This document shows, in pieces, positions 1 to 64,000 of a stretch of DNA of 64,000 nt. The notes under the pieces are model-generated. The model saw nothing but the letters and a program-made list of their open reading frames with translations. It had not been told where the DNA came from and searched no databases. Both the position numbers and the translations under genes were made by a program. Where the stretch lies: contig NZ_CALXKQ010000007.1 of NCBI RefSeq assembly GCF_944388875.1, positions 39,849 to 103,848 of the forward strand, given 5' to 3'. Position 1 is the stretch's first letter. The number at the start of each line of letters is the position of its first letter. This DNA comes from an uncultured Brachyspira sp. (lineage in GTDB: Bacteria > Spirochaetota > Brachyspiria > Brachyspirales > Brachyspiraceae).

Positions 1-1
1 A

Positions 2-559
2 GTGCATTTATTAAAAAGAGAGAAAAAAGAAGGACTTGGACCTGCTTATATTGCTGGATTTAAGCATTCATTTCAATATAATCCAGATTATGTTATAGAA
101 ATGGATGCTGATTTTTCACATGATCCCAATTTTGTAATTAATTTTATAAATAAAATAGAAGAAGAAAAACTTGATTTAGTAATAGGTTCAAGATACTGTA
201 ACGGCATAAGCGTTGTTAATTGGCCTTTAAGAAGATTATTTTTATCCTATTATGGAAACAGATACGCTTCTTTTATATTAGGTTCTAAAATAATGGATAT
301 TACAGGCGGTTTTAAATGCTTTAGGGTATCTGTATTAAAAAATATGAATTTTGATTATATACTTTCAGCAGGATATTCATTTCAAATAGAGATGAATTAT
401 TCATTTGAAAGCAATGGTTACAAAATAAAAGAAGAACCAATTATATTTTATGAAAGAAGAAGCGGACAATCAAAAATGTCTAAAAATATTATAGCAGAAG
501 CATTATTTAGAGTAATAAGATTGAGATTTAGAAATAAGAGTAAATATTTTAAAAATTAG
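2..559 (+). CDS. Polyprenol-phosphate mannosyltransferase-like GT2 glycosyltransferase, 5' end outside the window
   Basis: C-terminal part of a family 2 glycosyltransferase of the dolichol/polyprenol-phosphate mannose synthase (DPM1) type, which moves a sugar from a nucleotide sugar to a lipid phosphate at the inner face of the membrane. Visible: the acceptor-side GLGPAYIAGF stretch near the start, the metal-binding DADFSHDP motif at about residues 35-42, VIGSRY, and DITGGFKCFR. The frame is open to the window edge. The first codon, a GTG, aligns with an internal valine of the family, so it is not the start and the N-terminal nucleotide-sugar-binding segment is missing. No C-terminal membrane domain is present, as in the single-domain DPM1 proteins. 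The exact sugar cannot be told. Confidence 0.82.
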   Translation: MHLLKREKKEGLGPAYIAGFKHSFQYNPDYVIEMDADFSHDPNFVINFINKIEEEKLDLVIGSRYCNGISVVNWPLRRLFLSYYGNRYASFILGSKIMDITGGFKCFRVSVLKNMNFDYILSAGYSFQIEMNYSFESNGYKIKEEPIIFYERRSGQSKMSKNIIAEALFRVIRLRFRNKSKYFKN

Positions 560-618
560 ATATTTATAAAAAAGATGTATTAAAAAATAATTATGATATA
601 AAAAATTAGGGTAAAACT

Positions 619-1593
619 ATGAAAAAAATTATTTTTATTTTATTTATTTTTATTTTAATATCATGCAGTAATAAGAAAGAAGATGATAATCAAACCAATA
701 AAATAAAAATAAGAGTGGGCTATTTAGCTGAATTTGCAGGTGCTTCAACTGCAGCAGTAGCAAAAGAAAAAGGTTTTTTTGATGAAGAAAATTTAGATGT
801 TGAATTATTTAAATTTTTTAATGGTCATGCCGCCATTATTTCAATGATTTCAGGAGAGATTGATTTTTCATATATAGGTCATGCTGCTCACTTTTTAATA
901 ATTAATGGAAAAGCTCAAATTTTAATTCCAGATTGTATAAGTAAGGCAGAGGAAATAATATCAGCCCCGTATATTAAAAATGTATACGACTTAAAAGGAA
1001 AAACCGTAGCAACACATTTTGGAACATCAGGAGAAGCTATGCTTTATACCGCTTTAGAAAATGCAGGATTAAAAATAGAAGACATTAATTTGGTTAATAT
1101 AAATATAACAAATCTTGCTGCCTCTCTTATGAATAGAAAAGTAGATGCTGTATCAACATGGATACCATATACAAAAGATATAACAAATAATTATAAGATA
1201 TTAACATCTATAACTAACTATTCAAATGAAATATCATTAACAAGCAGTTTCGTATCTACAGCAGATTACATAAATAATAATCCTGAAATAGTTAAAAAAT
1301 TTTCAAGAGCAATGTTAAAAGCTATGGACTACAGAAAAAATAATATGGATGAAACTGTGTATTTAGCTGCTAAACTTATTAGAAATAATGTTGAATCTGT
1401 GAAAGAAGAAACAGATGCTGTAATATGCCTTGACTCTTCAGATATAAAGAAAGCATGTGAAAATGGGGATATATTTAAATGGTATGAAACACAGCAAAAA
1501 GTATTTTTAAACTCTGATGTACTTGAAGAGAGTGTTCCTGTAACAAATTATATTCAATTAGAGATGCTTAAAAATACACTAAAAAATTTATAA
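619..1593 (+). CDS. ABC transporter substrate-binding lipoprotein, NMT1/SsuA-like
   Basis: A 324-residue periplasmic-binding-protein-like lipoprotein. Residues 1-15 are a short hydrophobic signal ending in the lipobox L-I-S-C, so Cys16 would be lipidated. The mature part (RVGYLAEFAGASTAAVAKEKGFFDEENLDVELF) has the start typical of the NMT1/THI5, SsuA and TauA family, which bind thiamine precursors, sulfonates, nitrate or similar compounds. No permease or ATPase gene lies beside it, so the partners are encoded elsewhere and the substrate is unknown. The stop overlaps the stop of the convergent aroA gene by six bases. Confidence 0.8.
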   Translation: MKKIIFILFIFILISCSNKKEDDNQTNKIKIRVGYLAEFAGASTAAVAKEKGFFDEENLDVELFKFFNGHAAIISMISGEIDFSYIGHAAHFLIINGKAQILIPDCISKAEEIISAPYIKNVYDLKGKTVATHFGTSGEAMLYTALENAGLKIEDINLVNINITNLAASLMNRKVDAVSTWIPYTKDITNNYKILTSITNYSNEISLTSSFVSTADYINNNPEIVKKFSRAMLKAMDYRKNNMDETVYLAAKLIRNNVESVKEETDAVICLDSSDIKKACENGDIFKWYETQQKVFLNSDVLEESVPVTNYIQLEMLKNTLKNL

Positions 1594-2850
1594 AATAACA
1601 TTGGCACCAATACTTCTAAACTGCTCTATAAAATTAAAAGAAGATTTATTAATAGACTGGGCATCATCTATAATGATATTATTTTTTGACACTATAGAAG
1701 CAACCGCAATAGACATAGCAATTCTATGATCATTATGTGAAGTCGTTTCTCCTCCTTCCAATTTTTCAACACCTTCTATAAATATATTATCATCATCTGC
1801 TTCTATTTTAGCTCCTATTCTATTAAAGCTATCTTTTAAATCATTTATCCTATCACTTTCCTTGTATTTTAATCTGCCTGCATTATATAATTTAGTAGTG
1901 CCTTTTGCTGTAGATGCCAATGCAGTTATTATTGGTGCTAAATCAGGTATATTTGAAACATCTATATCCAAAGCATGCAGTTTTGATGCCTTTTTAATTG
2001 TGATAGAGTTATCATCATTATATGTAATAGAAGCCCCCATATATTTTAAAATATTTAATATTTCTTTATCACCTTGAATAGAATATTTATTAAGTCCGTA
2101 TAAAGTAACTTCTCCTCCCAAAGCACCTGCAACTGCAAAAAATGCAGCATGTGACCAATCTGATTCTACTTCATAGTCAGAAGCAGAATATTCCTGATTA
2201 CCATAAACTTCTATAATATTAATACTCTGTTTGCATATATCTATATTTGCAGACTTCAAAGTTTTTAATGTCATCATTACATAAGGAGCAGATTCCAATT
2301 CACCTTCTACAATAATTTTTGAATCATTTTCTAATAAAGGCAAAGCAAATAATAAACCGCTTATAAATTGACTGCTTACATTTCCCTGAATATGAAACTC
2401 AGAACTTCTTAATTTACCAGATATAGTAAGAGAATCCTCCTTAATATCAAATAATAATCCCTGTTCATTCCATATATTTTTATATATATCTATAGGTCTT
2501 GAAAACAATTTTTTAGAACCTGTAAATGTGCAATTTATACCAAGTGCCGAAATAATAGGTATTAATAATCTTAAACTAGTTCCTGATTCCATTACATTTA
2601 TAGTAATATCTTTAGGGTATTTTTCTTTCGGTATTATTTTAAGTCCGTCATCTATCAATTCAAAATCGGCAAAATTAGATACTGCATTTTTAGTAACTTC
2701 AATATCGGTACCGACATTATTAATCCAAGGTCTTATTGTACTTGGCTTTTTAGATAGAGATGCCGCAATTAAAGCCCTATGAGCATCACTTTTACTCATT
2801 TGAATATAAACAGAACCAAAAATTTCAGAAGGTTTAATGGTTAAAGACAT
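1588..2850 (-). CDS. aroA: 3-phosphoshikimate 1-carboxyvinyltransferase (EPSP synthase)
   Basis: Sixth step of the shikimate pathway: joins phosphoenolpyruvate to shikimate 3-phosphate. At 420 residues it has the usual length. The substrate-binding SKSDAHR segment is at residues 19-25, ESGTSLRLLIP at about 88-98 holds the position of the family's NAGT/SGT loop, and KESDRI and DHRIAM lie in the C-terminal half as expected. The ATG sits about 17 bases after the ftsY stop region on the same strand, so aroA is probably cotranscribed with ftsY upstream. The gene is convergent with the preceding lipoprotein gene and overlaps it by six bases. Confidence 0.95.
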   Translation of the reverse strand: MSLTIKPSEIFGSVYIQMSKSDAHRALIAASLSKKPSTIRPWINNVGTDIEVTKNAVSNFADFELIDDGLKIIPKEKYPKDITINVMESGTSLRLLIPIISALGINCTFTGSKKLFSRPIDIYKNIWNEQGLLFDIKEDSLTISGKLRSSEFHIQGNVSSQFISGLLFALPLLENDSKIIVEGELESAPYVMMTLKTLKSANIDICKQSINIIEVYGNQEYSASDYEVESDWSHAAFFAVAGALGGEVTLYGLNKYSIQGDKEILNILKYMGASITYNDDNSITIKKASKLHALDIDVSNIPDLAPIITALASTAKGTTKLYNAGRLKYKESDRINDLKDSFNRIGAKIEADDDNIFIEGVEKLEGGETTSHNDHRIAMSIAVASIVSKNNIIIDDAQSINKSSFNFIEQFRSIGANVIL

Positions 2851-2867
2851 AAATTACTCCAAAATAA

Positions 2868-3836
2868 TTACTGCAGTATAGAATCTACAAAACTATTAAC
2901 ATCAAACTCCTTAAAGTCATCAACTTTTTCACCAAACCCACCGTAAAAAATAGGAAGTGATAAATAATGTGCCACACTTATTGCAACACCACCTTTAGCT
3001 GAACTATCCATTTTTGAAACTATGGCTCCTTGTATATTCAAAGCATTAGTAAATACTTTAGCCTGTTCTATGCCGTTATGTCCTACATTGGCATCTAATA
3101 CAAGTATTGGAATAAAATTAAATTCTGAAAATCTCTCAGTAGCTATTTTTTTCATTTTCTCAAGCTGTCTTACCAAATTCTCCTGATTATGAAATCTCCC
3201 AGCTGTATCAACTATAACAATATCAGCATTTGATGCTTTTGCTTTATCTAAAGCAGAAAATAAAACACTTGCTGGATCTCCTGCCTGCTGACCCTTTACT
3301 ATTGTAACATTAAGTCTATTAGCCCATTCCTCCAGCTGTTCTATAGCAGCTGCTCTGAATGTATCTGCTGCTGCCAATATTACTTTATGATCATTTTTCA
3401 ATATATTAGCTAATTTAGCTATTGATGTAGTTTTGCCTACCCCATTTACACCTACTATAAACAATATATTTTTATCTTTTAGTTCTATTTTTTTAGATAT
3501 AAACTTTGATATAAGAATTTCTCTTAAATGTTTTTTAGCCTCTTCTGGATCTTTTATGTTATCTTTTTCAACAATTTCTCTTAATTTTGAAATAATATCC
3601 TTTGTAGTTTCAACTCCTGCATCAGCGGATATTAATGTATTTTCCAAACTTGCAAAAAACTCATCATTTATTGCCGAAGTATTAAAAAGAGATGATAAAG
3701 AAAATTTGTTTTTAGAACTTGTTAATGATACTTTCGGCTTTTTATTTTTATTTTTCAAGATTAAAACTACAGCTATAATTGCTATAATTGCTATAATTAT
3801 TACAAAAGCTATTATTATAATATTTGTATATTGCAT
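2868..3836 (-). CDS. ftsY: Signal recognition particle receptor FtsY
   Basis: SRP receptor GTPase that docks ribosome-nascent chain complexes at the membrane. The N-terminus (residues about 6-27) is one continuous Ile/Ala/Val membrane segment followed by a short basic stretch, so this is a membrane-anchored FtsY with almost no acidic A domain. The NG domain follows: GVNGVGKTTS (G1), the AADTFRAAA box, DTAGR (G3), and KMDSSAKGG (G4/G5 region). Length 322 residues. It lies immediately upstream of aroA on the same strand. The rubrerythrin gene upstream is separated by a strong hairpin terminator. Confidence 0.95.
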   Translation of the reverse strand: MQYTNIIIIAFVIIIAIIAIIAVVLILKNKNKKPKVSLTSSKNKFSLSSLFNTSAINDEFFASLENTLISADAGVETTKDIISKLREIVEKDNIKDPEEAKKHLREILISKFISKKIELKDKNILFIVGVNGVGKTTSIAKLANILKNDHKVILAAADTFRAAAIEQLEEWANRLNVTIVKGQQAGDPASVLFSALDKAKASNADIVIVDTAGRFHNQENLVRQLEKMKKIATERFSEFNFIPILVLDANVGHNGIEQAKVFTNALNIQGAIVSKMDSSAKGGVAISVAHYLSLPIFYGGFGEKVDDFKEFDVNSFVDSILQ

Positions 3837-3916
3837 TTTTATTTGTTCTCCATATTTTAAAAAGTCTAAAATATTATATAAGCTATTAATATTTTTTCAA
3901 GTTATAATTTAATAAA

Positions 3917-3953
3917 AAAAGCATTGATAATATTTAATATTATCAATGCTTTT
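3917..3953 (-). terminator. Intrinsic terminator after the rubrerythrin gene
   Basis: Two perfectly complementary 18-base arms (3917-3934 and 3936-3953) nearly abut, with the GC-containing core GCATTGAT/ATCAATGC. On the minus strand the hairpin is followed by a T7 run. It sits between the rubrerythrin stop and ftsY, both minus strand. Confidence 0.85.
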
Positions 3954-3992
3954 GCCTCTATATTATTATTAAATTAAATATTTTGTTTATTA

Positions 3993-4600
3993 TTAATTAA
4001 AAGCTTGGAAAGAGCTAGCTGTAGCATTACAAAGAGGACATTTGCTAGGAGCATTTCCTGCTTCTATATATCCGCAAACAGGACATAGATAATATCCAGT
4101 TGGTAAAGTTTTATTAGCATTTAAATCCTGCATAGTTTTAGTATATAGAGCAGCATGAGTTTTTTCTACAGCTCCTGTTCTATTCATTAAATCAGCAACA
4201 TTTTTATTGTTTTCAGAAGTAGCTACTTTGCTGAAAGCTGGATACATTTTAGTATATTCATAAGTTTCACCAGCTATACCGCTTTTTAAATTATCAGCAT
4301 CTGTAGATGTTTTTATAGCAGCAATATTAGCTGTTAATGCTTTAGTAGATAATTTAGATGACATAGCGATCTCATTTAAAAGTTTAGCATGTATAGCTTC
4401 AGCTGCAGAAGCTGCTCTAAACATAGCTGCTACGCTTTTATTTTTGCCACTTTAGCATATTCCGCATAAGTAGCAGAAGCATTCATTTCTCCATTATATG
4501 ATTGACTTAAGCCATCCAATGTTGATTTAGCTGTTTGACCATAAACTAAACCTGCAAAAATAAATGAAAATGAGATTAATAAAGTTAGTTTTTTTAACAT
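3993..4600 (-). pseudogene. Rubrerythrin with signal peptide, split by a one-base frameshift
   Basis: Rubrerythrins are non-haem diiron peroxidases that detoxify hydrogen peroxide in anaerobes. Reading from the ATG at 4600, MLKKLTLLISFSFIFAGLVYG looks like a signal peptide, followed by NGEMNASATYAEYAKVA, the first iron-ligand helix of the family. This frame stops about 50 codons in. The frame continues one base off from 4424 with FRAASAAEAIHAKLL, ETYEYTKMYPAF, AVEKTHAAL (the remaining Glu and ExxH ligands) and a C-terminal rubredoxin-like zinc ribbon CPVCGY...CPLC. Adding one T at 4436-4445 (two T runs in forward orientation) joins both parts into a full rubrerythrin. So the gene is either broken or carries a homopolymer sequencing error. 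Export of a rubrerythrin would itself be unusual. Confidence 0.85.
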
Positions 4601-4827
4601 AGTGTTTTTTCCTTAAAATAATATAGTGTTTTTATATGCAGAGGCATCATATAAAATTATAAACATAATATACCTTAGTATTGTAAAATACAATACATAT
4701 TTTTTATAAAAAAAATAAAAAAATAAAAAAATATATAAATATCATAATTATATTAATTAATGAACAAATTGAACAAATACCATTATATAAATTATATAGC
4801 ATAGAATATATAATCTCAAATAAAAAA

Positions 4828-4856
4828 GCATGTATATATTATTAATACATACATGC
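4828..4856 (-). terminator. Intrinsic terminator after the aminotransferase gene
   Basis: Arms GCATGTAT (4828-4835) and ATACATGC (4849-4856) form a hairpin. On the minus strand it is followed by a T6 run (complement of 4822-4827). It lies just beyond the stop of the aminotransferase gene. Confidence 0.75.
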
Positions 4857-4878
4857 TAAACATATTTTACTAATTAAA

Positions 4879-6066
4879 TTATTTACGCATTTGATCAACA
4901 ACTTTTGCCACTATAGACATACCTTTATCTATCATTTCAGGTGTAGAATTCGTATAATTAAGTCTTAAAGTACCCAACCCTCTTTTAGCCTCATAGAAAG
5001 GATCTCCAGGTATAACAGCAACACCAGCATCAGCTGCCTTAACACAAAAATCAACAGCATCTATCCCCTTAGGTAAAGTAGCCCATATAAACATACCTCC
5101 CTCAGGATGAGTCCAATGCATATCATTAGGCAAATGCTTATCCATAGCTTCCAACATACAACTGCATTGTTTTCCGTATAAATCTATGATTTTTTTGATA
5201 TGTGCATCATAATCATTATCTTCAAAATACTGGGAAACTACAACCTGAGCAAATGTACTAGTATGCATATCTATAAGCTGTTTATATTCTTTCATTTTAG
5301 TCCATAATTCTGGTATAGAACAAGCTATCCATCCAAGTCTTAAACCTGGGGCTACTGTTTTTGAGAATGTACCCAAAAGTATAACCTGTTCTCCTAAATA
5401 TGTATATAAAGATCTTTGATGTTCGCCTTTAAATCTTAATTCGCCGTAAGGATTATCTTCTATAAAGAATGTATCTTTACCTTTCATTGCATCTGCTATC
5501 TTTTCTCTTACATCATTTGTATAAGTTATTCCTGTAGGGTTTTGAAAGTTAGGAACTGCATAGAAAAATTTATGATCATATTTATTCATAGATTCTCTAA
5601 CTTGTTCAACATCTGCCCCATCTTCATTCAAATCAACAGTTTTAATACTAGGATTATATAAATGAAATGACTGCAAGGCAGCTAAATATGAAGGATCTTC
5701 AACCAAAACATTATCACCTGGATCCAGCAAACATGAAGAAATAATATCCAAAGCCTGCTGAGAACCGTTTGTAATGAGTATGTCTTTTGCTTCCACATTA
5801 ATGCCTTGTTTTTTGTATCTGTTAGCAATAAACTCTCTTAAAGGCACATAACCGTCTGCACTATTATATTGCAATGCGTATGCTCCTTTTGTTTCTAAAA
5901 CTTTGTTAGCCGCAGCTTTAACTTCTTCTACAGGAAAAGATGCAGGATTAGGTAAGCCTCCAGCAAATGATATCAAATCACCTTTTGCTGCTACTTCTAA
6001 AATGATCTTTACAAAATTGCCCTGAAAATCTTCCTGTAATGCTCTTTTTGATAATCTTAATTTCAT
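4879..6066 (-). CDS. PLP-dependent class I/II aminotransferase (2-aminoadipate / multisubstrate type)
   Basis: A fold-type I PLP aminotransferase related to LysN/2-aminoadipate transaminase and to the catalytic half of MocR regulators. Here there is no GntR-type DNA-binding domain, so it is an enzyme rather than a regulator. Visible: FAGGLPNPASFP near the N-terminus, the NGSQQALDI motif, VPNFQNPTGITY, FIEDNPYGELRF, and the PLP-lysine region LGTFSKTVAPGLRLGW. A GTG at 6078 extends the frame by four codons, but the ATG at 6066, with GGATAGG just before it, is the better start and gives about 395 residues. The amino acid substrate cannot be told; it stands alone, followed by a terminator. Confidence 0.85.
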   Translation of the reverse strand: MKLRLSKRALQEDFQGNFVKIILEVAAKGDLISFAGGLPNPASFPVEEVKAAANKVLETKGAYALQYNSADGYVPLREFIANRYKKQGINVEAKDILITNGSQQALDIISSCLLDPGDNVLVEDPSYLAALQSFHLYNPSIKTVDLNEDGADVEQVRESMNKYDHKFFYAVPNFQNPTGITYTNDVREKIADAMKGKDTFFIEDNPYGELRFKGEHQRSLYTYLGEQVILLGTFSKTVAPGLRLGWIACSIPELWTKMKEYKQLIDMHTSTFAQVVVSQYFEDNDYDAHIKKIIDLYGKQCSCMLEAMDKHLPNDMHWTHPEGGMFIWATLPKGIDAVDFCVKAADAGVAVIPGDPFYEAKRGLGTLRLNYTNSTPEMIDKGMSIVAKVVDQMRK

Positions 6067-6185
6067 AATCCTATCCACTTAAAAAATTTCTTTATATTAT
6101 ATACTACTATTTATAATAATGCTATATAATTTTATAAAAAATAATCATTTTTTGTAAAAATAATATATAGATAAAAAACTATTTA

Positions 6186-6214
6186 TTGACATTTTATTAT
6201 CAATATTATATGAT
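6186..6214 (+). promoter_or_regulatory. Sigma70-type promoter of the ECF transporter operon
   Basis: TTGACA (6186-6191), a 17-base spacer and TATGAT (6209-6214). Transcription would start near 6221, leaving a 5' leader of about 190 nt before the ATG at 6410. Confidence 0.8.
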
Positions 6215-6220
6215 ATAAAT

Positions 6221-6409
6221 ATTCAAAATTTCACAAAGGTATTATTTTATGGAATTTATCGCTTCACTTCATAAAATGCATTTCATTAAGCAATACCATT
6301 TTCCTCAGATACTTTAATTTTATAATAGGCAGTTAGTCTATTCCAAATAAAAAACAATATTCTTTCGTTTCTGAATATTTTAATAAAATAATTTTATAAG
6401 GATATAAAA
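6221..6409 (+). ncRNA. Structured 5' leader, candidate riboswitch of the ECF/TudS operon
   Basis: The leader contains a nested fold: GGTATT (6238-6243) pairs with AATACC (6292-6297). Inside it TTTTATG (6245-6251) pairs with CATAAAA (6270-6276), and AATG (6275-6278) can pair with CATT (6284-6287). Together they would make a small three-way-junction-like domain. Further down, AATAG and CTATT around 6335-6353 form another hairpin. I could not match it to TPP, purine, THF, preQ1 or cobalamin consensus elements by eye. Its place between a strong promoter and a transporter operon is what suggests regulation. The RNA-level call is inference. Confidence 0.45.
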
Positions 6410-7024
6410 ATGAAAACTAAATCATATTCATTAACTTTCTGTGCTGTAGGTGTAGCATTAAATATAGTGCTGTCATTCATAGCAAAACATTTAAACATAC
6501 CATTCGTATTTTTTGATGTAATGGGTACAGTATTAAGCGGAGCAGTATTAGGACCATTATACGGTGCTATAACTGGGTTCGTTACTAATTTAATAACATC
6601 AATGGTAAATAATCCTGCAGAACTTCCCTATGCAATAGTTAACATGATGATAGGTATAATAACAGGATTTATATCTATTAAATTCGGATTTAAAATTCAA
6701 ACTGCCGTAATAACAGGATTAATACTTGCTGTTGCGGCACCTTTGGTAGGAACACCTATAACAGTAGTATTATACGGAGGATTAGCAGGAGGACCTATGG
6801 ATATTATGACTGGATTTTTAATTCAAAGCGGACAAAAAATATTTACTTCTGCATTTATACCAAGAATAATATCAAATATAGTAGATAAACCTTTATCATG
6901 TATAATAGCATATATCATAATTTGGAGAATACCTAATTCTATTCTTACAAAAATAACTTCTAACAAAAAATTAATATCTCAAAAAATATCTAATTCTTCT
7001 GATGAGGATATAGAAAATGAATAG
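6410..7024 (+). CDS. ECF transporter S component, CD3073-like
   Basis: Substrate-binding membrane subunit of an energy-coupling-factor importer. The 204-residue protein is almost entirely hydrophobic, with about five or six membrane spans, and has the family look (FFDVMGTVLSGAVLGPLYGAITGFVTNLI) of S components annotated as CD3073-like, often found beside a TudS-related gene. That is exactly the context here: the next gene overlaps its last eight bases and encodes such a protein, and EcfA, EcfA and EcfT follow. The ligand is unknown; the desulfidase-like neighbour hints at a thio-compound or modified base, which is inference. A ribosome site AAGGA precedes the ATG. Confidence 0.8.
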   Translation: MKTKSYSLTFCAVGVALNIVLSFIAKHLNIPFVFFDVMGTVLSGAVLGPLYGAITGFVTNLITSMVNNPAELPYAIVNMMIGIITGFISIKFGFKIQTAVITGLILAVAAPLVGTPITVVLYGGLAGGPMDIMTGFLIQSGQKIFTSAFIPRIISNIVDKPLSCIIAYIIIWRIPNSILTKITSNKKLISQKISNSSDEDIENE

Positions 7025-7529
7025 ATCCAAAAAATTGGCAATATTATCTCATTGTGTATTAAATCAAAACTCTGTTGTAAAAGGAGAATACAAAGATATG
7101 AATATATTTTTTCCTTTTATTAAAACTTTATTTGAAAATAATATAGGTATATTGCAGCTTCCATGTCCTGAAACAGAATGCTATGGATTAAAAAGATGGG
7201 GACATGTAAAAGAACAATTTAATAATGTTGGATATAAAAAATATGCATATAAAATTCTTAATTCATTTACAGACACAATAAAAGAATATATAGATAATGG
7301 ATATGAAATAATAGGCATATATGGAATAGCTGGAAGTCCAAGCTGCGGAGTTAATTTAACATGCTCTGCTGATTGGGAAGGAGAAGTTGGTTTATATAAA
7401 GATAAAGAAGATATAACTTCAAGAGTAAAAATGATAAGCGAAAGCGGTATGTTTATGGAAATATTTAAATCTATTTTAAAAGAAAATAATATAAATATAC
7501 CATTTTATGATATAGATAACTATCTATAA
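7017..7529 (+). CDS. TudS-related putative desulfidase (DUF523-like, CD3072-type)
   Basis: A 170-residue protein with the cysteine pattern of the DUF523/TudS group: SHCVLNQN near residues 11-18, LPCPETEC around 48-55, and GSPSCG around 106-111. TudS proteins use a [4Fe-4S] cluster held by such cysteines to remove sulfur from thiouracil. This divergent branch is known chiefly from its link to ECF S components, and its substrate is not established. The start overlaps the S-component gene by eight bases, so the two are translationally coupled. The function given is by family and context only. Confidence 0.72.
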   Translation: MNRSKKLAILSHCVLNQNSVVKGEYKDMNIFFPFIKTLFENNIGILQLPCPETECYGLKRWGHVKEQFNNVGYKKYAYKILNSFTDTIKEYIDNGYEIIGIYGIAGSPSCGVNLTCSADWEGEVGLYKDKEDITSRVKMISESGMFMEIFKSILKENNINIPFYDIDNYL

Positions 7530-7570
7530 TAAATTATATTTTTTTAATATGGGCTTGCTGCTAAAGAAAA

Positions 7571-8413
7571 ATGGATAAAATTATGAATAAAGCCGTTGAA
7601 TTTAATAATGTATCTTTCTCATATATTGAAGATGATAAAAATAAACTTATCAATAATTTAAATCTAACAATAAATGAAAACAGCTATTTAGCATTGCTTG
7701 GAAAAAATGGAAGCGGAAAATCCACTTTAATAAAGCTAATGTTTGGTATAGAAAAAGCAAACAGCGGAAGCATAAAAATATTTGATATGGACATAAACGA
7801 AAATATGTCAGAAATATATAAAATATCAAGCCTTGTATTCCAAAATCCAGATGATCAGATAGTCGCCGATACTGTAGAACTTGATGTAGCATTTGCAATG
7901 GAGAATTATTCTGTACCAAGCAAAGAAATGGATAAAAAAATAGATGAAGTTCTTGAAATAGTTGATTTGTCAAATAAAAGAAAAGATAAAGTACATTCAT
8001 TATCAGGAGGAGAAAAGCAAAGACTATGCATTGCCTCCTCTTTAGTACTCAATCCAAAAATATTGGTATTGGATGAACCTACATCTATGCTTGATGCTGA
8101 GAACAGGATGAAAGTCATTAATGTACTTAAAAAGATACATTCTATGGGAACGGCAATAGTAATAGTTACTCATCATATTAATGAAATAGAATACTGCAAT
8201 GAGGTTGTATTTATGGATAATGGAAATATAACATTTAATGGGTCTGTTAATGATTTTGTTAATGCATTAATAAAAAATGATGAGTTTCACAAATTAAATA
8301 TGCCTATTAATTTTAAATTAGCTTATGAATTATATAAAAATAAAAATATACTGATTGATAAAGATATTTTTGATTATAAAAAGGTTTGCGAAAGTTTATG
8401 GAAATCACTTTAA
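7571..8413 (+). CDS. ecfA1: Energy-coupling factor transporter ATPase 1
   Basis: One of two ATPases that drive ECF importers. It has Walker A GKNGSGKST at about residues 44-52, the Q-loop region FQNPDDQIVADTVELDVAF that is diagnostic of CbiO/EcfA proteins, signature LSGGEKQRL, Walker B ILVLDEPTSMLD and the switch histidine in VTHH. Length 280 residues. Two in-frame ATGs (7571, 7583) are possible. The second ATPase gene overlaps its end. It would pair with the S component and EcfT of this operon. Confidence 0.92.
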   Translation: MDKIMNKAVEFNNVSFSYIEDDKNKLINNLNLTINENSYLALLGKNGSGKSTLIKLMFGIEKANSGSIKIFDMDINENMSEIYKISSLVFQNPDDQIVADTVELDVAFAMENYSVPSKEMDKKIDEVLEIVDLSNKRKDKVHSLSGGEKQRLCIASSLVLNPKILVLDEPTSMLDAENRMKVINVLKKIHSMGTAIVIVTHHINEIEYCNEVVFMDNGNITFNGSVNDFVNALIKNDEFHKLNMPINFKLAYELYKNKNILIDKDIFDYKKVCESLWKSL

Positions 8414-9231
8414 AAAATTTAAATGCAGGATATATAATTAATAAAAAAGAAAAAAATATAATAACAGAAAATTTAAATTATACATTTGAAAGCGGCAAAT
8501 TTCATTTTTTGGCTGGAGTATCAGGAAGCGGAAAATCCACATTGCTTGAAACTATGTGTCTGCTTATAAAAAGAATATCAGGAGAAGTATTATTCGATAA
8601 TAAATTGATAGATGATAAAAAAAATTTAAAAGAATTTAGAAATTCATCAGGAATAATGCTTCAATACACAGAAAAACAATTCTTTAATAATACAATAAAA
8701 GAAGAAATAGTATTCAATCTAAAAAGAAATAAATTGGATAATAAAGAAATAAATAAAAAATTAAAAGAAGTACTATATCTATTAAATATAGATAAAAAAC
8801 TTTTAAAAGCATCTCCTTTTGAAATAAGCGGAGGACAAAAAAGAACAATAGCCCTAGCATCAATAATAATTACGTCGCCGAAAATTTTATTTTTAGATGA
8901 ACCAACTGCAGGACTTGATTTTGAAAGTAAAAATATATTTATGAAAACAATAAAAGAATTAAATAAAAATTCAAATATAACAATAATTCAGTCCTCTCAT
9001 ATATTAGATGATATAATAGAATACGGAGATAATGTTTTTATTGTAAATAAGAATAAGAAATATACTTATGGAAAGCCCAAAGATCTGCTGTTTTCTAAAA
9101 GTATATTGGAAGAATATAATTTAATAGAACCAGAAATTTATAAATATATAGAAGAATTAAAAAAATTAGGTATTGGCAATCTTGATAATATATCAAATTC
9201 AAATGAGTTAATACAAAGAATATTTTATTAA
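8398..9231 (+). CDS. ecfA2: Energy-coupling factor transporter ATPase 2
   Basis: Second ATPase of the ECF module. Walker A GVSGSGKST, the EcfA-type loop LQYTEKQFFNNTIKEEIVFNL, signature ISGGQKRTIAL and Walker B ILFLDEPTAGLD are all present, with histidine in QSSH. A TTG at 8386 extends the frame, but the ATG at 8398 (MEITLKNLNAGY) gives the expected N-terminus and overlaps ecfA1 by 16 bases, pointing to translational coupling. EcfA1 and EcfA2 normally act as a heterodimer, which fits two different ATPases here. Confidence 0.9.
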   Translation: MEITLKNLNAGYIINKKEKNIITENLNYTFESGKFHFLAGVSGSGKSTLLETMCLLIKRISGEVLFDNKLIDDKKNLKEFRNSSGIMLQYTEKQFFNNTIKEEIVFNLKRNKLDNKEINKKLKEVLYLLNIDKKLLKASPFEISGGQKRTIALASIIITSPKILFLDEPTAGLDFESKNIFMKTIKELNKNSNITIIQSSHILDDIIEYGDNVFIVNKNKKYTYGKPKDLLFSKSILEEYNLIEPEIYKYIEELKKLGIGNLDNISNSNELIQRIFY

Positions 9232-9245
9232 TAAGAGCATAATTT

Positions 9246-9986
9246 ATGACTAAACGATTTGATCCCAGAACAATTTTTTTATCAACATTATTTTTAGCTA
9301 TATCATTAATAGTTATGAATAATATTAATCAAACTATATTCTGTGCTGCCGCTGTAATACTGCATGTAATTTTTATAGGAATAAATATAAAAAACATCAT
9401 AAAAATATTTTTTGCTTCTATATGGCTGCTTCTGTCTATTATAATTATAAATTATTTTCTTATAGGAAGGGACATAAATTATATAGTAAATACAGTATTT
9501 AGATTATTCGGCATCATTATATTAGCTGCTGTAGTATTATCATCTATGGATATAATGGATATAGGATTTGCAATAGAAAAAATATTTTACCATCTTAAAT
9601 ATTTAAAAATACCTATAGAAAGCATCAGCACAATAATAGCATTATCATTAAAATTTATACCGTTAATAAAAGATGAAGCCGTAAGGATAAGAAAAGCTCA
9701 GAAGGCTAGAGGATTAGATTATAAATTAATGTCAATACCTGAAAAAATATCAAATACAGCAAATCTATTTATACCTATAGTCATTTCTGCTATACAGTCA
9801 TCTGTGAGAACGGCAGCTGCTATGGAAGTAAGAGGCTACAGTGCACCTTATATTAAAACAAGACTCTATAAATCTTTTATAAGATTTAGGGATATCATAT
9901 ATATTATTTACTCCATAATTTTCTTAATATTTATAATTTTAATAAGGTTAAATATTATAAATATATTAAAAGAAATAAAAATATAA
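9246..9986 (+). CDS. ecfT: Energy-coupling factor transporter transmembrane protein EcfT
   Basis: Membrane scaffold that links the ATPases to the S component. At 246 residues it has several membrane spans in the N-terminal half and the two coupling motifs of EcfT: AQKARGLDY at about residues 149-157 and AMEVRGYSAP at about 194-203, both with the Ala/Val-Arg-Gly signature that contacts the ATPases. Last gene of the operon; it ends four bases before the convergent rarD gene. Confidence 0.9.
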   Translation: MTKRFDPRTIFLSTLFLAISLIVMNNINQTIFCAAAVILHVIFIGINIKNIIKIFFASIWLLLSIIIINYFLIGRDINYIVNTVFRLFGIIILAAVVLSSMDIMDIGFAIEKIFYHLKYLKIPIESISTIIALSLKFIPLIKDEAVRIRKAQKARGLDYKLMSIPEKISNTANLFIPIVISAIQSSVRTAAAMEVRGYSAPYIKTRLYKSFIRFRDIIYIIYSIIFLIFIILIRLNIINILKEIKI

Positions 9987-9990
9987 AACT

Positions 9991-10851
9991 TTATTTTTTA
10001 TTAGAAAAAGAGCTTCTAAATATAGATACAGCATAGAGTACAGCAGCCAATATTATTATAGCCAATGTAATTGCCCTATTCAAATTAACTTCTTCTTTAT
10101 AAACGAATATAGCAAGTAAAGTAGCAAGCAGAGGCACAAAAAACTGCAGAAATCCAAGCGTAGAAATTTGAAGTCCCTTAGCTGCCTTTGCATACAAATA
10201 TAATGGTATTCCAGTAGCAATGCCAGCAAACATTAATGTAACCCAAGAAGATACTGGCTGAGGCGATGCTGGAAAATATATTTTACTCAAAATAACTGAA
10301 GGTATAAGTATAGCAGATGTTTCCAAAAATAAACTCTCCCATCCTGAATAAACAGTCATCTTTTTGAATAATCCATATATTGAAAAAGTTAACCCTATAA
10401 GAAATGCCATAATAGGAGGCTTGCCCAATGTTATAGTTTGATATATCATGCCAATAAACATTAAAATTATTGCCGCATATTCCAAAGCTGTTTTCTTTTC
10501 TCTAAAAATTATTATTCCTATTAATATACTTAAAATAGGTGCTATATAATATGCCAAACCTGCTTCAAGTACATGACCTGAATTGACAGTGTAAATATAT
10601 AAATACCAGTTAAGACCTAAAAATATACCCGCTATTATTATTGATACTAAAGGCTTTACACCTCTATATAAATTGGCTCTTTTATATATAATTATTATCA
10701 AAGTAAATATAAAAGTTGTAATAACTCTTATACCCAAAACAAAAGCCGAATCAAAATTCTGCACCGCTTTCCAATATACAGGAAGAAGTCCCCACATTAT
10801 ATATGCTATAGCTGCAAGAAAAATAGATTTATTATTATTATTATCAGACAT
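9991..10851 (-). CDS. rarD: RarD-type EamA transporter
   Basis: Drug/metabolite transporter superfamily protein of the RarD group. The N-terminus AIAYIMWGLLPVYWKAVQNFDSAFVLGIRV is characteristic of RarD, and 286 residues with about ten hydrophobic segments in two EamA repeats fits the family. The physiological substrate of RarD proteins is not known; they are often annotated as chloramphenicol-sensitivity proteins. It is convergent with ecfT and divergent from the PP-loop gene. Confidence 0.85.
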   Translation of the reverse strand: MSDNNNNKSIFLAAIAYIMWGLLPVYWKAVQNFDSAFVLGIRVITTFIFTLIIIIYKRANLYRGVKPLVSIIIAGIFLGLNWYLYIYTVNSGHVLEAGLAYYIAPILSILIGIIIFREKKTALEYAAIILMFIGMIYQTITLGKPPIMAFLIGLTFSIYGLFKKMTVYSGWESLFLETSAILIPSVILSKIYFPASPQPVSSWVTLMFAGIATGIPLYLYAKAAKGLQISTLGFLQFFVPLLATLLAIFVYKEEVNLNRAITLAIIILAAVLYAVSIFRSSFSNKK

Positions 10852-11155
10852 TTTTTATAACCCTAAATAATTTTTGCATACAATAATAAACCTATTAAAA
10901 ATATTTTCAATATCAATAAAATTAAAATACAAATATATAATAATTTATTAAACTTATTTTTAAATAAATAGTACATAAATATTTGATACCCCCTTACTTG
11001 CAGCTTTAAAAACTAAAATCAACTTTTTGTAAAAATAATTAGTTTTTATATATAAATTAATTATAATATAATTTTTAAAAAATAATAAAATATTGACAAA
11101 ACAAAATCATTTAGTATATTATAAAAATAATTATATAAACAAAAGGAAAATTCTA
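10852..11155. other. Intergenic region between rarD and the PP-loop gene
   Basis: About 300 bases of very A/T-rich DNA separate two divergent genes. Beyond the plus-strand promoter listed separately, I see no coding sequence, repeat or clear hairpin. Confidence 0.5.
11093..11122 (+). promoter_or_regulatory. Sigma70-type promoter of the PP-loop gene
   Basis: TTGACA (11093-11098), 18 bases, TATTAT (11117-11122). The -35 hexamer coincides with a TTG that would otherwise be taken as the start codon, which argues for the downstream ATG at 11156. Confidence 0.7.
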
Positions 11156-12223
11156 ATGATTGATAAAAAAGCAAAAGCTATTTTACTATTATCGGGCGGA
11201 TTAGACAGCATGCTTGTAGGAGCTATATTAAAGAGAGAAAATATAGATGTTCTTGCTATAAGATTTGTAACTGGTCTAGAATATTCTGTTATAAAAGAAG
11301 AGCTTTTGGATATATATAACGATGATCCCGCTAAAAAGGCAGCTGATTTTCTTAATATACCTATTAGATTTGTTTCATTAAAAGATGTTTATCTTGATAT
11401 GTTTTTAAACCCTAAATACGGATACGGAAGTGCAATTAATCCATGTTTGGACTGTCATATATTAATGCTTAAAACTGCCAAAAAAATAATGGAAGAAGAA
11501 CATTTTGATTTTGTAGCAACAGGGGAAGTTAAAGGACAAAGACCAATGAGTCAGAAATCACAAGACTTAATAAATGCTATAAAAGAAAGCGGACTTGAAG
11601 GAAGATTATTAAGACCTTTATCTGCTAAACTTTTGCCTATAACAATACCTGAAAAAGAAGGTTTAATAAATAGAGAAAATCTTTATGATATATATGGAAG
11701 ATCTAGGCATGTTCAAATGAAACTAGCAGAGGAGTTTGGAATAACAGACTACCCTATTCCAGCTGGAGCAGGATGTGCCATAGTTGATAAGGGATACGCG
11801 AGAAGATACGCTGATTTAACTTCTAACAATGGATTTGATATAATAAATATGGAATTGATGCAGTATTTAGCTATAGGCAGACATATTAGAATGAATAAAG
11901 ATGTTAAACTTTTACTTGGAAGAAATGAAAAAGAAAATGATGCTTTAGAAAAAAGGGAAAGAAAAAACTGCATAACATTAAAACCTAATTATAATAAAGG
12001 ACCTTTCGGATATTTAGAACTTTTTAAAAATATAAAAGATATAGAAAATATTGAAGATATAATTAATAATTCTGCTATGATAATGGGATATTTTTCAAAA
12101 GAAGATAAAGATACATTGACTATAACCGCCTCATATTATGATAACAGCATTAATAATAAAAATAAAAATATAGAGATAGACAGTAAAGAATCAAAAAATA
12201 CAAAATTTGAACAGATAATATAA
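11156..12223 (+). CDS. PP-loop ATPase, ThiI/MnmA-like tRNA sulfurtransferase homologue
   Basis: An ATP-pyrophosphatase-fold protein. The PP-loop SGGLDS is at about residues 13-18 from the ATG at 11156, NPCLDCHILM gives a CxxC like that of thiouridylases, followed by ATGEVKGQRPMSQ and PAGAGCAIVD with another cysteine. These features fit the ThiI/MnmA-type proteins that activate tRNA uridines for sulfur transfer. The protein lacks a THUMP domain and has an extra C-terminal region of about 130 residues (LLLGRNEKENDALEKRERK) like the NFACT-R-type RNA-binding tail seen in this group. AAAGGAAA precedes the chosen ATG; the upstream TTG lies in the promoter. The exact tRNA position modified is unknown. 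Confidence 0.72.
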   Translation: MIDKKAKAILLLSGGLDSMLVGAILKRENIDVLAIRFVTGLEYSVIKEELLDIYNDDPAKKAADFLNIPIRFVSLKDVYLDMFLNPKYGYGSAINPCLDCHILMLKTAKKIMEEEHFDFVATGEVKGQRPMSQKSQDLINAIKESGLEGRLLRPLSAKLLPITIPEKEGLINRENLYDIYGRSRHVQMKLAEEFGITDYPIPAGAGCAIVDKGYARRYADLTSNNGFDIINMELMQYLAIGRHIRMNKDVKLLLGRNEKENDALEKRERKNCITLKPNYNKGPFGYLELFKNIKDIENIEDIINNSAMIMGYFSKEDKDTLTITASYYDNSINNKNKNIEIDSKESKNTKFEQII

Positions 12224-12262
12224 TAATACCCTCAAAAAATTAAATATTTTAAGAGGGTATTA
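12224..12262 (+). terminator. Intrinsic terminator after the PP-loop gene, possibly bidirectional
   Basis: TAATACCCTC (12224-12233) and GAGGGTATTA (12253-12262) form a 10-bp stem around an A/T-rich loop, directly after the stop codon. The SPOR gene ends on the other strand at 12287, so the hairpin could serve both genes. Confidence 0.75.
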
Positions 12263-12286
12263 CTATAACTTTTAGGATATTTTTAT

Positions 12287-13102
12287 TTAACTTACTTTCT
12301 TATCGGAATAAATATAACTATCTTTATAAGCTGGTATCTTTTTTATTTCAGCCAAAACTTTTTGAGCATCTTCTCTGCTTTCATATCTTCCAACTTTTAA
12401 TTTATACATCATTTTACCATCATCAGTTTTCTCTTCTTTTATAAAAGTTTTTGGAAATTTGGCTTTTAAAGTATCTCTTGCAGAGTATGTACTCTCTTTA
12501 TCATAACCAACAGCTACTTGTATAAAATATATAGAGTCGCTTGATGATGATCTTGTATATGGAACTCTTGTATTTGCTGTACTACTATTTGCTGATGATG
12601 GTGCTGGAGTAATAACTGCCATTTGCTGAGGAGGAGTATAAGTAGAATTTGGAGACATACCCATAGTTTCTTTTTGTTTTATATCCTCATTAATAGCATC
12701 CAATTCTGAAGCTAAATTTTGTGTGTACTCATTATATCTGTCAGCAGAAGTATTGCCTTCCCTTATTATACTAGAAGAAGAAGTATTATCATATTCATTT
12801 AATGCCATTATATCATTATTAGGAACATCGGCACTGCTTATTTCACTGTTCATATTATCTGATGTTTCGGCACCTCTCATTAATGCCTCCATAGAATCAT
12901 CAGCACTATTAGCAGCATGTACAGGTTTCGATCCGCCCAAATGAAAACCCAATACAAAAATAAATAATATTAATACTACTGCACTTATAGAAAATACTAA
13001 TAATCTTATAGGTGTAAAATTAACTATATAAAGTGTTTTTCTTTTGCCAAATTGATTATTAATAGAAGAGTTTTTTTCTTCTGTATTTTGATTTAAATCC
13101 AT
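12287..13102 (-). CDS. SPOR-domain membrane protein
   Basis: Likely cell-division or envelope protein that binds denuded septal peptidoglycan. A short cytoplasmic N-terminus with KRKTLYIVNFTPIRL is followed by one membrane segment (about residues 33-52), a long Ser/Asn/Thr-rich linker (about 55-185) and a C-terminal SPOR domain (about 190-268: IYFIQVAVGYDKESTYSARDT ... YKLKVGRYESREDAQKVL). Length 271 residues. Its start lies 44 bases inside the end of coaE, and both follow the TPR gene and ftsZ on the minus strand, so division-related cotranscription is plausible. Confidence 0.85.
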   Translation of the reverse strand: MDLNQNTEEKNSSINNQFGKRKTLYIVNFTPIRLLVFSISAVVLILFIFVLGFHLGGSKPVHAANSADDSMEALMRGAETSDNMNSEISSADVPNNDIMALNEYDNTSSSSIIREGNTSADRYNEYTQNLASELDAINEDIKQKETMGMSPNSTYTPPQQMAVITPAPSSANSSTANTRVPYTRSSSSDSIYFIQVAVGYDKESTYSARDTLKAKFPKTFIKEEKTDDGKMMYKLKVGRYESREDAQKVLAEIKKIPAYKDSYIYSDKKVS

Positions 13103-13673
13103 AATGCCTTCCTAGTCTTTTTGAAACTATAATCAAATGATTATAATCTTTCATATTGTTTATTAAAATATCGGCATTGGATCTATTATTTTTAACATCT
13201 CTTTGCATTTTTAATCTTTTTCTTGCTTCATGTTCTGATATATTTCTGCTTTTTTTCATTCTGTTTATTATATCAGAAGTTTTTGCATTTACATATATTA
13301 AACTGCTGCACATAGATTTTATATTGCTTCTCATTATAAGAGCAGCCTCTATAACAACATCTTTATCCGTAGAATCAATTAATTCTTTAACTCTTTTCTC
13401 TATATAGGGGTAATTAAGTTCTTCGAGTTTCTTTAATTTTTTTGAATTATTAAAAACGATAGAGCCTAACTTTTTTCTGTCTATGTTATTATTTTCATCT
13501 AATATATCAGAAGAAAATTCTCTAACTATATTTTCCTTATTATTAATTAAAGCCTCATGCCCTATAGAATCAGCATCAATATATAATGCATTCATTTCCT
13601 TAGCAAGCATCTTGGAAAATGAACTCTTACCTGAACATATAAGCCCATATACTCCTATAATATTTCTTTCCAT
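13059..13673 (-). CDS. coaE: Dephospho-CoA kinase
   Basis: Last step of coenzyme A synthesis, phosphorylating the ribose of dephospho-CoA. The P-loop GLICSGKSS is at residues 10-18, DADSIGHEAL gives the acceptor-binding Asp, and IEAALIMRS and the NISEHEARKRLKMQR lid region follow, as in the family. Length 204 residues, usual size. The P-loop reads ICSGKS where most homologues have TGSGKS, a small deviation. The end overlaps the SPOR gene start by 44 bases. Confidence 0.85.
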   Translation of the reverse strand: MERNIIGVYGLICSGKSSFSKMLAKEMNALYIDADSIGHEALINNKENIVREFSSDILDENNNIDRKKLGSIVFNNSKKLKKLEELNYPYIEKRVKELIDSTDKDVVIEAALIMRSNIKSMCSSLIYVNAKTSDIINRMKKSRNISEHEARKRLKMQRDVKNNRSNADILINNMKDYNHLIIVSKRLGRHYGFKSKYRRKKLFY

Positions 13674-13682
13674 ATAATTTCT

Positions 13683-15611
13683 TTACTGAGCATTTGTATT
13701 AGTAGACTGAACAGCGGTGTTTGTAATATAAGGCATTACTATTTGATTTAAATTTACTTTATTCAATACTCTTCCGTCTATAAGTTTAGCTAAAGATACA
13801 TTTTCATCAGCTGTTATAATTTTTATCATTCCTATAGCACTGTTATATCCTCTAGTAGATAAATCAGTTCTAGGAGTTGTTGTATTATATATAATTAAAT
13901 TCATGTTATTTGTAATACCCTGCATTCTGCCTGAGTTTATATATATATTATCATTATGAATCTTTATCACTTTAGAATAAAATGGAATAGCATTATTTAC
14001 TACTCTTCCAGCCATAACAGCAGCACCAACTATTTTCTCTCTTCCTCTAGTCATAACTGTGAAGTTTGTAACAACTTTCTCACTCTTTACATCAACTAAA
14101 TCAAGCATTATAGTAAATGTATCATTATTTTGGAAAGCAGAACCTCTTAAATAATAATCAACATTTCTATTATTTAACTCTCTATACAAATCTCTAGTAT
14201 TATAATAATTTGTATACATATCTAATACCTTAAATCTTCCAAACTGCGGCAAAACATAAGATAATGTTTGATATAAAGCAGTATTCAAATACATAGGACT
14301 ATCTTTTTGAGCAGTGATAGTATCAGCTATTGCAACTGTAAAACCTGGATTCTCTATATTATACTGGCTTATACCCCATCCCTTTGATATTATATTTTTA
14401 TTCAATCTTCTTTTATAGCTGTCATATTTGTATGTAATGGATTTATCTTCAGGATTAACATTTTTTGCTATTTCAAGTTCTTCAAGAGATTTCTCTTCCA
14501 AACCCATTCTTTTGTAAACATCAGAAAGCATTAATCTGGCATAAGTATTAGCAGGATTCAATCTTAGCATGTGTTTTAAATAAGCCTGTGCTCTTACATT
14601 ATCAGCAAGTCTTGTATAGTAAGAAGCTAAATTGCCGTAATATAAAGCAGCTCTATCTCTCTCATAATCAGGATTAGGATTTGTATGAAGAAGCACCCTC
14701 TCATAGGCAAGTCTTCCTAGTTCATTTTCCGGATTTGCTCTAAGATAATTTATATAAGCATTCTTAGCTCTCACATAATTATCAGCACCCTCATAAACAT
14801 TCCCTATATAATAATATTTTGAATTATTATTAAAATCAGTATCAGGCATATACTCTAATATACCAATAGCATCATCATATCTGTTTAATGCTATGTATAT
14901 ATTAGCCTGTAAAATTTTAGCATCACTGTAATTTGTATAATAGAATAATGCATTATTTACTTCATTTAAAGCAGAATTATAATTTTTATTTAAATAATAA
15001 TAATTAGCTAAATTATAATAAGATTCCGCCATTCTAGGGTTATTGGCAATATTTTCATTAAATAAACTTAAAGCAGTCTGATTATCTCCGTTTGCAAGAT
15101 ATAAATATGCTAAAGCAGCAGTGGCTTCAGGTCTGATTTTATCTATAACTCTTGCTCTTTCATAAAGACTCATTGCTGTTTTATAATATCCTGCTCTTTC
15201 ACTGAGAACCCCCTCAGCATAATTGGCAAGATAATTTTTACTATCTAAATTTTTTATAGTATTAACTGTTGTTCTAGCCTCTGAATTTCTATTATTAGTG
15301 ATTTCTATAATCAATTTTCTTTCAAAAAGTTTATATGATTTGGAATGATAACGCTCAGCATCTGCAATTAAAGTTTCAGCCATTGCATAATTATTAAGTT
15401 TTATATAATTATCTATTAATAAAAGATAAGAATCCAAATCACTAGGTTTTACATTAAGATATTCTAATATAGCTATAGAACCTTCATAATTTCTATCATT
15501 ATAAAGTTTAAGAGCATTTTCTATAGTATTTTGAGAAAAAGCTGATAAACTAAATATATAGAAAATAAAAAGATTCAATATTAATCTTTTTTTAAAAGTA
15601 TTTTTCTTCAT
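13683..15611 (-). CDS. Exported tetratricopeptide-repeat protein
   Basis: A 642-residue secreted or periplasmic protein. Residues 4-26 form a signal peptide (LILNLFIFYIFSLSAFS), then about ten TPR units cover residues 30-410 (recurring patterns such as AESYYNLANYYYLNKNYNSALNEV). The last 230 residues form a separate domain (PEDKSITYKYDSY onward) I cannot assign; it contains YYLRGSAFQNNDTFTIMLDLVDV and a C-terminal beta-rich part. It lies between ftsZ and coaE, 16 bases after the ftsZ stop, and so may act in envelope assembly or division. No enzymatic motif seen. Confidence 0.75.
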   Translation of the reverse strand: MKKNTFKKRLILNLFIFYIFSLSAFSQNTIENALKLYNDRNYEGSIAILEYLNVKPSDLDSYLLLIDNYIKLNNYAMAETLIADAERYHSKSYKLFERKLIIEITNNRNSEARTTVNTIKNLDSKNYLANYAEGVLSERAGYYKTAMSLYERARVIDKIRPEATAALAYLYLANGDNQTALSLFNENIANNPRMAESYYNLANYYYLNKNYNSALNEVNNALFYYTNYSDAKILQANIYIALNRYDDAIGILEYMPDTDFNNNSKYYYIGNVYEGADNYVRAKNAYINYLRANPENELGRLAYERVLLHTNPNPDYERDRAALYYGNLASYYTRLADNVRAQAYLKHMLRLNPANTYARLMLSDVYKRMGLEEKSLEELEIAKNVNPEDKSITYKYDSYKRRLNKNIISKGWGISQYNIENPGFTVAIADTITAQKDSPMYLNTALYQTLSYVLPQFGRFKVLDMYTNYYNTRDLYRELNNRNVDYYLRGSAFQNNDTFTIMLDLVDVKSEKVVTNFTVMTRGREKIVGAAVMAGRVVNNAIPFYSKVIKIHNDNIYINSGRMQGITNNMNLIIYNTTTPRTDLSTRGYNSAIGMIKIITADENVSLAKLIDGRVLNKVNLNQIVMPYITNTAVQSTNTNAQ

Positions 15612-15626
15612 AATAAAAACAACACC

Positions 15627-17597
15627 TTATCTCATAGTATTTCTTGCCTGTATTTGGCGTCTTAAGAAAGCAGGTTTTTCTAAATCTGTATCTGCTGAAG
15701 ATGTTTCTCCAAATATAGACATTTTATATCCCAATTTATTATGTTTATCCATATAATCATCGGATACAACATCAAACGGCATTTTAAAATCATTTGAATG
15801 AGGAGTATTCTTTTTCTCTTCATCATCAAAACGCATTTCTTCTGCTATTTTTTCTACAGCTTTACTGCTTATAGTAGAATTTTTAGTTTCATATTTTTGA
15901 GAATGCTCAATATTTTTATTATTATTAACATTATTAACTATAGTTCTATTAAAATCTTCATCTTTTTTATTATTTTCATTAATGCTAAGTTCATTATCAG
16001 ATGTATTAAATCTATTTGTTTTAACCATAAGAGGTTTTTTAAGATTATTTATTTTGCTCTCAAAACTATCAGCAGAATATTCTTTATTATCTTTAACTTC
16101 TGCTTCCTCTATCTTAGTTTTTTCTTCTTTTTTATCGAGTTTATCAATTTCTTCTTTTCTTACTTCTTCTTTAATTTCTTTGATTTCTTCTTTTACAACT
16201 TCTTTAATCTCTTCTTTGATATTAATATCTGATTTTATTTCTTCTGTTTTAACATTATTATCTTGATTATCTTGTTTAACACTATTCTCATGAATATCAG
16301 CATTTTTATTAACATTCAAACTTTCAAGTTCAACTTCTTTTTCTTCTTCAGGCTCTTTTATCATCGTATTAATATTATCTATTTCACTGATATTTTCAAC
16401 TCTGCTGTCTGATGAAGAAATAATTTTATCTTTGTCTAAAACTTTATTAACAGTTTCATTTGAATTGCTGTTATCTATTTTAGAAACATTATTCACAGAA
16501 GAAGAATTCAAACTTCTGTTTATATTAAATCTGTCATTAGCATTTTCATCGTCATCTTTACTATCAAAACTATTTTTAGCATTTGCATCAAAACCAGTAG
16601 CTACTATTGTAACAATAATCTCATCTTTAAGCTCTTCTTTAGGGCAAACACCAATTTTTATATTAGCATTTTCATTAGCATAATTATTAATTATTTTGCT
16701 TGCTTCTCTATATTCTTTCATAGCAAAATCTTTAGGACAAACTATATTAGCAAGTATTCCCCTTGCATTTTTAATACTTGAAACATCCAAAAGAGGATTT
16801 TCAAATGCATTATTAATAGCTTTTTGAAGTCTGTCATCTCCCTTGCCTACTCCTATACCTAAATGAGCCCTTCCATTAGAAAGAGATATCATAGTTTTTA
16901 CATCGGCAAAGTCTACATTTATAAATCCTGTCTGAGTAATGATATCAGAAATACCCTGTACTCCCTGACGAAGTATATCATCTACAACAGATAAAGCCTG
17001 TTCATAGCTGTAATTATCCATATCTACCATGTCATATAGATTTTCATTAGGTATTATAATAAGAGAATCTACAACTGTAAGCATTTTATCTATTCCAGCC
17101 TCAGCACGGTTCATCTTTAATTTGCCTTCATATTCAAAAGGCTTAGTAACAACACCTATAGTTAAAGCCCCTGCTTTTTTAGCAGCTTCCGCTACAACAG
17201 GACTGGCACCTGTTCCAGTACCTCCTCCGAAACTGCTTGCTATAAATACCAAATTAGCACCGCTTACAAGCTCTTCTATTTTAGCAATATCTTCTCTTGC
17301 TGCTTCAGCACCTTTTTCTGGGTCTGTGCCTGCACCTAAGCCTTGTGTTACTCTATCTCCTAAAACCACTCTAGTAGGAGCATTTGAACGAGAAAGTGCC
17401 TGAGAATCTGTATTCATAGCAATAAATTCAACATTTTCAAGACCTTCTTCTATCATTCTGTTTACAGCGTTGCATCCGCCGTTTCCAACACCTACTACTT
17501 TTATTACAGTATCTAAAGAAGACCCATTATTAAATGATGCCATTTTATCTCTCCCCTTATTATTATCTGCCAACTCTATGCGATAGTTAGGATTCAT
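15627..17597 (-). CDS. ftsZ: Cell division protein FtsZ with very long C-terminal linker
   Basis: Tubulin-like GTPase that forms the division ring. The core covers about residues 25-345: GVGNGGCNAVNRM, the signature FGGGTGTGASPV, NENLYDMVDMD, and the T7 loop NVDFADVK that completes the active site. A charged Asn/Glu/Lys-rich linker of nearly 300 residues follows, including a probable coiled coil around 455-510 with repeated EEIKE units. The protein ends with the conserved tail LEKPAFLRRQIQAR, the docking peptide for membrane anchors. Total 656 residues against about 380-400 usually. A second possible start is the ATG of MASFNNGSS (residue 19). No ftsA is adjacent. Confidence 0.93.
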   Translation of the reverse strand: MNPNYRIELADNNKGRDKMASFNNGSSLDTVIKVVGVGNGGCNAVNRMIEEGLENVEFIAMNTDSQALSRSNAPTRVVLGDRVTQGLGAGTDPEKGAEAAREDIAKIEELVSGANLVFIASSFGGGTGTGASPVVAEAAKKAGALTIGVVTKPFEYEGKLKMNRAEAGIDKMLTVVDSLIIIPNENLYDMVDMDNYSYEQALSVVDDILRQGVQGISDIITQTGFINVDFADVKTMISLSNGRAHLGIGVGKGDDRLQKAINNAFENPLLDVSSIKNARGILANIVCPKDFAMKEYREASKIINNYANENANIKIGVCPKEELKDEIIVTIVATGFDANAKNSFDSKDDDENANDRFNINRSLNSSSVNNVSKIDNSNSNETVNKVLDKDKIISSSDSRVENISEIDNINTMIKEPEEEKEVELESLNVNKNADIHENSVKQDNQDNNVKTEEIKSDINIKEEIKEVVKEEIKEIKEEVRKEEIDKLDKKEEKTKIEEAEVKDNKEYSADSFESKINNLKKPLMVKTNRFNTSDNELSINENNKKDEDFNRTIVNNVNNNKNIEHSQKYETKNSTISSKAVEKIAEEMRFDDEEKKNTPHSNDFKMPFDVVSDDYMDKHNKLGYKMSIFGETSSADTDLEKPAFLRRQIQARNTMR

Positions 17598-17892
17598 TGC
17601 CTACTCCCTTGCTATAATAGAAAATTAAAATATTATATTTGTTTTAATAAATCTTTACTAATTATGTTAATAGTATACATGCATTTTAATAAACATAATT
17701 ATATTAACATAATTATAAAATACTGCAAGTAGCAAAAATAAAAAATTATGTTATTATATTAATCGGAATGTTTTTATTTTTTGATGATAAATTTATTATG
17801 TTAATTAATTTTTTTTTAAAATGTTTGAGTTATTATAATTTTAGATATATACTACTAACAAAGAATTAATACTATTTATAGAGAATATTGTT

Positions 17893-19146
17893 ATGAATAT
17901 ACATATACACACATTCGGATGCCGTCTTAATCAGTATGAAAGTGAAAAAATTTCTTATGAATTGAAAAACATGGGAGCTAATATCACTGAATTAAATAAT
18001 GCTGATGCAGTAGCTATAAATACATGCACTGTTACTAATGACAGCGATAAAAAACTTATGGCTTATTTGGAAAAACTAGGAGATATATCTCAAAAAAAAG
18101 TATTTTTAATAGGCTGTTATGTATCAAAAAAAGATAAAGATTCTTCTATTATTAAGGACAATATTATTCTTATACCAAATGACAGAAAAGAAGAAGCTTC
18201 AGAAATAATATTTAATTCTATGCATAATAATAATTCTAATGAAGTTAAAAATCCTATATTTTTTCCTCAGGAGCAAAGCAGGGCCTATTTAAAAATACAG
18301 GATGGATGTGAAGTTTTCTGTACATACTGTATAGTTTCAAGAGTGAGAGGAAGTCATAGAAGTGTTGAGCCAAAAAAAATATTTGAGGCTGTAAAAATGG
18401 CTAATGATTACGGTTATAAAGAAATTGTACTTACTGGGCTTAATTTAGGCTCATACAACTATAATAATGAAATTAGCTTCTATAATATACTTACTCAAAT
18501 ATTAGAACATTCTTCAAAATATGGTATTAGAATAAGGCTTTCATCCGTAGAACCTATTTATTTTGATGACAGCCTTATAAGCCTATTTAAAAATGACGAT
18601 GTGCTTTGTCCTCATGCTCATATACCTTTGCAGTCTGGAAGCAACAAAATACTTAAACTTATGAACAGAAGATATACAAGAGAAGATTATTTATCAATTA
18701 CTGAAAAACTATATAAAACTAATTCAAATATGGCTATAAGCAGTGATGTAATGGTGGGTTTTCCTCATGAAGAGAATACTGATTTTAATGATACTTATGA
18801 TTTATGCGAAAAGTCAAAATTTATAAAGATTCACATATTTAGATATTCAAACAGAGAAAATACTCCTTCGTCAAAAATGGACGGTCAAGTTGGATACAGA
18901 ACAAAATTAAAAAGAGCTAAAATATTAAATACTCTAAACATTAAATTAAAAGATTTATATTACAAAAATGCCGAAGGAAGAAATCTAAAAATAATAATAG
19001 AAAAAACTTTATCAGACAATAATTATATAGGAACAAGTGCTGAATACTTAAAATGCAAACTTCACAGTGAAGCATCTCTAAACAAAAAAGAGCTTAAAAT
19101 AGCAAAAGCATTGAAATATGAAGGCGGTATTATGCTCTGTGAATAA
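17893..19146 (+). CDS. mtaB: tRNA t6A37 methylthiotransferase MtaB
   Basis: Radical SAM enzyme that adds a methylthio group to t6A37 of tRNAs reading ANN codons. The N-terminal MTTase domain starts HTFGCRLNQYESE and has INTCTVTNDSD, the MtaB-like cluster cysteines. The radical SAM motif CEVFCTYCIVSRVRG (CxxxCxxC) lies at about residues 137-151, followed by GFPHEE and a C-terminal TRAM-like region. Length 417 residues. Its stop is only five bases from the end of the convergent abi gene, so the accessory region starts directly downstream. Confidence 0.88.
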   Translation: MNIHIHTFGCRLNQYESEKISYELKNMGANITELNNADAVAINTCTVTNDSDKKLMAYLEKLGDISQKKVFLIGCYVSKKDKDSSIIKDNIILIPNDRKEEASEIIFNSMHNNNSNEVKNPIFFPQEQSRAYLKIQDGCEVFCTYCIVSRVRGSHRSVEPKKIFEAVKMANDYGYKEIVLTGLNLGSYNYNNEISFYNILTQILEHSSKYGIRIRLSSVEPIYFDDSLISLFKNDDVLCPHAHIPLQSGSNKILKLMNRRYTREDYLSITEKLYKTNSNMAISSDVMVGFPHEENTDFNDTYDLCEKSKFIKIHIFRYSNRENTPSSKMDGQVGYRTKLKRAKILNTLNIKLKDLYYKNAEGRNLKIIIEKTLSDNNYIGTSAEYLKCKLHSEASLNKKELKIAKALKYEGGIMLCE

Positions 19147-19151
19147 ATATA

Positions 19152-20075
19152 TTAAATAAAAAATAATCCCCCATTCCAGTTGTTTGGTATACCTATATCA
19201 CTTATTAATGGTTTATTCTTCAATATCTTGTTTTCTGATATATGCTTAATCATATCATATAAATTATTAATAATAGGTAATGTCAATTCTGTATAAATAT
19301 TAGAAACTTTCACAATATATTCTAATGTTACTATAAAATTAAATAAATAAGAATTTAAAAGTAAATTCCAATTATAATTACTATTAAGTATTACATTTTT
19401 CGGTATAATAGGAGGGTTTAATAATTGTCGGCATAAGATTCTTGAATGATGTACAGATCTATTCCTCATTTCAGTTATAGCAAATAACCAACTTTTTAAA
19501 TACTTATAATGATATAGGTTCATATTGTTAGTTATTAAAGTTTGCAATTTTTTATCAGAAGAAGAATAAAATTTTGATAATGTACCTAAACTCATTATTT
19601 CTACACTTATCCAAATTGGTATTTTAGGATAATCTAAATATTCCTTCTTATAGTGATTAATAAATATTTCTTTTGAACGCAAAACTTCTTTTTTTATTTC
19701 GCTATTTACATTATAATAATTCACTAAATTATAATTAGCAAACGGATCATTATTATATACATCTAAAAAACTTCTAGCTATAATATTTCTCATATATATT
19801 TCTACATAAGAAATACATGAAAATAAAAGCTGTCTTATTTGAATATCATATTTAAAAACTTCAAAGACTTCTTCAAATGTGGTTTTATTAGAAAAATTAT
19901 GAGTTCTTTTATTCGATTTATCCTCAAATATATAAGTATATCCGCTAAAATTATAATAATTTAATTTTTCTAAAACAGATTTAGCATAATTTATATCTTT
20001 TATTAATAATCCTCTAGATTGAAGCAAATTTATTTGATCATTAATTGATAAAGCAGGTTTATTATAATTTTTCAT
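19152..20075 (-). CDS. Abi_2 (AbiD/AbiF-type) abortive infection protein
   Basis: A 307-residue protein of the Abi_2 family, HEPN-like predicted RNases that act as abortive-infection toxins. Seen: N-terminal KPALSINDQINLLQSRGLLI, the first conserved helix YVEIYMRNIIARSF (about residues 91-104), PIWISVEIMSLGTLSKFYSS (about 152-171) and the catalytic-type Rx4H motif in EMRNRSVHHSRIL (about 206-218). The ATG follows a U-run/hairpin (see the RNA feature) with no clear ribosome site, which suggests low expression. Published work on AbiF describes a toxin kept in check by an adjacent structured RNA and relates AbiF to the ancestors of Cas13; this locus has the same layout. The promoter is shared back-to-back with an SMI1/KNR4 gene. 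Confidence 0.85.
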   Translation of the reverse strand: MKNYNKPALSINDQINLLQSRGLLIKDINYAKSVLEKLNYYNFSGYTYIFEDKSNKRTHNFSNKTTFEEVFEVFKYDIQIRQLLFSCISYVEIYMRNIIARSFLDVYNNDPFANYNLVNYYNVNSEIKKEVLRSKEIFINHYKKEYLDYPKIPIWISVEIMSLGTLSKFYSSSDKKLQTLITNNMNLYHYKYLKSWLFAITEMRNRSVHHSRILCRQLLNPPIIPKNVILNSNYNWNLLLNSYLFNFIVTLEYIVKVSNIYTELTLPIINNLYDMIKHISENKILKNKPLISDIGIPNNWNGGLFFI

Positions 20076-20079
20076 AAAT

Positions 20080-20128
20080 AAAAAAGCCCGCAGAGTGAGC
20101 TACCAAAGGTAAGCCCTGCGGTACGGTT
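20080..20128 (-). ncRNA. Small structured RNA in front of the abi gene, candidate antitoxin RNA
   Basis: A transcript from the minus-strand promoter at 20162-20135 would start near 20128 and be about 49 nt long. It contains CCGCAG (20121-20116) pairing with CTGCGG (20093-20088) and an inner stem GCTTACC (20114-20108) with GGTAGC (20104-20099), loop UUU and one bulged U. A run of six U residues follows, four bases before the abi ATG. This is a hairpin RNA with a built-in terminator: most transcripts would end as the small RNA and only read-through would make abi mRNA. This matches the arrangement of the abiF RNA motif and of type III toxin-antitoxin loci. Family membership is inference. Confidence 0.65.
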
Positions 20129-20134
20129 ATTTAT

Positions 20135-20162
20135 ATTATAACAAAATATATCATAAAGTCAA
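20135..20162 (-). promoter_or_regulatory. Promoter for the small RNA and abi
   Basis: On the minus strand, TTGACT (20162-20157), 16 bases, TATAAT (20140-20135). The -35 lies in the 11-bp inverted repeat shared with the divergent promoter. Confidence 0.75.
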
Positions 20163-20190
20163 ACAAATTAATTTAATAATTTGACTTTAT
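20153..20190. repeat. 11-bp inverted repeat carrying both divergent -35 boxes
   Basis: ATAAAGTCAAA (20153-20163) and TTTGACTTTAT (20180-20190) are exact reverse complements separated by 16 bases. Each arm contains the TTGACT -35 box of one of the two divergent promoters, so a symmetric protein bound here would cover both. Confidence 0.8.
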
Positions 20191-20208
20191 ATATTCAAAA
20201 TGTATAAT
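20181..20208 (+). promoter_or_regulatory. Promoter of the SMI1/KNR4 gene
   Basis: TTGACT (20181-20186), 16 bases, TATAAT (20203-20208). The predicted start of transcription, about 20215, coincides with the ATG. Confidence 0.75.
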
Positions 20209-20214
20209 TAATAA

Positions 20215-21603
20215 ATGATAAACATAAATAAAGAACTAAACAATGAAAGAAAACAAAACATTCTTAATCTATTAAAAAAATGTAAAAACTTCAAACAATT
20301 CGCATCAGAAAGCCATGAATATAAATTAAATCCTCCTATAGATAAAAATAAAGTTATAGAATTAGAAAATAAATATGAATTCAAACTTCCAGAAGATTAT
20401 TTTTGGTTTATAACTGAAGTAGGCAACGGAGGGGCATGTCATGGCTACAGTATGGACAAATTTGAAGATATGTATTTTGATTATTTAAAATATGATAACA
20501 GAATAGATTTGATGAAAGAATATTCAAAAAAAGTCAATGAAGGAAATGCTAATGATATAGAAGATACAGACTTTGAATATTACGGTATATTAAGGTTTGG
20601 GACTTTGGGCTGTTCATCTTCTATAGGTTTAATAGTAACAGGAGAAAATAGAGGAAGAGTTGTTTATTATGATGAGGAGTTTTACGAAGAGCCTTTTATA
20701 ACATGTTATGATAATTTCGTAGATTATTACGAAAATTGGGCTTTGGAAACATCTCTTAATTATAATATGGGTTCTTTTGGAATAAGGCTAAAACTTGAAA
20801 TTGATGATTTAATAAAAAGCTATCATGATATATTAAATAACAATACAAAAAAAGAAGAAAATTTTATAAATAAACAAAGTATCATAACAACGATGCATAA
20901 ATACAAATCATTAGAAGAAAAATATTTAAATGAAATATATAATTTATACAATTTAGAAAAAGATGAAAATTATAAATTAAAATTTTCTGTTTTATTAATC
21001 AATCATAATTATAAAAAAATAGAAAAACATATAAGAGAAGCATTTCAAAACAAATATATTATAGATTCTTATGTTAAAGTTTTATATTTAAAAGTTCATG
21101 CTGACGCCAATTTGTTTGTAGGCAATTTTAAAAAAGAAATTTTTGATTGGACAGCTGAAATAAAATCGGCATTGGAATATTATAAAAAATTAACTAATAA
21201 AGAAAATAAGAAAAATAACTTTAGTCTTTTTATAGCCATGGCTTTATATCTATATAAAAATAATTTAATTGATTTTAACGAGTTTGATATATTTATTAAT
21301 AACAGAAACTCTACTATATTGTATCTCCTATCTATTAGCAGTTTAGAAAATGATAATATATTCAATATTTATATAGACGAATTTATAAAAGCATGCTCAA
21401 ATAAAAACACAGAAAAAATAAGAAATACAACATCATACTTAGAAAATATTTTAAAAAATAATAAAAAATATAAAAAAGAAATAATAAACACAATAAAAAC
21501 AGAATATCAAAAATTATTAGAATATTATAAAATAAATGAGCCAAAAGATAAATCCATAATACATTTTATAAATAACACTTCAAAAAGAATATTTAATTAT
21601 TAA
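20215..21603 (+). CDS. SMI1/KNR4-domain protein, probably leaderless mRNA
   Basis: A 462-residue cytoplasmic protein. Residues about 30-185 form an SMI1/KNR4 domain (KLNPPIDKNKVIELENKYEFKLPEDYFWFITEVGNGGA; then YGILRFGTLGCSSSIGLIVTG and GRVVYYDEEF). This superfamily includes immunity proteins against contact-dependent and polymorphic toxins as well as regulatory proteins. The remaining 270 residues look helical and are unassigned. No ribosome-binding site precedes the ATG, and the promoter spacing places the mRNA 5' end at or within a few bases of the ATG. It faces away from abi and may belong to the same accessory unit; that link is inference. Confidence 0.75.
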   Translation: MININKELNNERKQNILNLLKKCKNFKQFASESHEYKLNPPIDKNKVIELENKYEFKLPEDYFWFITEVGNGGACHGYSMDKFEDMYFDYLKYDNRIDLMKEYSKKVNEGNANDIEDTDFEYYGILRFGTLGCSSSIGLIVTGENRGRVVYYDEEFYEEPFITCYDNFVDYYENWALETSLNYNMGSFGIRLKLEIDDLIKSYHDILNNNTKKEENFINKQSIITTMHKYKSLEEKYLNEIYNLYNLEKDENYKLKFSVLLINHNYKKIEKHIREAFQNKYIIDSYVKVLYLKVHADANLFVGNFKKEIFDWTAEIKSALEYYKKLTNKENKKNNFSLFIAMALYLYKNNLIDFNEFDIFINNRNSTILYLLSISSLENDNIFNIYIDEFIKACSNKNTEKIRNTTSYLENILKNNKKYKKEIINTIKTEYQKLLEYYKINEPKDKSIIHFINNTSKRIFNY

Positions 21604-21627
21604 AATATTAATATCATAGGAATTAAA

Positions 21628-23992
21628 ATGAAATATAAACCTACAAGCAGAAAAGAATTAAAAGATTTAGTAACAGATGAAAGTATTTATTTAGGTGATA
21701 TTGATACCAGCTTAATAACTGATATGGCAAACTTATTCGATTTTTTTAATAGAGATAATTATGACGGTATAGAGAATTGGGACACTTCTAATGTAGAAAA
21801 TATGGCTGGTATGTTTTCTGCTAATAGGAATTTTAATAAAGATATTAGTAAATGGAATGTTTCTAAAGTAAAAAATACAGCTTATATGTTTTTCTTGGCT
21901 GACAAATTTAATCAACCTTTGAATGATTGGGACGTAAGCAATGTGATAAATATGAATAGTATGTTCATGAATGCTAAAAGTTTCAATCAGCCTCTTGATA
22001 ATTGGAATGTAAGCAATGTTCAAAGTATGAGCGATATGTTTCATTGTGCTGAAAGTTTTAATCAAAATATAAATGATTGGAATGTAAGTAATGTAGAAAG
22101 TATGAATCATATGTTTTCATCTGCCCATAAATTTAATCAGCCTTTATTTAAATGGGATACTTCTAAAGTAAAAGAGATGTTTGGTATGTTTTCATTGGCT
22201 TATGCATTTAATCAGTCTCTTAATAATTGGAATGTAAGTAATGTTACAAATATGAGATGTATGTTTATGTTTGCAAGAGATTTTAATCGACCTATTAATA
22301 ATTGGAATACAAAAAAATTAAAAGATGCTGGAAGTATGTTTTCAAATACATCAGCATTCAATCAAAATTTAGATGATTGGAATATTGATAATCTTTCGGA
22401 TATGACTAATTTTAATAAGGATTCTGCATTAGAATTAACTTTTAAATTCAAGACTTATTTATATGCTTTAACTTTAGATAAAGAAGAAAAAAATAATTTA
22501 AATGATTTTATAAAAAACAATGTAAAAAATATATATAAAATTATAGAAAATCATAAAAATAAAAAAATTAATCTCCTTAAAAGATATTTAATAAATAATT
22601 TTTATAATGAATTAAAAGAATTAATACCAAACTATATTGAAAGTTTTAATAGCATAGAAGAGGTTTATAATTATATAGATAAAGACTATAATAAAAAAGA
22701 TGATAAAAAAGTACAATTTATAGATGATATAAAAATTGAAAATATAGATAAAAGAATAATAAAATATATTTACTTATCATATTTAGAATTAAAAAGAGAA
22801 GCCTACAGAATAAAACAAATAGATTATATTATAAATTTAATTGATGAAAAATCTTTTATAAATGCAATAAAAACAATATACACAAACACCAACAAAGAAA
22901 CCTCAGCTATTATCTGGAGGCGATAAAGCATTAAGAGAGATTTACAAAAAAGAAAAAGATTCAAAACTATGTTTGATTATATTTTCTTTAAATAAAAATA
23001 GTAAATATGCTATTAACATGCTTTATAATTCATTTAGAAAAAGTAAAAAATCTGAAGTAAAAGAGATGACAGAAATAATAATTAAGGATATAGCAGAAGA
23101 AAATAATTTGACTGTTTATGAATTTGGATTAAAAGCTATACCAAATTTTGACTTTGATATAAACGGAGAGAAAATAATAAAAGTTAATAATAATCAGTAT
23201 AAAATAATTTTAAAACATGATTATACTATAGATTATTTTGATATCAAAGAAAATAAAATATTAAAGCAAATACCTAAAGATTTTGATGATAGTACAAAAG
23301 AAGAAATTAAATACATGAAAAAAGAAATCCCAAATATTATAAAAAATCAAAGCAGGAATTTAATAAAAATGTTATTAACAGGAAAAAAGTACGATTTTAA
23401 TTTTTTCAAAGAAATATTTATTGATAATCCAATAATGAATAAATTTGCTATTAATTTAGTTTGGAATTTATTTGATAAAAATAATAGTTTCATAACAACA
23501 TTCAGATATTCATGCGATGGAAGTTATACAAACTACGATGATAATACAGTGAATATAAATAATAATTATTTTGTAAGTTTATCAAGTCCTATAGAAATGG
23601 AAGAGAGTATTATATCAAAATGGAAAAAACAGCTTGAAGATTATGAATTATCACAGCCAATAATGCAGTTTACAAATATAAAAATAAATAATTTAGAAGA
23701 AGCATTACAAAAATTACAAAATATAGAAATAAGCTATGGCACAATAAAAGCATTTTCTCAAAGATATGACATGAATATAGAACATAAAAGTTATTACGAA
23801 ATTAACGGATATTCTTATAAAGATTCATACAATAATCAAGATTTTTATATAAAAACAAAAATTATCAATACTGAAACCAATTATAATGATAAAATAAAAA
23901 TTAATATAGAGTTTAATAATGCAAGTAACAGATTTATATATACTTGGCTTATACTTTTAATATGGGATTTAAGATTAACAGAAATGTTTTAA
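21628..23992 (+). pseudogene. DUF285 (BspA-type) repeat protein fused to DUF4132, split by a frameshift
   Basis: The first frame (21628-22926, 432 residues) holds about nine DUF285 units of roughly 24 residues (pattern FNQPLNDWDVSNVINMNSMF) at residues 40-255, then an unrepeated part. The second frame (open from 22871 to 23992) reads KKPQLLSGGDKALREIYKK and continues with a DUF4132-like C-terminus including SSPIEMEESIISKWKKQLEDYELSQPIMQF. The second part has no credible start codon (TTG at 22973 at best), and removing one base between 22871 and 22926, for example in the A runs near 22893-22900, joins both. I therefore read them as one gene of about 785 residues, disrupted or misread. DUF285 repeats are common in surface and intracellular proteins of Brachyspira and mycoplasmas; DUF4132 has no known function. 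AGGA lies upstream of the ATG. Confidence 0.65.
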
Positions 23993-24033
23993 TAATTAAT
24001 ATTAAGGCATCAATTATTTTAATAACTAATTTC

Positions 24034-25185
24034 CTAACATATTAGTATATCCTTTTTCTTATAAAGAATAATATATGATATTATAGTATGCAAAATTATT
24101 CCCAAACCAAACATAATAATTATAGTATTCATATTAAAATTAATATATCCTTTTAAATATAGAAAATAGACAATACCATAATAAACAAAATTAATAATTA
24201 TAGAGTTTATAAGATTGTATAGTGTTTTACCATAACCTATAAATATATTATCAGGTATAATAGAGAATGCATAAAATATATAAAAAGGAGATAATTTTAA
24301 TACTATTAAATATATATCATTATAATTTTCAAGTCTTTCTATGTATTTAAAAAATAAATTTGAAAATAATACTGCCGCTGATGCTAAAATAATTATAAAA
24401 AATATAATCCTAAAATAATTTCCAATTTGATTATTTTTATTTTCTTTACAATTAGTTCTTATAACTTCATTTAAAGCAAGTACAGGCATTAATAACCAGC
24501 TCCATATAAAATTATTTGCTATCCAATAATTACCTTGTTCTGCTACAAGATTAACCATTTTTACAATCATCAAAGCATATACTATGTTATCCACGAGAAT
24601 TTGAAATGCAGAGAATATTCCTATTTTAAAATAAGAAATAAATATCATCTTATCTTCTTTGTTAAACCATGATAATTTTATCAATCTTTTTTTTACTAAA
24701 ATAAAAATGCCTAATATTCCCATAACTAAATTTATAATCATATTAGAATAAGCAGCACCAAAAACATTGAATTTTAATATTAAATTCATATCCAATAAAA
24801 TAAGAAGCAATGTTTTCACAAAAGCAAATATTATAAAAACCTTATATAATTCTTTAGATACTATTACTATATTGATGGAAGTAATAATAAAACCAATTAC
24901 AAATACTTTAAATGTAACCTTGGCAAAATATTCACTATCATTATTGTTTTTTATAACTCTATTAAATATTGCATATAAAGGTATATGTAAAAAAGCAAGC
25001 AATGTTTCATTTATTAAATCAAACCATTCAAGATGCCCCATAATATTGAATGCAGAAGAATCTGATGAAATTGATACTATAATAGTTCTTATAGTTTCAT
25101 ATAGTGCTGGAAATAAAGATAAAAATATCAATGAAAAATATAATTTATAATTAAAATTTTTAAAATAGAATAGTTTTTTAATCAT
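24034..25185 (-). CDS. MATE-like multidrug/polysaccharide exporter-family membrane protein
   Basis: A 383-residue integral membrane protein with about ten hydrophobic segments. The stretch FNIMGHLEWFDLINETLLAFLHIPLYAIFNR and the repeated two-half layout resemble MATE-family sodium-driven exporters of gut bacteria. It is shorter than the usual 430-460 residues, so an internal segment may be missing or the subgroup is compact. AAGGA lies before the ATG. The substrate is unknown. It lies alone between the DUF4132 gene and a long non-coding region. Confidence 0.6.
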   Translation of the reverse strand: MIKKLFYFKNFNYKLYFSLIFLSLFPALYETIRTIIVSISSDSSAFNIMGHLEWFDLINETLLAFLHIPLYAIFNRVIKNNNDSEYFAKVTFKVFVIGFIITSINIVIVSKELYKVFIIFAFVKTLLLILLDMNLILKFNVFGAAYSNMIINLVMGILGIFILVKKRLIKLSWFNKEDKMIFISYFKIGIFSAFQILVDNIVYALMIVKMVNLVAEQGNYWIANNFIWSWLLMPVLALNEVIRTNCKENKNNQIGNYFRIIFFIIILASAAVLFSNLFFKYIERLENYNDIYLIVLKLSPFYIFYAFSIIPDNIFIGYGKTLYNLINSIIINFVYYGIVYFLYLKGYINFNMNTIIIMFGLGIILHTIISYIILYKKKDILIC

Positions 25186-25754
25186 TTATATATCCTTATT
25201 TTTTACTAGATATTTATAAACATATAATTAATAGCATTATTTTTAAAAGTTTCAACAATATTATTTTTAAAAATAATAATATATCATAGCTCTATATATG
25301 CTGTACTTACATTGATAAAATATTTTTGTATTGTTATGTATTATAATATCTGACTATTGTAAAATATGTATATTATTTTTTTATTTGTATATACAGACAT
25401 TATTTCTTTTAGTACATTTTTAATTGTGGTACACACTGCTATTACATTCCTTCATAATTCAAATATTATTTAATATTATAGTCTTTAATAATTAAATCAA
25501 TAATTTCTTGATTATCAAAAATATTTTAGCCTTAGTACTAATACTAAGAATAGTTACTGTAGTTTTATATTTTAATTCAATTATGAAAAGTATAATTTTT
25601 ATCTACATAAGAAGCTTTTATTTATTTTTATGATAAAAAACATTTATAATTAAGTACTTGTTTTTCACATTAAAAAATATATAAAAATTGAAATTCCTAA
25701 ATAAAAAAATTATTTATTGTATTGACTTATTTTAAATAAGGTATAATATTATTA

Positions 25755-25777
25755 ATATTCAATTTTTTGTATGGCAG
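25755..25777. repeat. Direct repeat, copy 1
   Basis: ATATTCAATTTTTTGTATGG plus CAG, identical to 26021-26043; similarity continues for about ten bases beyond with three mismatches. The copy runs into a hairpin TGGCAGG (25772-25778) / CCTGCCA (25800-25806) with inner CTTTT/AAAAG. Confidence 0.8.
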
Positions 25778-25979
25778 GGATGCTTTTAATTAAAAGATTC
25801 CTGCCAGTATAAAATATCGTGTGCTAATTACATATTGGTTTTGAAAGTCATAGATTCTTTTTATTTTTTATCATTTGTTTAATTCAATTTTTTTATTCAG
25901 GGCATATCCTATTATGAATATACCCATCATAAAAAATTGGAAAGTATTTATTATTTTTTGTTATTGTTATTTTTATATA

Positions 25980-26009
25980 GGCATGAACATTTTTAATTAT
26001 GTACATGCC
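25980..26009. terminator. Hairpin downstream of the small lipoprotein gene
   Basis: GGCATG (25980-25985) pairs with CATGCC (26004-26009), and ACAT with ATGT inside, across one A-A mismatch. It lies about 65 bases past the stop of the minus-strand lipoprotein gene and may end its transcript, although no T run follows on that strand. Confidence 0.4.
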
Positions 26010-26020
26010 GTTTAGTAATC

Positions 26021-26043
26021 ATATTCAATTTTTTGTATGGCAG
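26021..26043. repeat. Direct repeat, copy 2
   Basis: Exact 23-base copy of 25755-25777, 266 bases away, placed between the hairpin at 25980-26009 and the end of the lipoprotein gene. Confidence 0.8.
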
Positions 26044-26076
26044 TCATGTTTTTATAACTACACAACTATCTTGGAA

Positions 26077-26586
26077 TTATTTCCAGTTTTTTGCATTTGC
26101 AGGTGTAAGAGATATAGTTATTCCTGTTTTTCCATCTTTATAATCATCTAGATCACCATTTAAAGTAATTTTTTCATTTGCTGCTGCTACAGTTACTTTA
26201 AATGTTACAGCATCGGTATTAGATGCATTAGCAGTTCCACCTACAGTAACAGTTGCTTTTATACCCTTAGTTTTCAAAGCTTCTTCTATTTTTGATTTAA
26301 CTTCTTTTTTTACATCATCCAATTTAGTACCATTATCACCTGTTCCTGATAAAGCTTCTGTAGTTTTCAAAGAATCAAATTTGTCTCCGAAATTCCAAGT
26401 TTGATCTCCATTTTTATAAGAACCTATACTTTTTAATGCTTTTGCTACATCCGCTGCTTTTACTTCCGTTGGAGTTACAGATGTGTTTGAATTTTCTGTT
26501 GGATTAGTAGCTTTGTTGTTACAGCTTACTGCTAAAATAGCTGATGCTGCAACTACTAAAAATAATGATAAAATTTTTTTGTTCAT
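26077..26586 (-). CDS. Small hypothetical lipoprotein
   Basis: A 169-residue protein with a clear lipoprotein signal: KKILSLFLVVAASAILAVSC, lipobox A-V-S-C, lipidated Cys at about residue 22. The mature part starts with an Asn/Thr/Ser-rich spacer and then a Lys/Asp/Thr-rich domain (ADVAKALKSIGSYKNGDQTWNFG) that I do not recognise. AAAGGAG precedes the ATG. Flanked by long non-coding stretches on both sides, so it is transcribed alone. Function unknown; probably surface-exposed or periplasmic. Confidence 0.7.
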   Translation of the reverse strand: MNKKILSLFLVVAASAILAVSCNNKATNPTENSNTSVTPTEVKAADVAKALKSIGSYKNGDQTWNFGDKFDSLKTTEALSGTGDNGTKLDDVKKEVKSKIEEALKTKGIKATVTVGGTANASNTDAVTFKVTVAAANEKITLNGDLDDYKDGKTGITISLTPANAKNWK

Positions 26587-27178
26587 ATACGAACTCCTTT
26601 AATAAATTTTTTTATAATAAACATCATCTCTGATATTTACATGCAAAACATTTTTAGAAACATTATTTTAGTTGGATATTTGATTGTATAATAAATTAAT
26701 TATTTTATGTAAAATTAATATTATTATAGACTTTAATATTGTTTTCAGAGTAAAGCGTTTCTTTACTTTTACTGTAATTGAACTTTACAATTATTGTTTT
26801 TGTTTTTTTTATCAATGTTTCTAATTTTGTCATACTTAAATGCTAGAGTTCTTTATTTTTTATGTCAATACTAAACTAATAAAAAACATTATTTTTTTTA
26901 TTTTTTTTACAGCTTTTCAAAAACATATTATAGAAGAAGTTCAATATTTTGATTGCTGGCTATTAAAATAAATAATTTTTTTATGATGATATTTTATAAA
27001 ATTATTACAAAAATTAAATTTAAGCCTTGTAAATAAAATATTATAAAAAAATTCTGTATGTAATATTTATTTATTTTTTTATTTAAAACATTATTTATTT
27101 TTAAATATTGTTTACTTTCTTCTTGACACAATTTTTTTATTACAGAATAATTTTTTTAAAAGCGTATTGACTTAATTG
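26587..27178. other. Non-coding region upstream of the small lipoprotein and ArsR genes
   Basis: About 590 bases of T-rich DNA between divergent genes. I see no coding frame and no convincing structured element other than the ArsR-type promoter/operator at its right end. Confidence 0.5.
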
Positions 27179-27195
27179 TTATATAAGTATATTAT
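27167..27195 (+). promoter_or_regulatory. Promoter of the metal-resistance operon
   Basis: TTGACT (27167-27172), 17 bases, TATTAT (27190-27195). The -10 box lies inside the left arm of the operator palindrome. Confidence 0.8.
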
Positions 27196-27218
27196 AATAT
27201 TCTAATATACTTATATAA
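27179..27218 (+). promoter_or_regulatory. Large palindromic operator, probable ArsR/SmtB binding site
   Basis: Perfect 16-base arms TTATATAAGTATATTA (27179-27194) and its reverse complement (27203-27218) flank an eight-base spacer. The palindrome covers the -10 box and reaches the ribosome site of the ArsR gene, the usual position for an SmtB/CzrA-type repressor that leaves DNA when metal binds. Confidence 0.85.
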
Positions 27219-27226
27219 GGATTTGT

Positions 27227-27604
27227 ATGAAAAAAAATATAAAGAAAAATATTAATGATTCTGATGATGACTGCGAAGTTAATACAGCAGATACAAATAT
27301 ATCATCATTCATGCCTAAACTTCCGAATGATGATGAGTTTTCGCTTTTAGCAGATTTCTTTTCTGTGTTTTCAGATCCTACAAGACTTAAAATAATATCA
27401 GCTTTAAGCGAGAAAGAATTATGCGTACATGAATTATCATCTTTTCTTGATATGAAGCAGCCTTCCGTATCTCAGCATTTAAAAATGCTTTGGCAGGCTA
27501 GGGTCGTGAAAAAAAGAAAGGTTGGACTTCATGTTTTTTATAGATTGGATGATGAACATATTGAAAAAATTTATACTTGGGGGTATGAACATGTTAAAGA
27601 ATAA
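27227..27604 (+). CDS. ArsR/SmtB-family metal-sensing repressor, probable zinc sensor
   Basis: A 125-residue winged-helix repressor: DPTRLKIISALSEKELCVHELSSFLDMKQPSVSQHLKMLWQA. The recognition helix is MKQPSVSQHLK. The C-terminal helix DEHIEKIYTWGYEHVKE keeps the Asp-x-His-x10-His-x2-Glu spacing of the alpha-5 zinc site of SmtB. The alpha-3 box reads ELCVHEL, with only one of the two cysteines of arsenic/cadmium sensors. This favours zinc or cobalt sensing; inference from ligands. It overlaps and is cotranscribed with the P1B ATPase gene, behind a palindromic operator, so autoregulation is expected. Confidence 0.88.
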   Translation: MKKNIKKNINDSDDDCEVNTADTNISSFMPKLPNDDEFSLLADFFSVFSDPTRLKIISALSEKELCVHELSSFLDMKQPSVSQHLKMLWQARVVKKRKVGLHVFYRLDDEHIEKIYTWGYEHVKE

Positions 27605-29534
27605 AGAGAGGCTTTTATTTTTATTAGAGATTTCTCTAGGACTTATAGTATTAATATTACTATACTCTTTGCACAAAACTATACATGGTGTTATAGAGTA
27701 TATTATATTTTTTATACCGTATTTGATTTTGGGAAGGGAAGTATTTAAAAATGCCGCTTTAGATTTTATAAAAGGCAAGTTTATGCGTGAAAGTTTTCTT
27801 ATGAGCATAGCAACTGTTGGAGCTATTATACTGCATGAACTTCCTGAGGCTTTAGCTGTACTTATATTTTATAGGATAGGTGAGTATTTTGAAGATATGG
27901 CTGTTGATAAATCTAAACGTACTATAGCAGCATTAATGGCAATAAGACCTGATTCTGCAAACATCATAAGAGAAAACGGCAATGTTGAAAAAGTTGATAT
28001 ATCTGAGGTTCATATTGATGACAATATAATAATTAATCCTTTTGAGAAAATACCTCTGGACTCTGTTATATATGAAGGTGAGAGCTGGATTGATACTAAG
28101 GCTTTAACAGGTGAAAGCATGCCTAGAAGTGTTAAAGTTAATGATGAAGTTTTAGCAGGTACTATTAATGGTGAGAATACTATAAAGGCTAAGGTTGTGA
28201 GGGCTTATGCTGAATCATCAATAGCAAAAATATTAAAACTTGTTCAGGATTCACAAAACAGAAAGGCGAATATAGAACAATTTATAAGCAGATTTGCAGG
28301 AATTTATACGCCTATAGTAGTATTCGGTGCTATCTTTCTTACTGTTATACCTACATTAATATATGGGAAGGATGTATTTAGTAACTGGTTTCAGCGTTCT
28401 TTAACATTATTAGTAGTATCTTGTCCTTGTGCATTTATGGTTGGAATACCTTTAACATATTTTGCTTCTATAGGCAGAGCTTCTAAAATAGGAGTAATGG
28501 TTAAAGGAGGGGTATTTTTAGATTCGCTTGCCAAGACTCAGAAAGTTATTTTTGATAAAACTGGAACTCTCACAAAGGGTGAATTTTCGATAATAGATAT
28601 ACATAATATGGGTATATATGATAATGAAACTTTAGTTAAATATTCTGCATTAGCTGAAAGCGGCTCTTCTCATCCTATAGCTTTGTCTATAGTTGAGCAT
28701 TATAAGAAAAATTATAACGGTATTATAAATGACAGTTTAATTACTAGTCATAAAGATGTAGGAGGAAAGGGTGCTGTTTCTGTGGTTGATAATAAGAACG
28801 TGCTTATAGGAGGATTAGATTTATTAAGAGAAAACAATATAGGCATACCTAGTATAAGTAATAATATTAATGTTCATATTGCTGTAAATAATGAATATGC
28901 AGGAGGTTTTTTCATTGATGACAGCGTAAAAGATGATACAAAAGAAGCTATTTCTCTTCTTAATTCTATGAATATAAAAACTGCATTGATAAGCGGAGAT
29001 AATGTTAACAGGGTGGAAGCATTTGCTCATGAGATGGGTATACAATCATTTAAGGGAGGATGTTTGCCTGAGGATAAGGTTAGTGTATTGGAAGATATGA
29101 TGAAGGATTCAAAGTCTTCAATATTTGTAGGCGATGGTATTAATGATGCTCCTTCTCTTGCACGTGCTGATGTTGGTATTGCTATGGGAGGGCTTGGTTC
29201 TGATGCGGCTATAGAGAATGCAGATGTTGTTATAATGGATGATAAGCCTTCTAAAGTTGCTGCTGTAATTAAGCTTGCTAAAAAAAATCATACCGTTGTA
29301 TTGCAGAATATATTTTTAGCATTGGTAATAAAATTCGGAGCTATTATTTTAGGGGCTTTGGGACTTGCTAGTATGTGGCTTGCTATATTTGCTGATACAG
29401 GAGTTACTGTTATAGTTGTTCTTAATGCTTTAAGACTTCTTTATCCTTTAGGAGAAAAAGACAATAATACTGATGCAGATACAAAAGTCTGCGATATAAA
29501 AGTTACAGACTGCGATTGCGGGTGCGGGCATTAA
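27585..29534 (+). CDS. P1B-type heavy-metal (Zn/Cd/Pb) exporting ATPase
   Basis: Pumps divalent metal out of the cytoplasm. It has the membrane metal site CPC in VVSCPCAFMVG, phosphorylation motif DKTGTLTKG, SSHPIALSI, TGES and GDGINDAPSLA. The last membrane pair has Lys (VIKFG) and Asp (FADTGVTV), the P1B-2 combination seen in ZntA/CadA. There is no N-terminal HMA domain; instead the C-terminus ends DCDCGCGH, a cysteine/histidine metal-binding tail. The start is ATG 27585 or 27591, just inside the ArsR gene end and preceded by GGGGG, so translation is coupled. The longer frame from 27522 lies inside the ArsR gene and is unlikely. Confidence 0.92.
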   Translation: MNMLKNKERLLFLLEISLGLIVLILLYSLHKTIHGVIEYIIFFIPYLILGREVFKNAALDFIKGKFMRESFLMSIATVGAIILHELPEALAVLIFYRIGEYFEDMAVDKSKRTIAALMAIRPDSANIIRENGNVEKVDISEVHIDDNIIINPFEKIPLDSVIYEGESWIDTKALTGESMPRSVKVNDEVLAGTINGENTIKAKVVRAYAESSIAKILKLVQDSQNRKANIEQFISRFAGIYTPIVVFGAIFLTVIPTLIYGKDVFSNWFQRSLTLLVVSCPCAFMVGIPLTYFASIGRASKIGVMVKGGVFLDSLAKTQKVIFDKTGTLTKGEFSIIDIHNMGIYDNETLVKYSALAESGSSHPIALSIVEHYKKNYNGIINDSLITSHKDVGGKGAVSVVDNKNVLIGGLDLLRENNIGIPSISNNINVHIAVNNEYAGGFFIDDSVKDDTKEAISLLNSMNIKTALISGDNVNRVEAFAHEMGIQSFKGGCLPEDKVSVLEDMMKDSKSSIFVGDGINDAPSLARADVGIAMGGLGSDAAIENADVVIMDDKPSKVAAVIKLAKKNHTVVLQNIFLALVIKFGAIILGALGLASMWLAIFADTGVTVIVVLNALRLLYPLGEKDNNTDADTKVCDIKVTDCDCGCGH

Positions 29535-29566
29535 TTTATTTTATATAATTATTATTGTATATTATA

Positions 29567-29592
29567 ATAGAGATGCATATATGCATCTCTAT
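29567..29592 (+). terminator. Terminator after the metal ATPase gene
   Basis: A perfect 26-base palindrome centred at 29579/29580 (core AGATGCAT/ATGCATCT) followed by TTTTATTT. It ends the ArsR-ATPase operon. Confidence 0.85.
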
Positions 29593-29842
29593 TTTTATTT
29601 GACTTTAATTATAAAGTATATTAATAAACTTGTTTTTAAATTAAATAATTTTAATAGTTAATCTTATAAAGTACTTTTTAAAACTAATATAAAATAATTC
29701 TTTCTTACTTATATATGAATTAAAAAATTAATCATAAAACTATTTTAAATACTAATATAATTTTTCTAAAAATGTAATTGACAGATAAAAAATTATATAT
29801 AAAATTTATCACAATTAAAATAAATTATATCGGAGATTAAAA
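29593..29842. other. Intergenic region before the MFS gene
   Basis: About 250 bases of A/T-rich DNA with no coding frame. A TTGACA at 29778-29783 and an A/T-rich TATAAA-like box about 14 bases on may be the MFS promoter, but the spacing is short. Confidence 0.4.
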
Positions 29843-30997
29843 ATGCCTTTTGCTATATTTATGCTGACATTTTCAACATTTTGTATAGGCACAAGCGAAT
29901 ATGTTATAATGGGATTATTATCAGAAATTGCTGAAGACTTAAGTGTAACTATACCTCAGGCTGGTGCTTTAGTATCAATGTACGCTATGGGAGTTGTAGT
30001 AGGAGCTCCTATACTTGCTATACTTACAATGAAACTTTCTAGAAAAAAAACTTTGCTTTCACTTATGATAATGTTTATAATAGGAAATATTTTATGTGCT
30101 GTATCTGTTAATTATAGTTTTTTAATGATTGCAAGAGTTTTGGCGGCATTATGTCATGGTACTTTTTTCGGAATAGCATCAGTAGTAGCTTCTGAAATGG
30201 CTGGTGAAAATAAAAGATCTCAGGCTATTGCTATAGTATTTATGGGAGTAAGTCTTGCAAATATATTGGGCGTTCCAATAGGCACTTATATAGGAGAAAA
30301 ATTTGGATGGAGAGCTACATTCTGGCTTGTAAGCAGTTTAGGAGTTTTAGCAATATTAGCATTAATAAAATCTATTCCATCAAATCTTACAATGCCTAGC
30401 GGAGATGTTATAGGAGAGTTTAAGATTTTAAGACATAGAAGAGTATTTATACCTCTTATATTATCCGTATTAACATCAGCAAGTTTATTCACAATATTCA
30501 CATACATAGACCCTATACTGCAAAATGTTACTATGGTTAATAAAGAAACTGTTGTAAAAGTATTATTTTTTATAGGTGCTGGACTTACAATAGGTACATT
30601 CATAGGCGGAAAACTAGGAGATAAAAGTTTAATAAAATCATTAATATCAATGATGATTATTATGATAATAATACAGATTATAATGCTTTATGTTAATACA
30701 AAATTAATACCAATGGTATCAGATTTAATAGTATGGAGTATAGCAGGATTTGCAATATGTCCAATGCTTCAATCTCTAGTTGTTGAACAGGCAAAGGGTG
30801 CCCCTAATCTTGCATCTACATTTAATCAGAGTTCTTTTAATTTAGGAAATGCAATAGGAGCTAAATACGGCGGCATATTGCTTTCATTTGGAGTACAATA
30901 TAAAGATTTATCAATATATGCTGCAATAGTAATGATTATAGCCATATCTCTTACTTTATATTTCAGGCATTATATAAAACATAGACCTATTATTTAA
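29843..30997 (+). CDS. MFS exporter, AraJ/YdhP-like (DHA1)
   Basis: A 384-residue major facilitator with 12 predicted membrane helices. The N-terminus FAIFMLTFSTFCIGTSEYVIMGLLSEIAEDLSV is characteristic of the AraJ/YdhP/PbuE group of DHA1 exporters, and the loop 2-3 region KLSRKKTLL matches the family's basic motif. Homologues export arabinose, purines or drugs; the substrate here is not determinable. CGGAG before the ATG is a good ribosome site. It lies alone between the metal operon and dsbD. Confidence 0.82.
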   Translation: MPFAIFMLTFSTFCIGTSEYVIMGLLSEIAEDLSVTIPQAGALVSMYAMGVVVGAPILAILTMKLSRKKTLLSLMIMFIIGNILCAVSVNYSFLMIARVLAALCHGTFFGIASVVASEMAGENKRSQAIAIVFMGVSLANILGVPIGTYIGEKFGWRATFWLVSSLGVLAILALIKSIPSNLTMPSGDVIGEFKILRHRRVFIPLILSVLTSASLFTIFTYIDPILQNVTMVNKETVVKVLFFIGAGLTIGTFIGGKLGDKSLIKSLISMMIIMIIIQIIMLYVNTKLIPMVSDLIVWSIAGFAICPMLQSLVVEQAKGAPNLASTFNQSSFNLGNAIGAKYGGILLSFGVQYKDLSIYAAIVMIIAISLTLYFRHYIKHRPII

Positions 30998-31084
30998 CAT
31001 ATTCTATTAATTAATGTTTTATAATACGAACAATTGTTGCTATGCTAAATATGATAAAATAAAAACAATGGAGTCAAAATAATA

Positions 31085-32812
31085 ATGAAAAACATAAAAT
31101 ACATATTTTCAATATTTATAATAATTATAAATATTTCTTATCCCCAATTTAATAATAATTTGTTAAATGTAGGTAATATTAAAGAAGCAAAAATAACTTT
31201 CAGTATATCAACAAATAATAACATGTTAATAGTAAATGCTGATATACCAGAAGGATATTATGCTTATCTAAAATCAGATATAGCAAATAAAATTTTATTC
31301 TTTGCTGATAATAAAGAAATAAATACAAAATATCCTGAAGGTGAAAAATATCATAATGATATTATTATAAAGGGCAAGCAGGAGTTTATACTAAATGATA
31401 TAGATATAAATAATATAAGTTTTATAAAATCAACTTATCAATTATGCTCAGCAAAAGATAATGTATGCTTACAGCCTAAAAGTGAAATACTTTATGGAGA
31501 AGAAATTAATATTCCTAACAATTCAAACACTATAGCAGATAAAAAAACAGAAAATGCAAGCTCTATAGAAAATTATATAAAAGGAAGTAATAATATATTT
31601 ATAACATTAATTTTAATATTTGCAGCAGGACTTGCATCTGTGCTTTTACCTTGTACTTATCCATTACTATCAATAACAGTGTCTATTTTAGGAACAACAA
31701 CGGATGAAAAAAACAATAAAAAATCAAGTGTATTAGCTTCGCTCTTATTTGCATTTGGAGTAATCACAACATATACTCTTTTAGGTGCTGTAGTTTCTGT
31801 GGCTGGATTTGCTTTTCATAAAACTATTCTATTTGGAAGCATTGGATATAATCCTATTATTTTAACTATTTTAGTATTGCTATTTTTATACTTTACTTTT
31901 TCAATGGCAGGTTTTTATGAGATTAAAGCTCCTTCATTTTTACAGTCAGCAAAAACGAATGCATACAGCAAAAAAAATCAGTCAGTGTTTCATAAATATA
32001 TAATGGGGCTTCTTGCAGGAATAGTTGCCACTCCTTGTGCTGCTCCTATAATAGCGGTTATATTGGAAATAGGTTTTCTTAATCCTGTGTTCGCCACTCT
32101 ATACATGGCTGTTTATGCTTTGGGTTTCGCTTCTGTATTATTCATTCTTGGTACATTCGCTTCAATACTTACAAAAATGCCTAAGGCTGGAACTTGGATG
32201 GTATATGTTAAATATATTTTCACTTTCCTAATGATGATAATAAGTTTCTATTATGCTAATATACTTTTCAGTGTAATTGGATTTAATAAAATAAGTTATA
32301 TACTTGCTTCAGCTGCGATATTAGTATTTGCAGTATTAGTTTACATAATTAAAAATAAATCTGCTATGTTAAGTGCATTAGAAATAAAAATATTCGTTTC
32401 TGTAGTAATTATATCAATAGCATTAGGCTGTACTTACGGATTCATAAAACAAAAGAATGAAGTTTCAAATCATATAACATACAATGAAGCATTAGAACTT
32501 TCAAAACAAAACAACAAACCAATACTAATAGATTTCTCTGCTGTTTGGTGTGCGAATTGTTATGAGCTTAAAGAGAAAGTATTCGTAAATGAAGAACTAA
32601 AAAAATTCATAGATGATAATTTGATTTTCACTGAAGTTGATGTTGATAAATACAAAAATATTTCTGATGAGTATAATGTTAAATGGCTTCCTTGGATAAT
32701 AGTAATTGACAGCAACAAAAACATATTATACACAAAGAATTCATTTTCAAGTTTCGATGACAAAATGGCTTTGAGTATAAAAGAAGAGTTAGAGAAAGTA
32801 ATTAATAAATAA
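31085..32812 (+). CDS. dsbD: Thiol:disulfide interchange protein DsbD
   Basis: Carries reducing power across the inner membrane to periplasmic thiol proteins. A signal peptide (residues about 5-22) precedes the DsbD-alpha-type domain with the cysteine pair in STYQLCSAKDNVCLQP. A membrane block of eight helices (about 170-460) carries the conserved cysteines in VLLPCTYPLLS and VATPCAAPII. A C-terminal thioredoxin domain has the active site AVWCANCYELK at about 496-506. 575 residues, the normal size. It stands alone, 88 bases past the MFS gene. Confidence 0.92.
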   Translation: MKNIKYIFSIFIIIINISYPQFNNNLLNVGNIKEAKITFSISTNNNMLIVNADIPEGYYAYLKSDIANKILFFADNKEINTKYPEGEKYHNDIIIKGKQEFILNDIDINNISFIKSTYQLCSAKDNVCLQPKSEILYGEEINIPNNSNTIADKKTENASSIENYIKGSNNIFITLILIFAAGLASVLLPCTYPLLSITVSILGTTTDEKNNKKSSVLASLLFAFGVITTYTLLGAVVSVAGFAFHKTILFGSIGYNPIILTILVLLFLYFTFSMAGFYEIKAPSFLQSAKTNAYSKKNQSVFHKYIMGLLAGIVATPCAAPIIAVILEIGFLNPVFATLYMAVYALGFASVLFILGTFASILTKMPKAGTWMVYVKYIFTFLMMIISFYYANILFSVIGFNKISYILASAAILVFAVLVYIIKNKSAMLSALEIKIFVSVVIISIALGCTYGFIKQKNEVSNHITYNEALELSKQNNKPILIDFSAVWCANCYELKEKVFVNEELKKFIDDNLIFTEVDVDKYKNISDEYNVKWLPWIIVIDSNKNILYTKNSFSSFDDKMALSIKEELEKVINK

Positions 32813-33136
32813 ATTTTATATAATGATTATATTTATGTAAAACTAAATGATATAGAAAATTTATTAGTTTGATATGTGTACTAAAAATTTTTAAGTTTTT
32901 CAAATGATACACTTTATATATAATTATCAACTTTTTTGCCGCACAAAAAAGTTGCAAAAAACGCACATACTACAGCTTAATATTTTAAGAATATGTATTA
33001 AATATGGTGTAATACCATAGTTTTAGGTTAAAAATGCAGGATTTCACGAAGCGTGTCCGAGCAAAGCGAGGACATAAGGTTCTTTTTTTGACTAAACAAA
33101 AAAGTACCAAAAACGGTTTGCCTTCTTTCCAAAGAC
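32813..33136. other. Intergenic region with dispersed repeat, left side of the defence module
   Basis: Contains an intergenic repeat from about 32923 (TATCAACTTTTTTGCCGC) to about 33045 (AAAATGCAG), related to the sequence at 40092-40213 on the other side of the methyltransferase/helicase pair. Beyond it, 33040-33120 has a less A/T-rich patch (CACGAAGCGTGTCCGAGC, GCAAAGCGAGGAC). No gene seen. Confidence 0.6.
32923..33045 (+). repeat. Imperfect dispersed repeat, left copy
   Basis: Shares TATCAACTTTTTTGCCGC, then AAAGTT-CAAAAA, TATTAAATAT and AAAATGCAG in the same order with 40092-40213, in the same orientation. The right copy has an extra block after GCCGC. Confidence 0.6.
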
Positions 33137-33181
33137 CTACCCCTCAATAACCATAATCTCATCCTCACTCAACCCATAAAA
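33137..33181 (-). pseudogene. Remnant 3' end of an older methyltransferase allele
   Basis: Immediately after the stop of the methyltransferase gene the minus strand reads FYGLSEDEIMVIEG and a stop (33137-33139). This parallels the end of the intact gene, LYNITEDEIKIIEGNF. The DNA of the remnant uses GAG, GGG and ATG-rich codons, unlike the A-ending codons of the intact 3' end. It looks like the tail of a former version of the gene left behind when the C-terminal part was exchanged. Confidence 0.7.
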
Positions 33182-33182
33182 C

Positions 33183-36100
33183 CTAAAAATTACCTTCAAT
33201 AATTTTAATTTCATCTTCAGTAATATTGTATAATTTATATATTATTTTATCTATATCATTCTGTATTAATTTTATATCAGCAGTTTCATCATTTTCCTTT
33301 AATTCTATACATTTATGAACTAATTTATTAATTTGATTTATTATTTTATCATCTGCTTTTATTATAGGTAATTTTTTTATATCATCAATTAATAATTTAG
33401 GAAAAAGTCCCTTTGAAGCTTTAGGAGATGAATTAAAATGATAAAATGTCATTAACTTAGAATTCAACAAACCCAACAAAAATAATAAATGTTTAGGATT
33501 TTCAGAATTTTCAACTATAACTATTATGCTAGGATCATGATACATTTCTTCATCAGAATATGCAGCATATATAGATGGATTTGTAACTTCTCTTATTAAT
33601 ACTCTTTTTGAATTAAAGAAAAAAGGTTTTCTAGGATTAGCAACTTCATCACAATAATTAAAATATTCTTTTTCATTCCATTTAACTGAATATGGAGTTA
33701 TATCTTCTCCATATAGCCATTTTTTATAATTTTTATTAATTCGTTTATTTGAATGAAATTTCCTACTTTTTATTGTTTCTTCAGATTGACCTCTATATTT
33801 ATCATATGCTATAACACCTTGAGAAATCAAACCTTTATAGTAATTTTCCAATGGCACAGTATTTTTATTAGTTACTATCTTTTTTACTATAGACAAATTT
33901 TCTTTTGATTTTAAAAATATCAAACTCCAATTTCTAATAAATGTATTTAAAATATTATTATCAATATATTCTTGTTTTTTATTTAGTAACTCTTTTAAAC
34001 TATTAATATTTTGACAAGGTATATATTTTATTCTATCTTCATTTCTATTTGAAAGTGTTATTATAATATTCCTTACCTTAGCATATTTAAATATATGATA
34101 TTGAGAAAGATCAACCATATATACTAAATTTTTATTTTCTAGTAATTTCATTCTAAAATTTTCTGCAAAAACATTAAACATAATTGAATTAGGTATTATA
34201 TATGATATATAACCATCATTAGATATTAATTTTTTACCCAATAAAAGAAACCAATATTGAATTTGTAAATCAGGAACACTTCCATATATTTCTTTATATG
34301 TTTTTTCTGTATTTTTTGGTAATTTAAGTCCATAAGGTGGGTTTCCTATAACTATATCAAATTTCCTATCCAAACCGAATTGCAATTCATAATCAAAATA
34401 TAATGCAGGTTTATTTTTAAATGGATGCCAAGAACATATTATATTTTTTGTTTCCCTTTCCAAATTTTCATCTCTTTCTATCTGTTCAAAAAATGCTTCA
34501 ACATCATTCTCTGCAACTTTTTTATCATTTTTATCATGTATATTAAAATAATTTTTCACAGATTTTCTTAAATTTTTTATATGCCCTTCAATAAACATTT
34601 TTTCTGTAGGATTTAATTTTAAAGGAACCAAAGTATTTGCACATATAAATTGAAAATCTAAATTCGGTAATGGATTAATACCTAGATTGTCTTCTTTTTC
34701 ATTTTTTTCTTCATCAATAATCAATGATAAAAAAGCCCTTAATCTGCTTATTTCAATAGCTATAGGCTGTATATCTACACCATATATACTTTTTTGTAAA
34801 ATAAATAATTTGTATATATAATTAAATTCTTTAGTACTATAAAATTTTTCATATTTTGCTTTAACTATTGGGTCAGTTACATCTTTTAATGTTAATTCCT
34901 TATAATACTCATGCTTAGGGTCTAGCTTATCAATCACATTAAAAACCCTCTGAAGTATACCCAAAGGAAAAGCCCCACTGCCGCAGGCTGGGTCTAATAT
35001 GATCATGTCATGTATATTCTTTAAAATAAGCTCCCTTTCTTTATCGCTGTACTCTATGCTCTCTTCAACATCAAAAATCCCGTCAATCTTATCTTTCATA
35101 TCAGGAAGTTTTTTATACAGATAAAGCTTTATAGCCTCTATCACCATATAGTCCACAATCTCGCGTGGTGTATAAAATGAACCTGATTCGTCTTTCGCAC
35201 TCTTTTCGGTTTCTGGGTTTATCTCTGCAAGTAGGTTTTCAAAAATACGTCCTAGCATTTCAGGGTCTATGCTTATCTCAACATCGAAAGGGGCACTCTC
35301 ATCAACAGTAAAATTGTACATATCAAAAAATTCAAATAGTTCCTTTATTATATTATCGTCTATTGTTTTTACTGCCTCATCGTCTTCCTTCTTTGAAAAT
35401 AATCCGCCGTTCAAAAATGGTATGCTCTTCTCATAATTATATATCACTCTGTCCTTTGAAAATTTTCGCTTCTCCATATCCATATTAAGAACATTAAAAA
35501 ATAAATCCTCAAGTACATCGCTGTAATAATTTTCTTTATATTTAAGATTCTCAAAAACAACGCTATTTAATATATCATTCGGTATAAGTTCCTTCTCTCT
35601 CAAAAACCAGCAGAAAAGCACGCGTCCCAAAAATCTTAATGCAAACTCTTTAGCCTTATTCTCATCTTTATCAAAATATTTTATTACATCATTATGTATA
35701 TACTCAAAATATTTTTTAACCCCATTATAAAACTCTTTATTAACGCCTTCCACACTGAATGCATTTTCTATACTGGCAACACTTTTAAAAATATCGCTTG
35801 TAAGTCTGCTCTGCGGAGTATGTACCTTTATACCCTCGCCAAGCAAAAAAGTATATCTCTTAGGATTACTATAATCCTTCTTTATCTCAATAGCATTTCC
35901 TACAAATACACCTATCCTGTCATGCTTCACATAAGAAACCCTATATATTCCCTCTTTATCCTCATACAATATAAAAAATATACCCTTACCGTACTCTCCG
36001 GCACTAAGTATCTTACTGCATAGCCTTGAAATTTTTACTCTGCTTGCAAGCCTAGTATTTGTTATGCGAACTTCATACACGCCGATAGTCTCATCATTAT

Positions 36101-36305
36101 TATCGCATACATTCAAGTCCCCAATCCAAATAACGCTCTTTAAAAAATCCTTATTTTTCTCTAGTATCTCTTCCTCACTGCTTATAGAACCATATTTCTC
36201 TGTAAAATTCTCTCCCAAATGCTCAGCCCATTTATTTTTATCATAAGCCTCATCAAATTTAAAATTATTTACAGTATTATTTTTTGTATTACTATTTTTA
36301 GCCAT
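33183..36305 (-). CDS. Eco57I-type adenine-specific DNA methyltransferase, mosaic
   Basis: A 1040-residue N6-adenine methyltransferase of the Eco57I/type IIG-like kind. SAM motif I is DPACGSGAFPLG at about residues 436-447 and the catalytic motif is NPPYG at about 653-657. FYTPREIVDYMV marks the start of the methylase domain; the N-terminal 380 residues resemble the extra domain of large stand-alone methylases. The C-terminal third, including LISQGVIAYDKYRGQSEE and SSPKASKGLFPKL, is the likely DNA-recognition part. Residues 1-470 use many GAG/AAG/CTT codons, while the remainder is A-ending, with the switch near 34,890-34,905. GGAG precedes the ATG. It is divergent from a PLD-helicase gene. 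Confidence 0.85.
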   Translation of the reverse strand: MAKNSNTKNNTVNNFKFDEAYDKNKWAEHLGENFTEKYGSISSEEEILEKNKDFLKSVIWIGDLNVCDNNDETIGVYEVRITNTRLASRVKISRLCSKILSAGEYGKGIFFILYEDKEGIYRVSYVKHDRIGVFVGNAIEIKKDYSNPKRYTFLLGEGIKVHTPQSRLTSDIFKSVASIENAFSVEGVNKEFYNGVKKYFEYIHNDVIKYFDKDENKAKEFALRFLGRVLFCWFLREKELIPNDILNSVVFENLKYKENYYSDVLEDLFFNVLNMDMEKRKFSKDRVIYNYEKSIPFLNGGLFSKKEDDEAVKTIDDNIIKELFEFFDMYNFTVDESAPFDVEISIDPEMLGRIFENLLAEINPETEKSAKDESGSFYTPREIVDYMVIEAIKLYLYKKLPDMKDKIDGIFDVEESIEYSDKERELILKNIHDMIILDPACGSGAFPLGILQRVFNVIDKLDPKHEYYKELTLKDVTDPIVKAKYEKFYSTKEFNYIYKLFILQKSIYGVDIQPIAIEISRLRAFLSLIIDEEKNEKEDNLGINPLPNLDFQFICANTLVPLKLNPTEKMFIEGHIKNLRKSVKNYFNIHDKNDKKVAENDVEAFFEQIERDENLERETKNIICSWHPFKNKPALYFDYELQFGLDRKFDIVIGNPPYGLKLPKNTEKTYKEIYGSVPDLQIQYWFLLLGKKLISNDGYISYIIPNSIMFNVFAENFRMKLLENKNLVYMVDLSQYHIFKYAKVRNIIITLSNRNEDRIKYIPCQNINSLKELLNKKQEYIDNNILNTFIRNWSLIFLKSKENLSIVKKIVTNKNTVPLENYYKGLISQGVIAYDKYRGQSEETIKSRKFHSNKRINKNYKKWLYGEDITPYSVKWNEKEYFNYCDEVANPRKPFFFNSKRVLIREVTNPSIYAAYSDEEMYHDPSIIVIVENSENPKHLLFLLGLLNSKLMTFYHFNSSPKASKGLFPKLLIDDIKKLPIIKADDKIINQINKLVHKCIELKENDETADIKLIQNDIDKIIYKLYNITEDEIKIIEGNF

Positions 36306-36531
36306 AGAGATACTCCTAAATTTTCATACTATAATCATATATCAAAACTGCATAAAAATAAACAATATTTATTTTACTTTTACACACCTAAACAATTACT
36401 TTTTTATAATATCTATATAATGTAGAAAAGTTGCCAAAATATATTTGTTCAGGTATATACTCAAATATATCGTACTTCATTAAAATACTATTTAATGTTA
36501 TAATCATAAAAAATTATAATTTGGAATATAT

Positions 36532-39500
36532 ATGGCGAATATAATAAATAATTCTAATAAAAAAGTTTTTGATATATTTAAATCAGATAAAAATAAGATT
36601 GAAGAAATATGTATACTTGCTGGATACTGTTTTTTTAGTGCATTTTATGATATAGCTAACGATGATAAAGCTAGAGAAATATTTTTAAATGCAAAAGTAA
36701 GAATCATTATGGGTATGAATATAGACCCAAAAGTACACCGTATATACATAAACTACTGCAATGAAGAAAGTCCAAAAAGTAATCAGGAAGAAATAAAAGA
36801 TTTTGAAGATTATACTATATATCAATTAAGCCAAAATCCAAAAAATGCTCAGGTACTGCAATTATTTAAAACAAAATGTAAAAACTCAACACTTGAAATC
36901 AGAAGTGCCAAAGAAAAAACCCATGCAAAAGTATATCTGTTAAAACACGCTCAAACACATACATTTGAAAACTTAAGCGGCGATGTAATAATAGGTTCTA
37001 GTAATTTCTCTTCAGCAGGACTTCAAGGTCAAAGAGAAATTAATGTTCATAGTACAGGTATATTTGAAAAAGCATATCAAATTTTTGAAGAAGAATGGAA
37101 AAATAGTCAGAATATATTAAGCATAGAAAATCATGAAGATTTCTTCAATAATGTAGGAATTAAAAATGAAAATACTGAAAACCCAGAATATGAACCGCCT
37201 GATGCTGAAATAAATACAATATACCCTACTCCTTATGAAGTGTATCTAAAAGTAATATACGAATATTTTAATTACATTTCCAATGAAGAATTATTATGCA
37301 GACCTAATGACTATAATTATGTAGATTATAAGTATCAATTAGACGCTGTAAAAAATGCAATCAAAAGCATCATCACATATAATGGTGTTTTGATATCCGA
37401 TGTTGTAGGACTGGGTAAAAGTATAATAGCTTCTACAATAGCAGCAAATCTCCTCAAAATGAAAACCGTTGAAGAAATAATAATTATATCTCCTCCAAAA
37501 ATTATATACTCTTGGGAAAATTATAATTCAGAGTTTAAATTAAATGCTGTAATTAAAAGTTCTGGAAAATTAGATGAAATATATGTATATGTTCAAAATC
37601 ATAGAAAATCAAGACTTATTATTATAGATGAGGCTCATAAATTTGTTAACAACAAAACAGAATCATATAGCCTCATAAAAAATATATGTTCTATGAATAA
37701 AGTTATGCTCCTTACAGCAACACCTATGCATAACACCACATCAGATATATTTTCTTTAATAGATATTTTTGACAGAATGCTCACAACCGACAATAATATA
37801 GGAGAAATAAAATCAAAAATATTAAAAGAAGAAAGATCTTTAAAAATGGATTATAAAAAAGATGATAACAAAGAAGATAACAAGAAAAAGATAAAAAAAA
37901 TATCAAAAGAAATATTAAGTTTAATAAACCCTATCATCATAAGAAGAACTAGAAAAGATTTGCTTGAAGACAAAGAATACAAAGAAGATTTAGAAAAACA
38001 AAATGCACAATTAAATGATGTAGCAAGCCCTCAGCTTCATGATTACAATTTAGGTGATATTTCTCAATTATATGCAGATACATTTGAAAAAATCACTCCG
38101 AATAACAATGATGGAAATACTAATAAAAAAGAAGAAAATACATTATTTAATTATCAAAACAATAATGAAAATAATAGTGAAAAAGAAAACAGAAGCAAAT
38201 TCAAGGCAGTACGTTATGAACCATTAGTATATTTAAGAAGCACCACAATAGAAGAACAGAAAAAATCTATGGAAATAATAGAATATGTATACGGAGAAAA
38301 TATCAATAGAGATTTTGCATCTGTATCATCAAGAAACTTAACCAAATTTATGAAGCATTTGCTTGTAAGGAGATTTGAAAGTTCTATATACGCATTTAAA
38401 AAAAGCATAGACAACATGATAGATAAATATAAAACTATAAAAGATTGGATTGAGAGATCTAATTGTTATCCTATATATAAAAAAGGCGATATGCTTTATA
38501 TAGAAGATTTTTTCTCTAACAATGATATAGATGACAGCAATGATATAGAATATGATAAAATAGAATTAGATTTCACAAAATTAAAGAAAGAACATGAAGA
38601 TTTGAAAATTATAGAAAACGTAAAAGAAGTTTTGGACAATCAATTCTTTGAAGACTTCGATAATGATTTAAAAATACTTAAACAAATACAAAAAGATTGG
38701 AAAAATATAGGAATTGATAAAGATAAAAAATTCCAGAAATTAATAGAAAAATTAAAAAGCTTCAAAAAAGAAAATGATAAAAGAAAAATAATAATATTTA
38801 GCGAGTTCAAAGACACTGCCGATTATCTCTATGAATCTATACAAAAAGATGAAGAATTAAATAATATTTTCAAACCATTAAAATCAACTTCTGAATCAAA
38901 AAATAGAGATATAGTAGCAGACAATTTTGATGCCTCCATAAAAGAAGATAAACAAAAAAACGATTATTTCCTTCTTATAGCAACAGACACATTATCAGAA
39001 GGTATCAATCTTCATAGAGCAGGAGTAATAATAAATTATGATATTCCATACAACCCTACTAGAGTAATACAGAGAGTAGGACGTATAAACAGAATAGGAA
39101 AAAAATTATTCGATAAAATATACATACATAATTTTATACCAAGACTAGAAGCTCAGAAGGATATAAAAAACTGGCAAATTTCAAATTTCAAACTAAATTT
39201 AATAAATGCTATATTTGGAAATGATACTAAAATATTAAAAGATGATGATGAGATTAACTCTTTATTTTCATTAAAAAGAGAAAATGAAATTTTAGCAGAT
39301 GATGATTTGAGTTGGGATACTGAATACAGATCAATTTATAATGAGTTGAAAAATAATGAAAAACTTTTAGAAAAAATCAAATCTATAGAAAACAATATTA
39401 TTATAAGGCGTGAATCAGATTTTGAAGGTTTACTTGAAATAGTTCAAACTGATAATGGAGTTTTTGGATCTTTACTTAAAGGATCAAAAATAGATTTTAA

Positions 39501-39918
39501 TATAGAAAATTTATTCAGAACTTTAAAAGCAAATAAAGAAGAAAAATATCTTTCTCCTAGCGAAAAATTAAAAGGACTTGATGAAGAATTACTAAGAAGA
39601 AAAAATATAAAGAAGCCTAAATCAAAATTAGATATAAATATTAGGTTAAATAAATTCTTTGAAAAATGTTCTAATGAAAAAGAAAAAGATTATACCAAAA
39701 AATTAATAAATATTATTGATAATAATTATTTATCTGACAAAACTATAAAAGAATTATCACAAAAACTAAAATCAAAAGATGGATGCAATATAAACGATTT
39801 GGAAAATATTGTACCTTATGATGAAGTTAATGAAAAATTTAACTATTCCAATAATAATTTGTCGAGCATATATAAAGGATCATATTTAATAGTAAAAGAA
39901 GAATTTAATAAAATATAA
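36532..39918 (+). CDS. PLD-nuclease/SNF2 helicase fusion, probable restriction or defence effector
   Basis: A 1128-residue protein. The N-terminal phospholipase D-like nuclease domain (about residues 1-200) has THAKVYLL (HxK, about 129-136) and GSSNFSSAGLQGQREIN. A superfamily 2 helicase of the SNF2/RapA kind follows, with Walker A DVVGLGKS at about 290-297, IIIDEAHKF at about 363, LLTATPMHN, a long charged insert, and the second RecA lobe with IIFSEFKDTADYL, IATDTLSEGINLH and QRVGRINRIGK. The C-terminal 170 residues are unassigned. Such PLD-helicases occur in DISARM-like and other restriction loci as the effector that acts on unmodified DNA. Pairing with the divergent methyltransferase supports that; the exact system type is not established. 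A TATAAT box lies about 30 bases before the ATG. Confidence 0.8.
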   Translation: MANIINNSNKKVFDIFKSDKNKIEEICILAGYCFFSAFYDIANDDKAREIFLNAKVRIIMGMNIDPKVHRIYINYCNEESPKSNQEEIKDFEDYTIYQLSQNPKNAQVLQLFKTKCKNSTLEIRSAKEKTHAKVYLLKHAQTHTFENLSGDVIIGSSNFSSAGLQGQREINVHSTGIFEKAYQIFEEEWKNSQNILSIENHEDFFNNVGIKNENTENPEYEPPDAEINTIYPTPYEVYLKVIYEYFNYISNEELLCRPNDYNYVDYKYQLDAVKNAIKSIITYNGVLISDVVGLGKSIIASTIAANLLKMKTVEEIIIISPPKIIYSWENYNSEFKLNAVIKSSGKLDEIYVYVQNHRKSRLIIIDEAHKFVNNKTESYSLIKNICSMNKVMLLTATPMHNTTSDIFSLIDIFDRMLTTDNNIGEIKSKILKEERSLKMDYKKDDNKEDNKKKIKKISKEILSLINPIIIRRTRKDLLEDKEYKEDLEKQNAQLNDVASPQLHDYNLGDISQLYADTFEKITPNNNDGNTNKKEENTLFNYQNNNENNSEKENRSKFKAVRYEPLVYLRSTTIEEQKKSMEIIEYVYGENINRDFASVSSRNLTKFMKHLLVRRFESSIYAFKKSIDNMIDKYKTIKDWIERSNCYPIYKKGDMLYIEDFFSNNDIDDSNDIEYDKIELDFTKLKKEHEDLKIIENVKEVLDNQFFEDFDNDLKILKQIQKDWKNIGIDKDKKFQKLIEKLKSFKKENDKRKIIIFSEFKDTADYLYESIQKDEELNNIFKPLKSTSESKNRDIVADNFDASIKEDKQKNDYFLLIATDTLSEGINLHRAGVIINYDIPYNPTRVIQRVGRINRIGKKLFDKIYIHNFIPRLEAQKDIKNWQISNFKLNLINAIFGNDTKILKDDDEINSLFSLKRENEILADDDLSWDTEYRSIYNELKNNEKLLEKIKSIENNIIIRRESDFEGLLEIVQTDNGVFGSLLKGSKIDFNIENLFRTLKANKEEKYLSPSEKLKGLDEELLRRKNIKKPKSKLDINIRLNKFFEKCSNEKEKDYTKKLINIIDNNYLSDKTIKELSQKLKSKDGCNINDLENIVPYDEVNEKFNYSNNNLSSIYKGSYLIVKEEFNKI

Positions 39919-40091
39919 TTTTTATTAAATAATAATATATATAATAGCTATAAAAAATATATAATTAATTTTTGAGTGATTATTACATATAACAAATATA
40001 AGAAATATTTATTTCAACAATTAGGCTTAATTAAATTTTTATATTTATAAAGTTTTTAGATATACTGAAATTTTTTATATTTTGTAAATAT

Positions 40092-40213
40092 ACTATCAAC
40101 TTTTTTGCCGCTTACGCTCTGCGGGCTTCGTCAAAGTTACAAAAAGTGCAATTGCTATAATTTTATATTAAAAACATACATATTAAATATAGTATATAAC
40201 CTATAAAATGCAG
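40092..40213 (+). repeat. Imperfect dispersed repeat, right copy
   Basis: Same order of blocks as 32923-33045 (TATCAACTTTTTTGCCGC ... AAAATGCAG) in the same orientation. An additional GC-richer block, TTACGCTCTGCGGGCTTCGT, sits after GCCGC and is absent from the left copy. Confidence 0.6.
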
Positions 40214-40323
40214 TTCTTAGCAAAGCTATCAGAGTTTATTAAGGATATAGATTATTTAACTAAATACATATAGAGTATCTGGCTGATTACCCAACATTAA
40301 ACAACAAATTAATTAATTTTTAT

Positions 40324-40907
40324 TCAAAACAAATTTTTTAACCACTCAAAACCTTGAATTATAAAAGGTGAAATATTGAAAGTAGCTTGTAATGAAGTTA
40401 ATAATTTAGAATATAAATCAATATAAGCCTTAACATCTTTTTTATTTTTTGCTTCTTCAATCTTTTTTATAGTATCAATAATTTTTTGTTTACTATCATC
40501 ATCAACATTAGAGTTATTTTTTATAATTTTTTCTAAATCTATTAACTCTCTAATATTACTAATATTATTATTTTCATTTGAAACATTATTAGTATTATTA
40601 AAAGTTGGTGAAACATTAATACTTGGATTATTATTAAAAACGGGGTTATTTTCTATTGATATATTTATATTATACAAATCATCTAAATTTTTTATGTTAT
40701 TATTTCTTATTGAATTTAATATCTTTTACCCTTTTGTAGTTAAACGAAGTCTATTATCATTTACAATACTTCCATCAGTAAGAAATCCTATTTTTATATT
40801 TATTAAATTATAGTCTGTTAAAAAAATTAGATTTTTTTTTATTTTACTATCCTCTTTTATATTTTTATTTACATAAGAAAAAAATCATTTAAATTTTCAT
40901 CAATCAT
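40324..40907 (-). pseudogene. Decayed winged-helix-like hypothetical gene
   Basis: The longest open part (40324-40677, 117 codons) has an Asn-rich low-complexity segment and a helical C-terminus (DLEKIIKNNSNVDDDSKQK). Upstream on the same strand the reading continues through a TAA at 40728-40726: IKIGFLTDGSIVNDNRLRLTTKG, stop, KILNSIRNNNIKNLDDLYNI. Further up, frames switch at an A9 run near 40,835 and again near 40,875 before an ATG at 40907 (MIDENLNDFF). The segment FLTDGSIVNDNRLRLTTKG resembles the wing and last strand of a winged-helix DNA-binding domain. At least one nonsense and two frameshift changes mark it as a pseudogene. No close family assigned. Confidence 0.6.
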
Positions 40908-41135
40908 TTTTTAAAATTGTTTTATTATTTCAAATTCTATAATTTTATACTCCTAAATAACTTTAATTTTATTAATTATAAATTCACATAAAAAATTATC
41001 AATCCGCTATATATACCCTAATTAGGTAAACAAGTACTAATAGACAAAGTTATAAATTTAATATAAGTTAATCAGCCTAGATGTGAATAAACAAAGTCCG
41101 TAATGCATGAGATTGTCTAAATAACAACATAAAAA

Positions 41136-41164
41136 TTGACAATTAAAAAATATATTAGTATAAT
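41136..41164 (+). promoter_or_regulatory. Promoter of the ankyrin-like lipoprotein gene
   Basis: TTGACA (41136-41141), 17 bases, TATAAT (41159-41164). Consensus spacing; GGAAAG before the ATG at 41213. Confidence 0.8.
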
Positions 41165-41212
41165 GCCTAAAATATTTTTTATACAATACAAAGAAAGTTA
41201 AAAGGAAAGTTT

Positions 41213-42765
41213 ATGAAAAAAATTATATTAATGGCAGCTTTAAGCATTTTAATAAGCTGTAATAACAAATCTAATAACAATACAAACATAACAATCACTA
41301 ACAATCCCCATCAAAACACAAATCAAATTATAAGTCAGCAAACAACTCCAGAAAGAAAGAAAAAAATAGAATTTAAAAATATATATCCTATCAAACCATA
41401 TACAGAAGAAGAAATTGATGAGATATTATACAAAACTATTGATGCAGAATTGGCAAATTATGGAATATCAGATAATTCCAAAAAAGAAAGAAGAGAAGAA
41501 GAAAAACAAAAAATGCAGAATATTAAAGATTTACTTTTGGAAGGTATAAATAGCAAAGATGAAAATGGAAATAGTATATTTACTCTAATGCAGGAACTTG
41601 ATTATAAAAATTATACTTATAATGATTTAGTAAAATGGCTTGTTGAACATGGTATTAGTTTAGATGATACTGAAATACTAAATTATAATCATACTGATGA
41701 GATTATAGATTATTTATTAGATAGCGGAGTTAATTTTGATTATGAAACAGTATATAATAAAATTGACTTAAAAAATAATAATTATAATTTAATATCAAAA
41801 TTGATTAAAAAGTTAGAATCTGCAGGTTATTATTTTTCTGATATAGATTATAAATTACAAAGCGACTTATTATTTGAATCCATTTTAAATGATAATTTGG
41901 ATTTAGTAATATTATTTTTAAAACTTGGTGCTGATATTAATTCCATAAACAGAATGAGTGATGGTTATGTTGGAACTCCTTTAATGTATAGTGTCTATTA
42001 TGAAAAGTATGATATTATGGATTATTTAAAAGAGAACAATGCTGATATTACTATTCACTGCTTTCAAGATACAGAAGAATTAGAAAGTATTCATACTTAT
42101 GATCGTCATATATCTTTTGTATTGATGGAAAATTTTCCTGTTTTGAGTCCTACAAATTTAATTAATACTGTTATCACTGGAAATAATAATGAAGATTTGA
42201 TGATAAAAATATTAAATAAAATATCTCAAACTTTTAAATATGCAGATACTAGCTATATTTATTCACCTGCCTCACAAAACGAATTTACAAACAATAATGA
42301 AAAATATATTTTAATACAAAGTCGTATATTAAATGAAGAATATGTAGAAAATCTTATATCAATGGAAAAATATGTACATGATTTTGAAGTAAACGATAAA
42401 TATTTTAATTATGTAACCATATGGAAAAGAGATAAAAACGATGAAAATAAAGCACAGTTTATAACAGGCTTTTATCCAATACAAAATGATTATTACTCAC
42501 AAATTTATGATATTGCTTCATCAGGAAATTACATTACAATAGAAGCAATCAATGATGACGGTATATATTATTATATATAATAGAAAATAATGATTTTTAT
42601 TTGGATAAATTTTCTTCTAAGTATGATCTGTCAGATGAGAACGAAGAAAAGCATTATTATAATTACAAAACTGATGCTAGTAAATTTAATCACACAAGCA
42701 GAATAAAACCTATTGATTTAGAAAGAGGTTTCTTTAATAATTTAATAGAAGAATACAATAAATAA
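41213..42765 (+). pseudogene. Ankyrin-repeat-like lipoprotein, C-terminus cut by a frameshift
   Basis: The intact frame (41213-42580, 455 residues) starts with a lipoprotein signal KKIILMAALSILISC, lipidated Cys at about residue 16, then a charged linker and weak ankyrin-type repeats (DEIIDYLLDSGVNFDYETV; DLVILFLKLGADINSINR; YDIMDYLKENNADITI) across about residues 110-285. The C-terminal domain is unassigned. It stops in a TA-rich stretch at 42560-42580, but the adjacent frame continues at once with ENNDFYLDKFSSKYDLSDEN and runs to a stop at 42763-42765, giving about 60 more residues in the same style. Adding one base near 42565-42580 restores a gene of about 517 residues. Either a recent mutation or a sequence error. 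Strong promoter upstream. Confidence 0.65.
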
Positions 42766-42773
42766 AAAATAAT

Positions 42774-42809
42774 AAAGGGCTTTAGTTTTTTAATTAACTA
42801 AAACCCTTT
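42774..42809. terminator. Bidirectional terminator between lipoprotein gene and rpiB
   Basis: AAAGGG and TTTAGTT on the left pair with AACTAAA and CCCTTT on the right (42774-42809), followed by T6 on the plus strand and by TTATT on the minus strand. It lies between two convergent genes. Confidence 0.8.
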
Positions 42810-42840
42810 GTTTTTTATCAATCAATAATGATTTATAAAA

Positions 42841-43290
42841 TTAAATTTCCTCACCGTTCTCTATTTTTGTAAGCAAGTCAACTCTTCTAGCATGCCTTCC
42901 GCCTTCATATTCAGCATCAAGCCATTCTTTTACAATCATCTTAGCCAAATCAACGCCTACTACTCTAGCACCGAAAGCTATTATATTAGAATTATTATGC
43001 TGTTTAGAAAGCTTAGCAGAATAAGGCTCACTGCAAACCGCTGCCCTTATGCCTTTGACTTTATTAGCAGCAAGTGAAATGCCTATACCGGTTCCGCATA
43101 TTAAAACACCGCATTCGCATTCTTTGCTTACAATAGCATCAGCAACTTTTTTTCCATATATTGGATAATCAACGCTTTCTGTGGTATGCGTACCAAAATC
43201 AGTAACATTATGTCCCAATTCTTCTAAATATTTTATTATCTCTTTTTTTAATTCAATAGCTGAATGATCACAGCCTATAGCAATTTTCAT
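42841..43290 (-). CDS. rpiB: Ribose-5-phosphate isomerase B
   Basis: Interconverts ribose 5-phosphate and ribulose 5-phosphate in the pentose phosphate pathway. The LacAB/RpiB family is clear: GCDHSAIELKK at residues 6-16, then the Cys-bearing CGVLICGTGIGISLAANKVKGIRAA and the C-terminal GARVVGVDLAKMIVKEWL and GGRHARRV motifs. 149 residues, usual length. TAAAGGAA-like site before the ATG. Transcribed alone or with the thioesterase gene upstream, 77 bases away. Confidence 0.93.
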   Translation of the reverse strand: MKIAIGCDHSAIELKKEIIKYLEELGHNVTDFGTHTTESVDYPIYGKKVADAIVSKECECGVLICGTGIGISLAANKVKGIRAAVCSEPYSAKLSKQHNNSNIIAFGARVVGVDLAKMIVKEWLDAEYEGGRHARRVDLLTKIENGEEI

Positions 43291-43367
43291 AATTTTTATT
43301 CCTTTATATATTTTTATTTTTTATTAATACAAATAATAATCAATTTACAGTGATAAAGTAAAATCAA

Positions 43368-44081
43368 TTATAGACTATAAGAAAACTCTAATATAGCATA
43401 AGTTTTATTATCTTCACTATCAAACTTTAATAAAACTTTATCATCAATCATAGATTTTTTTACAACAATAATATCATTTAATGCAGCAGGCACTCTGTAC
43501 TCTATTCTTATTCTTCTATAACAATCATCAGCATAATCTATAGCCATATCTATGTATCTTGCATTATTAACATGATTATTATCATCTATACAATATTTTT
43601 TTACTTTAAATCTGTCTATTTCTTTTAATAAACTATTATCAACTCTTATTTTTCTAGGAAGATAATTCATTTCTTGTTTTTTATCAAATTTATAATTTTC
43701 TATAAATGATGAAGGAACTCTAATCAAAGCCCCGCTTGACAAATCTACAAATCCTCCAATAGCATAACAAATAACAAGCTCATTGTCATTTTCATCATAT
43801 ATAACAGTATTTCTATATCCGTAAGCCTCATTACATTCATATACATAAGTACGTACAGTAACTTTATCGCTGTATTTTGGAAGTTTATATATATCTACTT
43901 GTCTTGATACTAAAAACATGCTTATATTATTTTCATTAAAATACTTTGTAAGCTCTATATCAGAATCCAATTGAAAAAAAGAACAATCCTGCATCATATC
44001 AAATATAGATGAAGCTTTTAAAAGTCCGTCTTTATCTATTTGGCTTGTTCCTACTACAGTTTTCATTTCGTACATATACAA
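43368..44081 (-). CDS. Acyl-ACP thioesterase
   Basis: Releases fatty acids from acyl carrier protein. The 237-residue protein has the double hotdog layout of the bacterial acyl-ACP thioesterases: an N-terminal hotdog with VGTSQIDKDGLLKASSIFDMMQDCS and a second one beginning with DDNNHVNNARYIDMA. The latter carries the D-x-N-x-H-x-x-N catalytic pattern (about residues 176-183). In anaerobes such enzymes set membrane fatty-acid supply or make free fatty acids. Chain-length preference cannot be read. On the minus strand upstream of rpiB. Confidence 0.82.
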   Translation of the reverse strand: MYMYEMKTVVGTSQIDKDGLLKASSIFDMMQDCSFFQLDSDIELTKYFNENNISMFLVSRQVDIYKLPKYSDKVTVRTYVYECNEAYGYRNTVIYDENDNELVICYAIGGFVDLSSGALIRVPSSFIENYKFDKKQEMNYLPRKIRVDNSLLKEIDRFKVKKYCIDDNNHVNNARYIDMAIDYADDCYRRIRIEYRVPAALNDIIVVKKSMIDDKVLLKFDSEDNKTYAILEFSYSL

Positions 44082-44310
44082 TAACCTTTTATTATAATTT
44101 TTTAAAATATTATAATACTAAAAATATAATTGTCAAAACCCCACCCTACTTTCTTTAATACCTAAATAATAAATAAAGTTTGATTTATTTTTCTAATAAT
44201 TAAGAAAAAGTATCTAAGATTTTATTAGATTAAATGATTAAGTTACCGCACGATTAGTATTAAGTATAAATAATAAAAATGAAAAAATAGAATAATTTCA
44301 ATAATTAATG

Positions 44311-45027
44311 TCAAACTATAACACCAAGAGTAAGCATTCTTCCTATCTGAACTCCATCACGCCTATATGAATAAAACTCTTTATCATAAGTATTAAGTGA
44401 AGAAATTTCTATATTATCTTCTAAAACACCTAAATTGATTATTTGATCTCTTATTTCCAAACCATTATCAAAATGCCATCTATCATTAATCATAGTTTTA
44501 TTATTAAAATGAACAGCAACCTCTTCCCCAACTTCATAATTTTTTAAAGCTATATAAGGAGCAATATAAACATACATTTTTGAGGGATCCGCATTATATT
44601 CTTTTATCATTAACTCAATCGTTTTAGGCACTATCTTATCACGCGTACCTTTCCAGCTGGAATGAATAGCCCCAATTGATTTTGTCTTATCACAATATAC
44701 AATAACAGGAGCACAATCAGCAGTCTGTACAACTAAAGGTACGTTTTTAAGATTTGTTATTAAAGCATCTGTATTTTCAACAACTTTTTCTCTTCCGCCA
44801 TACATATTAATGTTATTTTCATCTATCTTAACTATATTTACTTGATGAATCTGATGCATAAAAATGGACTTATTTATATCAATGTTAATATATTTAAAAA
44901 ACTCATCTTCTTTTTTTCTTCTATATTCTAAAGTTACATCTTTAGCTTCAATATCTGTTCCCTTAGTAAGTACAGCTATGTATATTTTTTTATTATCATT
45001 TTTGGATGGACAAAAAATATTATTCAT
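44311..45027 (-). CDS. pgeF: PgeF/LACC1-type purine nucleoside phosphorylase or peptidoglycan editing factor
   Basis: Member of the multicopper-oxidase-like YfiH/YlmD/LACC1 family. These proteins act on purine nucleosides, and the E. coli member prevents misincorporation into peptidoglycan precursors. The zinc ligands are seen in MHQIHQVNIV (His), TADCAPVIV (Cys) and GAIHSSWKGT (His), with SYRRDGVQIGRM at the C-terminus. 238 residues, usual. The start overlaps the stop of a small coiled-coil gene by eight bases. Which of the described activities applies here is not determined. Confidence 0.85.
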   Translation of the reverse strand: MNNIFCPSKNDNKKIYIAVLTKGTDIEAKDVTLEYRRKKEDEFFKYINIDINKSIFMHQIHQVNIVKIDENNINMYGGREKVVENTDALITNLKNVPLVVQTADCAPVIVYCDKTKSIGAIHSSWKGTRDKIVPKTIELMIKEYNADPSKMYVYIAPYIALKNYEVGEEVAVHFNNKTMINDRWHFDNGLEIRDQIINLGVLEDNIEISSLNTYDKEFYSYRRDGVQIGRMLTLGVIV

Positions 45028-45256
45028 TCTTTAATCTTTTTATTTCGTCTTCTAATTCCTTAACTTTGGCAGTCAGTTCTTTTGTTTCATTCCTAGAATG
45101 TTCCATAATACTTTCATATAAAGTAAAAAATTTTTTGGCATATTCCAACTTATTTTTTAATTCATTTATTTCTTCTTTATAAACATCTATCTTGGATGAA
45201 AGTAATTTATTATCTTCCTGAAGTTCCAAAATAAGTTCTTTATCACTGTATTCCAC
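45020..45256 (-). CDS. Small coiled-coil protein
   Basis: A 78-residue protein that is Glu/Lys/Leu-rich almost throughout (LILELQEDNKLLSSKIDVYK, then ELTAKVKELEDEIKRLKNE), predicted as a continuous coiled coil. No family assigned; it recalls the size and make-up of ZapB- or cell-division-type coiled coils but nothing specific. The eight-base overlap with pgeF suggests translational coupling. Confidence 0.7.
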   Translation of the reverse strand: MEYSDKELILELQEDNKLLSSKIDVYKEEINELKNKLEYAKKFFTLYESIMEHSRNETKELTAKVKELEDEIKRLKNE

Positions 45257-45342
45257 TTCTGCAAGCCCTCAAATATTTTAATTCATATAATATCTATTAT
45301 GTACATTATCAATCGATTGTCAAGTATAATTACAAAATTATT

Positions 45343-45389
45343 AAAGCAGTAATTATGAAATAAAGTATAAATTCACAATTACTGCAGTA
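45343..45389 (-). terminator. Possible terminator after leuB
   Basis: GCAGTAATT and AATTACTGC flank an A/T-rich loop between the leuB stop and the coiled-coil gene. On the minus strand it is followed by TTTAATAATTTT. Weak by composition; position is its best support. Confidence 0.4.
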
Positions 45390-45408
45390 ATTCAATATAT
45401 AAAAAGAA

Positions 45409-46497
45409 TTATATGTTAGATACTATTATATCTCCCATTTCAGAACATCTTACTTGTTTATACAAATAAGACATCATATTATGTTTAGGCATTATATCAA
45501 GAGTTCTATAACCTTCATCAATAGCCTTATAAACAGCATTTTCTACATCTTCTGCTTCATCATTCATATCAAAAGAATATCTGAACATCATAGCAAGCGA
45601 AAGTATAGTTCCTATAGGATTGGCTAAATCATTTCCTGCAATATCAGGTGCCGAACCATGTATAGGCTCATACATTCCAACAGTTCCGTCAGATAAACTT
45701 GCAGAAGGAGCCATACCTATAGAACCGCTTATAACACTAGCCTCATCAGAAAGTATATCTCCAAACATGTTTTCTGTAACTATAACCCCAAATTGAGAGG
45801 GATTAGCAGCTATCTGCATAGCAGCATTATCAACATACATATCATTATATTTAACATCGCTGTATTCTTTTGCCAAATCATTCATAATTTCACGCCATAA
45901 CTTAGAAGTATGAAGAACATTAGCCTTATCAACAGAAGTTAAAGGTTTTTTAAGTTTTCTAGCCAAATCAAAAGCAACTTTTCCTATTCTTCTTATCTCA
46001 GTTTCTGTATACAGCATAAGATCAGTAGCCTGTCTTACACCATTAACAGTTTCAAATTTATGTTCTCCGAAATAAACTCCTCCTGTAAGCTCCCTAACCA
46101 TAATGAAATCAATCATATCTTTACATATAGCTTCTTTAAGAGGAGAAGCATATTCCAATGATTTTAATATTTTAGTAGGTCTTATATTGGCATAAAGCTT
46201 CATTTCTTTGCGTAGTTTTAATAGTCCTCTCTCAGGTCTGTTTTCAGGAGCAACTTTATCCCATTTAGGACCTCCTACAGAACCTAAAAGAACGGAATCA
46301 GACTTAATACATTTTTCTAAATTTTCATCCGTAAGAGGAACGCCATATTTATCTATGGAACATCCTCCCATATCTACATACTCAAGATTAAATTTATGAG
46401 AATATTTTTCTGCTATTCTATTAAGAACATCAATAGCTTTACCAACTACTTCAGGACCTACTCCATCACCTTTAATAACAACAATATTTTTTTCCAT
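45409..46497 (-). CDS. leuB: 3-isopropylmalate dehydrogenase
   Basis: Third step of leucine synthesis, oxidative decarboxylation of 3-isopropylmalate with NAD. The 362-residue protein has IKGDGVGPEVV at the start, GGPKWDK, the substrate-binding RPERGLLKLRKEMKLYANIRP, the catalytic RELTGGVYFGE and KANVLHTSKLWR, and EPIHGSAPDIAGNDLANP for NAD specificity. Last gene of the leucine cluster, five bases after leuD. Confidence 0.96.
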   Translation of the reverse strand: MEKNIVVIKGDGVGPEVVGKAIDVLNRIAEKYSHKFNLEYVDMGGCSIDKYGVPLTDENLEKCIKSDSVLLGSVGGPKWDKVAPENRPERGLLKLRKEMKLYANIRPTKILKSLEYASPLKEAICKDMIDFIMVRELTGGVYFGEHKFETVNGVRQATDLMLYTETEIRRIGKVAFDLARKLKKPLTSVDKANVLHTSKLWREIMNDLAKEYSDVKYNDMYVDNAAMQIAANPSQFGVIVTENMFGDILSDEASVISGSIGMAPSASLSDGTVGMYEPIHGSAPDIAGNDLANPIGTILSLAMMFRYSFDMNDEAEDVENAVYKAIDEGYRTLDIMPKHNMMSYLYKQVRCSEMGDIIVSNI

Positions 46498-46502
46498 AAT
46501 AA

Positions 46503-46994
46503 TTATCCCTTATTATTTTTTATAGAGTTCAAAAGCCCATTAGAGTTAATTATATTTTTTATAAACTCTGGAAAAGGCTCTGCTTTATAGCTTTCATTTT
46601 TAGTAATATTTGTTATAACTCCGCTGTCAAAATCAACTTCAACTTCATCTCCATTTTCTATTTTTTTGCTTGCCTCTTCGCATTCAAGTATGGCAAGTCC
46701 TATATTAATAGAGTTTCTATAAAATATTCTAGCAAAAGAAGAAGCTATAACGCATGATATACCAGATTCTTTAATGGCAATAGGAGCATGTTCTCTTGAT
46801 GAACCGCATCCAAAATTCTCTCCTCCTACCATTATATCGCCTGCTTTTACCTTGCTTACAAAATCTTTATCAATATCTTCCATACAATGAGCTGCCAATT
46901 CTTTATGATTTGCAGTATTTAAATATCTAGCTGGAATAATAACATCAGTATCAACATTATTTCCATATTTATGAACGAAACCTCTAGCTTTCAT
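46503..46994 (-). CDS. leuD: 3-isopropylmalate dehydratase small subunit
   Basis: Small subunit of the isomerase that turns 2- into 3-isopropylmalate. 163 residues: [19 protein letters not shown] near the N-terminus, [17 protein letters not shown] as the swivel-domain signature, and [16 protein letters not shown]. The short form fits the partner LeuC of 415 residues, the pair type common in anaerobes and archaea. Between leuC and leuB on the minus strand. Confidence 0.95.
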
Positions 46995-47038
46995 TTAATT
47001 AATCTCTCCTATTTTATTATAATCATTTGTTATAATTA

Positions 47039-48286
47039 TTATTTAGGCTCTGTTATATACCCTGTTAAAGCACTGTATGCCGCAGTAGCAGGACTAGCTA
47101 AATATACTTTAGAAGTTTTATCTCCCATTCTTCCAACAAAGTTTCTGTTAGTTGTAGTAACAGAAACCTCATCATGGGCAAGTATACCCATATATCCGCC
47201 CAAACAAGGTCCGCATGTAGGAGTAGATACTGCACAGCCTGCATCAATAAATATATCCATATAGCCTAATTTGATGCATTCTTTATAAACTTTCTGAGTA
47301 GCTGGTATAATTATGCATCTTACATTCTTAGCTATTTTCTTTCCTTTTAAAATGTTGGCTGCAGTTGCCATATCAGATAATCTTCCATTAGTACAAGAAC
47401 CAATAACCACTTGATCAACTTTTATATCTTTTAATTCTTTAGCATCTTTTGTATTTTCTGGTAAATGCGGACATGCTACTGTAGGCTCTATTGAGGATAA
47501 ATCAATATCATATTCTTTTTCATATACCGCATCATCATCAGCTTTAAAAATAGTATAATCTCTTTTTACTATATCTTTTAAATATTCTATAGTTTGATTA
47601 TCAACTTCAAATATTCCGTTTTTAGCACCTGCCTCAATAGCCATATTAGCAATACAAGCCCTATCGTCCATAGTAAGGGATGAAACACCTTCTCCTCTGA
47701 ACTCCATAGATTTATATAAAGCTCCGTCAACACCTATCATACCTATAATATGAAGGATAACATCCTTACCAGATACATTTGGTTTTAATTTACCTTTAAG
47801 ATTAAATTTAATAGCAGAAGGTACTTTAAACCAAACCTGACCTGTAGCCATAGCAGCAGCCATATCTGTGCTTCCTACTCCAGTAGAAAAAGCCCCGAAA
47901 GCCCCATAAGTACAAGTATGAGAATCAGCACCTATTATAACTTCACCGGGAGCAACTAATCCTTTCTCTGGTAAAAGAGCATGCTCTACTCCCATATCGC
48001 CTACATCATAGTAGTTTGAAATATCATATTTATTTGCAAAATCTCTGCATTGTTTACATTGCTCTGCAGCTTTTATATCTTTGTTAGGAGCAAAGTGATC
48101 CATAACCAAAGCTATTTTTTCTTTGTCAAATACCTTATCAAAACCATATTTTTCAAATTCATTTATAGCAACAGGACTTGTTATATCATTTCCTAAAACC
48201 AAATCAGTTTTAACCATAATAAGCTCGCCTGCTTCAACCTTATCAACACCTGCATGTGCTGCTAAAATTTTCTGAGTAATAGTCAT
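47039..48286 (-). CDS. leuC: 3-isopropylmalate dehydratase large subunit
   Basis: Aconitase-family catalytic subunit, 415 residues. The [4Fe-4S] cluster cysteines are in [12 protein letters not shown] (about 302) and [17 protein letters not shown] (about 361-377). [15 protein letters not shown] and [24 protein letters not shown] give substrate- and cluster-binding segments. It is the short LeuC type paired with a 163-residue LeuD. 45 bases separate it from leuD. A TPR gene stands between it and leuA. Confidence 0.95.
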
Positions 48287-48370
48287 ATTCGTATCCTTAA
48301 ATTAATTTTTTAATTCTTCTAATTTGTACTTTAAAATATTAAAAATTTTATTATAATATGAAACCAAATT

Positions 48371-49045
48371 TTAAACAATATATTCATCTTCAGTTTCTTC
48401 ATCAAGATTATGATTTTCTAAATAATCCTTATAATCAGGATCTAATTCCATAGCTTTATTGAAATTTATTTGGGCAGTATTATTATCGCCTTTTTTCATA
48501 TAATATTTTCCAAGCATAAAGTAATTAACTCCGTCATTTACAGCAATACCCAATTCTATAATTTTATTTATAGTTTCTATTGCCTCATCTATTCTCCCTA
48601 TTTTATCATAATATGCAGCCAATTTTAAATAATTATATTCTTCAGGACTCACTTCTATAACTTTATTAATTGCCTTTATAGCATTATCATAATCATTCCT
48701 GCTATCATAGTATTCAAATAGCATTAAATGATTATATTCATTGTTAGGATCAATATCTATAAGCTGCTTTATAGTTTTTAAAATATTATCATAATCTTCT
48801 ATTGCTTTATAAATATTTATAAGCTTGGTATAATTATATATATTATTGGAATCAAGTTCTATAGACTTATTAAAATTTTCTATAGCTTTCTCATAATCAT
48901 TAAGCTCATAAAAATAAAATTCAGCCAACTCAGACCAGCTTTCAGATTTATTAGGGTATTTTTTAGTATTTTCTATTAAATCTTCCAAATTTTTTTCTTC
49001 TAATATTATATCATCATCAAGCTCATTATTTTCATCTATACTCAT
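48371..49045 (-). CDS. Tetratricopeptide-repeat protein inside the leucine cluster
   Basis: A 224-residue acidic cytoplasmic protein of about five TPR units (SELAEFYFYELNDYEKAIENF, then KLINIYKAIEDYDNILKTI and so on). No signal peptide and no enzymatic motif. It is inserted between leuA and leuC, is separated from leuA by a hairpin and from leuC by 84 bases, and shares the strand of the operon. A role in leucine synthesis is not implied by its sequence. Confidence 0.75.
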   Translation of the reverse strand: MSIDENNELDDDIILEEKNLEDLIENTKKYPNKSESWSELAEFYFYELNDYEKAIENFNKSIELDSNNIYNYTKLINIYKAIEDYDNILKTIKQLIDIDPNNEYNHLMLFEYYDSRNDYDNAIKAINKVIEVSPEEYNYLKLAAYYDKIGRIDEAIETINKIIELGIAVNDGVNYFMLGKYYMKKGDNNTAQINFNKAMELDPDYKDYLENHNLDEETEDEYIV

Positions 49046-49080
49046 AATATCCCCACATTATTTTAAATAATATTAAAATT

Positions 49081-49114
49081 CCGCATAAAAATTGATTACT
49101 CAATAATCATGCGG
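49081..49114 (-). terminator. Hairpin after leuA
   Basis: CCGCAT (49081-49086) and ATGCGG (49109-49114) form the base, with GATTA/TAATC inside. On the minus strand it follows the leuA stop and is followed by AATTTTAATATT, an imperfect T tract. It could end the ilv-leuA transcript or lower expression of the genes after it. Confidence 0.55.
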
Positions 49115-49128
49115 AAAAAAATATATAA

Positions 49129-50625
49129 TTATAATTTATTCAAGCCGTTAATATAAGCCATTAAACTTGCTTCAATAATATCTGTACTGACAGCTCTGCC
49201 AATCACAGTTTTATCATCAGAAGATAATCTGACAATAACCTCTCCCAAAGCATCCTCTCCTTCTGTAATAGCATTAATACTATAATTAACCAATTTAGCC
49301 CTATTAGATGTAACTGTATCAATAGCTCCGAATGCCGCATCTATAGGTCCGTTTCCTTTACCTATTCCCTCAACAATATTCTCTTTGTTATCAAGTATAG
49401 ATACTGAAGCAAAAGAAGATATAGAATCACTGTCATTAACCATAAAACTCTTCAAAGTATACATAGGATTTTCTACACTTGTATTTCCTATTAATAGTGC
49501 TTCAATATCGGTATCAGTAACTATTTTTTTCTTATCTGCTAAGTTTTTAAACTTAACAAATGCCTCTTCCAAAGCCTTATCATCTATATCATAACCTAAA
49601 GATTCAATTCTGTCTTTGAAAGCATGTTTTCCAGAATGTTTGCCCAATACCATTTTATTTTGAGGAATACCTATATCTTCAACATTCATAATCTCATAAG
49701 TAGAGCGTTCTTTTAACACTCCATGCTGATGTATGCCTGCCTCATGGGCAAAAGCATTAGCTCCTACTATAGCCTTATTAGGAGCAACTACCATACCTGA
49801 TATAGTAGATAATAATTTTGAAATTTTATAAATGCGTTTTGTATTAACATCAGTATAAGCATTATAAAAATCTTTTCTAGTTTTAATGCCCATAACAACT
49901 TCTTCCAAACTAGTATTACCAGCACGTTCTCCTATACCATTAATAGTACATTCTACCTGAGTAGCACCAGCCAAGACTGCAGATAAAGAATTTGCTGTTC
50001 CAAGTCCTAAATCATCATGGCAATGAACTGATATATCAACATTATCAATACCTTTAACATTCTCTTTTAAATACTTAATAAGCTCAGCCATTTCAACAGG
50101 AGTAGTATATCCTACAGTATCTGGAACATTAATTGTAGTAGCTCCATTTTCTATTGCAGTAGAATATGCTTTAGCTAAAAACTCTTTGTCGCTTCTTGAA
50201 GCATCTTCAGCAGAAAACTCTATAAAATCAAATTTTGTTTTAGCATAAGAAACAGATTCTTTTATTGTTTCTAATACCTGCTCTCTGGTCATCTCTAATT
50301 TATGCTTTAAATGTATATCGCTTGTAGCTATAAAAGTATGAAGCATTGGGTGTTTAGCCTCAGCAAGTGCATCATAAGCTCTGTCTATATCCTTTTTGTT
50401 GCATCTTGCTAAACTAGCTAATTTAGCATTTTCTACAACTTTACTTACTTCTCTTATAGCATTAAAGTCATCATCTGAACATATAGCAAATCCAGCTTCT
50501 ATAACATCAACGCCTAATTTATCTAATTCAGCTGCCATTTCTAATTTCTCAGCCAAATTCATAGTACAACCAGGAGATTGTTCTCCATCTCTTAAAGTAG
50601 TATCAAAAATCTTAATCTTTCTCAT
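49129..50625 (-). CDS. leuA: 2-isopropylmalate synthase
   Basis: First committed step of leucine synthesis: condenses acetyl-CoA with 2-ketoisovalerate. The 498-residue protein starts KIFDTTLRDGEQSPGCTM, has HCHDDLGLGTANSLSAVLAGATQVECTINGIGERAGN and NAFAHEAGIHQHG, and a C-terminal LeuA regulatory dimer domain (residues about 370-495) where leucine would bind. 67 bases separate it from ilvC upstream. The full-length regulatory domain suggests normal leucine feedback. Confidence 0.94.
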   Translation of the reverse strand: MRKIKIFDTTLRDGEQSPGCTMNLAEKLEMAAELDKLGVDVIEAGFAICSDDDFNAIREVSKVVENAKLASLARCNKKDIDRAYDALAEAKHPMLHTFIATSDIHLKHKLEMTREQVLETIKESVSYAKTKFDFIEFSAEDASRSDKEFLAKAYSTAIENGATTINVPDTVGYTTPVEMAELIKYLKENVKGIDNVDISVHCHDDLGLGTANSLSAVLAGATQVECTINGIGERAGNTSLEEVVMGIKTRKDFYNAYTDVNTKRIYKISKLLSTISGMVVAPNKAIVGANAFAHEAGIHQHGVLKERSTYEIMNVEDIGIPQNKMVLGKHSGKHAFKDRIESLGYDIDDKALEEAFVKFKNLADKKKIVTDTDIEALLIGNTSVENPMYTLKSFMVNDSDSISSFASVSILDNKENIVEGIGKGNGPIDAAFGAIDTVTSNRAKLVNYSINAITEGEDALGEVIVRLSSDDKTVIGRAVSTDIIEASLMAYINGLNKL

Positions 50626-50692
50626 TGTTAAAACCCTTATAAATATAAAAACATCATTTAACTAAAGATGCTTTGGATTATAATATATATTA

Positions 50693-51709
<1,017 letters not shown>

Positions 51710-51719
51710 TTATTTTATA

Positions 51720-52247
51720 TTAATATTCAAAATTATTGATTATATTCATATTAGGAACATCATCTCCAAGCTGTATAGATGTTACTCCAGTCCTTGAAAG
51801 CTCTAAAATATTAAAATCTTTTAAAGCATCCAAATAACCGTCTATTATAGATGCAGAAGCTGTGATTTCAACTATCATGCTTCTATTTCCAATATCTAAT
51901 ATAACTCCATTATGTGCATTTGTTATATCGCATGCTTTACGTCTGTTTTTATCATTGATTTCAATTTTTACTAAAAGCAAATCTCTTATTATACTGTTTG
52001 AGTGATTTATCAAATGTACAGAATGAACCTCTATGAGTTTAGAAGTCTGTTTTATTACCTGTGTTATATGAGTATCATCTCCCTCTGTAACTATAGTCAT
52101 TCTTGATATGCTTGGAACACAGGTTACAGAACATGTTATAGTTTCTATATTAAAGCCTTTCTGACTAAACAGTAAAGTTATTCTATTTAATACTCCAGCA
52201 TTATTATCTACAAATAAAACCAAAACTCTTCTTTGTTTGTTATTCAT
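51720..52247 (-). CDS. ilvN: Acetolactate synthase regulatory subunit
   Basis: Regulatory partner of IlvB that mediates valine feedback inhibition. 175 residues with an N-terminal ACT domain (RRVLVLFVDNNAGVLNRITLLFSQKGFNIETITC) and the C-terminal IlvH/N-type domain (VKIEINDKNRRKACDITNAH). 18 bases after ilvB, so cotranslated. Confidence 0.93.
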   Translation of the reverse strand: MNNKQRRVLVLFVDNNAGVLNRITLLFSQKGFNIETITCSVTCVPSISRMTIVTEGDDTHITQVIKQTSKLIEVHSVHLINHSNSIIRDLLLVKIEINDKNRRKACDITNAHNGVILDIGNRSMIVEITASASIIDGYLDALKDFNILELSRTGVTSIQLGDDVPNMNIINNFEY

Positions 52248-52265
52248 TTTTTACTCCTACAATTA

Positions 52266-53939
52266 TTAATCTACTATTATATCATCTATAGTTCCGCCTG
52301 CTGGAATCATAGGCAAAACTCTTAAATCTTTATCTATTATACATTCTATCCATACAGGACATTTGCATTTTAAAGCCTCTTCAAAAGCATTCTCAAATTC
52401 TTTTATAGTTTCACAATGAAAACCTTTAGCACCAAATCCTTCAGCAACTTTTACATAATCCATCTTTTTATTTATATCCGTACTTGAATATCTAGATTCA
52501 TAAAATATAGTCTGCCATTGTCTTACCATACCTAATGTGCTGTTATTTAATATAATTGTTATTACAGGCAAATCATATTCTACTGCTGTAGCTACCTCAT
52601 TTAAATTCATATAGAAAGACCCATCCCCTGTTATATGTATTACCTTTCTATCTGGCTTAGCTACCTTACATCCTAAAGCAGCCCCATATCCAAACCCCAT
52701 CGTTCCTAATCCGCCGCTTGTTATAAAACTTCTAGGCTTGGTATGACGTATATACTGAACAGCCCACATCTGATGCTGACCTACATCTGTAACATAAATA
52801 GCCTCATCTTTTGTTTTATCGCCTATTATATTCATAACTTTACTTGGATAAATTCCATCTTTATTTGTATTTCTATCAGAATCCTCTTTCATCTCTTTTG
52901 CTCTTAAGTCTGATAAATATTTCACCCATTCATCATCATCTACTCTTTTTACCAATTTATTAAATCTATCCAATACATCATTCAAATCCCCAATTATACT
53001 GTAATCAACATTAACATTTTTATTAATCTCGCTTCTGTCAATATCTATATGAACTTTCTTGGCAGCACCTCCAAATTTTGAAGTATTCAAAGCAACTCTG
53101 TCGCTAAATCTTGTTCCAACAGCTAATATCAAATCTGCCTCATTCATTACTTTATTTGCTGTAACAGATCCATGCATTCCAACCAAACCTATATTTAATT
53201 TTTCATTATAACCTAATACCCCAGCACCCATCAAAGTATGAACGGATGGTATATTAGAATTAATCATAAAATCTCTTAATTTATCACTGGAATCTTTTGC
53301 TCCTCCTCCAAAATATATGATTGGTCTTTTAGATTCGTTTATCAATTTTGCTACTTCCTCTATTGTTTTTTCATCTTCAGAAGTTATTTCTATTTTTTTA
53401 GGCCCAAATTTTTCTCTCGATGTAAATTCTGTTTCTGTGAAAGTAAAATTTTTAGGTATATCTATTAATACAGGACCTTTTCTTCCAGTATTAGCTATTA
53501 CAAAAGCCTTTCTTAATGTATCAGCTAAATCATTTATATTTCTAACTACAAAATTATGTTTTGTTATAGGCATTGTTATACCAGCAATAAAAACTTCCTG
53601 AAATGAATCTTTACCTATTAAACTTTCAGGTACATTTGCAGTTATTGCAATTAAAGGTACACTGTCCATATATGCTGTAGCCAAAGGTGTTACTAAATTA
53701 GTTGCTCCAGGTCCGCTTGTAGCAATTACAACTCCAACTTTTCCGCTAGCTCTTGCATAACCGTCAGCAGCATGGCATGCTCCAACCTCATCAACAGGCA
53801 TTATATGTTTTATTTTATCTCTATATTTATAAATAGCATCGTATATAAATAAAGCAGCTCCGCCAGGATAACCGAATACAGTATCTATATTTTGTTCTAT
53901 TAAAACTTCCATTATTATTTCAGAACCATTCAACTTCAT
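52266..53939 (-). CDS. ilvB: Acetolactate synthase catalytic subunit
   Basis: TPP-dependent first step of valine/leucine synthesis (acetolactate) and, with 2-oxobutyrate, of isoleucine. 557 residues: FGYPGGAALFIYDAIYK, the catalytic Glu in DEVGACHAADGYARASGKVGV, FAD-region GTRFSDRVALNTSKFGG, and the TPP motif GDGSFYMNLNEVATAVEYDLPVITIILNN. First structural gene of the branched-chain operon; AAGGAG precedes the ATG. Upstream lie the leader ORF and hairpins described separately. ilvD and ilvE are not in this window. Confidence 0.96.
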   Translation of the reverse strand: MKLNGSEIIMEVLIEQNIDTVFGYPGGAALFIYDAIYKYRDKIKHIMPVDEVGACHAADGYARASGKVGVVIATSGPGATNLVTPLATAYMDSVPLIAITANVPESLIGKDSFQEVFIAGITMPITKHNFVVRNINDLADTLRKAFVIANTGRKGPVLIDIPKNFTFTETEFTSREKFGPKKIEITSEDEKTIEEVAKLINESKRPIIYFGGGAKDSSDKLRDFMINSNIPSVHTLMGAGVLGYNEKLNIGLVGMHGSVTANKVMNEADLILAVGTRFSDRVALNTSKFGGAAKKVHIDIDRSEINKNVNVDYSIIGDLNDVLDRFNKLVKRVDDDEWVKYLSDLRAKEMKEDSDRNTNKDGIYPSKVMNIIGDKTKDEAIYVTDVGQHQMWAVQYIRHTKPRSFITSGGLGTMGFGYGAALGCKVAKPDRKVIHITGDGSFYMNLNEVATAVEYDLPVITIILNNSTLGMVRQWQTIFYESRYSSTDINKKMDYVKVAEGFGAKGFHCETIKEFENAFEEALKCKCPVWIECIIDKDLRVLPMIPAGGTIDDIIVD

Positions 53940-54072
53940 TACTAACTCCTTAAAAATTAATTTTATAACCTTTCTCTTAATTTATTATTTTTAATATTTC
54001 TACTTATAGAAACTAATAATTAAAATTTCTATTGTAGTTATAAATGTAGTTTTACTGATATATTAGATTAAA
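53940..54072 (-). promoter_or_regulatory. Region between the leader ORF and ilvB with alternative hairpins
   Basis: On the minus strand TAGAAA, then TTTCTA, then TAGAAA occur in order within about 40 bases (around 54,000-54,035). The middle segment can pair with either neighbour, so two mutually exclusive hairpins are possible, the kind of switch used in attenuators. The stems are A/T-rich and no clear T run follows, so a terminator is not evident; the alternative is control of the ilvB ribosome site. Confidence 0.4.
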
Positions 54073-54225
54073 TTATAACAGGATATTGACAAGAATAGAT
54101 AGGAGGATGAGAATATTAATATTATTTATTGCTGAAAAATTAAATTGATTAGAATTATTATTGGCATAAACAATATTTGAATCATCAAATACGGACTGCA
54201 TACCTGTGCTTTCAGTGTACGACAT
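54073..54225 (-). CDS. Small ORF rich in Ile/Leu/Val codons, candidate leader peptide of the ilv-leu operon
   Basis: A 50-codon ORF with a good ribosome site (GGAG seven bases before the ATG) and its own promoter (54280-54253). The first 32 residues are Asn/Ser/Tyr-rich (MSYTESTGMQSVFDDSNIV...); the end reads NINILILLSILVNILL, in which 13 of 16 residues are Ile, Leu or Val. It stops 133 bases before ilvB. Ribosome stalling at such a run when branched-chain amino acids are short is the classical ilv/leu attenuation signal. The alternative is a small membrane peptide with one hydrophobic helix. The leader role is inference from position and composition. Confidence 0.6.
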   Translation of the reverse strand: MSYTESTGMQSVFDDSNIVYANNNSNQFNFSAINNINILILLSILVNILL

Positions 54226-54252
54226 AATCATTCTCCTTTTAAATTTGCTGAT

Positions 54253-54280
54253 ATTATAATATTTTTACATAATATTGCAA
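54253..54280 (-). promoter_or_regulatory. Promoter of the leader ORF and ilv-leu operon
   Basis: Minus strand: TTGCAA (54280-54275), 16 bases, TATAAT (54258-54253). Transcription would start about 25 bases before the leader ATG. Confidence 0.65.
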
Positions 54281-54311
54281 TACTTAAAATGAATTTTTTC
54301 TTAACTTTTAA

Positions 54312-54339
54312 TTGACAATATAAATTATTTTAGTATACT
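54312..54339 (+). promoter_or_regulatory. Promoter of the SanA-like gene
   Basis: TTGACA (54312-54317), 16 bases, TATACT (54334-54339); divergent from the ilv-leu promoter about 30 bases away. Confidence 0.75.
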
Positions 54340-54365
54340 ATCTCTACAATACAAATGTAGGATTT

Positions 54366-55190
54366 ATGAATATATTAAAAAATATATACAATAAGAAAAT
54401 ATTTCAAATTAAATATTATTATGAAATAACTAGTAAGAAGATAAAAAATAAAAATATCTTCTATAAATTTTTTAACTATATTATATTTCTATTTATATGT
54501 GCATTTATATTAATGCCCGAAATTATTTCAATATTTTTAATATTAATAATAATTTCATATATGTCTGTTTCTATATATTCAAAGAGATATATATATTCAT
54601 CTGTAGATAATATACCCTATAATGATGTTGCTCTAGTATTAGGTACAAGCAAATATCTTTATAATGGTCAGATTAATATGTATTTTAAATTTAGAATGGA
54701 TGCCGCTTATGAACTTTACAAAAGCGGGAAAGTAAAGTTTATATTAGTAAGCGGAGATAACAGATACAGATCTTACAATGAACCTAGACAAATGCGTTTA
54801 GATTTAATAAAATTAGGAGTAAATAAAAAACATATATTTTTAGATTTTGCTGGGTTTAGAACAAGGGATTCAATAATCAGAGCAAATAAAGTTTTTGAGC
54901 TTAGTAATTTTACTATAGTTTCTCAGCCTTTTCATAATGAAAGAGCGGTGTTAATAGCAAGACAAAAAAAAATAAATGCAATAGCATATAATGCTCATAA
55001 TGTAAGAAAGCTTTATAGAATAAGACAGTTTCCTAGAGAATTGGGAGCAAGGGCATTAATGTTTATGGATATATTATTAAACCGTCCGCCAAAATTTTAT
55101 GGAGATACTATAAAGATAGAAGAAAGAGAAGATATTATAAAAGATAAAAGCAACAAAATTGATAAAAAAATAAAAACAGGAGATTTCTAA
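54366..55190 (+). CDS. SanA/YdcF (DUF218) family membrane protein
   Basis: A 274-residue protein with one or two membrane segments (about residues 38-72) followed by a DUF218 domain. VALVLGTSKYLYNGQINMYFKFRMDAAYELYKSGKVKFILVSGD and TIVSQPFHNERAVLIAR match SanA, a protein that affects envelope permeability to vancomycin in enteric bacteria. The C-terminal 25 residues are charged. TAGGA before the ATG. The stop abuts the gltS start, so the pair is an operon. Biochemical role unknown. Confidence 0.82.
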   Translation: MNILKNIYNKKIFQIKYYYEITSKKIKNKNIFYKFFNYIIFLFICAFILMPEIISIFLILIIISYMSVSIYSKRYIYSSVDNIPYNDVALVLGTSKYLYNGQINMYFKFRMDAAYELYKSGKVKFILVSGDNRYRSYNEPRQMRLDLIKLGVNKKHIFLDFAGFRTRDSIIRANKVFELSNFTIVSQPFHNERAVLIARQKKINAIAYNAHNVRKLYRIRQFPRELGARALMFMDILLNRPPKFYGDTIKIEEREDIIKDKSNKIDKKIKTGDF

Positions 55191-56621
55191 ATGACATCAC
55201 AATTATTTACTGAATTACTGCAGTCATTATCATTACTCTCTGCTTTACTTTTGATAGGAGTATTTTTAAGGGCTAAAGTAAAATTATTTCAATCATTATA
55301 TTTACCAGCATCCGTTATAGGAGGATTTGTAGGGCTTTTAATATCGCCTGAAATTTTAGGCAGATTATCAAGCATATCAATATCAGAGGAATATATAAAA
55401 ACTTATTCTCTTTTACCCGGTATTTTATCTGTTCCTATATTTGCAGCCATTCCTTTAGGTATGTTTTTAAATGAAACTAAAACCATTAAATCTTTATATC
55501 CGACTAAAGTATTAATAGCTTTCGGTATATTCCAATGTGCGAGTATGGCTCAGTCAGCTATAGGATATGCTGTTAATTTATTATTCACAAAAATAAGTCC
55601 AGAAATGGACATGTATAGAACATTCGGTTATGAGCTTTCAGCTGGTTTTGCTGGAGGACACGGGCTTGCTGCTGCTACTGGAAAATTGCTTGAAGGTTTC
55701 GGAATAGCTCAATGGGAAATAGCACAGGGCGTTGCTTTAACTACTGCTACAATAGGACTTGTAGGAGGAATGATATTCGGTATTATATTTATAAATATAG
55801 CCGTAAGAACAAATAAAACTAATGTCATAAAAAAAATAGAAAATGTCAGCGATGATAATTCAAATATAAATAAAATAGACAGAAGCATGGAAGTTGGTTA
55901 TAACAATGATATAAGCAAGCAGGCAAGTTTGGGAAGAGAAACTTTTTTAAGCAGTTCAATAGAGACTATAACTTTTCATTTGGCAATTATATTTGCTGTA
56001 TGCGGTTTAGCTTATATAGTTTTAAATTTTATAAAAAAAATAGGAATAGCTGGCTTGGATGTTCTTCCAGTATGGACTTATTCTATGATAATAATGTTTG
56101 CTTTAAATATGATTATAAAAAAATTGAACTTATCATGGATGGTAGATGCAAAAGTAAAGGCTAAAATAATAGGAACATTAAGCGATTTTGCCATAGTATC
56201 AGCAATAACAAGTCTTCCAATAAAAGCTGTTATACATTATATAGCTCCTATAATAGTTATGTGTATAATTGGTTTTATAGCAACATATTTAATAGTGTTT
56301 ATATTTAATAATATGCTATTTAAAAATGACTATGCTTTTGAAAGAGCAATAATATCATGGGGTACTTTAACTGGTGTATTAATAACAGGAATGACTCTTT
56401 TAAAAATATGCGATCCAGAATACAAGAGTCCAGCATTAACAGAATTCTCATTAGGTTTTTCTTTAATGTCTGTAACGGGACTTTTAATAGTTCCAATACT
56501 TAATACTGTTTTGGCAGTAGGTTCAACTTGGGATAACTTTATTACCGCTGTGATAACTTCTGCTGCATATTTGACTTTTGCATTTATAGTATATTTTATA
56601 CATAAAAAATCTAATGCATAA
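55191..56621 (+). CDS. gltS: Sodium/glutamate symporter
   Basis: Sodium-driven glutamate importer of the ESS family, 476 residues and about ten membrane helices. The motifs LPASVIGGFVGLL near the N-terminus and GFAGGHGLAAATG, the first re-entrant loop, are typical, as is the second half starting DFAIVSAITSLP. A hydrophilic loop lies at about residues 205-250. The ATG follows the stop of the SanA-like gene directly, and AGGAG lies before it inside that gene. Confidence 0.88.
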   Translation: MTSQLFTELLQSLSLLSALLLIGVFLRAKVKLFQSLYLPASVIGGFVGLLISPEILGRLSSISISEEYIKTYSLLPGILSVPIFAAIPLGMFLNETKTIKSLYPTKVLIAFGIFQCASMAQSAIGYAVNLLFTKISPEMDMYRTFGYELSAGFAGGHGLAAATGKLLEGFGIAQWEIAQGVALTTATIGLVGGMIFGIIFINIAVRTNKTNVIKKIENVSDDNSNINKIDRSMEVGYNNDISKQASLGRETFLSSSIETITFHLAIIFAVCGLAYIVLNFIKKIGIAGLDVLPVWTYSMIIMFALNMIIKKLNLSWMVDAKVKAKIIGTLSDFAIVSAITSLPIKAVIHYIAPIIVMCIIGFIATYLIVFIFNNMLFKNDYAFERAIISWGTLTGVLITGMTLLKICDPEYKSPALTEFSLGFSLMSVTGLLIVPILNTVLAVGSTWDNFITAVITSAAYLTFAFIVYFIHKKSNA

Positions 56622-56634
56622 TAAATATTAATTA

Positions 56635-58413
56635 TTAAATTTTCGGATATAATAATGGATAGTCGGTTTTTCTTCCAGCCTGAATATAATCTTCAGGCAC
56701 CGCTTTCCAATTATTAAGTTTTTCAACTGTAACAGCACTCTTTTGCTCTTCAAACCAATTAATAATATAGTATCTAAAATCCTTATCTGTAGATTTTAGT
56801 ACTAAATCCATGTTTTGTAATGTTTTTAAATCTATACCTACACCTTGAGTAAGATGTCCGCCGCCGCCGCTTCCCCTATATGAATTAGTACCTATTTTAT
56901 ATTCTTTATCCAATTCAAAATTTCTTCCGTCGCTTAATGATTCTATATATACTTTACTTCCATAAGGCTTTGTAACATCTACCGTGTAATTTAATCCTGC
57001 AGCACTCTCATAATTATATATAGGAGTTAATGTATCATAAGAATTATATCTGTTATTAAATATTAACTCTCCTCTGCTGTCTTTTTTGAAGTATATAAGA
57101 TGATCATTTATATCTTTCATAGTATTGAACCATCTGCCGTAGGAATATTCCATAAAGTCCTTTATCTGTCTGCCTGTAAGAATCATTATATAAAAGAAGT
57201 TTTCATAAGGATAAAGATTAAACATATCTCTTACTTTTATTACTCCATTATTTAAAACAGCATCCTTGCTTAAAGGTGCAGCAAGTGAAATATCTATATC
57301 CTCTCCAAGTTCCTTTTTTGATATATCAAATTGAAGCTCATGTATAAAACTTAAAAAATAACTATCCCCGAATATAGCATCATCTGATGTAAGTTTTGTA
57401 TTCAAATAACCTATATCTCTGCCAACCCATTTTTCTATCTTACTTCTTGAATCAGAGAATTTATTTAAAAAATCTTTGTCTGCCTCAAATAAAGAAGGAT
57501 CAAGCAATGTTCCCTCAAATTTTATATCCCAAACCTTTTTTTCTTTATTATAAATCATATTAACTTCAATAGAAGCTATATATCTTGCGGAATTAACTCC
57601 TCCATATATAGGAACTATTTTACCGCTTGGATTTTTAACATTTTTTATTTTTTTATTTGAAGCCTCATCATAGCCAAGCCCTATCCATCCTTGATGATCA
57701 TGTCCAACCAATATTAAATCAAATCCGTCCACCTCTTCAGCAACTAATTGACTTGCATTCTCATTTTTATACTTTTCTTTATCCTCCGTATGATTAGCCC
57801 CTGAATGAAAAAGACCTATAATTATATCAGGCTCTTCTTTATCTTTTATAACTTTAATCCATTTCCTAGCCGATTCTATCATATCTTCAGTTTCCAAACC
57901 TTCATACAGTATTTTAGGAAGCTGTCTTTCTATTGCTGGTTCTATCAAAACAAGTATAGCTATTCTTATACCATTTTTTTCTATTACAGTATAAGGTTCA
58001 AAGTACGGCTTTTTTGTTTTTTCATCTATTAAATTTGCAGCCAATAATGGAGCTTTTATCTCTTTTTTTATTTTATCATATACATCATGCCCAGCCTCTA
58101 TATCATGATTGCCCAAAGCTACAGCATCATAGTTCATATAATTTAAAACTTCAGACCATATATGAGTTTCATTAGTTGCAACAAAATTATAATAATAAAC
58201 TGCAGGCTGTCCCTGCAGAAAATCTCCGTCATCTAATAATAAAACAGTTTTTCCTTCATCTCTAAGTTTTTTTACATAAGTATAAACATGAGCCATTGAT
58301 GTATTTTCTTCTTCAGCTTTTATAAAATTATAAGGAAATATCATGCTATGAACATCTGTAGTCTGAACTATAGTAAATCTAATTTCATCTTCTGAATAAA
58401 CTCTATTAGTCAT
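56635..58413 (-). CDS. Bifunctional UDP-sugar hydrolase / 5'-nucleotidase family protein
   Basis: Metallophosphatase of the 5'-nucleotidase family. N-terminal metal site: TTDVHS, DDGDFLQGQ, GNHDIEAG, FHSG and GHDHQG. The C-terminal 5_nucleotid_C domain (about residues 320-540) has the substrate loop YGRWF and TNSYRGSGGGGHLTQG. The ATG at 58413, with AAGGAG ten bases before it, is preferred over a TTG at 58461 whose codons overlap that ribosome site. From this ATG no signal peptide is evident, which is unusual for a family mostly exported. 592 residues. Convergent with gltS, 13 bases apart. Confidence 0.85.
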   Translation of the reverse strand: MTNRVYSEDEIRFTIVQTTDVHSMIFPYNFIKAEEENTSMAHVYTYVKKLRDEGKTVLLLDDGDFLQGQPAVYYYNFVATNETHIWSEVLNYMNYDAVALGNHDIEAGHDVYDKIKKEIKAPLLAANLIDEKTKKPYFEPYTVIEKNGIRIAILVLIEPAIERQLPKILYEGLETEDMIESARKWIKVIKDKEEPDIIIGLFHSGANHTEDKEKYKNENASQLVAEEVDGFDLILVGHDHQGWIGLGYDEASNKKIKNVKNPSGKIVPIYGGVNSARYIASIEVNMIYNKEKKVWDIKFEGTLLDPSLFEADKDFLNKFSDSRSKIEKWVGRDIGYLNTKLTSDDAIFGDSYFLSFIHELQFDISKKELGEDIDISLAAPLSKDAVLNNGVIKVRDMFNLYPYENFFYIMILTGRQIKDFMEYSYGRWFNTMKDINDHLIYFKKDSRGELIFNNRYNSYDTLTPIYNYESAAGLNYTVDVTKPYGSKVYIESLSDGRNFELDKEYKIGTNSYRGSGGGGHLTQGVGIDLKTLQNMDLVLKSTDKDFRYYIINWFEEQKSAVTVEKLNNWKAVPEDYIQAGRKTDYPLLYPKI

Positions 58414-58475
58414 GTATAAATAACTCCTTATAAATATTATGAAATTATACCATAAAAACAAAAAATATATAATAG

Positions 58476-58844
58476 CTATTCTATTTTTAAAACTTTTTTA
58501 ACAATATCAATATTAGCCATTATAAAATTATAAGAGTTAAATATATAATATGATGTAAATATAATAAGAACTATTAAAAAAGCCCTTTTAAAAATAGTTC
58601 TTCCTTTACTGTCCTTCTCTTCTGTCCAAAATAAATCTATTATATCTTTCTTTTTTCTTTTATTTTTTGAAGATTTATTTTTTTTATTATCCTTATTTTC
58701 TTTATCATTTTTTTTATTCTTTTTTAAGAATATTCTTAAAATCAAAGATATTATAATGTATATTAAACATGCAAATATTACAAAATTAAATATCAAATAA
58801 AAAGTCATTACTTGTTCTATATCATTTAAATTAAAATTTCCCAT
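58476..58844 (-). CDS. Small membrane protein with lysine-rich loop
   Basis: A 122-residue protein with two hydrophobic segments (about residues 12-38 and 92-110) joined by a strongly basic stretch of Lys/Asn (about 40-70, KKNKKNDKENKDNKKNK). No family recognised. It precedes the 5'-nucleotidase gene on the same strand and follows a small hypothetical gene; ribosome site AAGGAG. Role unknown. Confidence 0.6.
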   Translation of the reverse strand: MGNFNLNDIEQVMTFYLIFNFVIFACLIYIIISLILRIFLKKNKKNDKENKDNKKNKSSKNKRKKKDIIDLFWTEEKDSKGRTIFKRAFLIVLIIFTSYYIFNSYNFIMANIDIVKKVLKIE

Positions 58845-58864
58845 TTTTTAATCTCCTTAAATTC

Positions 58865-59194
58865 TTAAAAATAACAAGCTACAGTATGCTTATTTTTTAA
58901 ATCAGTATATTCTGCCTTCCAATAATGAGTATCATTAACTTCTATATATTTTAAATTATTATATGTTATTGCTTTTGAAATAAATGGAGCATTTAAAAAA
59001 ATAAACAAATGCTCTTCATCTGAAAAACCTCCAACTGAAATTTCTCTTATTTTGTTTCCAGCTTTTAACTCACAATACAATATTTTTTCTAATTCATTAC
59101 TTAATTTGCATAAATTATTATTTTCTATAATTTCATTTAATTCAAAAATTTGTTCTTCAATTGTTTGTTCATCAAAAAGAATAAAGCGTTTCAA
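58865..59194 (-). CDS. Hypothetical cytoplasmic protein
   Basis: A 109-residue acidic protein, not recognised. The N-terminal half is helical and Glu/Leu-rich (EEQIFELNEIIENNNLCKL), the second half beta-like with aromatic residues (YIEVNDTHYWKAEYTDL) and ends ACYF. It is followed by the lysine-rich membrane protein gene 20 bases on and divergent from pepF. Confidence 0.55.
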   Translation of the reverse strand: MKRFILFDEQTIEEQIFELNEIIENNNLCKLSNELEKILYCELKAGNKIREISVGGFSDEEHLFIFLNAPFISKAITYNNLKYIEVNDTHYWKAEYTDLKNKHTVACYF

Positions 59195-59324
59195 AATAAT
59201 ATTCCAACAATAAATATTTTACACTCTTTAATTATATAATTATTTTTTATTTTGTAAAATCTGATATTATGTTATAATTAAAATAATTATATTTTCTAAA
59301 ATTATTATTAAGGAGTTAACATAT

Positions 59325-61133
59325 ATGAGTGAAAATAAGCTAATAGAAAGAAAAGATGTTAAAATAGATTATACTTGGGATTTAAGTTTATTATACAAAA
59401 ATGATGAAGAGTTTGAAAAAGATTTTAAATCTATGGAAGAGTTTTCAAAAGAGGCTGTAAAGTTTAAAGGCAGCTTATCAAAATCAGCTAATGAATTAAA
59501 AAACATATTAGATTCTATAATGAAAGCATCAATAACTTTAGATAAATTAGGAACTTATGCATTCTTAAAACAAACTGAAGATTTAACTAATAATGATTCA
59601 AATATAAAAGTAGCCAGATTTACTAAACTTTCTTCAGAATTTTCAGCTAATTTGAGTTATTTTGAACCTGAATTAATGAGTATTGATGATGAAAAGATTA
59701 ACAGTTTTTTGAAAGATGAAGTATTAAAAGATTATTTAATTTATTTAAATAAAATACTCAAGTACAAGCCTCATACATTATCAGAAAAAGAAGAGAGAAT
59801 ATTAGCATTACAAAGCGAACTATCATCAACAGCTTCAAATGTATTTGATACTTTAAATGATGCAGATTTAGACTTTGGAGAATTGGAGCATAACGGAGAA
59901 AAAACACCATTAACACATGCCACATTTTCTAGTTTTCAGGAAAGTCAGAACAGAGAGATAAGAAAAAACAGCTATAATCAATTTTATAAAGAGTACGATA
60001 AACATAAAAATACTTTGGCAGAACTTTATGCAAGTCAAATTAAGCAGGATATATTTGATGCCAAAATAAGAAATTATAACAGTGTACGTGAAATGGAATT
60101 ATTCGGCGATGATATACCCGTGAGTGTTTATGACAGCTTAATTGAAAGTGTGCATAATGCATTGCCTTCAGTTCATAGCTATTATGAGTATTGTGCCAAA
60201 AAATTAGGAATAAGCGATTTCAGGCAATATGATAAATATGCTCCCGTTGTTAATAATGTAATAATAAAACATACATTTACTGAAGCAATAGAAGTTTTAA
60301 ATAAAGCATTATCTCCTTTAGGAGAAGAATATGTATCTACTCTTATAAACGGACTTAATTCAAGATGGGTTGACAGATACGAAAACAAAGGAAAATCAAG
60401 CGGTGCTTTCTCTTCAGGATGTTATGTATCAGAGCCTTATATATTAATGAACTTTAGAGATGAAAGCATTGAATCAGTATTTACATTGGCACATGAAGCT
60501 GGACATAGTATGCATAGTTATTACAGCAGAAAAAATAATCCTTTTCAGCATCATGATTACAGTATATTTGAAGCTGAAGTTGCATCTACATTCAATGAAA
60601 AACTTTTATTTCACTATTTAATGCAAAATGAAAGCAAAAAAGAAGTTAAGGCATTTTTACTAAATAAAGATATAAACGGATTTGTTGCTACGGTATTCAG
60701 ACAGACTATGTTTGCAGAGTTTGAGCATATTATTCACAAAGAAGCAGAGGAAGGCAACCCTACAACATTAGAGCTTATAAGGACAGTTTATAAAGATTTA
60801 TTAAAAAAATATTTCGGAGATAATGCCGTATTTGAAGAAGTTAGTGATTTAGAGGCTTTGAGAATACCGCATTTTTACCGCTCATTTTATGTTTATAAAT
60901 ATGCTACTGGTATGTCAGCTGCTGTTGCTTTATCTAACGGAGTGCTTGAAGGAAATGCTAAAAATGATTATACAAACAGAGATAATTATTTGAAATTCTT
61001 AAAAAGTGGGGGAAGCAGAACTCCTATAGAGAATTTAAAAGTTGCTGGCGTAGATATGACTAAACCTGAAGTAGTGGAAAGTGCTTTAAAACTTTTTGCT
61101 AAAGAAGTTGAAGAATTGAAAGCATTGAACTGA
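59325..61133 (+). CDS. pepF: Oligoendopeptidase F
   Basis: M3-family zinc metallopeptidase that degrades oligopeptides in the cytoplasm. The 602-residue protein has the HExxH zinc site in TLAHEAGHSMHSYYS at about residues 387-401, with the third ligand Glu in IFEAEVASTFNE about 25 residues later, GCYVSEPYILMNF and SGGSRTPIENL near the end. It starts after AAGGAG and has its own promoter-like boxes (TATAAT at 59273-59278). Ended by a GC-containing hairpin. Confidence 0.94.
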   Translation: MSENKLIERKDVKIDYTWDLSLLYKNDEEFEKDFKSMEEFSKEAVKFKGSLSKSANELKNILDSIMKASITLDKLGTYAFLKQTEDLTNNDSNIKVARFTKLSSEFSANLSYFEPELMSIDDEKINSFLKDEVLKDYLIYLNKILKYKPHTLSEKEERILALQSELSSTASNVFDTLNDADLDFGELEHNGEKTPLTHATFSSFQESQNREIRKNSYNQFYKEYDKHKNTLAELYASQIKQDIFDAKIRNYNSVREMELFGDDIPVSVYDSLIESVHNALPSVHSYYEYCAKKLGISDFRQYDKYAPVVNNVIIKHTFTEAIEVLNKALSPLGEEYVSTLINGLNSRWVDRYENKGKSSGAFSSGCYVSEPYILMNFRDESIESVFTLAHEAGHSMHSYYSRKNNPFQHHDYSIFEAEVASTFNEKLLFHYLMQNESKKEVKAFLLNKDINGFVATVFRQTMFAEFEHIIHKEAEEGNPTTLELIRTVYKDLLKKYFGDNAVFEEVSDLEALRIPHFYRSFYVYKYATGMSAAVALSNGVLEGNAKNDYTNRDNYLKFLKSGGSRTPIENLKVAGVDMTKPEVVESALKLFAKEVEELKALN

Positions 61134-61157
61134 TTTAATTAATTATTAGTTTTGAAT

Positions 61158-61192
61158 TTTGAAGGCTGGTATTGTATTTGATACTAGCCTTT
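61158..61192 (+). terminator. Terminator after pepF
   Basis: AAGGCTGGTAT pairs with ATACTAGCCTT (one G-T pair) around a short loop, followed by TTATTTTATT. About 25 bases past the pepF stop. Confidence 0.8.
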
Positions 61193-61607
61193 TATTTTAT
61201 TGATAATAATAGGATTGTTTCAAAACTAATTCCATTTATTAATTGTTGGAACTAGCCCTGCAAAGAACACAGTCGTGCCGCTACACCCCACTTCTTTTAT
61301 GACTGAAGGAAGTCCTACAGATTGACACAAAAGAGCATACAAAGTACCTTTGATATCGGCAGGAAAAATACTGAATATTTATATATAAAAATAAAGATTT
61401 ATACACATATAAAATATTTGAAATAAGTCTAATATACACATTTTACACAATAAGCATAGATTGATTTTCTATCTAGGACATATTACAATGTACAAATATT
61501 ATAGTAATGAAAACACAACATCTATAGCTACATGAGAAATATTTTAATTATATAAAAATATTTTTTTTCGATACTTTATATAATATAATAATTTTTTAGG
61601 GAAGTTT
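61193..61607. other. Intergenic region with a GC-richer block
   Basis: About 415 bases between pepF and the oligopeptide-binding gene. 61245-61370 is clearly richer in G and C than its surroundings. On the minus strand 50 codons are open from 61378 to a stop at 61226-61228 (PADIKGTLYALLCQSVGLPS...), without an ATG. The block also has short complementary segments (see findings). I cannot assign it. The rest is A/T-rich. Confidence 0.55.
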
Positions 61608-63215
61608 ATGAATAAGAATATATTAATTTTATTACTTCTATTAATTTTTTTAATATCATGCAGTCATGAACCTAAAGACATACTAAATGAAATAACAGTT
61701 TCTGTAGGACCTGAACCTCAGACTATAGATCCTACAAAAAACTCGGCTATAGACGCTATGATATATACAACTCATTTATTTGAAAATTTAACAATAAAAG
61801 ATGAAAATGGAAACATAATACCTGGTGCTGCTGAAAGCTGGGTATCTTCAAATAATAATACAATATATATTTTTAATATAAGAAGCAATGCCAAATGGTG
61901 TGATGGTGTGCCTGTTACAGCAAATGATTTTGTTTATGCTTGGAGAAGAATTGTAGATCCTAAAAATGGATCTTCATATTCTATATTTTTAGATGTTATA
62001 AAGAATGCTCATGATATTATGATAGGAAATAAGGATAAAAATACATTAGGAGTTAAAGCATTAGATGATAAAACTTTATATGTTGAATTGGAATATCCTG
62101 TTCCCTATTTTTTGGAAATGGCAGCACACACTGCATACACTCCTTTGCGTGAGGATGTAGTTAGCAATAATGAAGATCGATGGACTTTGAATACTGAAAC
62201 TATGATAGGAAACGGTGCTTTTCAGATTGTGCGATGGGATCATAATTCAAGGCTGGTAGTACGAAAAAATACTGATTATTGGAATTATAAAGAAATTAAG
62301 CCTGATATAATTAATTTTGAGTTTATAGAAGATGTTAATACTGCTATGGCTGCTGTTCTTAATGAAGATATATATTTTTATAATATAACTCCTCCTAATG
62401 ACAGAGAAAGATTAATTGATGAAGGTATAGCGAGAGTAGTACCTTACATATCACTTTATTTCTATGAAGTTAATCATACTAAATCTCCTTTCAATGATAC
62501 TAGAGTAAGAAAAGCTATTTCCCTTGCAATAGATAGAGAATATATAGTGAAAAATATAATGAAAGCAGGAGAAATACCAGCAGCTGCTATAGTCCCTTAT
62601 AATGTTAAAGATGTTTATGGCAGCAATGATTTTAGAAATGAAATAGAAGGATATTTTTCTACAAAAAGTGAAGACTATCAAAAAAATATAGAAGAAGCAA
62701 AAAGATTATTGAGCGAAGCTGGTTATCCTAATGGAGAGGGATTTCCTGTATTTGAATTTATAACCAATCCTGGATTCCATATAACAGTTGCAGAGAGCAT
62801 ACAGGTAATGCTTAAAGAAGTTTTGAATATTGATATGATTATAAGACAGGAAGAGTGGGCTGTACTTCTGCAAACAAGAAGAGAAGGTAATTTTGATATG
62901 GCAAGACAAGGCTGGATAGGAGGATACAATAACCCTATGTCTTTTTTATCTTTAGTAAAAACAGGTTATGTCCTTAATGAAGGAAAATATAGCAATCCCG
63001 ATTTTGATAAGTCTTTAAATGATGCTGATTTTGCAGAAAGTGATACTGATAGAAGCATGTATATGCATAAGGCAGAAGGTATTGCTATGAATGATATGGC
63101 AATAATACCAATATTCTATTATTCTGGTACTGTTATGCAAAGTCCTAAACTTACTAATGTTATTTATGATGTGTTTGGAATATATAATTTTAGTAAGGCT
63201 GAGATAATAAAATAA
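61608..63215 (+). CDS. Oligopeptide ABC transporter substrate-binding lipoprotein (OppA-like)
   Basis: Family 5 extracellular solute-binding protein, 535 residues. Signal NKNILILLLLLIFLISC, lipobox L-I-S-C, lipidated Cys at about residue 18. Mature protein: VSVGPEPQTIDPTKNSAID, YIFNIRSNAKWCDGVPVTANDFVYAWRRIVDP (family signature), then NHTKSPFNDTRVRKAISLAIDRE. This is the OppA/DppA class binding peptides, with no permease genes beside it in the window. GGGAAG before the ATG. Likely supplies peptides to intracellular peptidases such as the neighbouring PepF; this link is inference. Confidence 0.9.
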   Translation: MNKNILILLLLLIFLISCSHEPKDILNEITVSVGPEPQTIDPTKNSAIDAMIYTTHLFENLTIKDENGNIIPGAAESWVSSNNNTIYIFNIRSNAKWCDGVPVTANDFVYAWRRIVDPKNGSSYSIFLDVIKNAHDIMIGNKDKNTLGVKALDDKTLYVELEYPVPYFLEMAAHTAYTPLREDVVSNNEDRWTLNTETMIGNGAFQIVRWDHNSRLVVRKNTDYWNYKEIKPDIINFEFIEDVNTAMAAVLNEDIYFYNITPPNDRERLIDEGIARVVPYISLYFYEVNHTKSPFNDTRVRKAISLAIDREYIVKNIMKAGEIPAAAIVPYNVKDVYGSNDFRNEIEGYFSTKSEDYQKNIEEAKRLLSEAGYPNGEGFPVFEFITNPGFHITVAESIQVMLKEVLNIDMIIRQEEWAVLLQTRREGNFDMARQGWIGGYNNPMSFLSLVKTGYVLNEGKYSNPDFDKSLNDADFAESDTDRSMYMHKAEGIAMNDMAIIPIFYYSGTVMQSPKLTNVIYDVFGIYNFSKAEIIK

Positions 63216-63787
63216 ATTAATTTTGTTTAAAATAATTGCAGATATATTGTTATTTGTATGAGGAAACTCAATAACACAAAATAAAAATTTTGGAACATTA
63301 ATCACTAATAAGTGGTATGCATTAATAGTACTATAACTAAAACAGGTATTGTAGCTACTATTGGTAGTTCTAAAACGGCTTTTATATACATTAAAATAGC
63401 TCCAAAAGTTTACGAAGTAAAATATGAAGTAACAACTGTAACAAGAAAAATAAATTAATCTGCTATTACTAATCAAGAAAATACTGGATTAAATGAATAC
63501 AAAAGTACTTTAACATATAAAAAAATATCTAACATTAGTTTTTCATATACAATAATTACTTTTTACTACGCACGGTAAACCATGCTTTATACATAAACAA
63601 AATTTTTATAATACCAATTCATTCATAATCACAAACTAATCAAAGTTGCAGTTAGTTGACTATAAATTTAAAAAACGCTTGGGTGGGCAATGCTATAACT
63701 ATTTTTTACTAAAAAGAAAAACTTGTATAAAAATAACTAATTAAATTAAAAAGATAAATGGTGTGGAATTAAATTAAAAATTTCTTA
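63216..63787. other. Intergenic region with a decayed coding trace
   Basis: About 570 bases. 63312-63458 retains an open plus-strand run (see next entry). 63459-63787 is A/T-rich with no frame or structure I can support. Confidence 0.5.
63312..63458 (+). pseudogene. Trace of a decayed gene, C-terminal fragment
   Basis: An open run without ATG reads ITKTGIVATIGSSKTAFIYI followed by KIAPKVYEVKYEVTTVTRKIN and a stop. The preceding bases read in another frame as FGTLITNKWYALIV, as if a frameshift separated them. The alternating Thr/Val/Ile-rich pattern looks like a beta-rich surface protein end. Family unknown. Confidence 0.35.
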
Positions 63788-64000
63788 TTATAGATTTTCT
63801 ATTTCTTCTACACTTAATCCTGTAAATCTGCTTATAAGTTCTAAACTCATATTTTCTTTCTTCATTTCTCTAGCTATTGCAATTTGCTCATCTTTTTTTC
63901 CTTTTTCTATACCTTCCTGTCTTCCTTTTTCTATACCTTCCTGCCTTCCTTTTTCTATACCTCTTTCCATACCTTGTTTGAATCCTTCCTCTCTTTCATA
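63788..64000 (-). CDS. Rpn/PD-(D/E)XK nuclease-family transposase, C-terminal end, runs off the window
   Basis: The frame continues to the window edge (YEREEGFKQGMERGIEKG), so the ATG inside it is not the start. Only the charged C-terminal tail is visible: repeated (I)EKGRQEG units and then EQIAIAREMKKENMSLELISRFTGLSVEEIENL. This tail is typical of Rpn (recombination-promoting nuclease, PDDEXK_2/YhgA-like) proteins, which are abundant in Brachyspira. The nuclease domain lies outside the window. The eight-residue units come from a 24-base tandem repeat. Confidence 0.7.
   Translation of the reverse strand, partial: YEREEGFKQGMERGIEKGRQEGIEKGRQEGIEKGKKDEQIAIAREMKKENMSLELISRFTGLSVEEIENL
63898..63966. 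repeat. 24-base tandem repeat inside the Rpn-family tail
   Basis: About three copies of a unit such as CCTTTTTCTATACCTTCCTG encode successive (I)EKGRQEG/(I)EKGKKD units. In-frame copy number change would alter the tail length without breaking the gene. Confidence 0.7.

Follow-up and report, generated by a model that had tools for sequence, protein, structure and literature searches.

A conserved hairpin RNA directly 5' of an AbiF-type gene in Brachyspira is a probable divergent RNA antitoxin

The window analyzed here, a stretch of 64,000 nucleotides from an uncultured Brachyspira sp., carries on its minus strand a gene for a protein of the Abi_2 family, preceded by promoter-like elements and a short hairpin. 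In the direction of transcription, the locus comprises the following features:

20157..20162, minus strand: -35-like element TTGACT, read from the sequence
20135..20140, minus strand: -10-like element TATAAT, separated from the -35-like element by a 16-base spacer and situated 12 bases 5' of the scored stem start (20122)
20080..20128, minus strand: predicted small RNA of about 49 nt, its start placed by the -10-like element and its end by the U-run
20088..20121, minus strand: hairpin core, based on folds, the alignment of the type A sequences described below, pair counts and an architecture common with abiF-type RNAs
20121-20116 and 20093-20088, minus strand: outer stem CCGCAG/CUGCGG, from sequence and fold
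20114-20108 and 20104-20099, minus strand: inner stem GC(U)UACC/GGUAGC, seven versus six letters with one U bulged
Within the hairpin, minus strand: bulges of one base on the 5' side and UCACU on the 3' side, from the fold
20080..20085, minus strand: U6 run, two bases 3' of the outer stem, resembling the end of an intrinsic terminator
19152..20075, minus strand: Abi_2/AbiF-type HEPN gene (abi) for a predicted toxin of 307 aa, with its ATG at 20075-20073

The ATG of abi lies four bases 3' of the U6 run, with AUUU in between, and lacks a Shine-Dalgarno-like site. The promoter, the two stacked stems, the U6 run and the nearby ATG without ribosome site had all been described in the original prediction and were confirmed by direct reading of the sequence. 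From the position of the -10-like element, transcription is predicted to start at about 20128. A divergent cluster of SUKH-1, DUF285 and DUF4132 genes adjoins abi at 20215-23992 on the plus strand; PADLOC returned no match in this cluster.

The product of abi matched Pfam PF07751 with 135.5 bits (cut-off 25.6) and was called AbiD by PADLOC. It contains the HEPN motif RN-x3-H as RNRSVH at residue 204, and R204, N205 and H209 were invariant across 23 aligned sequences. A PDB sequence search with the product led to 8vz6 (E 1.4e-26), which according to the entry title is the PbAbiF dimer bound to an ncRNA. When an AlphaFold2 model of the product (pLDDT 81.5) was submitted to Foldseek, 8vz6_A was the only PDB match at E ≤ 0.001 (E 9.7e-12, TM 0.68/0.70), with 25% identity in the structural alignment. 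Because PF07751, the HEPN motif and the sole significant solved relative, by sequence as well as by fold, all point in the same direction, we regard the product as a protein of the AbiF kind. The studied AbiF members are toxins tied to phage defense, and by analogy the Abi_2 protein is predicted to be a toxin as well.

Matches to Abi_2 were obtained in 15 of 26 Brachyspira genomes (22 rows), and a hairpin was present 5' of the Abi_2 gene in all 18 loci with a readable upstream side. Not counted among these were L015 and L020, which represent one decayed gene without 5' end, L019 at a contig edge, and L022, which is the second piece of L021. The 18 hairpins fall into two sequence types of nine loci each, both of which occur together in one genome (G001), where each is accompanied by a toxin gene with an open frame. 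Type A, to which the window (L001) belongs, has the order outer stem, GGGCUU, inner stem, AGCUYACUCU, outer stem, and type B follows the pattern ACCCC...GGGGACAU. In 18/18 Brachyspira loci versus 16/360 shuffles, a -35/-10 pair that reached at least 9 of 12 was found 11–13 bases 5' of the stem, and the same scored pair was found in 20/25 non-Brachyspira loci versus 10/500 shuffles; L068, in which the matched motif sits behind another one and reached 7 of 12, was excluded from this count. The leader AA[CT]N[AG] was present in the last eight bases 5' of the stem in 6/9 type A, 9/9 type B and 17/25 other loci, compared to 157/860 shuffles. Many of the loci are closely related and thus not independent of one another. 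Across RNA types and phyla (43 loci), promoter and stem lie about 12 bases apart and an AACAG/AACAA-like leader recurs, which by eye is also seen in L070 from Prevotella.

The architecture of the hairpin was searched for in further Abi_2 loci with a descriptor demanding an outer stem of at least 5 pairs, a 5' bulge of 1–3 bases, an inner stem of at least 3 pairs, a 3' bulge of 5–7 bases and a U-run; an earlier descriptor without the U-run rule chose AT-rich stems over the motif in several loci and was replaced. Matches were obtained in 15/18 Brachyspira loci, including the window, in 22/41 other spirochaete loci and in 3/10 phage or plasmid loci, compared to 6/552 shuffles, 2/69 reverse strands and 0/49 downstream stretches. 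The misses in Brachyspira were L004 as well as L017 and L018, the latter two being devoid of a U-run. Three of the 22 spirochaete matches (L045, L062 and L063) are unlike the rest and may be due to chance; L062 and L063 are also the only matches (2/11) among the more distant proteins L057–L067. The set of other spirochaetes leaves out the weaker Abi_2 rows after G281 and two partial rows. The layout of a hairpin followed by a U-run is thus not peculiar to this locus, since 22 of the 41 other spirochaete loci fit it. By eye, L039, L052, L055 and L074 carry other hairpin-plus-U-run forms 5' of Abi_2 that resemble neither the Rfam abiF motif nor type A or B; L039, L052 and L055 are among the loci without a descriptor match. 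In L030, L044 and L050, the likely toxin ATG, likewise judged by eye, follows directly 3' of the hairpin U-run without a ribosome site.

Considered alone, the fold of the window RNA is mildly unusual, with a z-score of -2.42 (6/200 shuffles as good), or -2.35 for the 39-nt core (again 6/200), so that it is conservation across the genus that sets the hairpin above chance. The type A hairpin (window 20086-20124) can pair in either of two registers, both at -16.0 kcal/mol, and the GGG and CUC that would decide the register are invariant in the five Abi_2-linked type A sequences. In an orphan type A RNA (L085, see below), the middle G of GGG is replaced by A, so that one of the two registers would have an A-U in place of a G-U pair. 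Covarying pairs in Brachyspira homologs, proposed as a check of the original prediction, were indeed detected in type A: among five distinct sequences, 6/13 pairs changed on both sides (7/500 shuffles as high) and the covariation score was 0.354 versus 0.194 in shuffles (1/500 as high). The number of further pair types, 7 compared to 7.2 in shuffles (384/500), gave no signal for type A. In the type A alignment, 86.2% of the cells pair, versus at most 54.1% in slid versions. The outermost pair is unformed in 3/5 rows and three inner pairs in 2/5, which we attribute to misplacement of the L017/L018 loop by MAFFT. Covariation in type B was weak (2/13 pairs, 185/500 shuffles as high). Among 24 non-Brachyspira RNAs (20 from loci of other spirochaetes, three from plasmids and one from a phage), 10/10 pairs changed on both sides, with a score of 0.623 versus 0.200 (0/500 shuffles). 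These RNAs were chosen by the descriptor and three of them by hand, and the set therefore leans towards structure; this choice alone would not account for how many compensatory changes there are.

The Rfam model of the abiF RNA (RF03085), a search with which had been proposed as a check, left the window unmatched even at E ≤ 10, though it matches loci of other groups. Neither did it match any of the 15 Brachyspira loci at E ≤ 10, nor the 26 Brachyspira genomes when 150 candidates were scored per genome, a scan in which no control matched either. At the gathering score, 5/33 non-Brachyspira loci were recognized (L028, L033, L046, L068 and L072), from a set partly picked for carrying the motif. 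The contrast between 5/33 and 0/15 means that the catalog does not span the full breadth of the family's RNAs. RprA and NsiR9, which appeared at the hairpin in a relaxed-threshold Rfam scan, were far below the gathering score and were discarded. The abiF RNA is placed 5' of Abi_2 genes as well, and resembles the Brachyspira hairpin in having an outer stem, a one-base 5' bulge, a short inner stem and an asymmetric 3' bulge. Its size is also similar: The Rfam motif has 37 positions and the 24 relatives span 35–47 nt, so that the RNA in the window is not unusually compact as had been supposed. In contrast to RF03085, type A has the inner stem GCU/AGC with a second stem, a 3' bulge UCACU that is not UCAAAU-like, and no CUCU loop.

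Own profile models were therefore made from the 24 non-Brachyspira RNAs (R1), from type A (R2) and from type B (R3). Even with filters off, R1 failed to recognize the RNA of the window in any meaningful way (1.6 bits over nine bases), and it scored one type B RNA at E 0.24. Two spirochaete RNAs 5' of Abi_2 genes, L038 and L042, held by genomes G378 and G321, connect the sets: R1 found them with E 2.3e-4 and E 0.0012, respectively, and R2 ranked L042 (E 0.02) and L038 (E 0.065) first among 51 other loci, neither being part of the training set of either model. R3 found the non-Brachyspira loci L044 (5.8e-7), L030 (1.9e-6), L037 (3.5e-4) and L050 (0.013), each match coinciding with the position of the RNA. 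Type B thus appears to join the wider family directly and type A via L038 and L042, at modest E-values. In the protein tree, which was calculated without L013, L018, L021 and L069 (shorter than 180 aa) and, by choice, without L058, L060 and L061, the type A toxins formed one clade of six rows with a support of 100/100, and the type B toxins were grouped with L044, L030 and L050. The proteins of L038 and L042 were grouped with L031, L029 and L033 and not next to the type A toxins, hence the likeness in GGGCUU...AGCUYACU may be old or convergent. Weak R2 matches outside Brachyspira (L086–L088, E 0.006–0.05) are ascribed to chance, as they have no Abi_2 relative by tblastn and no Abi_2-like ORF by eye among the ORFs listed; that scan, with its stricter filters, missed G378 and G321 and is therefore an under-count. 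Pattern scans of viral contigs yielded at least 160 loci; among the 160 listed, eight reached R2 E ≤ 1 and none showed an Abi_2 relative in tblastn, so that we make no claim for them. Most of the 28 matches of a loose pattern in the 26 Brachyspira genomes are due to chance, and five weak R2 rows in Brachyspira (E 0.5–0.97) were discarded.

Applied to the 26 Brachyspira genomes, R2 detected 10 type A RNAs (E < 1e-5) and R3 nine type B RNAs (E ≤ 0.1), training loci included in both cases, and 18 of these 19 RNAs precede Abi_2. The exception is the orphan type A RNA at L085:1500-1542 (G016:C8:2120149-2120190), which has the promoter-like pair and the hairpin and no toxin gene behind it; there is no Abi_2 match in the entire genome G016. 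Compared to L018, L085 is 88% identical over 1.4 kb up to and including the hairpin, and similarity resumes behind the gene position with 72% over 99 columns. A tblastn search for a toxin remnant at L085 gave nothing convincing (best E 0.16). The RNA is also intact 5' of three broken toxin genes, namely L013 with an in-frame stop, L018 with a lost start and a stop, and L021/L022 split over two frames; intact copies of the Abi_2 gene exist as well, including that of the window. L017 and L018 have lost or never had the U-run, yet they retain the hairpin including the 3' bulge, in which a single letter differs; this is an argument for a role in addition to termination. A decayed gene without RNA was found in G018, where the 5' end of the gene is also gone. 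Both covariation (in five distinct sequences) and retention of the RNA upon loss of the toxin (in one case), as would be expected of a type III-like antitoxin, were thus observed.

Type III toxin-antitoxin systems (ToxIN and kin) combine a protein toxin of the ToxN fold with an upstream RNA antitoxin composed of tandem repeats and a terminator in between. The Brachyspira locus is similar in having a predicted protein toxin, an upstream putative RNA antitoxin and a predicted terminator between them, but the protein is an AbiF protein with HEPN motif instead of a ToxN fold and the RNA is a single hairpin instead of tandem repeats. Further counterparts are AbiFCd/RCd22 from Clostridioides difficile prophages and PbAbiF/AbiFr (PDB 8vz6; Zilberzwige-Tal et al., Cell 2025), in both of which, according to the available excerpts, the RNA binds to the dimer of AbiF and switches off its RNase activity (PMC12373285, PMC12737573). 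For RCd22, the excerpts describe neutralization of AbiFCd in cis and in trans and a toxin that is carried on a read-through transcript (PMC12373285). The order of one promoter, RNA and then toxin with a terminator in between is the same there, as would be, by analogy, the neutralization of the toxin by the RNA (PMC12373285). As far as described in these excerpts, the abiF motif occurs twice in RCd22 and the terminator hairpin is separate from it, whereas a single hairpin would serve both purposes in Brachyspira, and AbiFCd has a ribosome site, which the Brachyspira toxin lacks. With PbAbiF/AbiFr, the locus shares the protein fold, the HEPN motif RN-x3-H and a single-stranded RNA bulge that is said to inhibit the RNase (PMC12737573, PMC12373285), the RNAs being compared by description and not by letters.

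The best reading of these data is that the Brachyspira hairpin is a divergent AbiF-type RNA antitoxin with a stem that doubles as terminator 5' of a Shine-Dalgarno-less toxin. In the window, the hairpin at 20080-20128 most likely serves the adjoining AbiF-type gene as RNA antitoxin, and the outer stem and the U6 run form a predicted terminator that would keep most transcripts out of the gene. This assignment is based on the order of elements, the genus-wide conservation of promoter and hairpin, the covariation, and the persistence of the RNA where the gene is broken or lost. The shape of the hairpin would equally fit the intrinsic terminator of an unrelated upstream transcript that is near abi by accident, a refuting condition named with the original prediction. 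This is contradicted by the upstream neighbor (20215-21603), which is on the opposite strand, by the promoter-like pair 11–13 bases 5' of the stem in 18/18 loci, and by the linkage to Abi_2 in 18/18, and an accidental arrangement is therefore highly improbable. A function exclusively in cis, as attenuator or terminator of the abi mRNA without antitoxin activity in trans, would agree with the stem and U6 right before an ATG without ribosome site and with AbiD1 of Lactococcus lactis, for which the available excerpts describe regulated translation and a structured motif in the translation initiation region (PMC2661086). Such a restricted function seems quite unlikely, as the hairpin and the 3' bulge are kept in L017 and L018 without U-run, the hairpin is kept 5' of broken toxins and in G016, where no toxin gene is left to attenuate, and the related RNA works in trans according to the excerpts of PMC12373285.

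A third alternative is the idea that type A represents a new RNA family that came to control Abi_2 proteins independently and does not share common descent with the abiF RNA. The failure of Rfam abiF and R1 to recognize type A, the separate, fully supported clade of the type A toxins and a signature (GGGCUU...AGCUYACU) that differs from the CAAAUC or ACCAG bulges seen elsewhere would be in line with this idea. However, the order of elements is the same, the distance from promoter to stem is again about 12 bases, an AAC-like leader is present in 6/9, the architecture is similar, and L038 and L042 are recognized by both R1 and R2, so that we regard an independent origin as unlikely. The original prediction that a spirochaete has an AbiF-type gene controlled by a conserved structured RNA is supported by the linkage, the covariation, the promoter spacing, the cases of broken toxins and orphan RNA and the homology to PbAbiF, and has to be corrected with respect to the Rfam match, the supposed compactness and the layout of hairpin and U-run, which many other spirochaete loci share.

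Assuming that the hairpin acts as antitoxin, a sequence of events can be proposed from PbAbiF/AbiFr and AbiFCd/RCd22. Transcription would start near 20128, and most of the RNA would end at 20080 and then fold. The folded RNA with its 3' bulge would bind the Abi_2 dimer and block the HEPN active site. Occasional read-through would produce an mRNA in which the AUG, without ribosome site, is set against the hairpin, and little toxin would be made. When RNA synthesis stops, e.g. upon phage infection, the short RNA would decay and the toxin may then cut RNA and arrest the cell. Since the U-run follows two bases after the hairpin, antitoxin and terminator would be one element, and the terminator may set the RNA-to-toxin ratio. 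A Shine-Dalgarno-like 4-mer was found at the first ATG in 22/39 ORFs of at least 200 aa in the window (background 5.6%), whereas in the 18 Brachyspira loci the ATGs listed within 60 bases 3' of the stem all lack one. Even read-through transcripts should therefore be translated poorly into toxin. It is conceivable, but in our view doubtful, that the 49-nt element combines the functions of antitoxin, terminator and translation lock, with the AUG becoming usable only on rare read-through transcripts, which AbiF itself would cut just after the stem, setting free one antitoxin hairpin and a near-leaderless toxin mRNA. If this were true, it would constitute a self-limiting loop in a toxin-antitoxin unit with a single-hairpin RNA.

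Type A illustrates that the RNA can drift far while the layout stays fixed. AbiF and its RNA were proposed as ancestors of Cas13 and its guide RNA, as stated in the available parts of PMC12737573 and PMC12165695. The matches listed in our literature searches included no report of an RNA linked to Abi_2 in Brachyspira; an earlier mention is possible in the Cell 2025 paper on PbAbiF or in the 2017 motif paper. In the excerpts of a Brachyspira genome paper, abortive infection appears in the references only (PMC3532143). With two RNA types in G001, broken toxins and an orphan RNA, the Brachyspira set makes the cognate specificity of RNA and toxin directly testable. As to the surroundings of the loci, Rfam DUF3800-XI RNA was detected with 40.5 bits at L037:722-770 on the minus strand, in the same contig stretch as the Abi_2 locus. 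Transfer RNA genes lie beside two Abi_2 loci, four in L048:7-368 and one in L017:2058-2129, all on the minus strand, and may represent integration sites.
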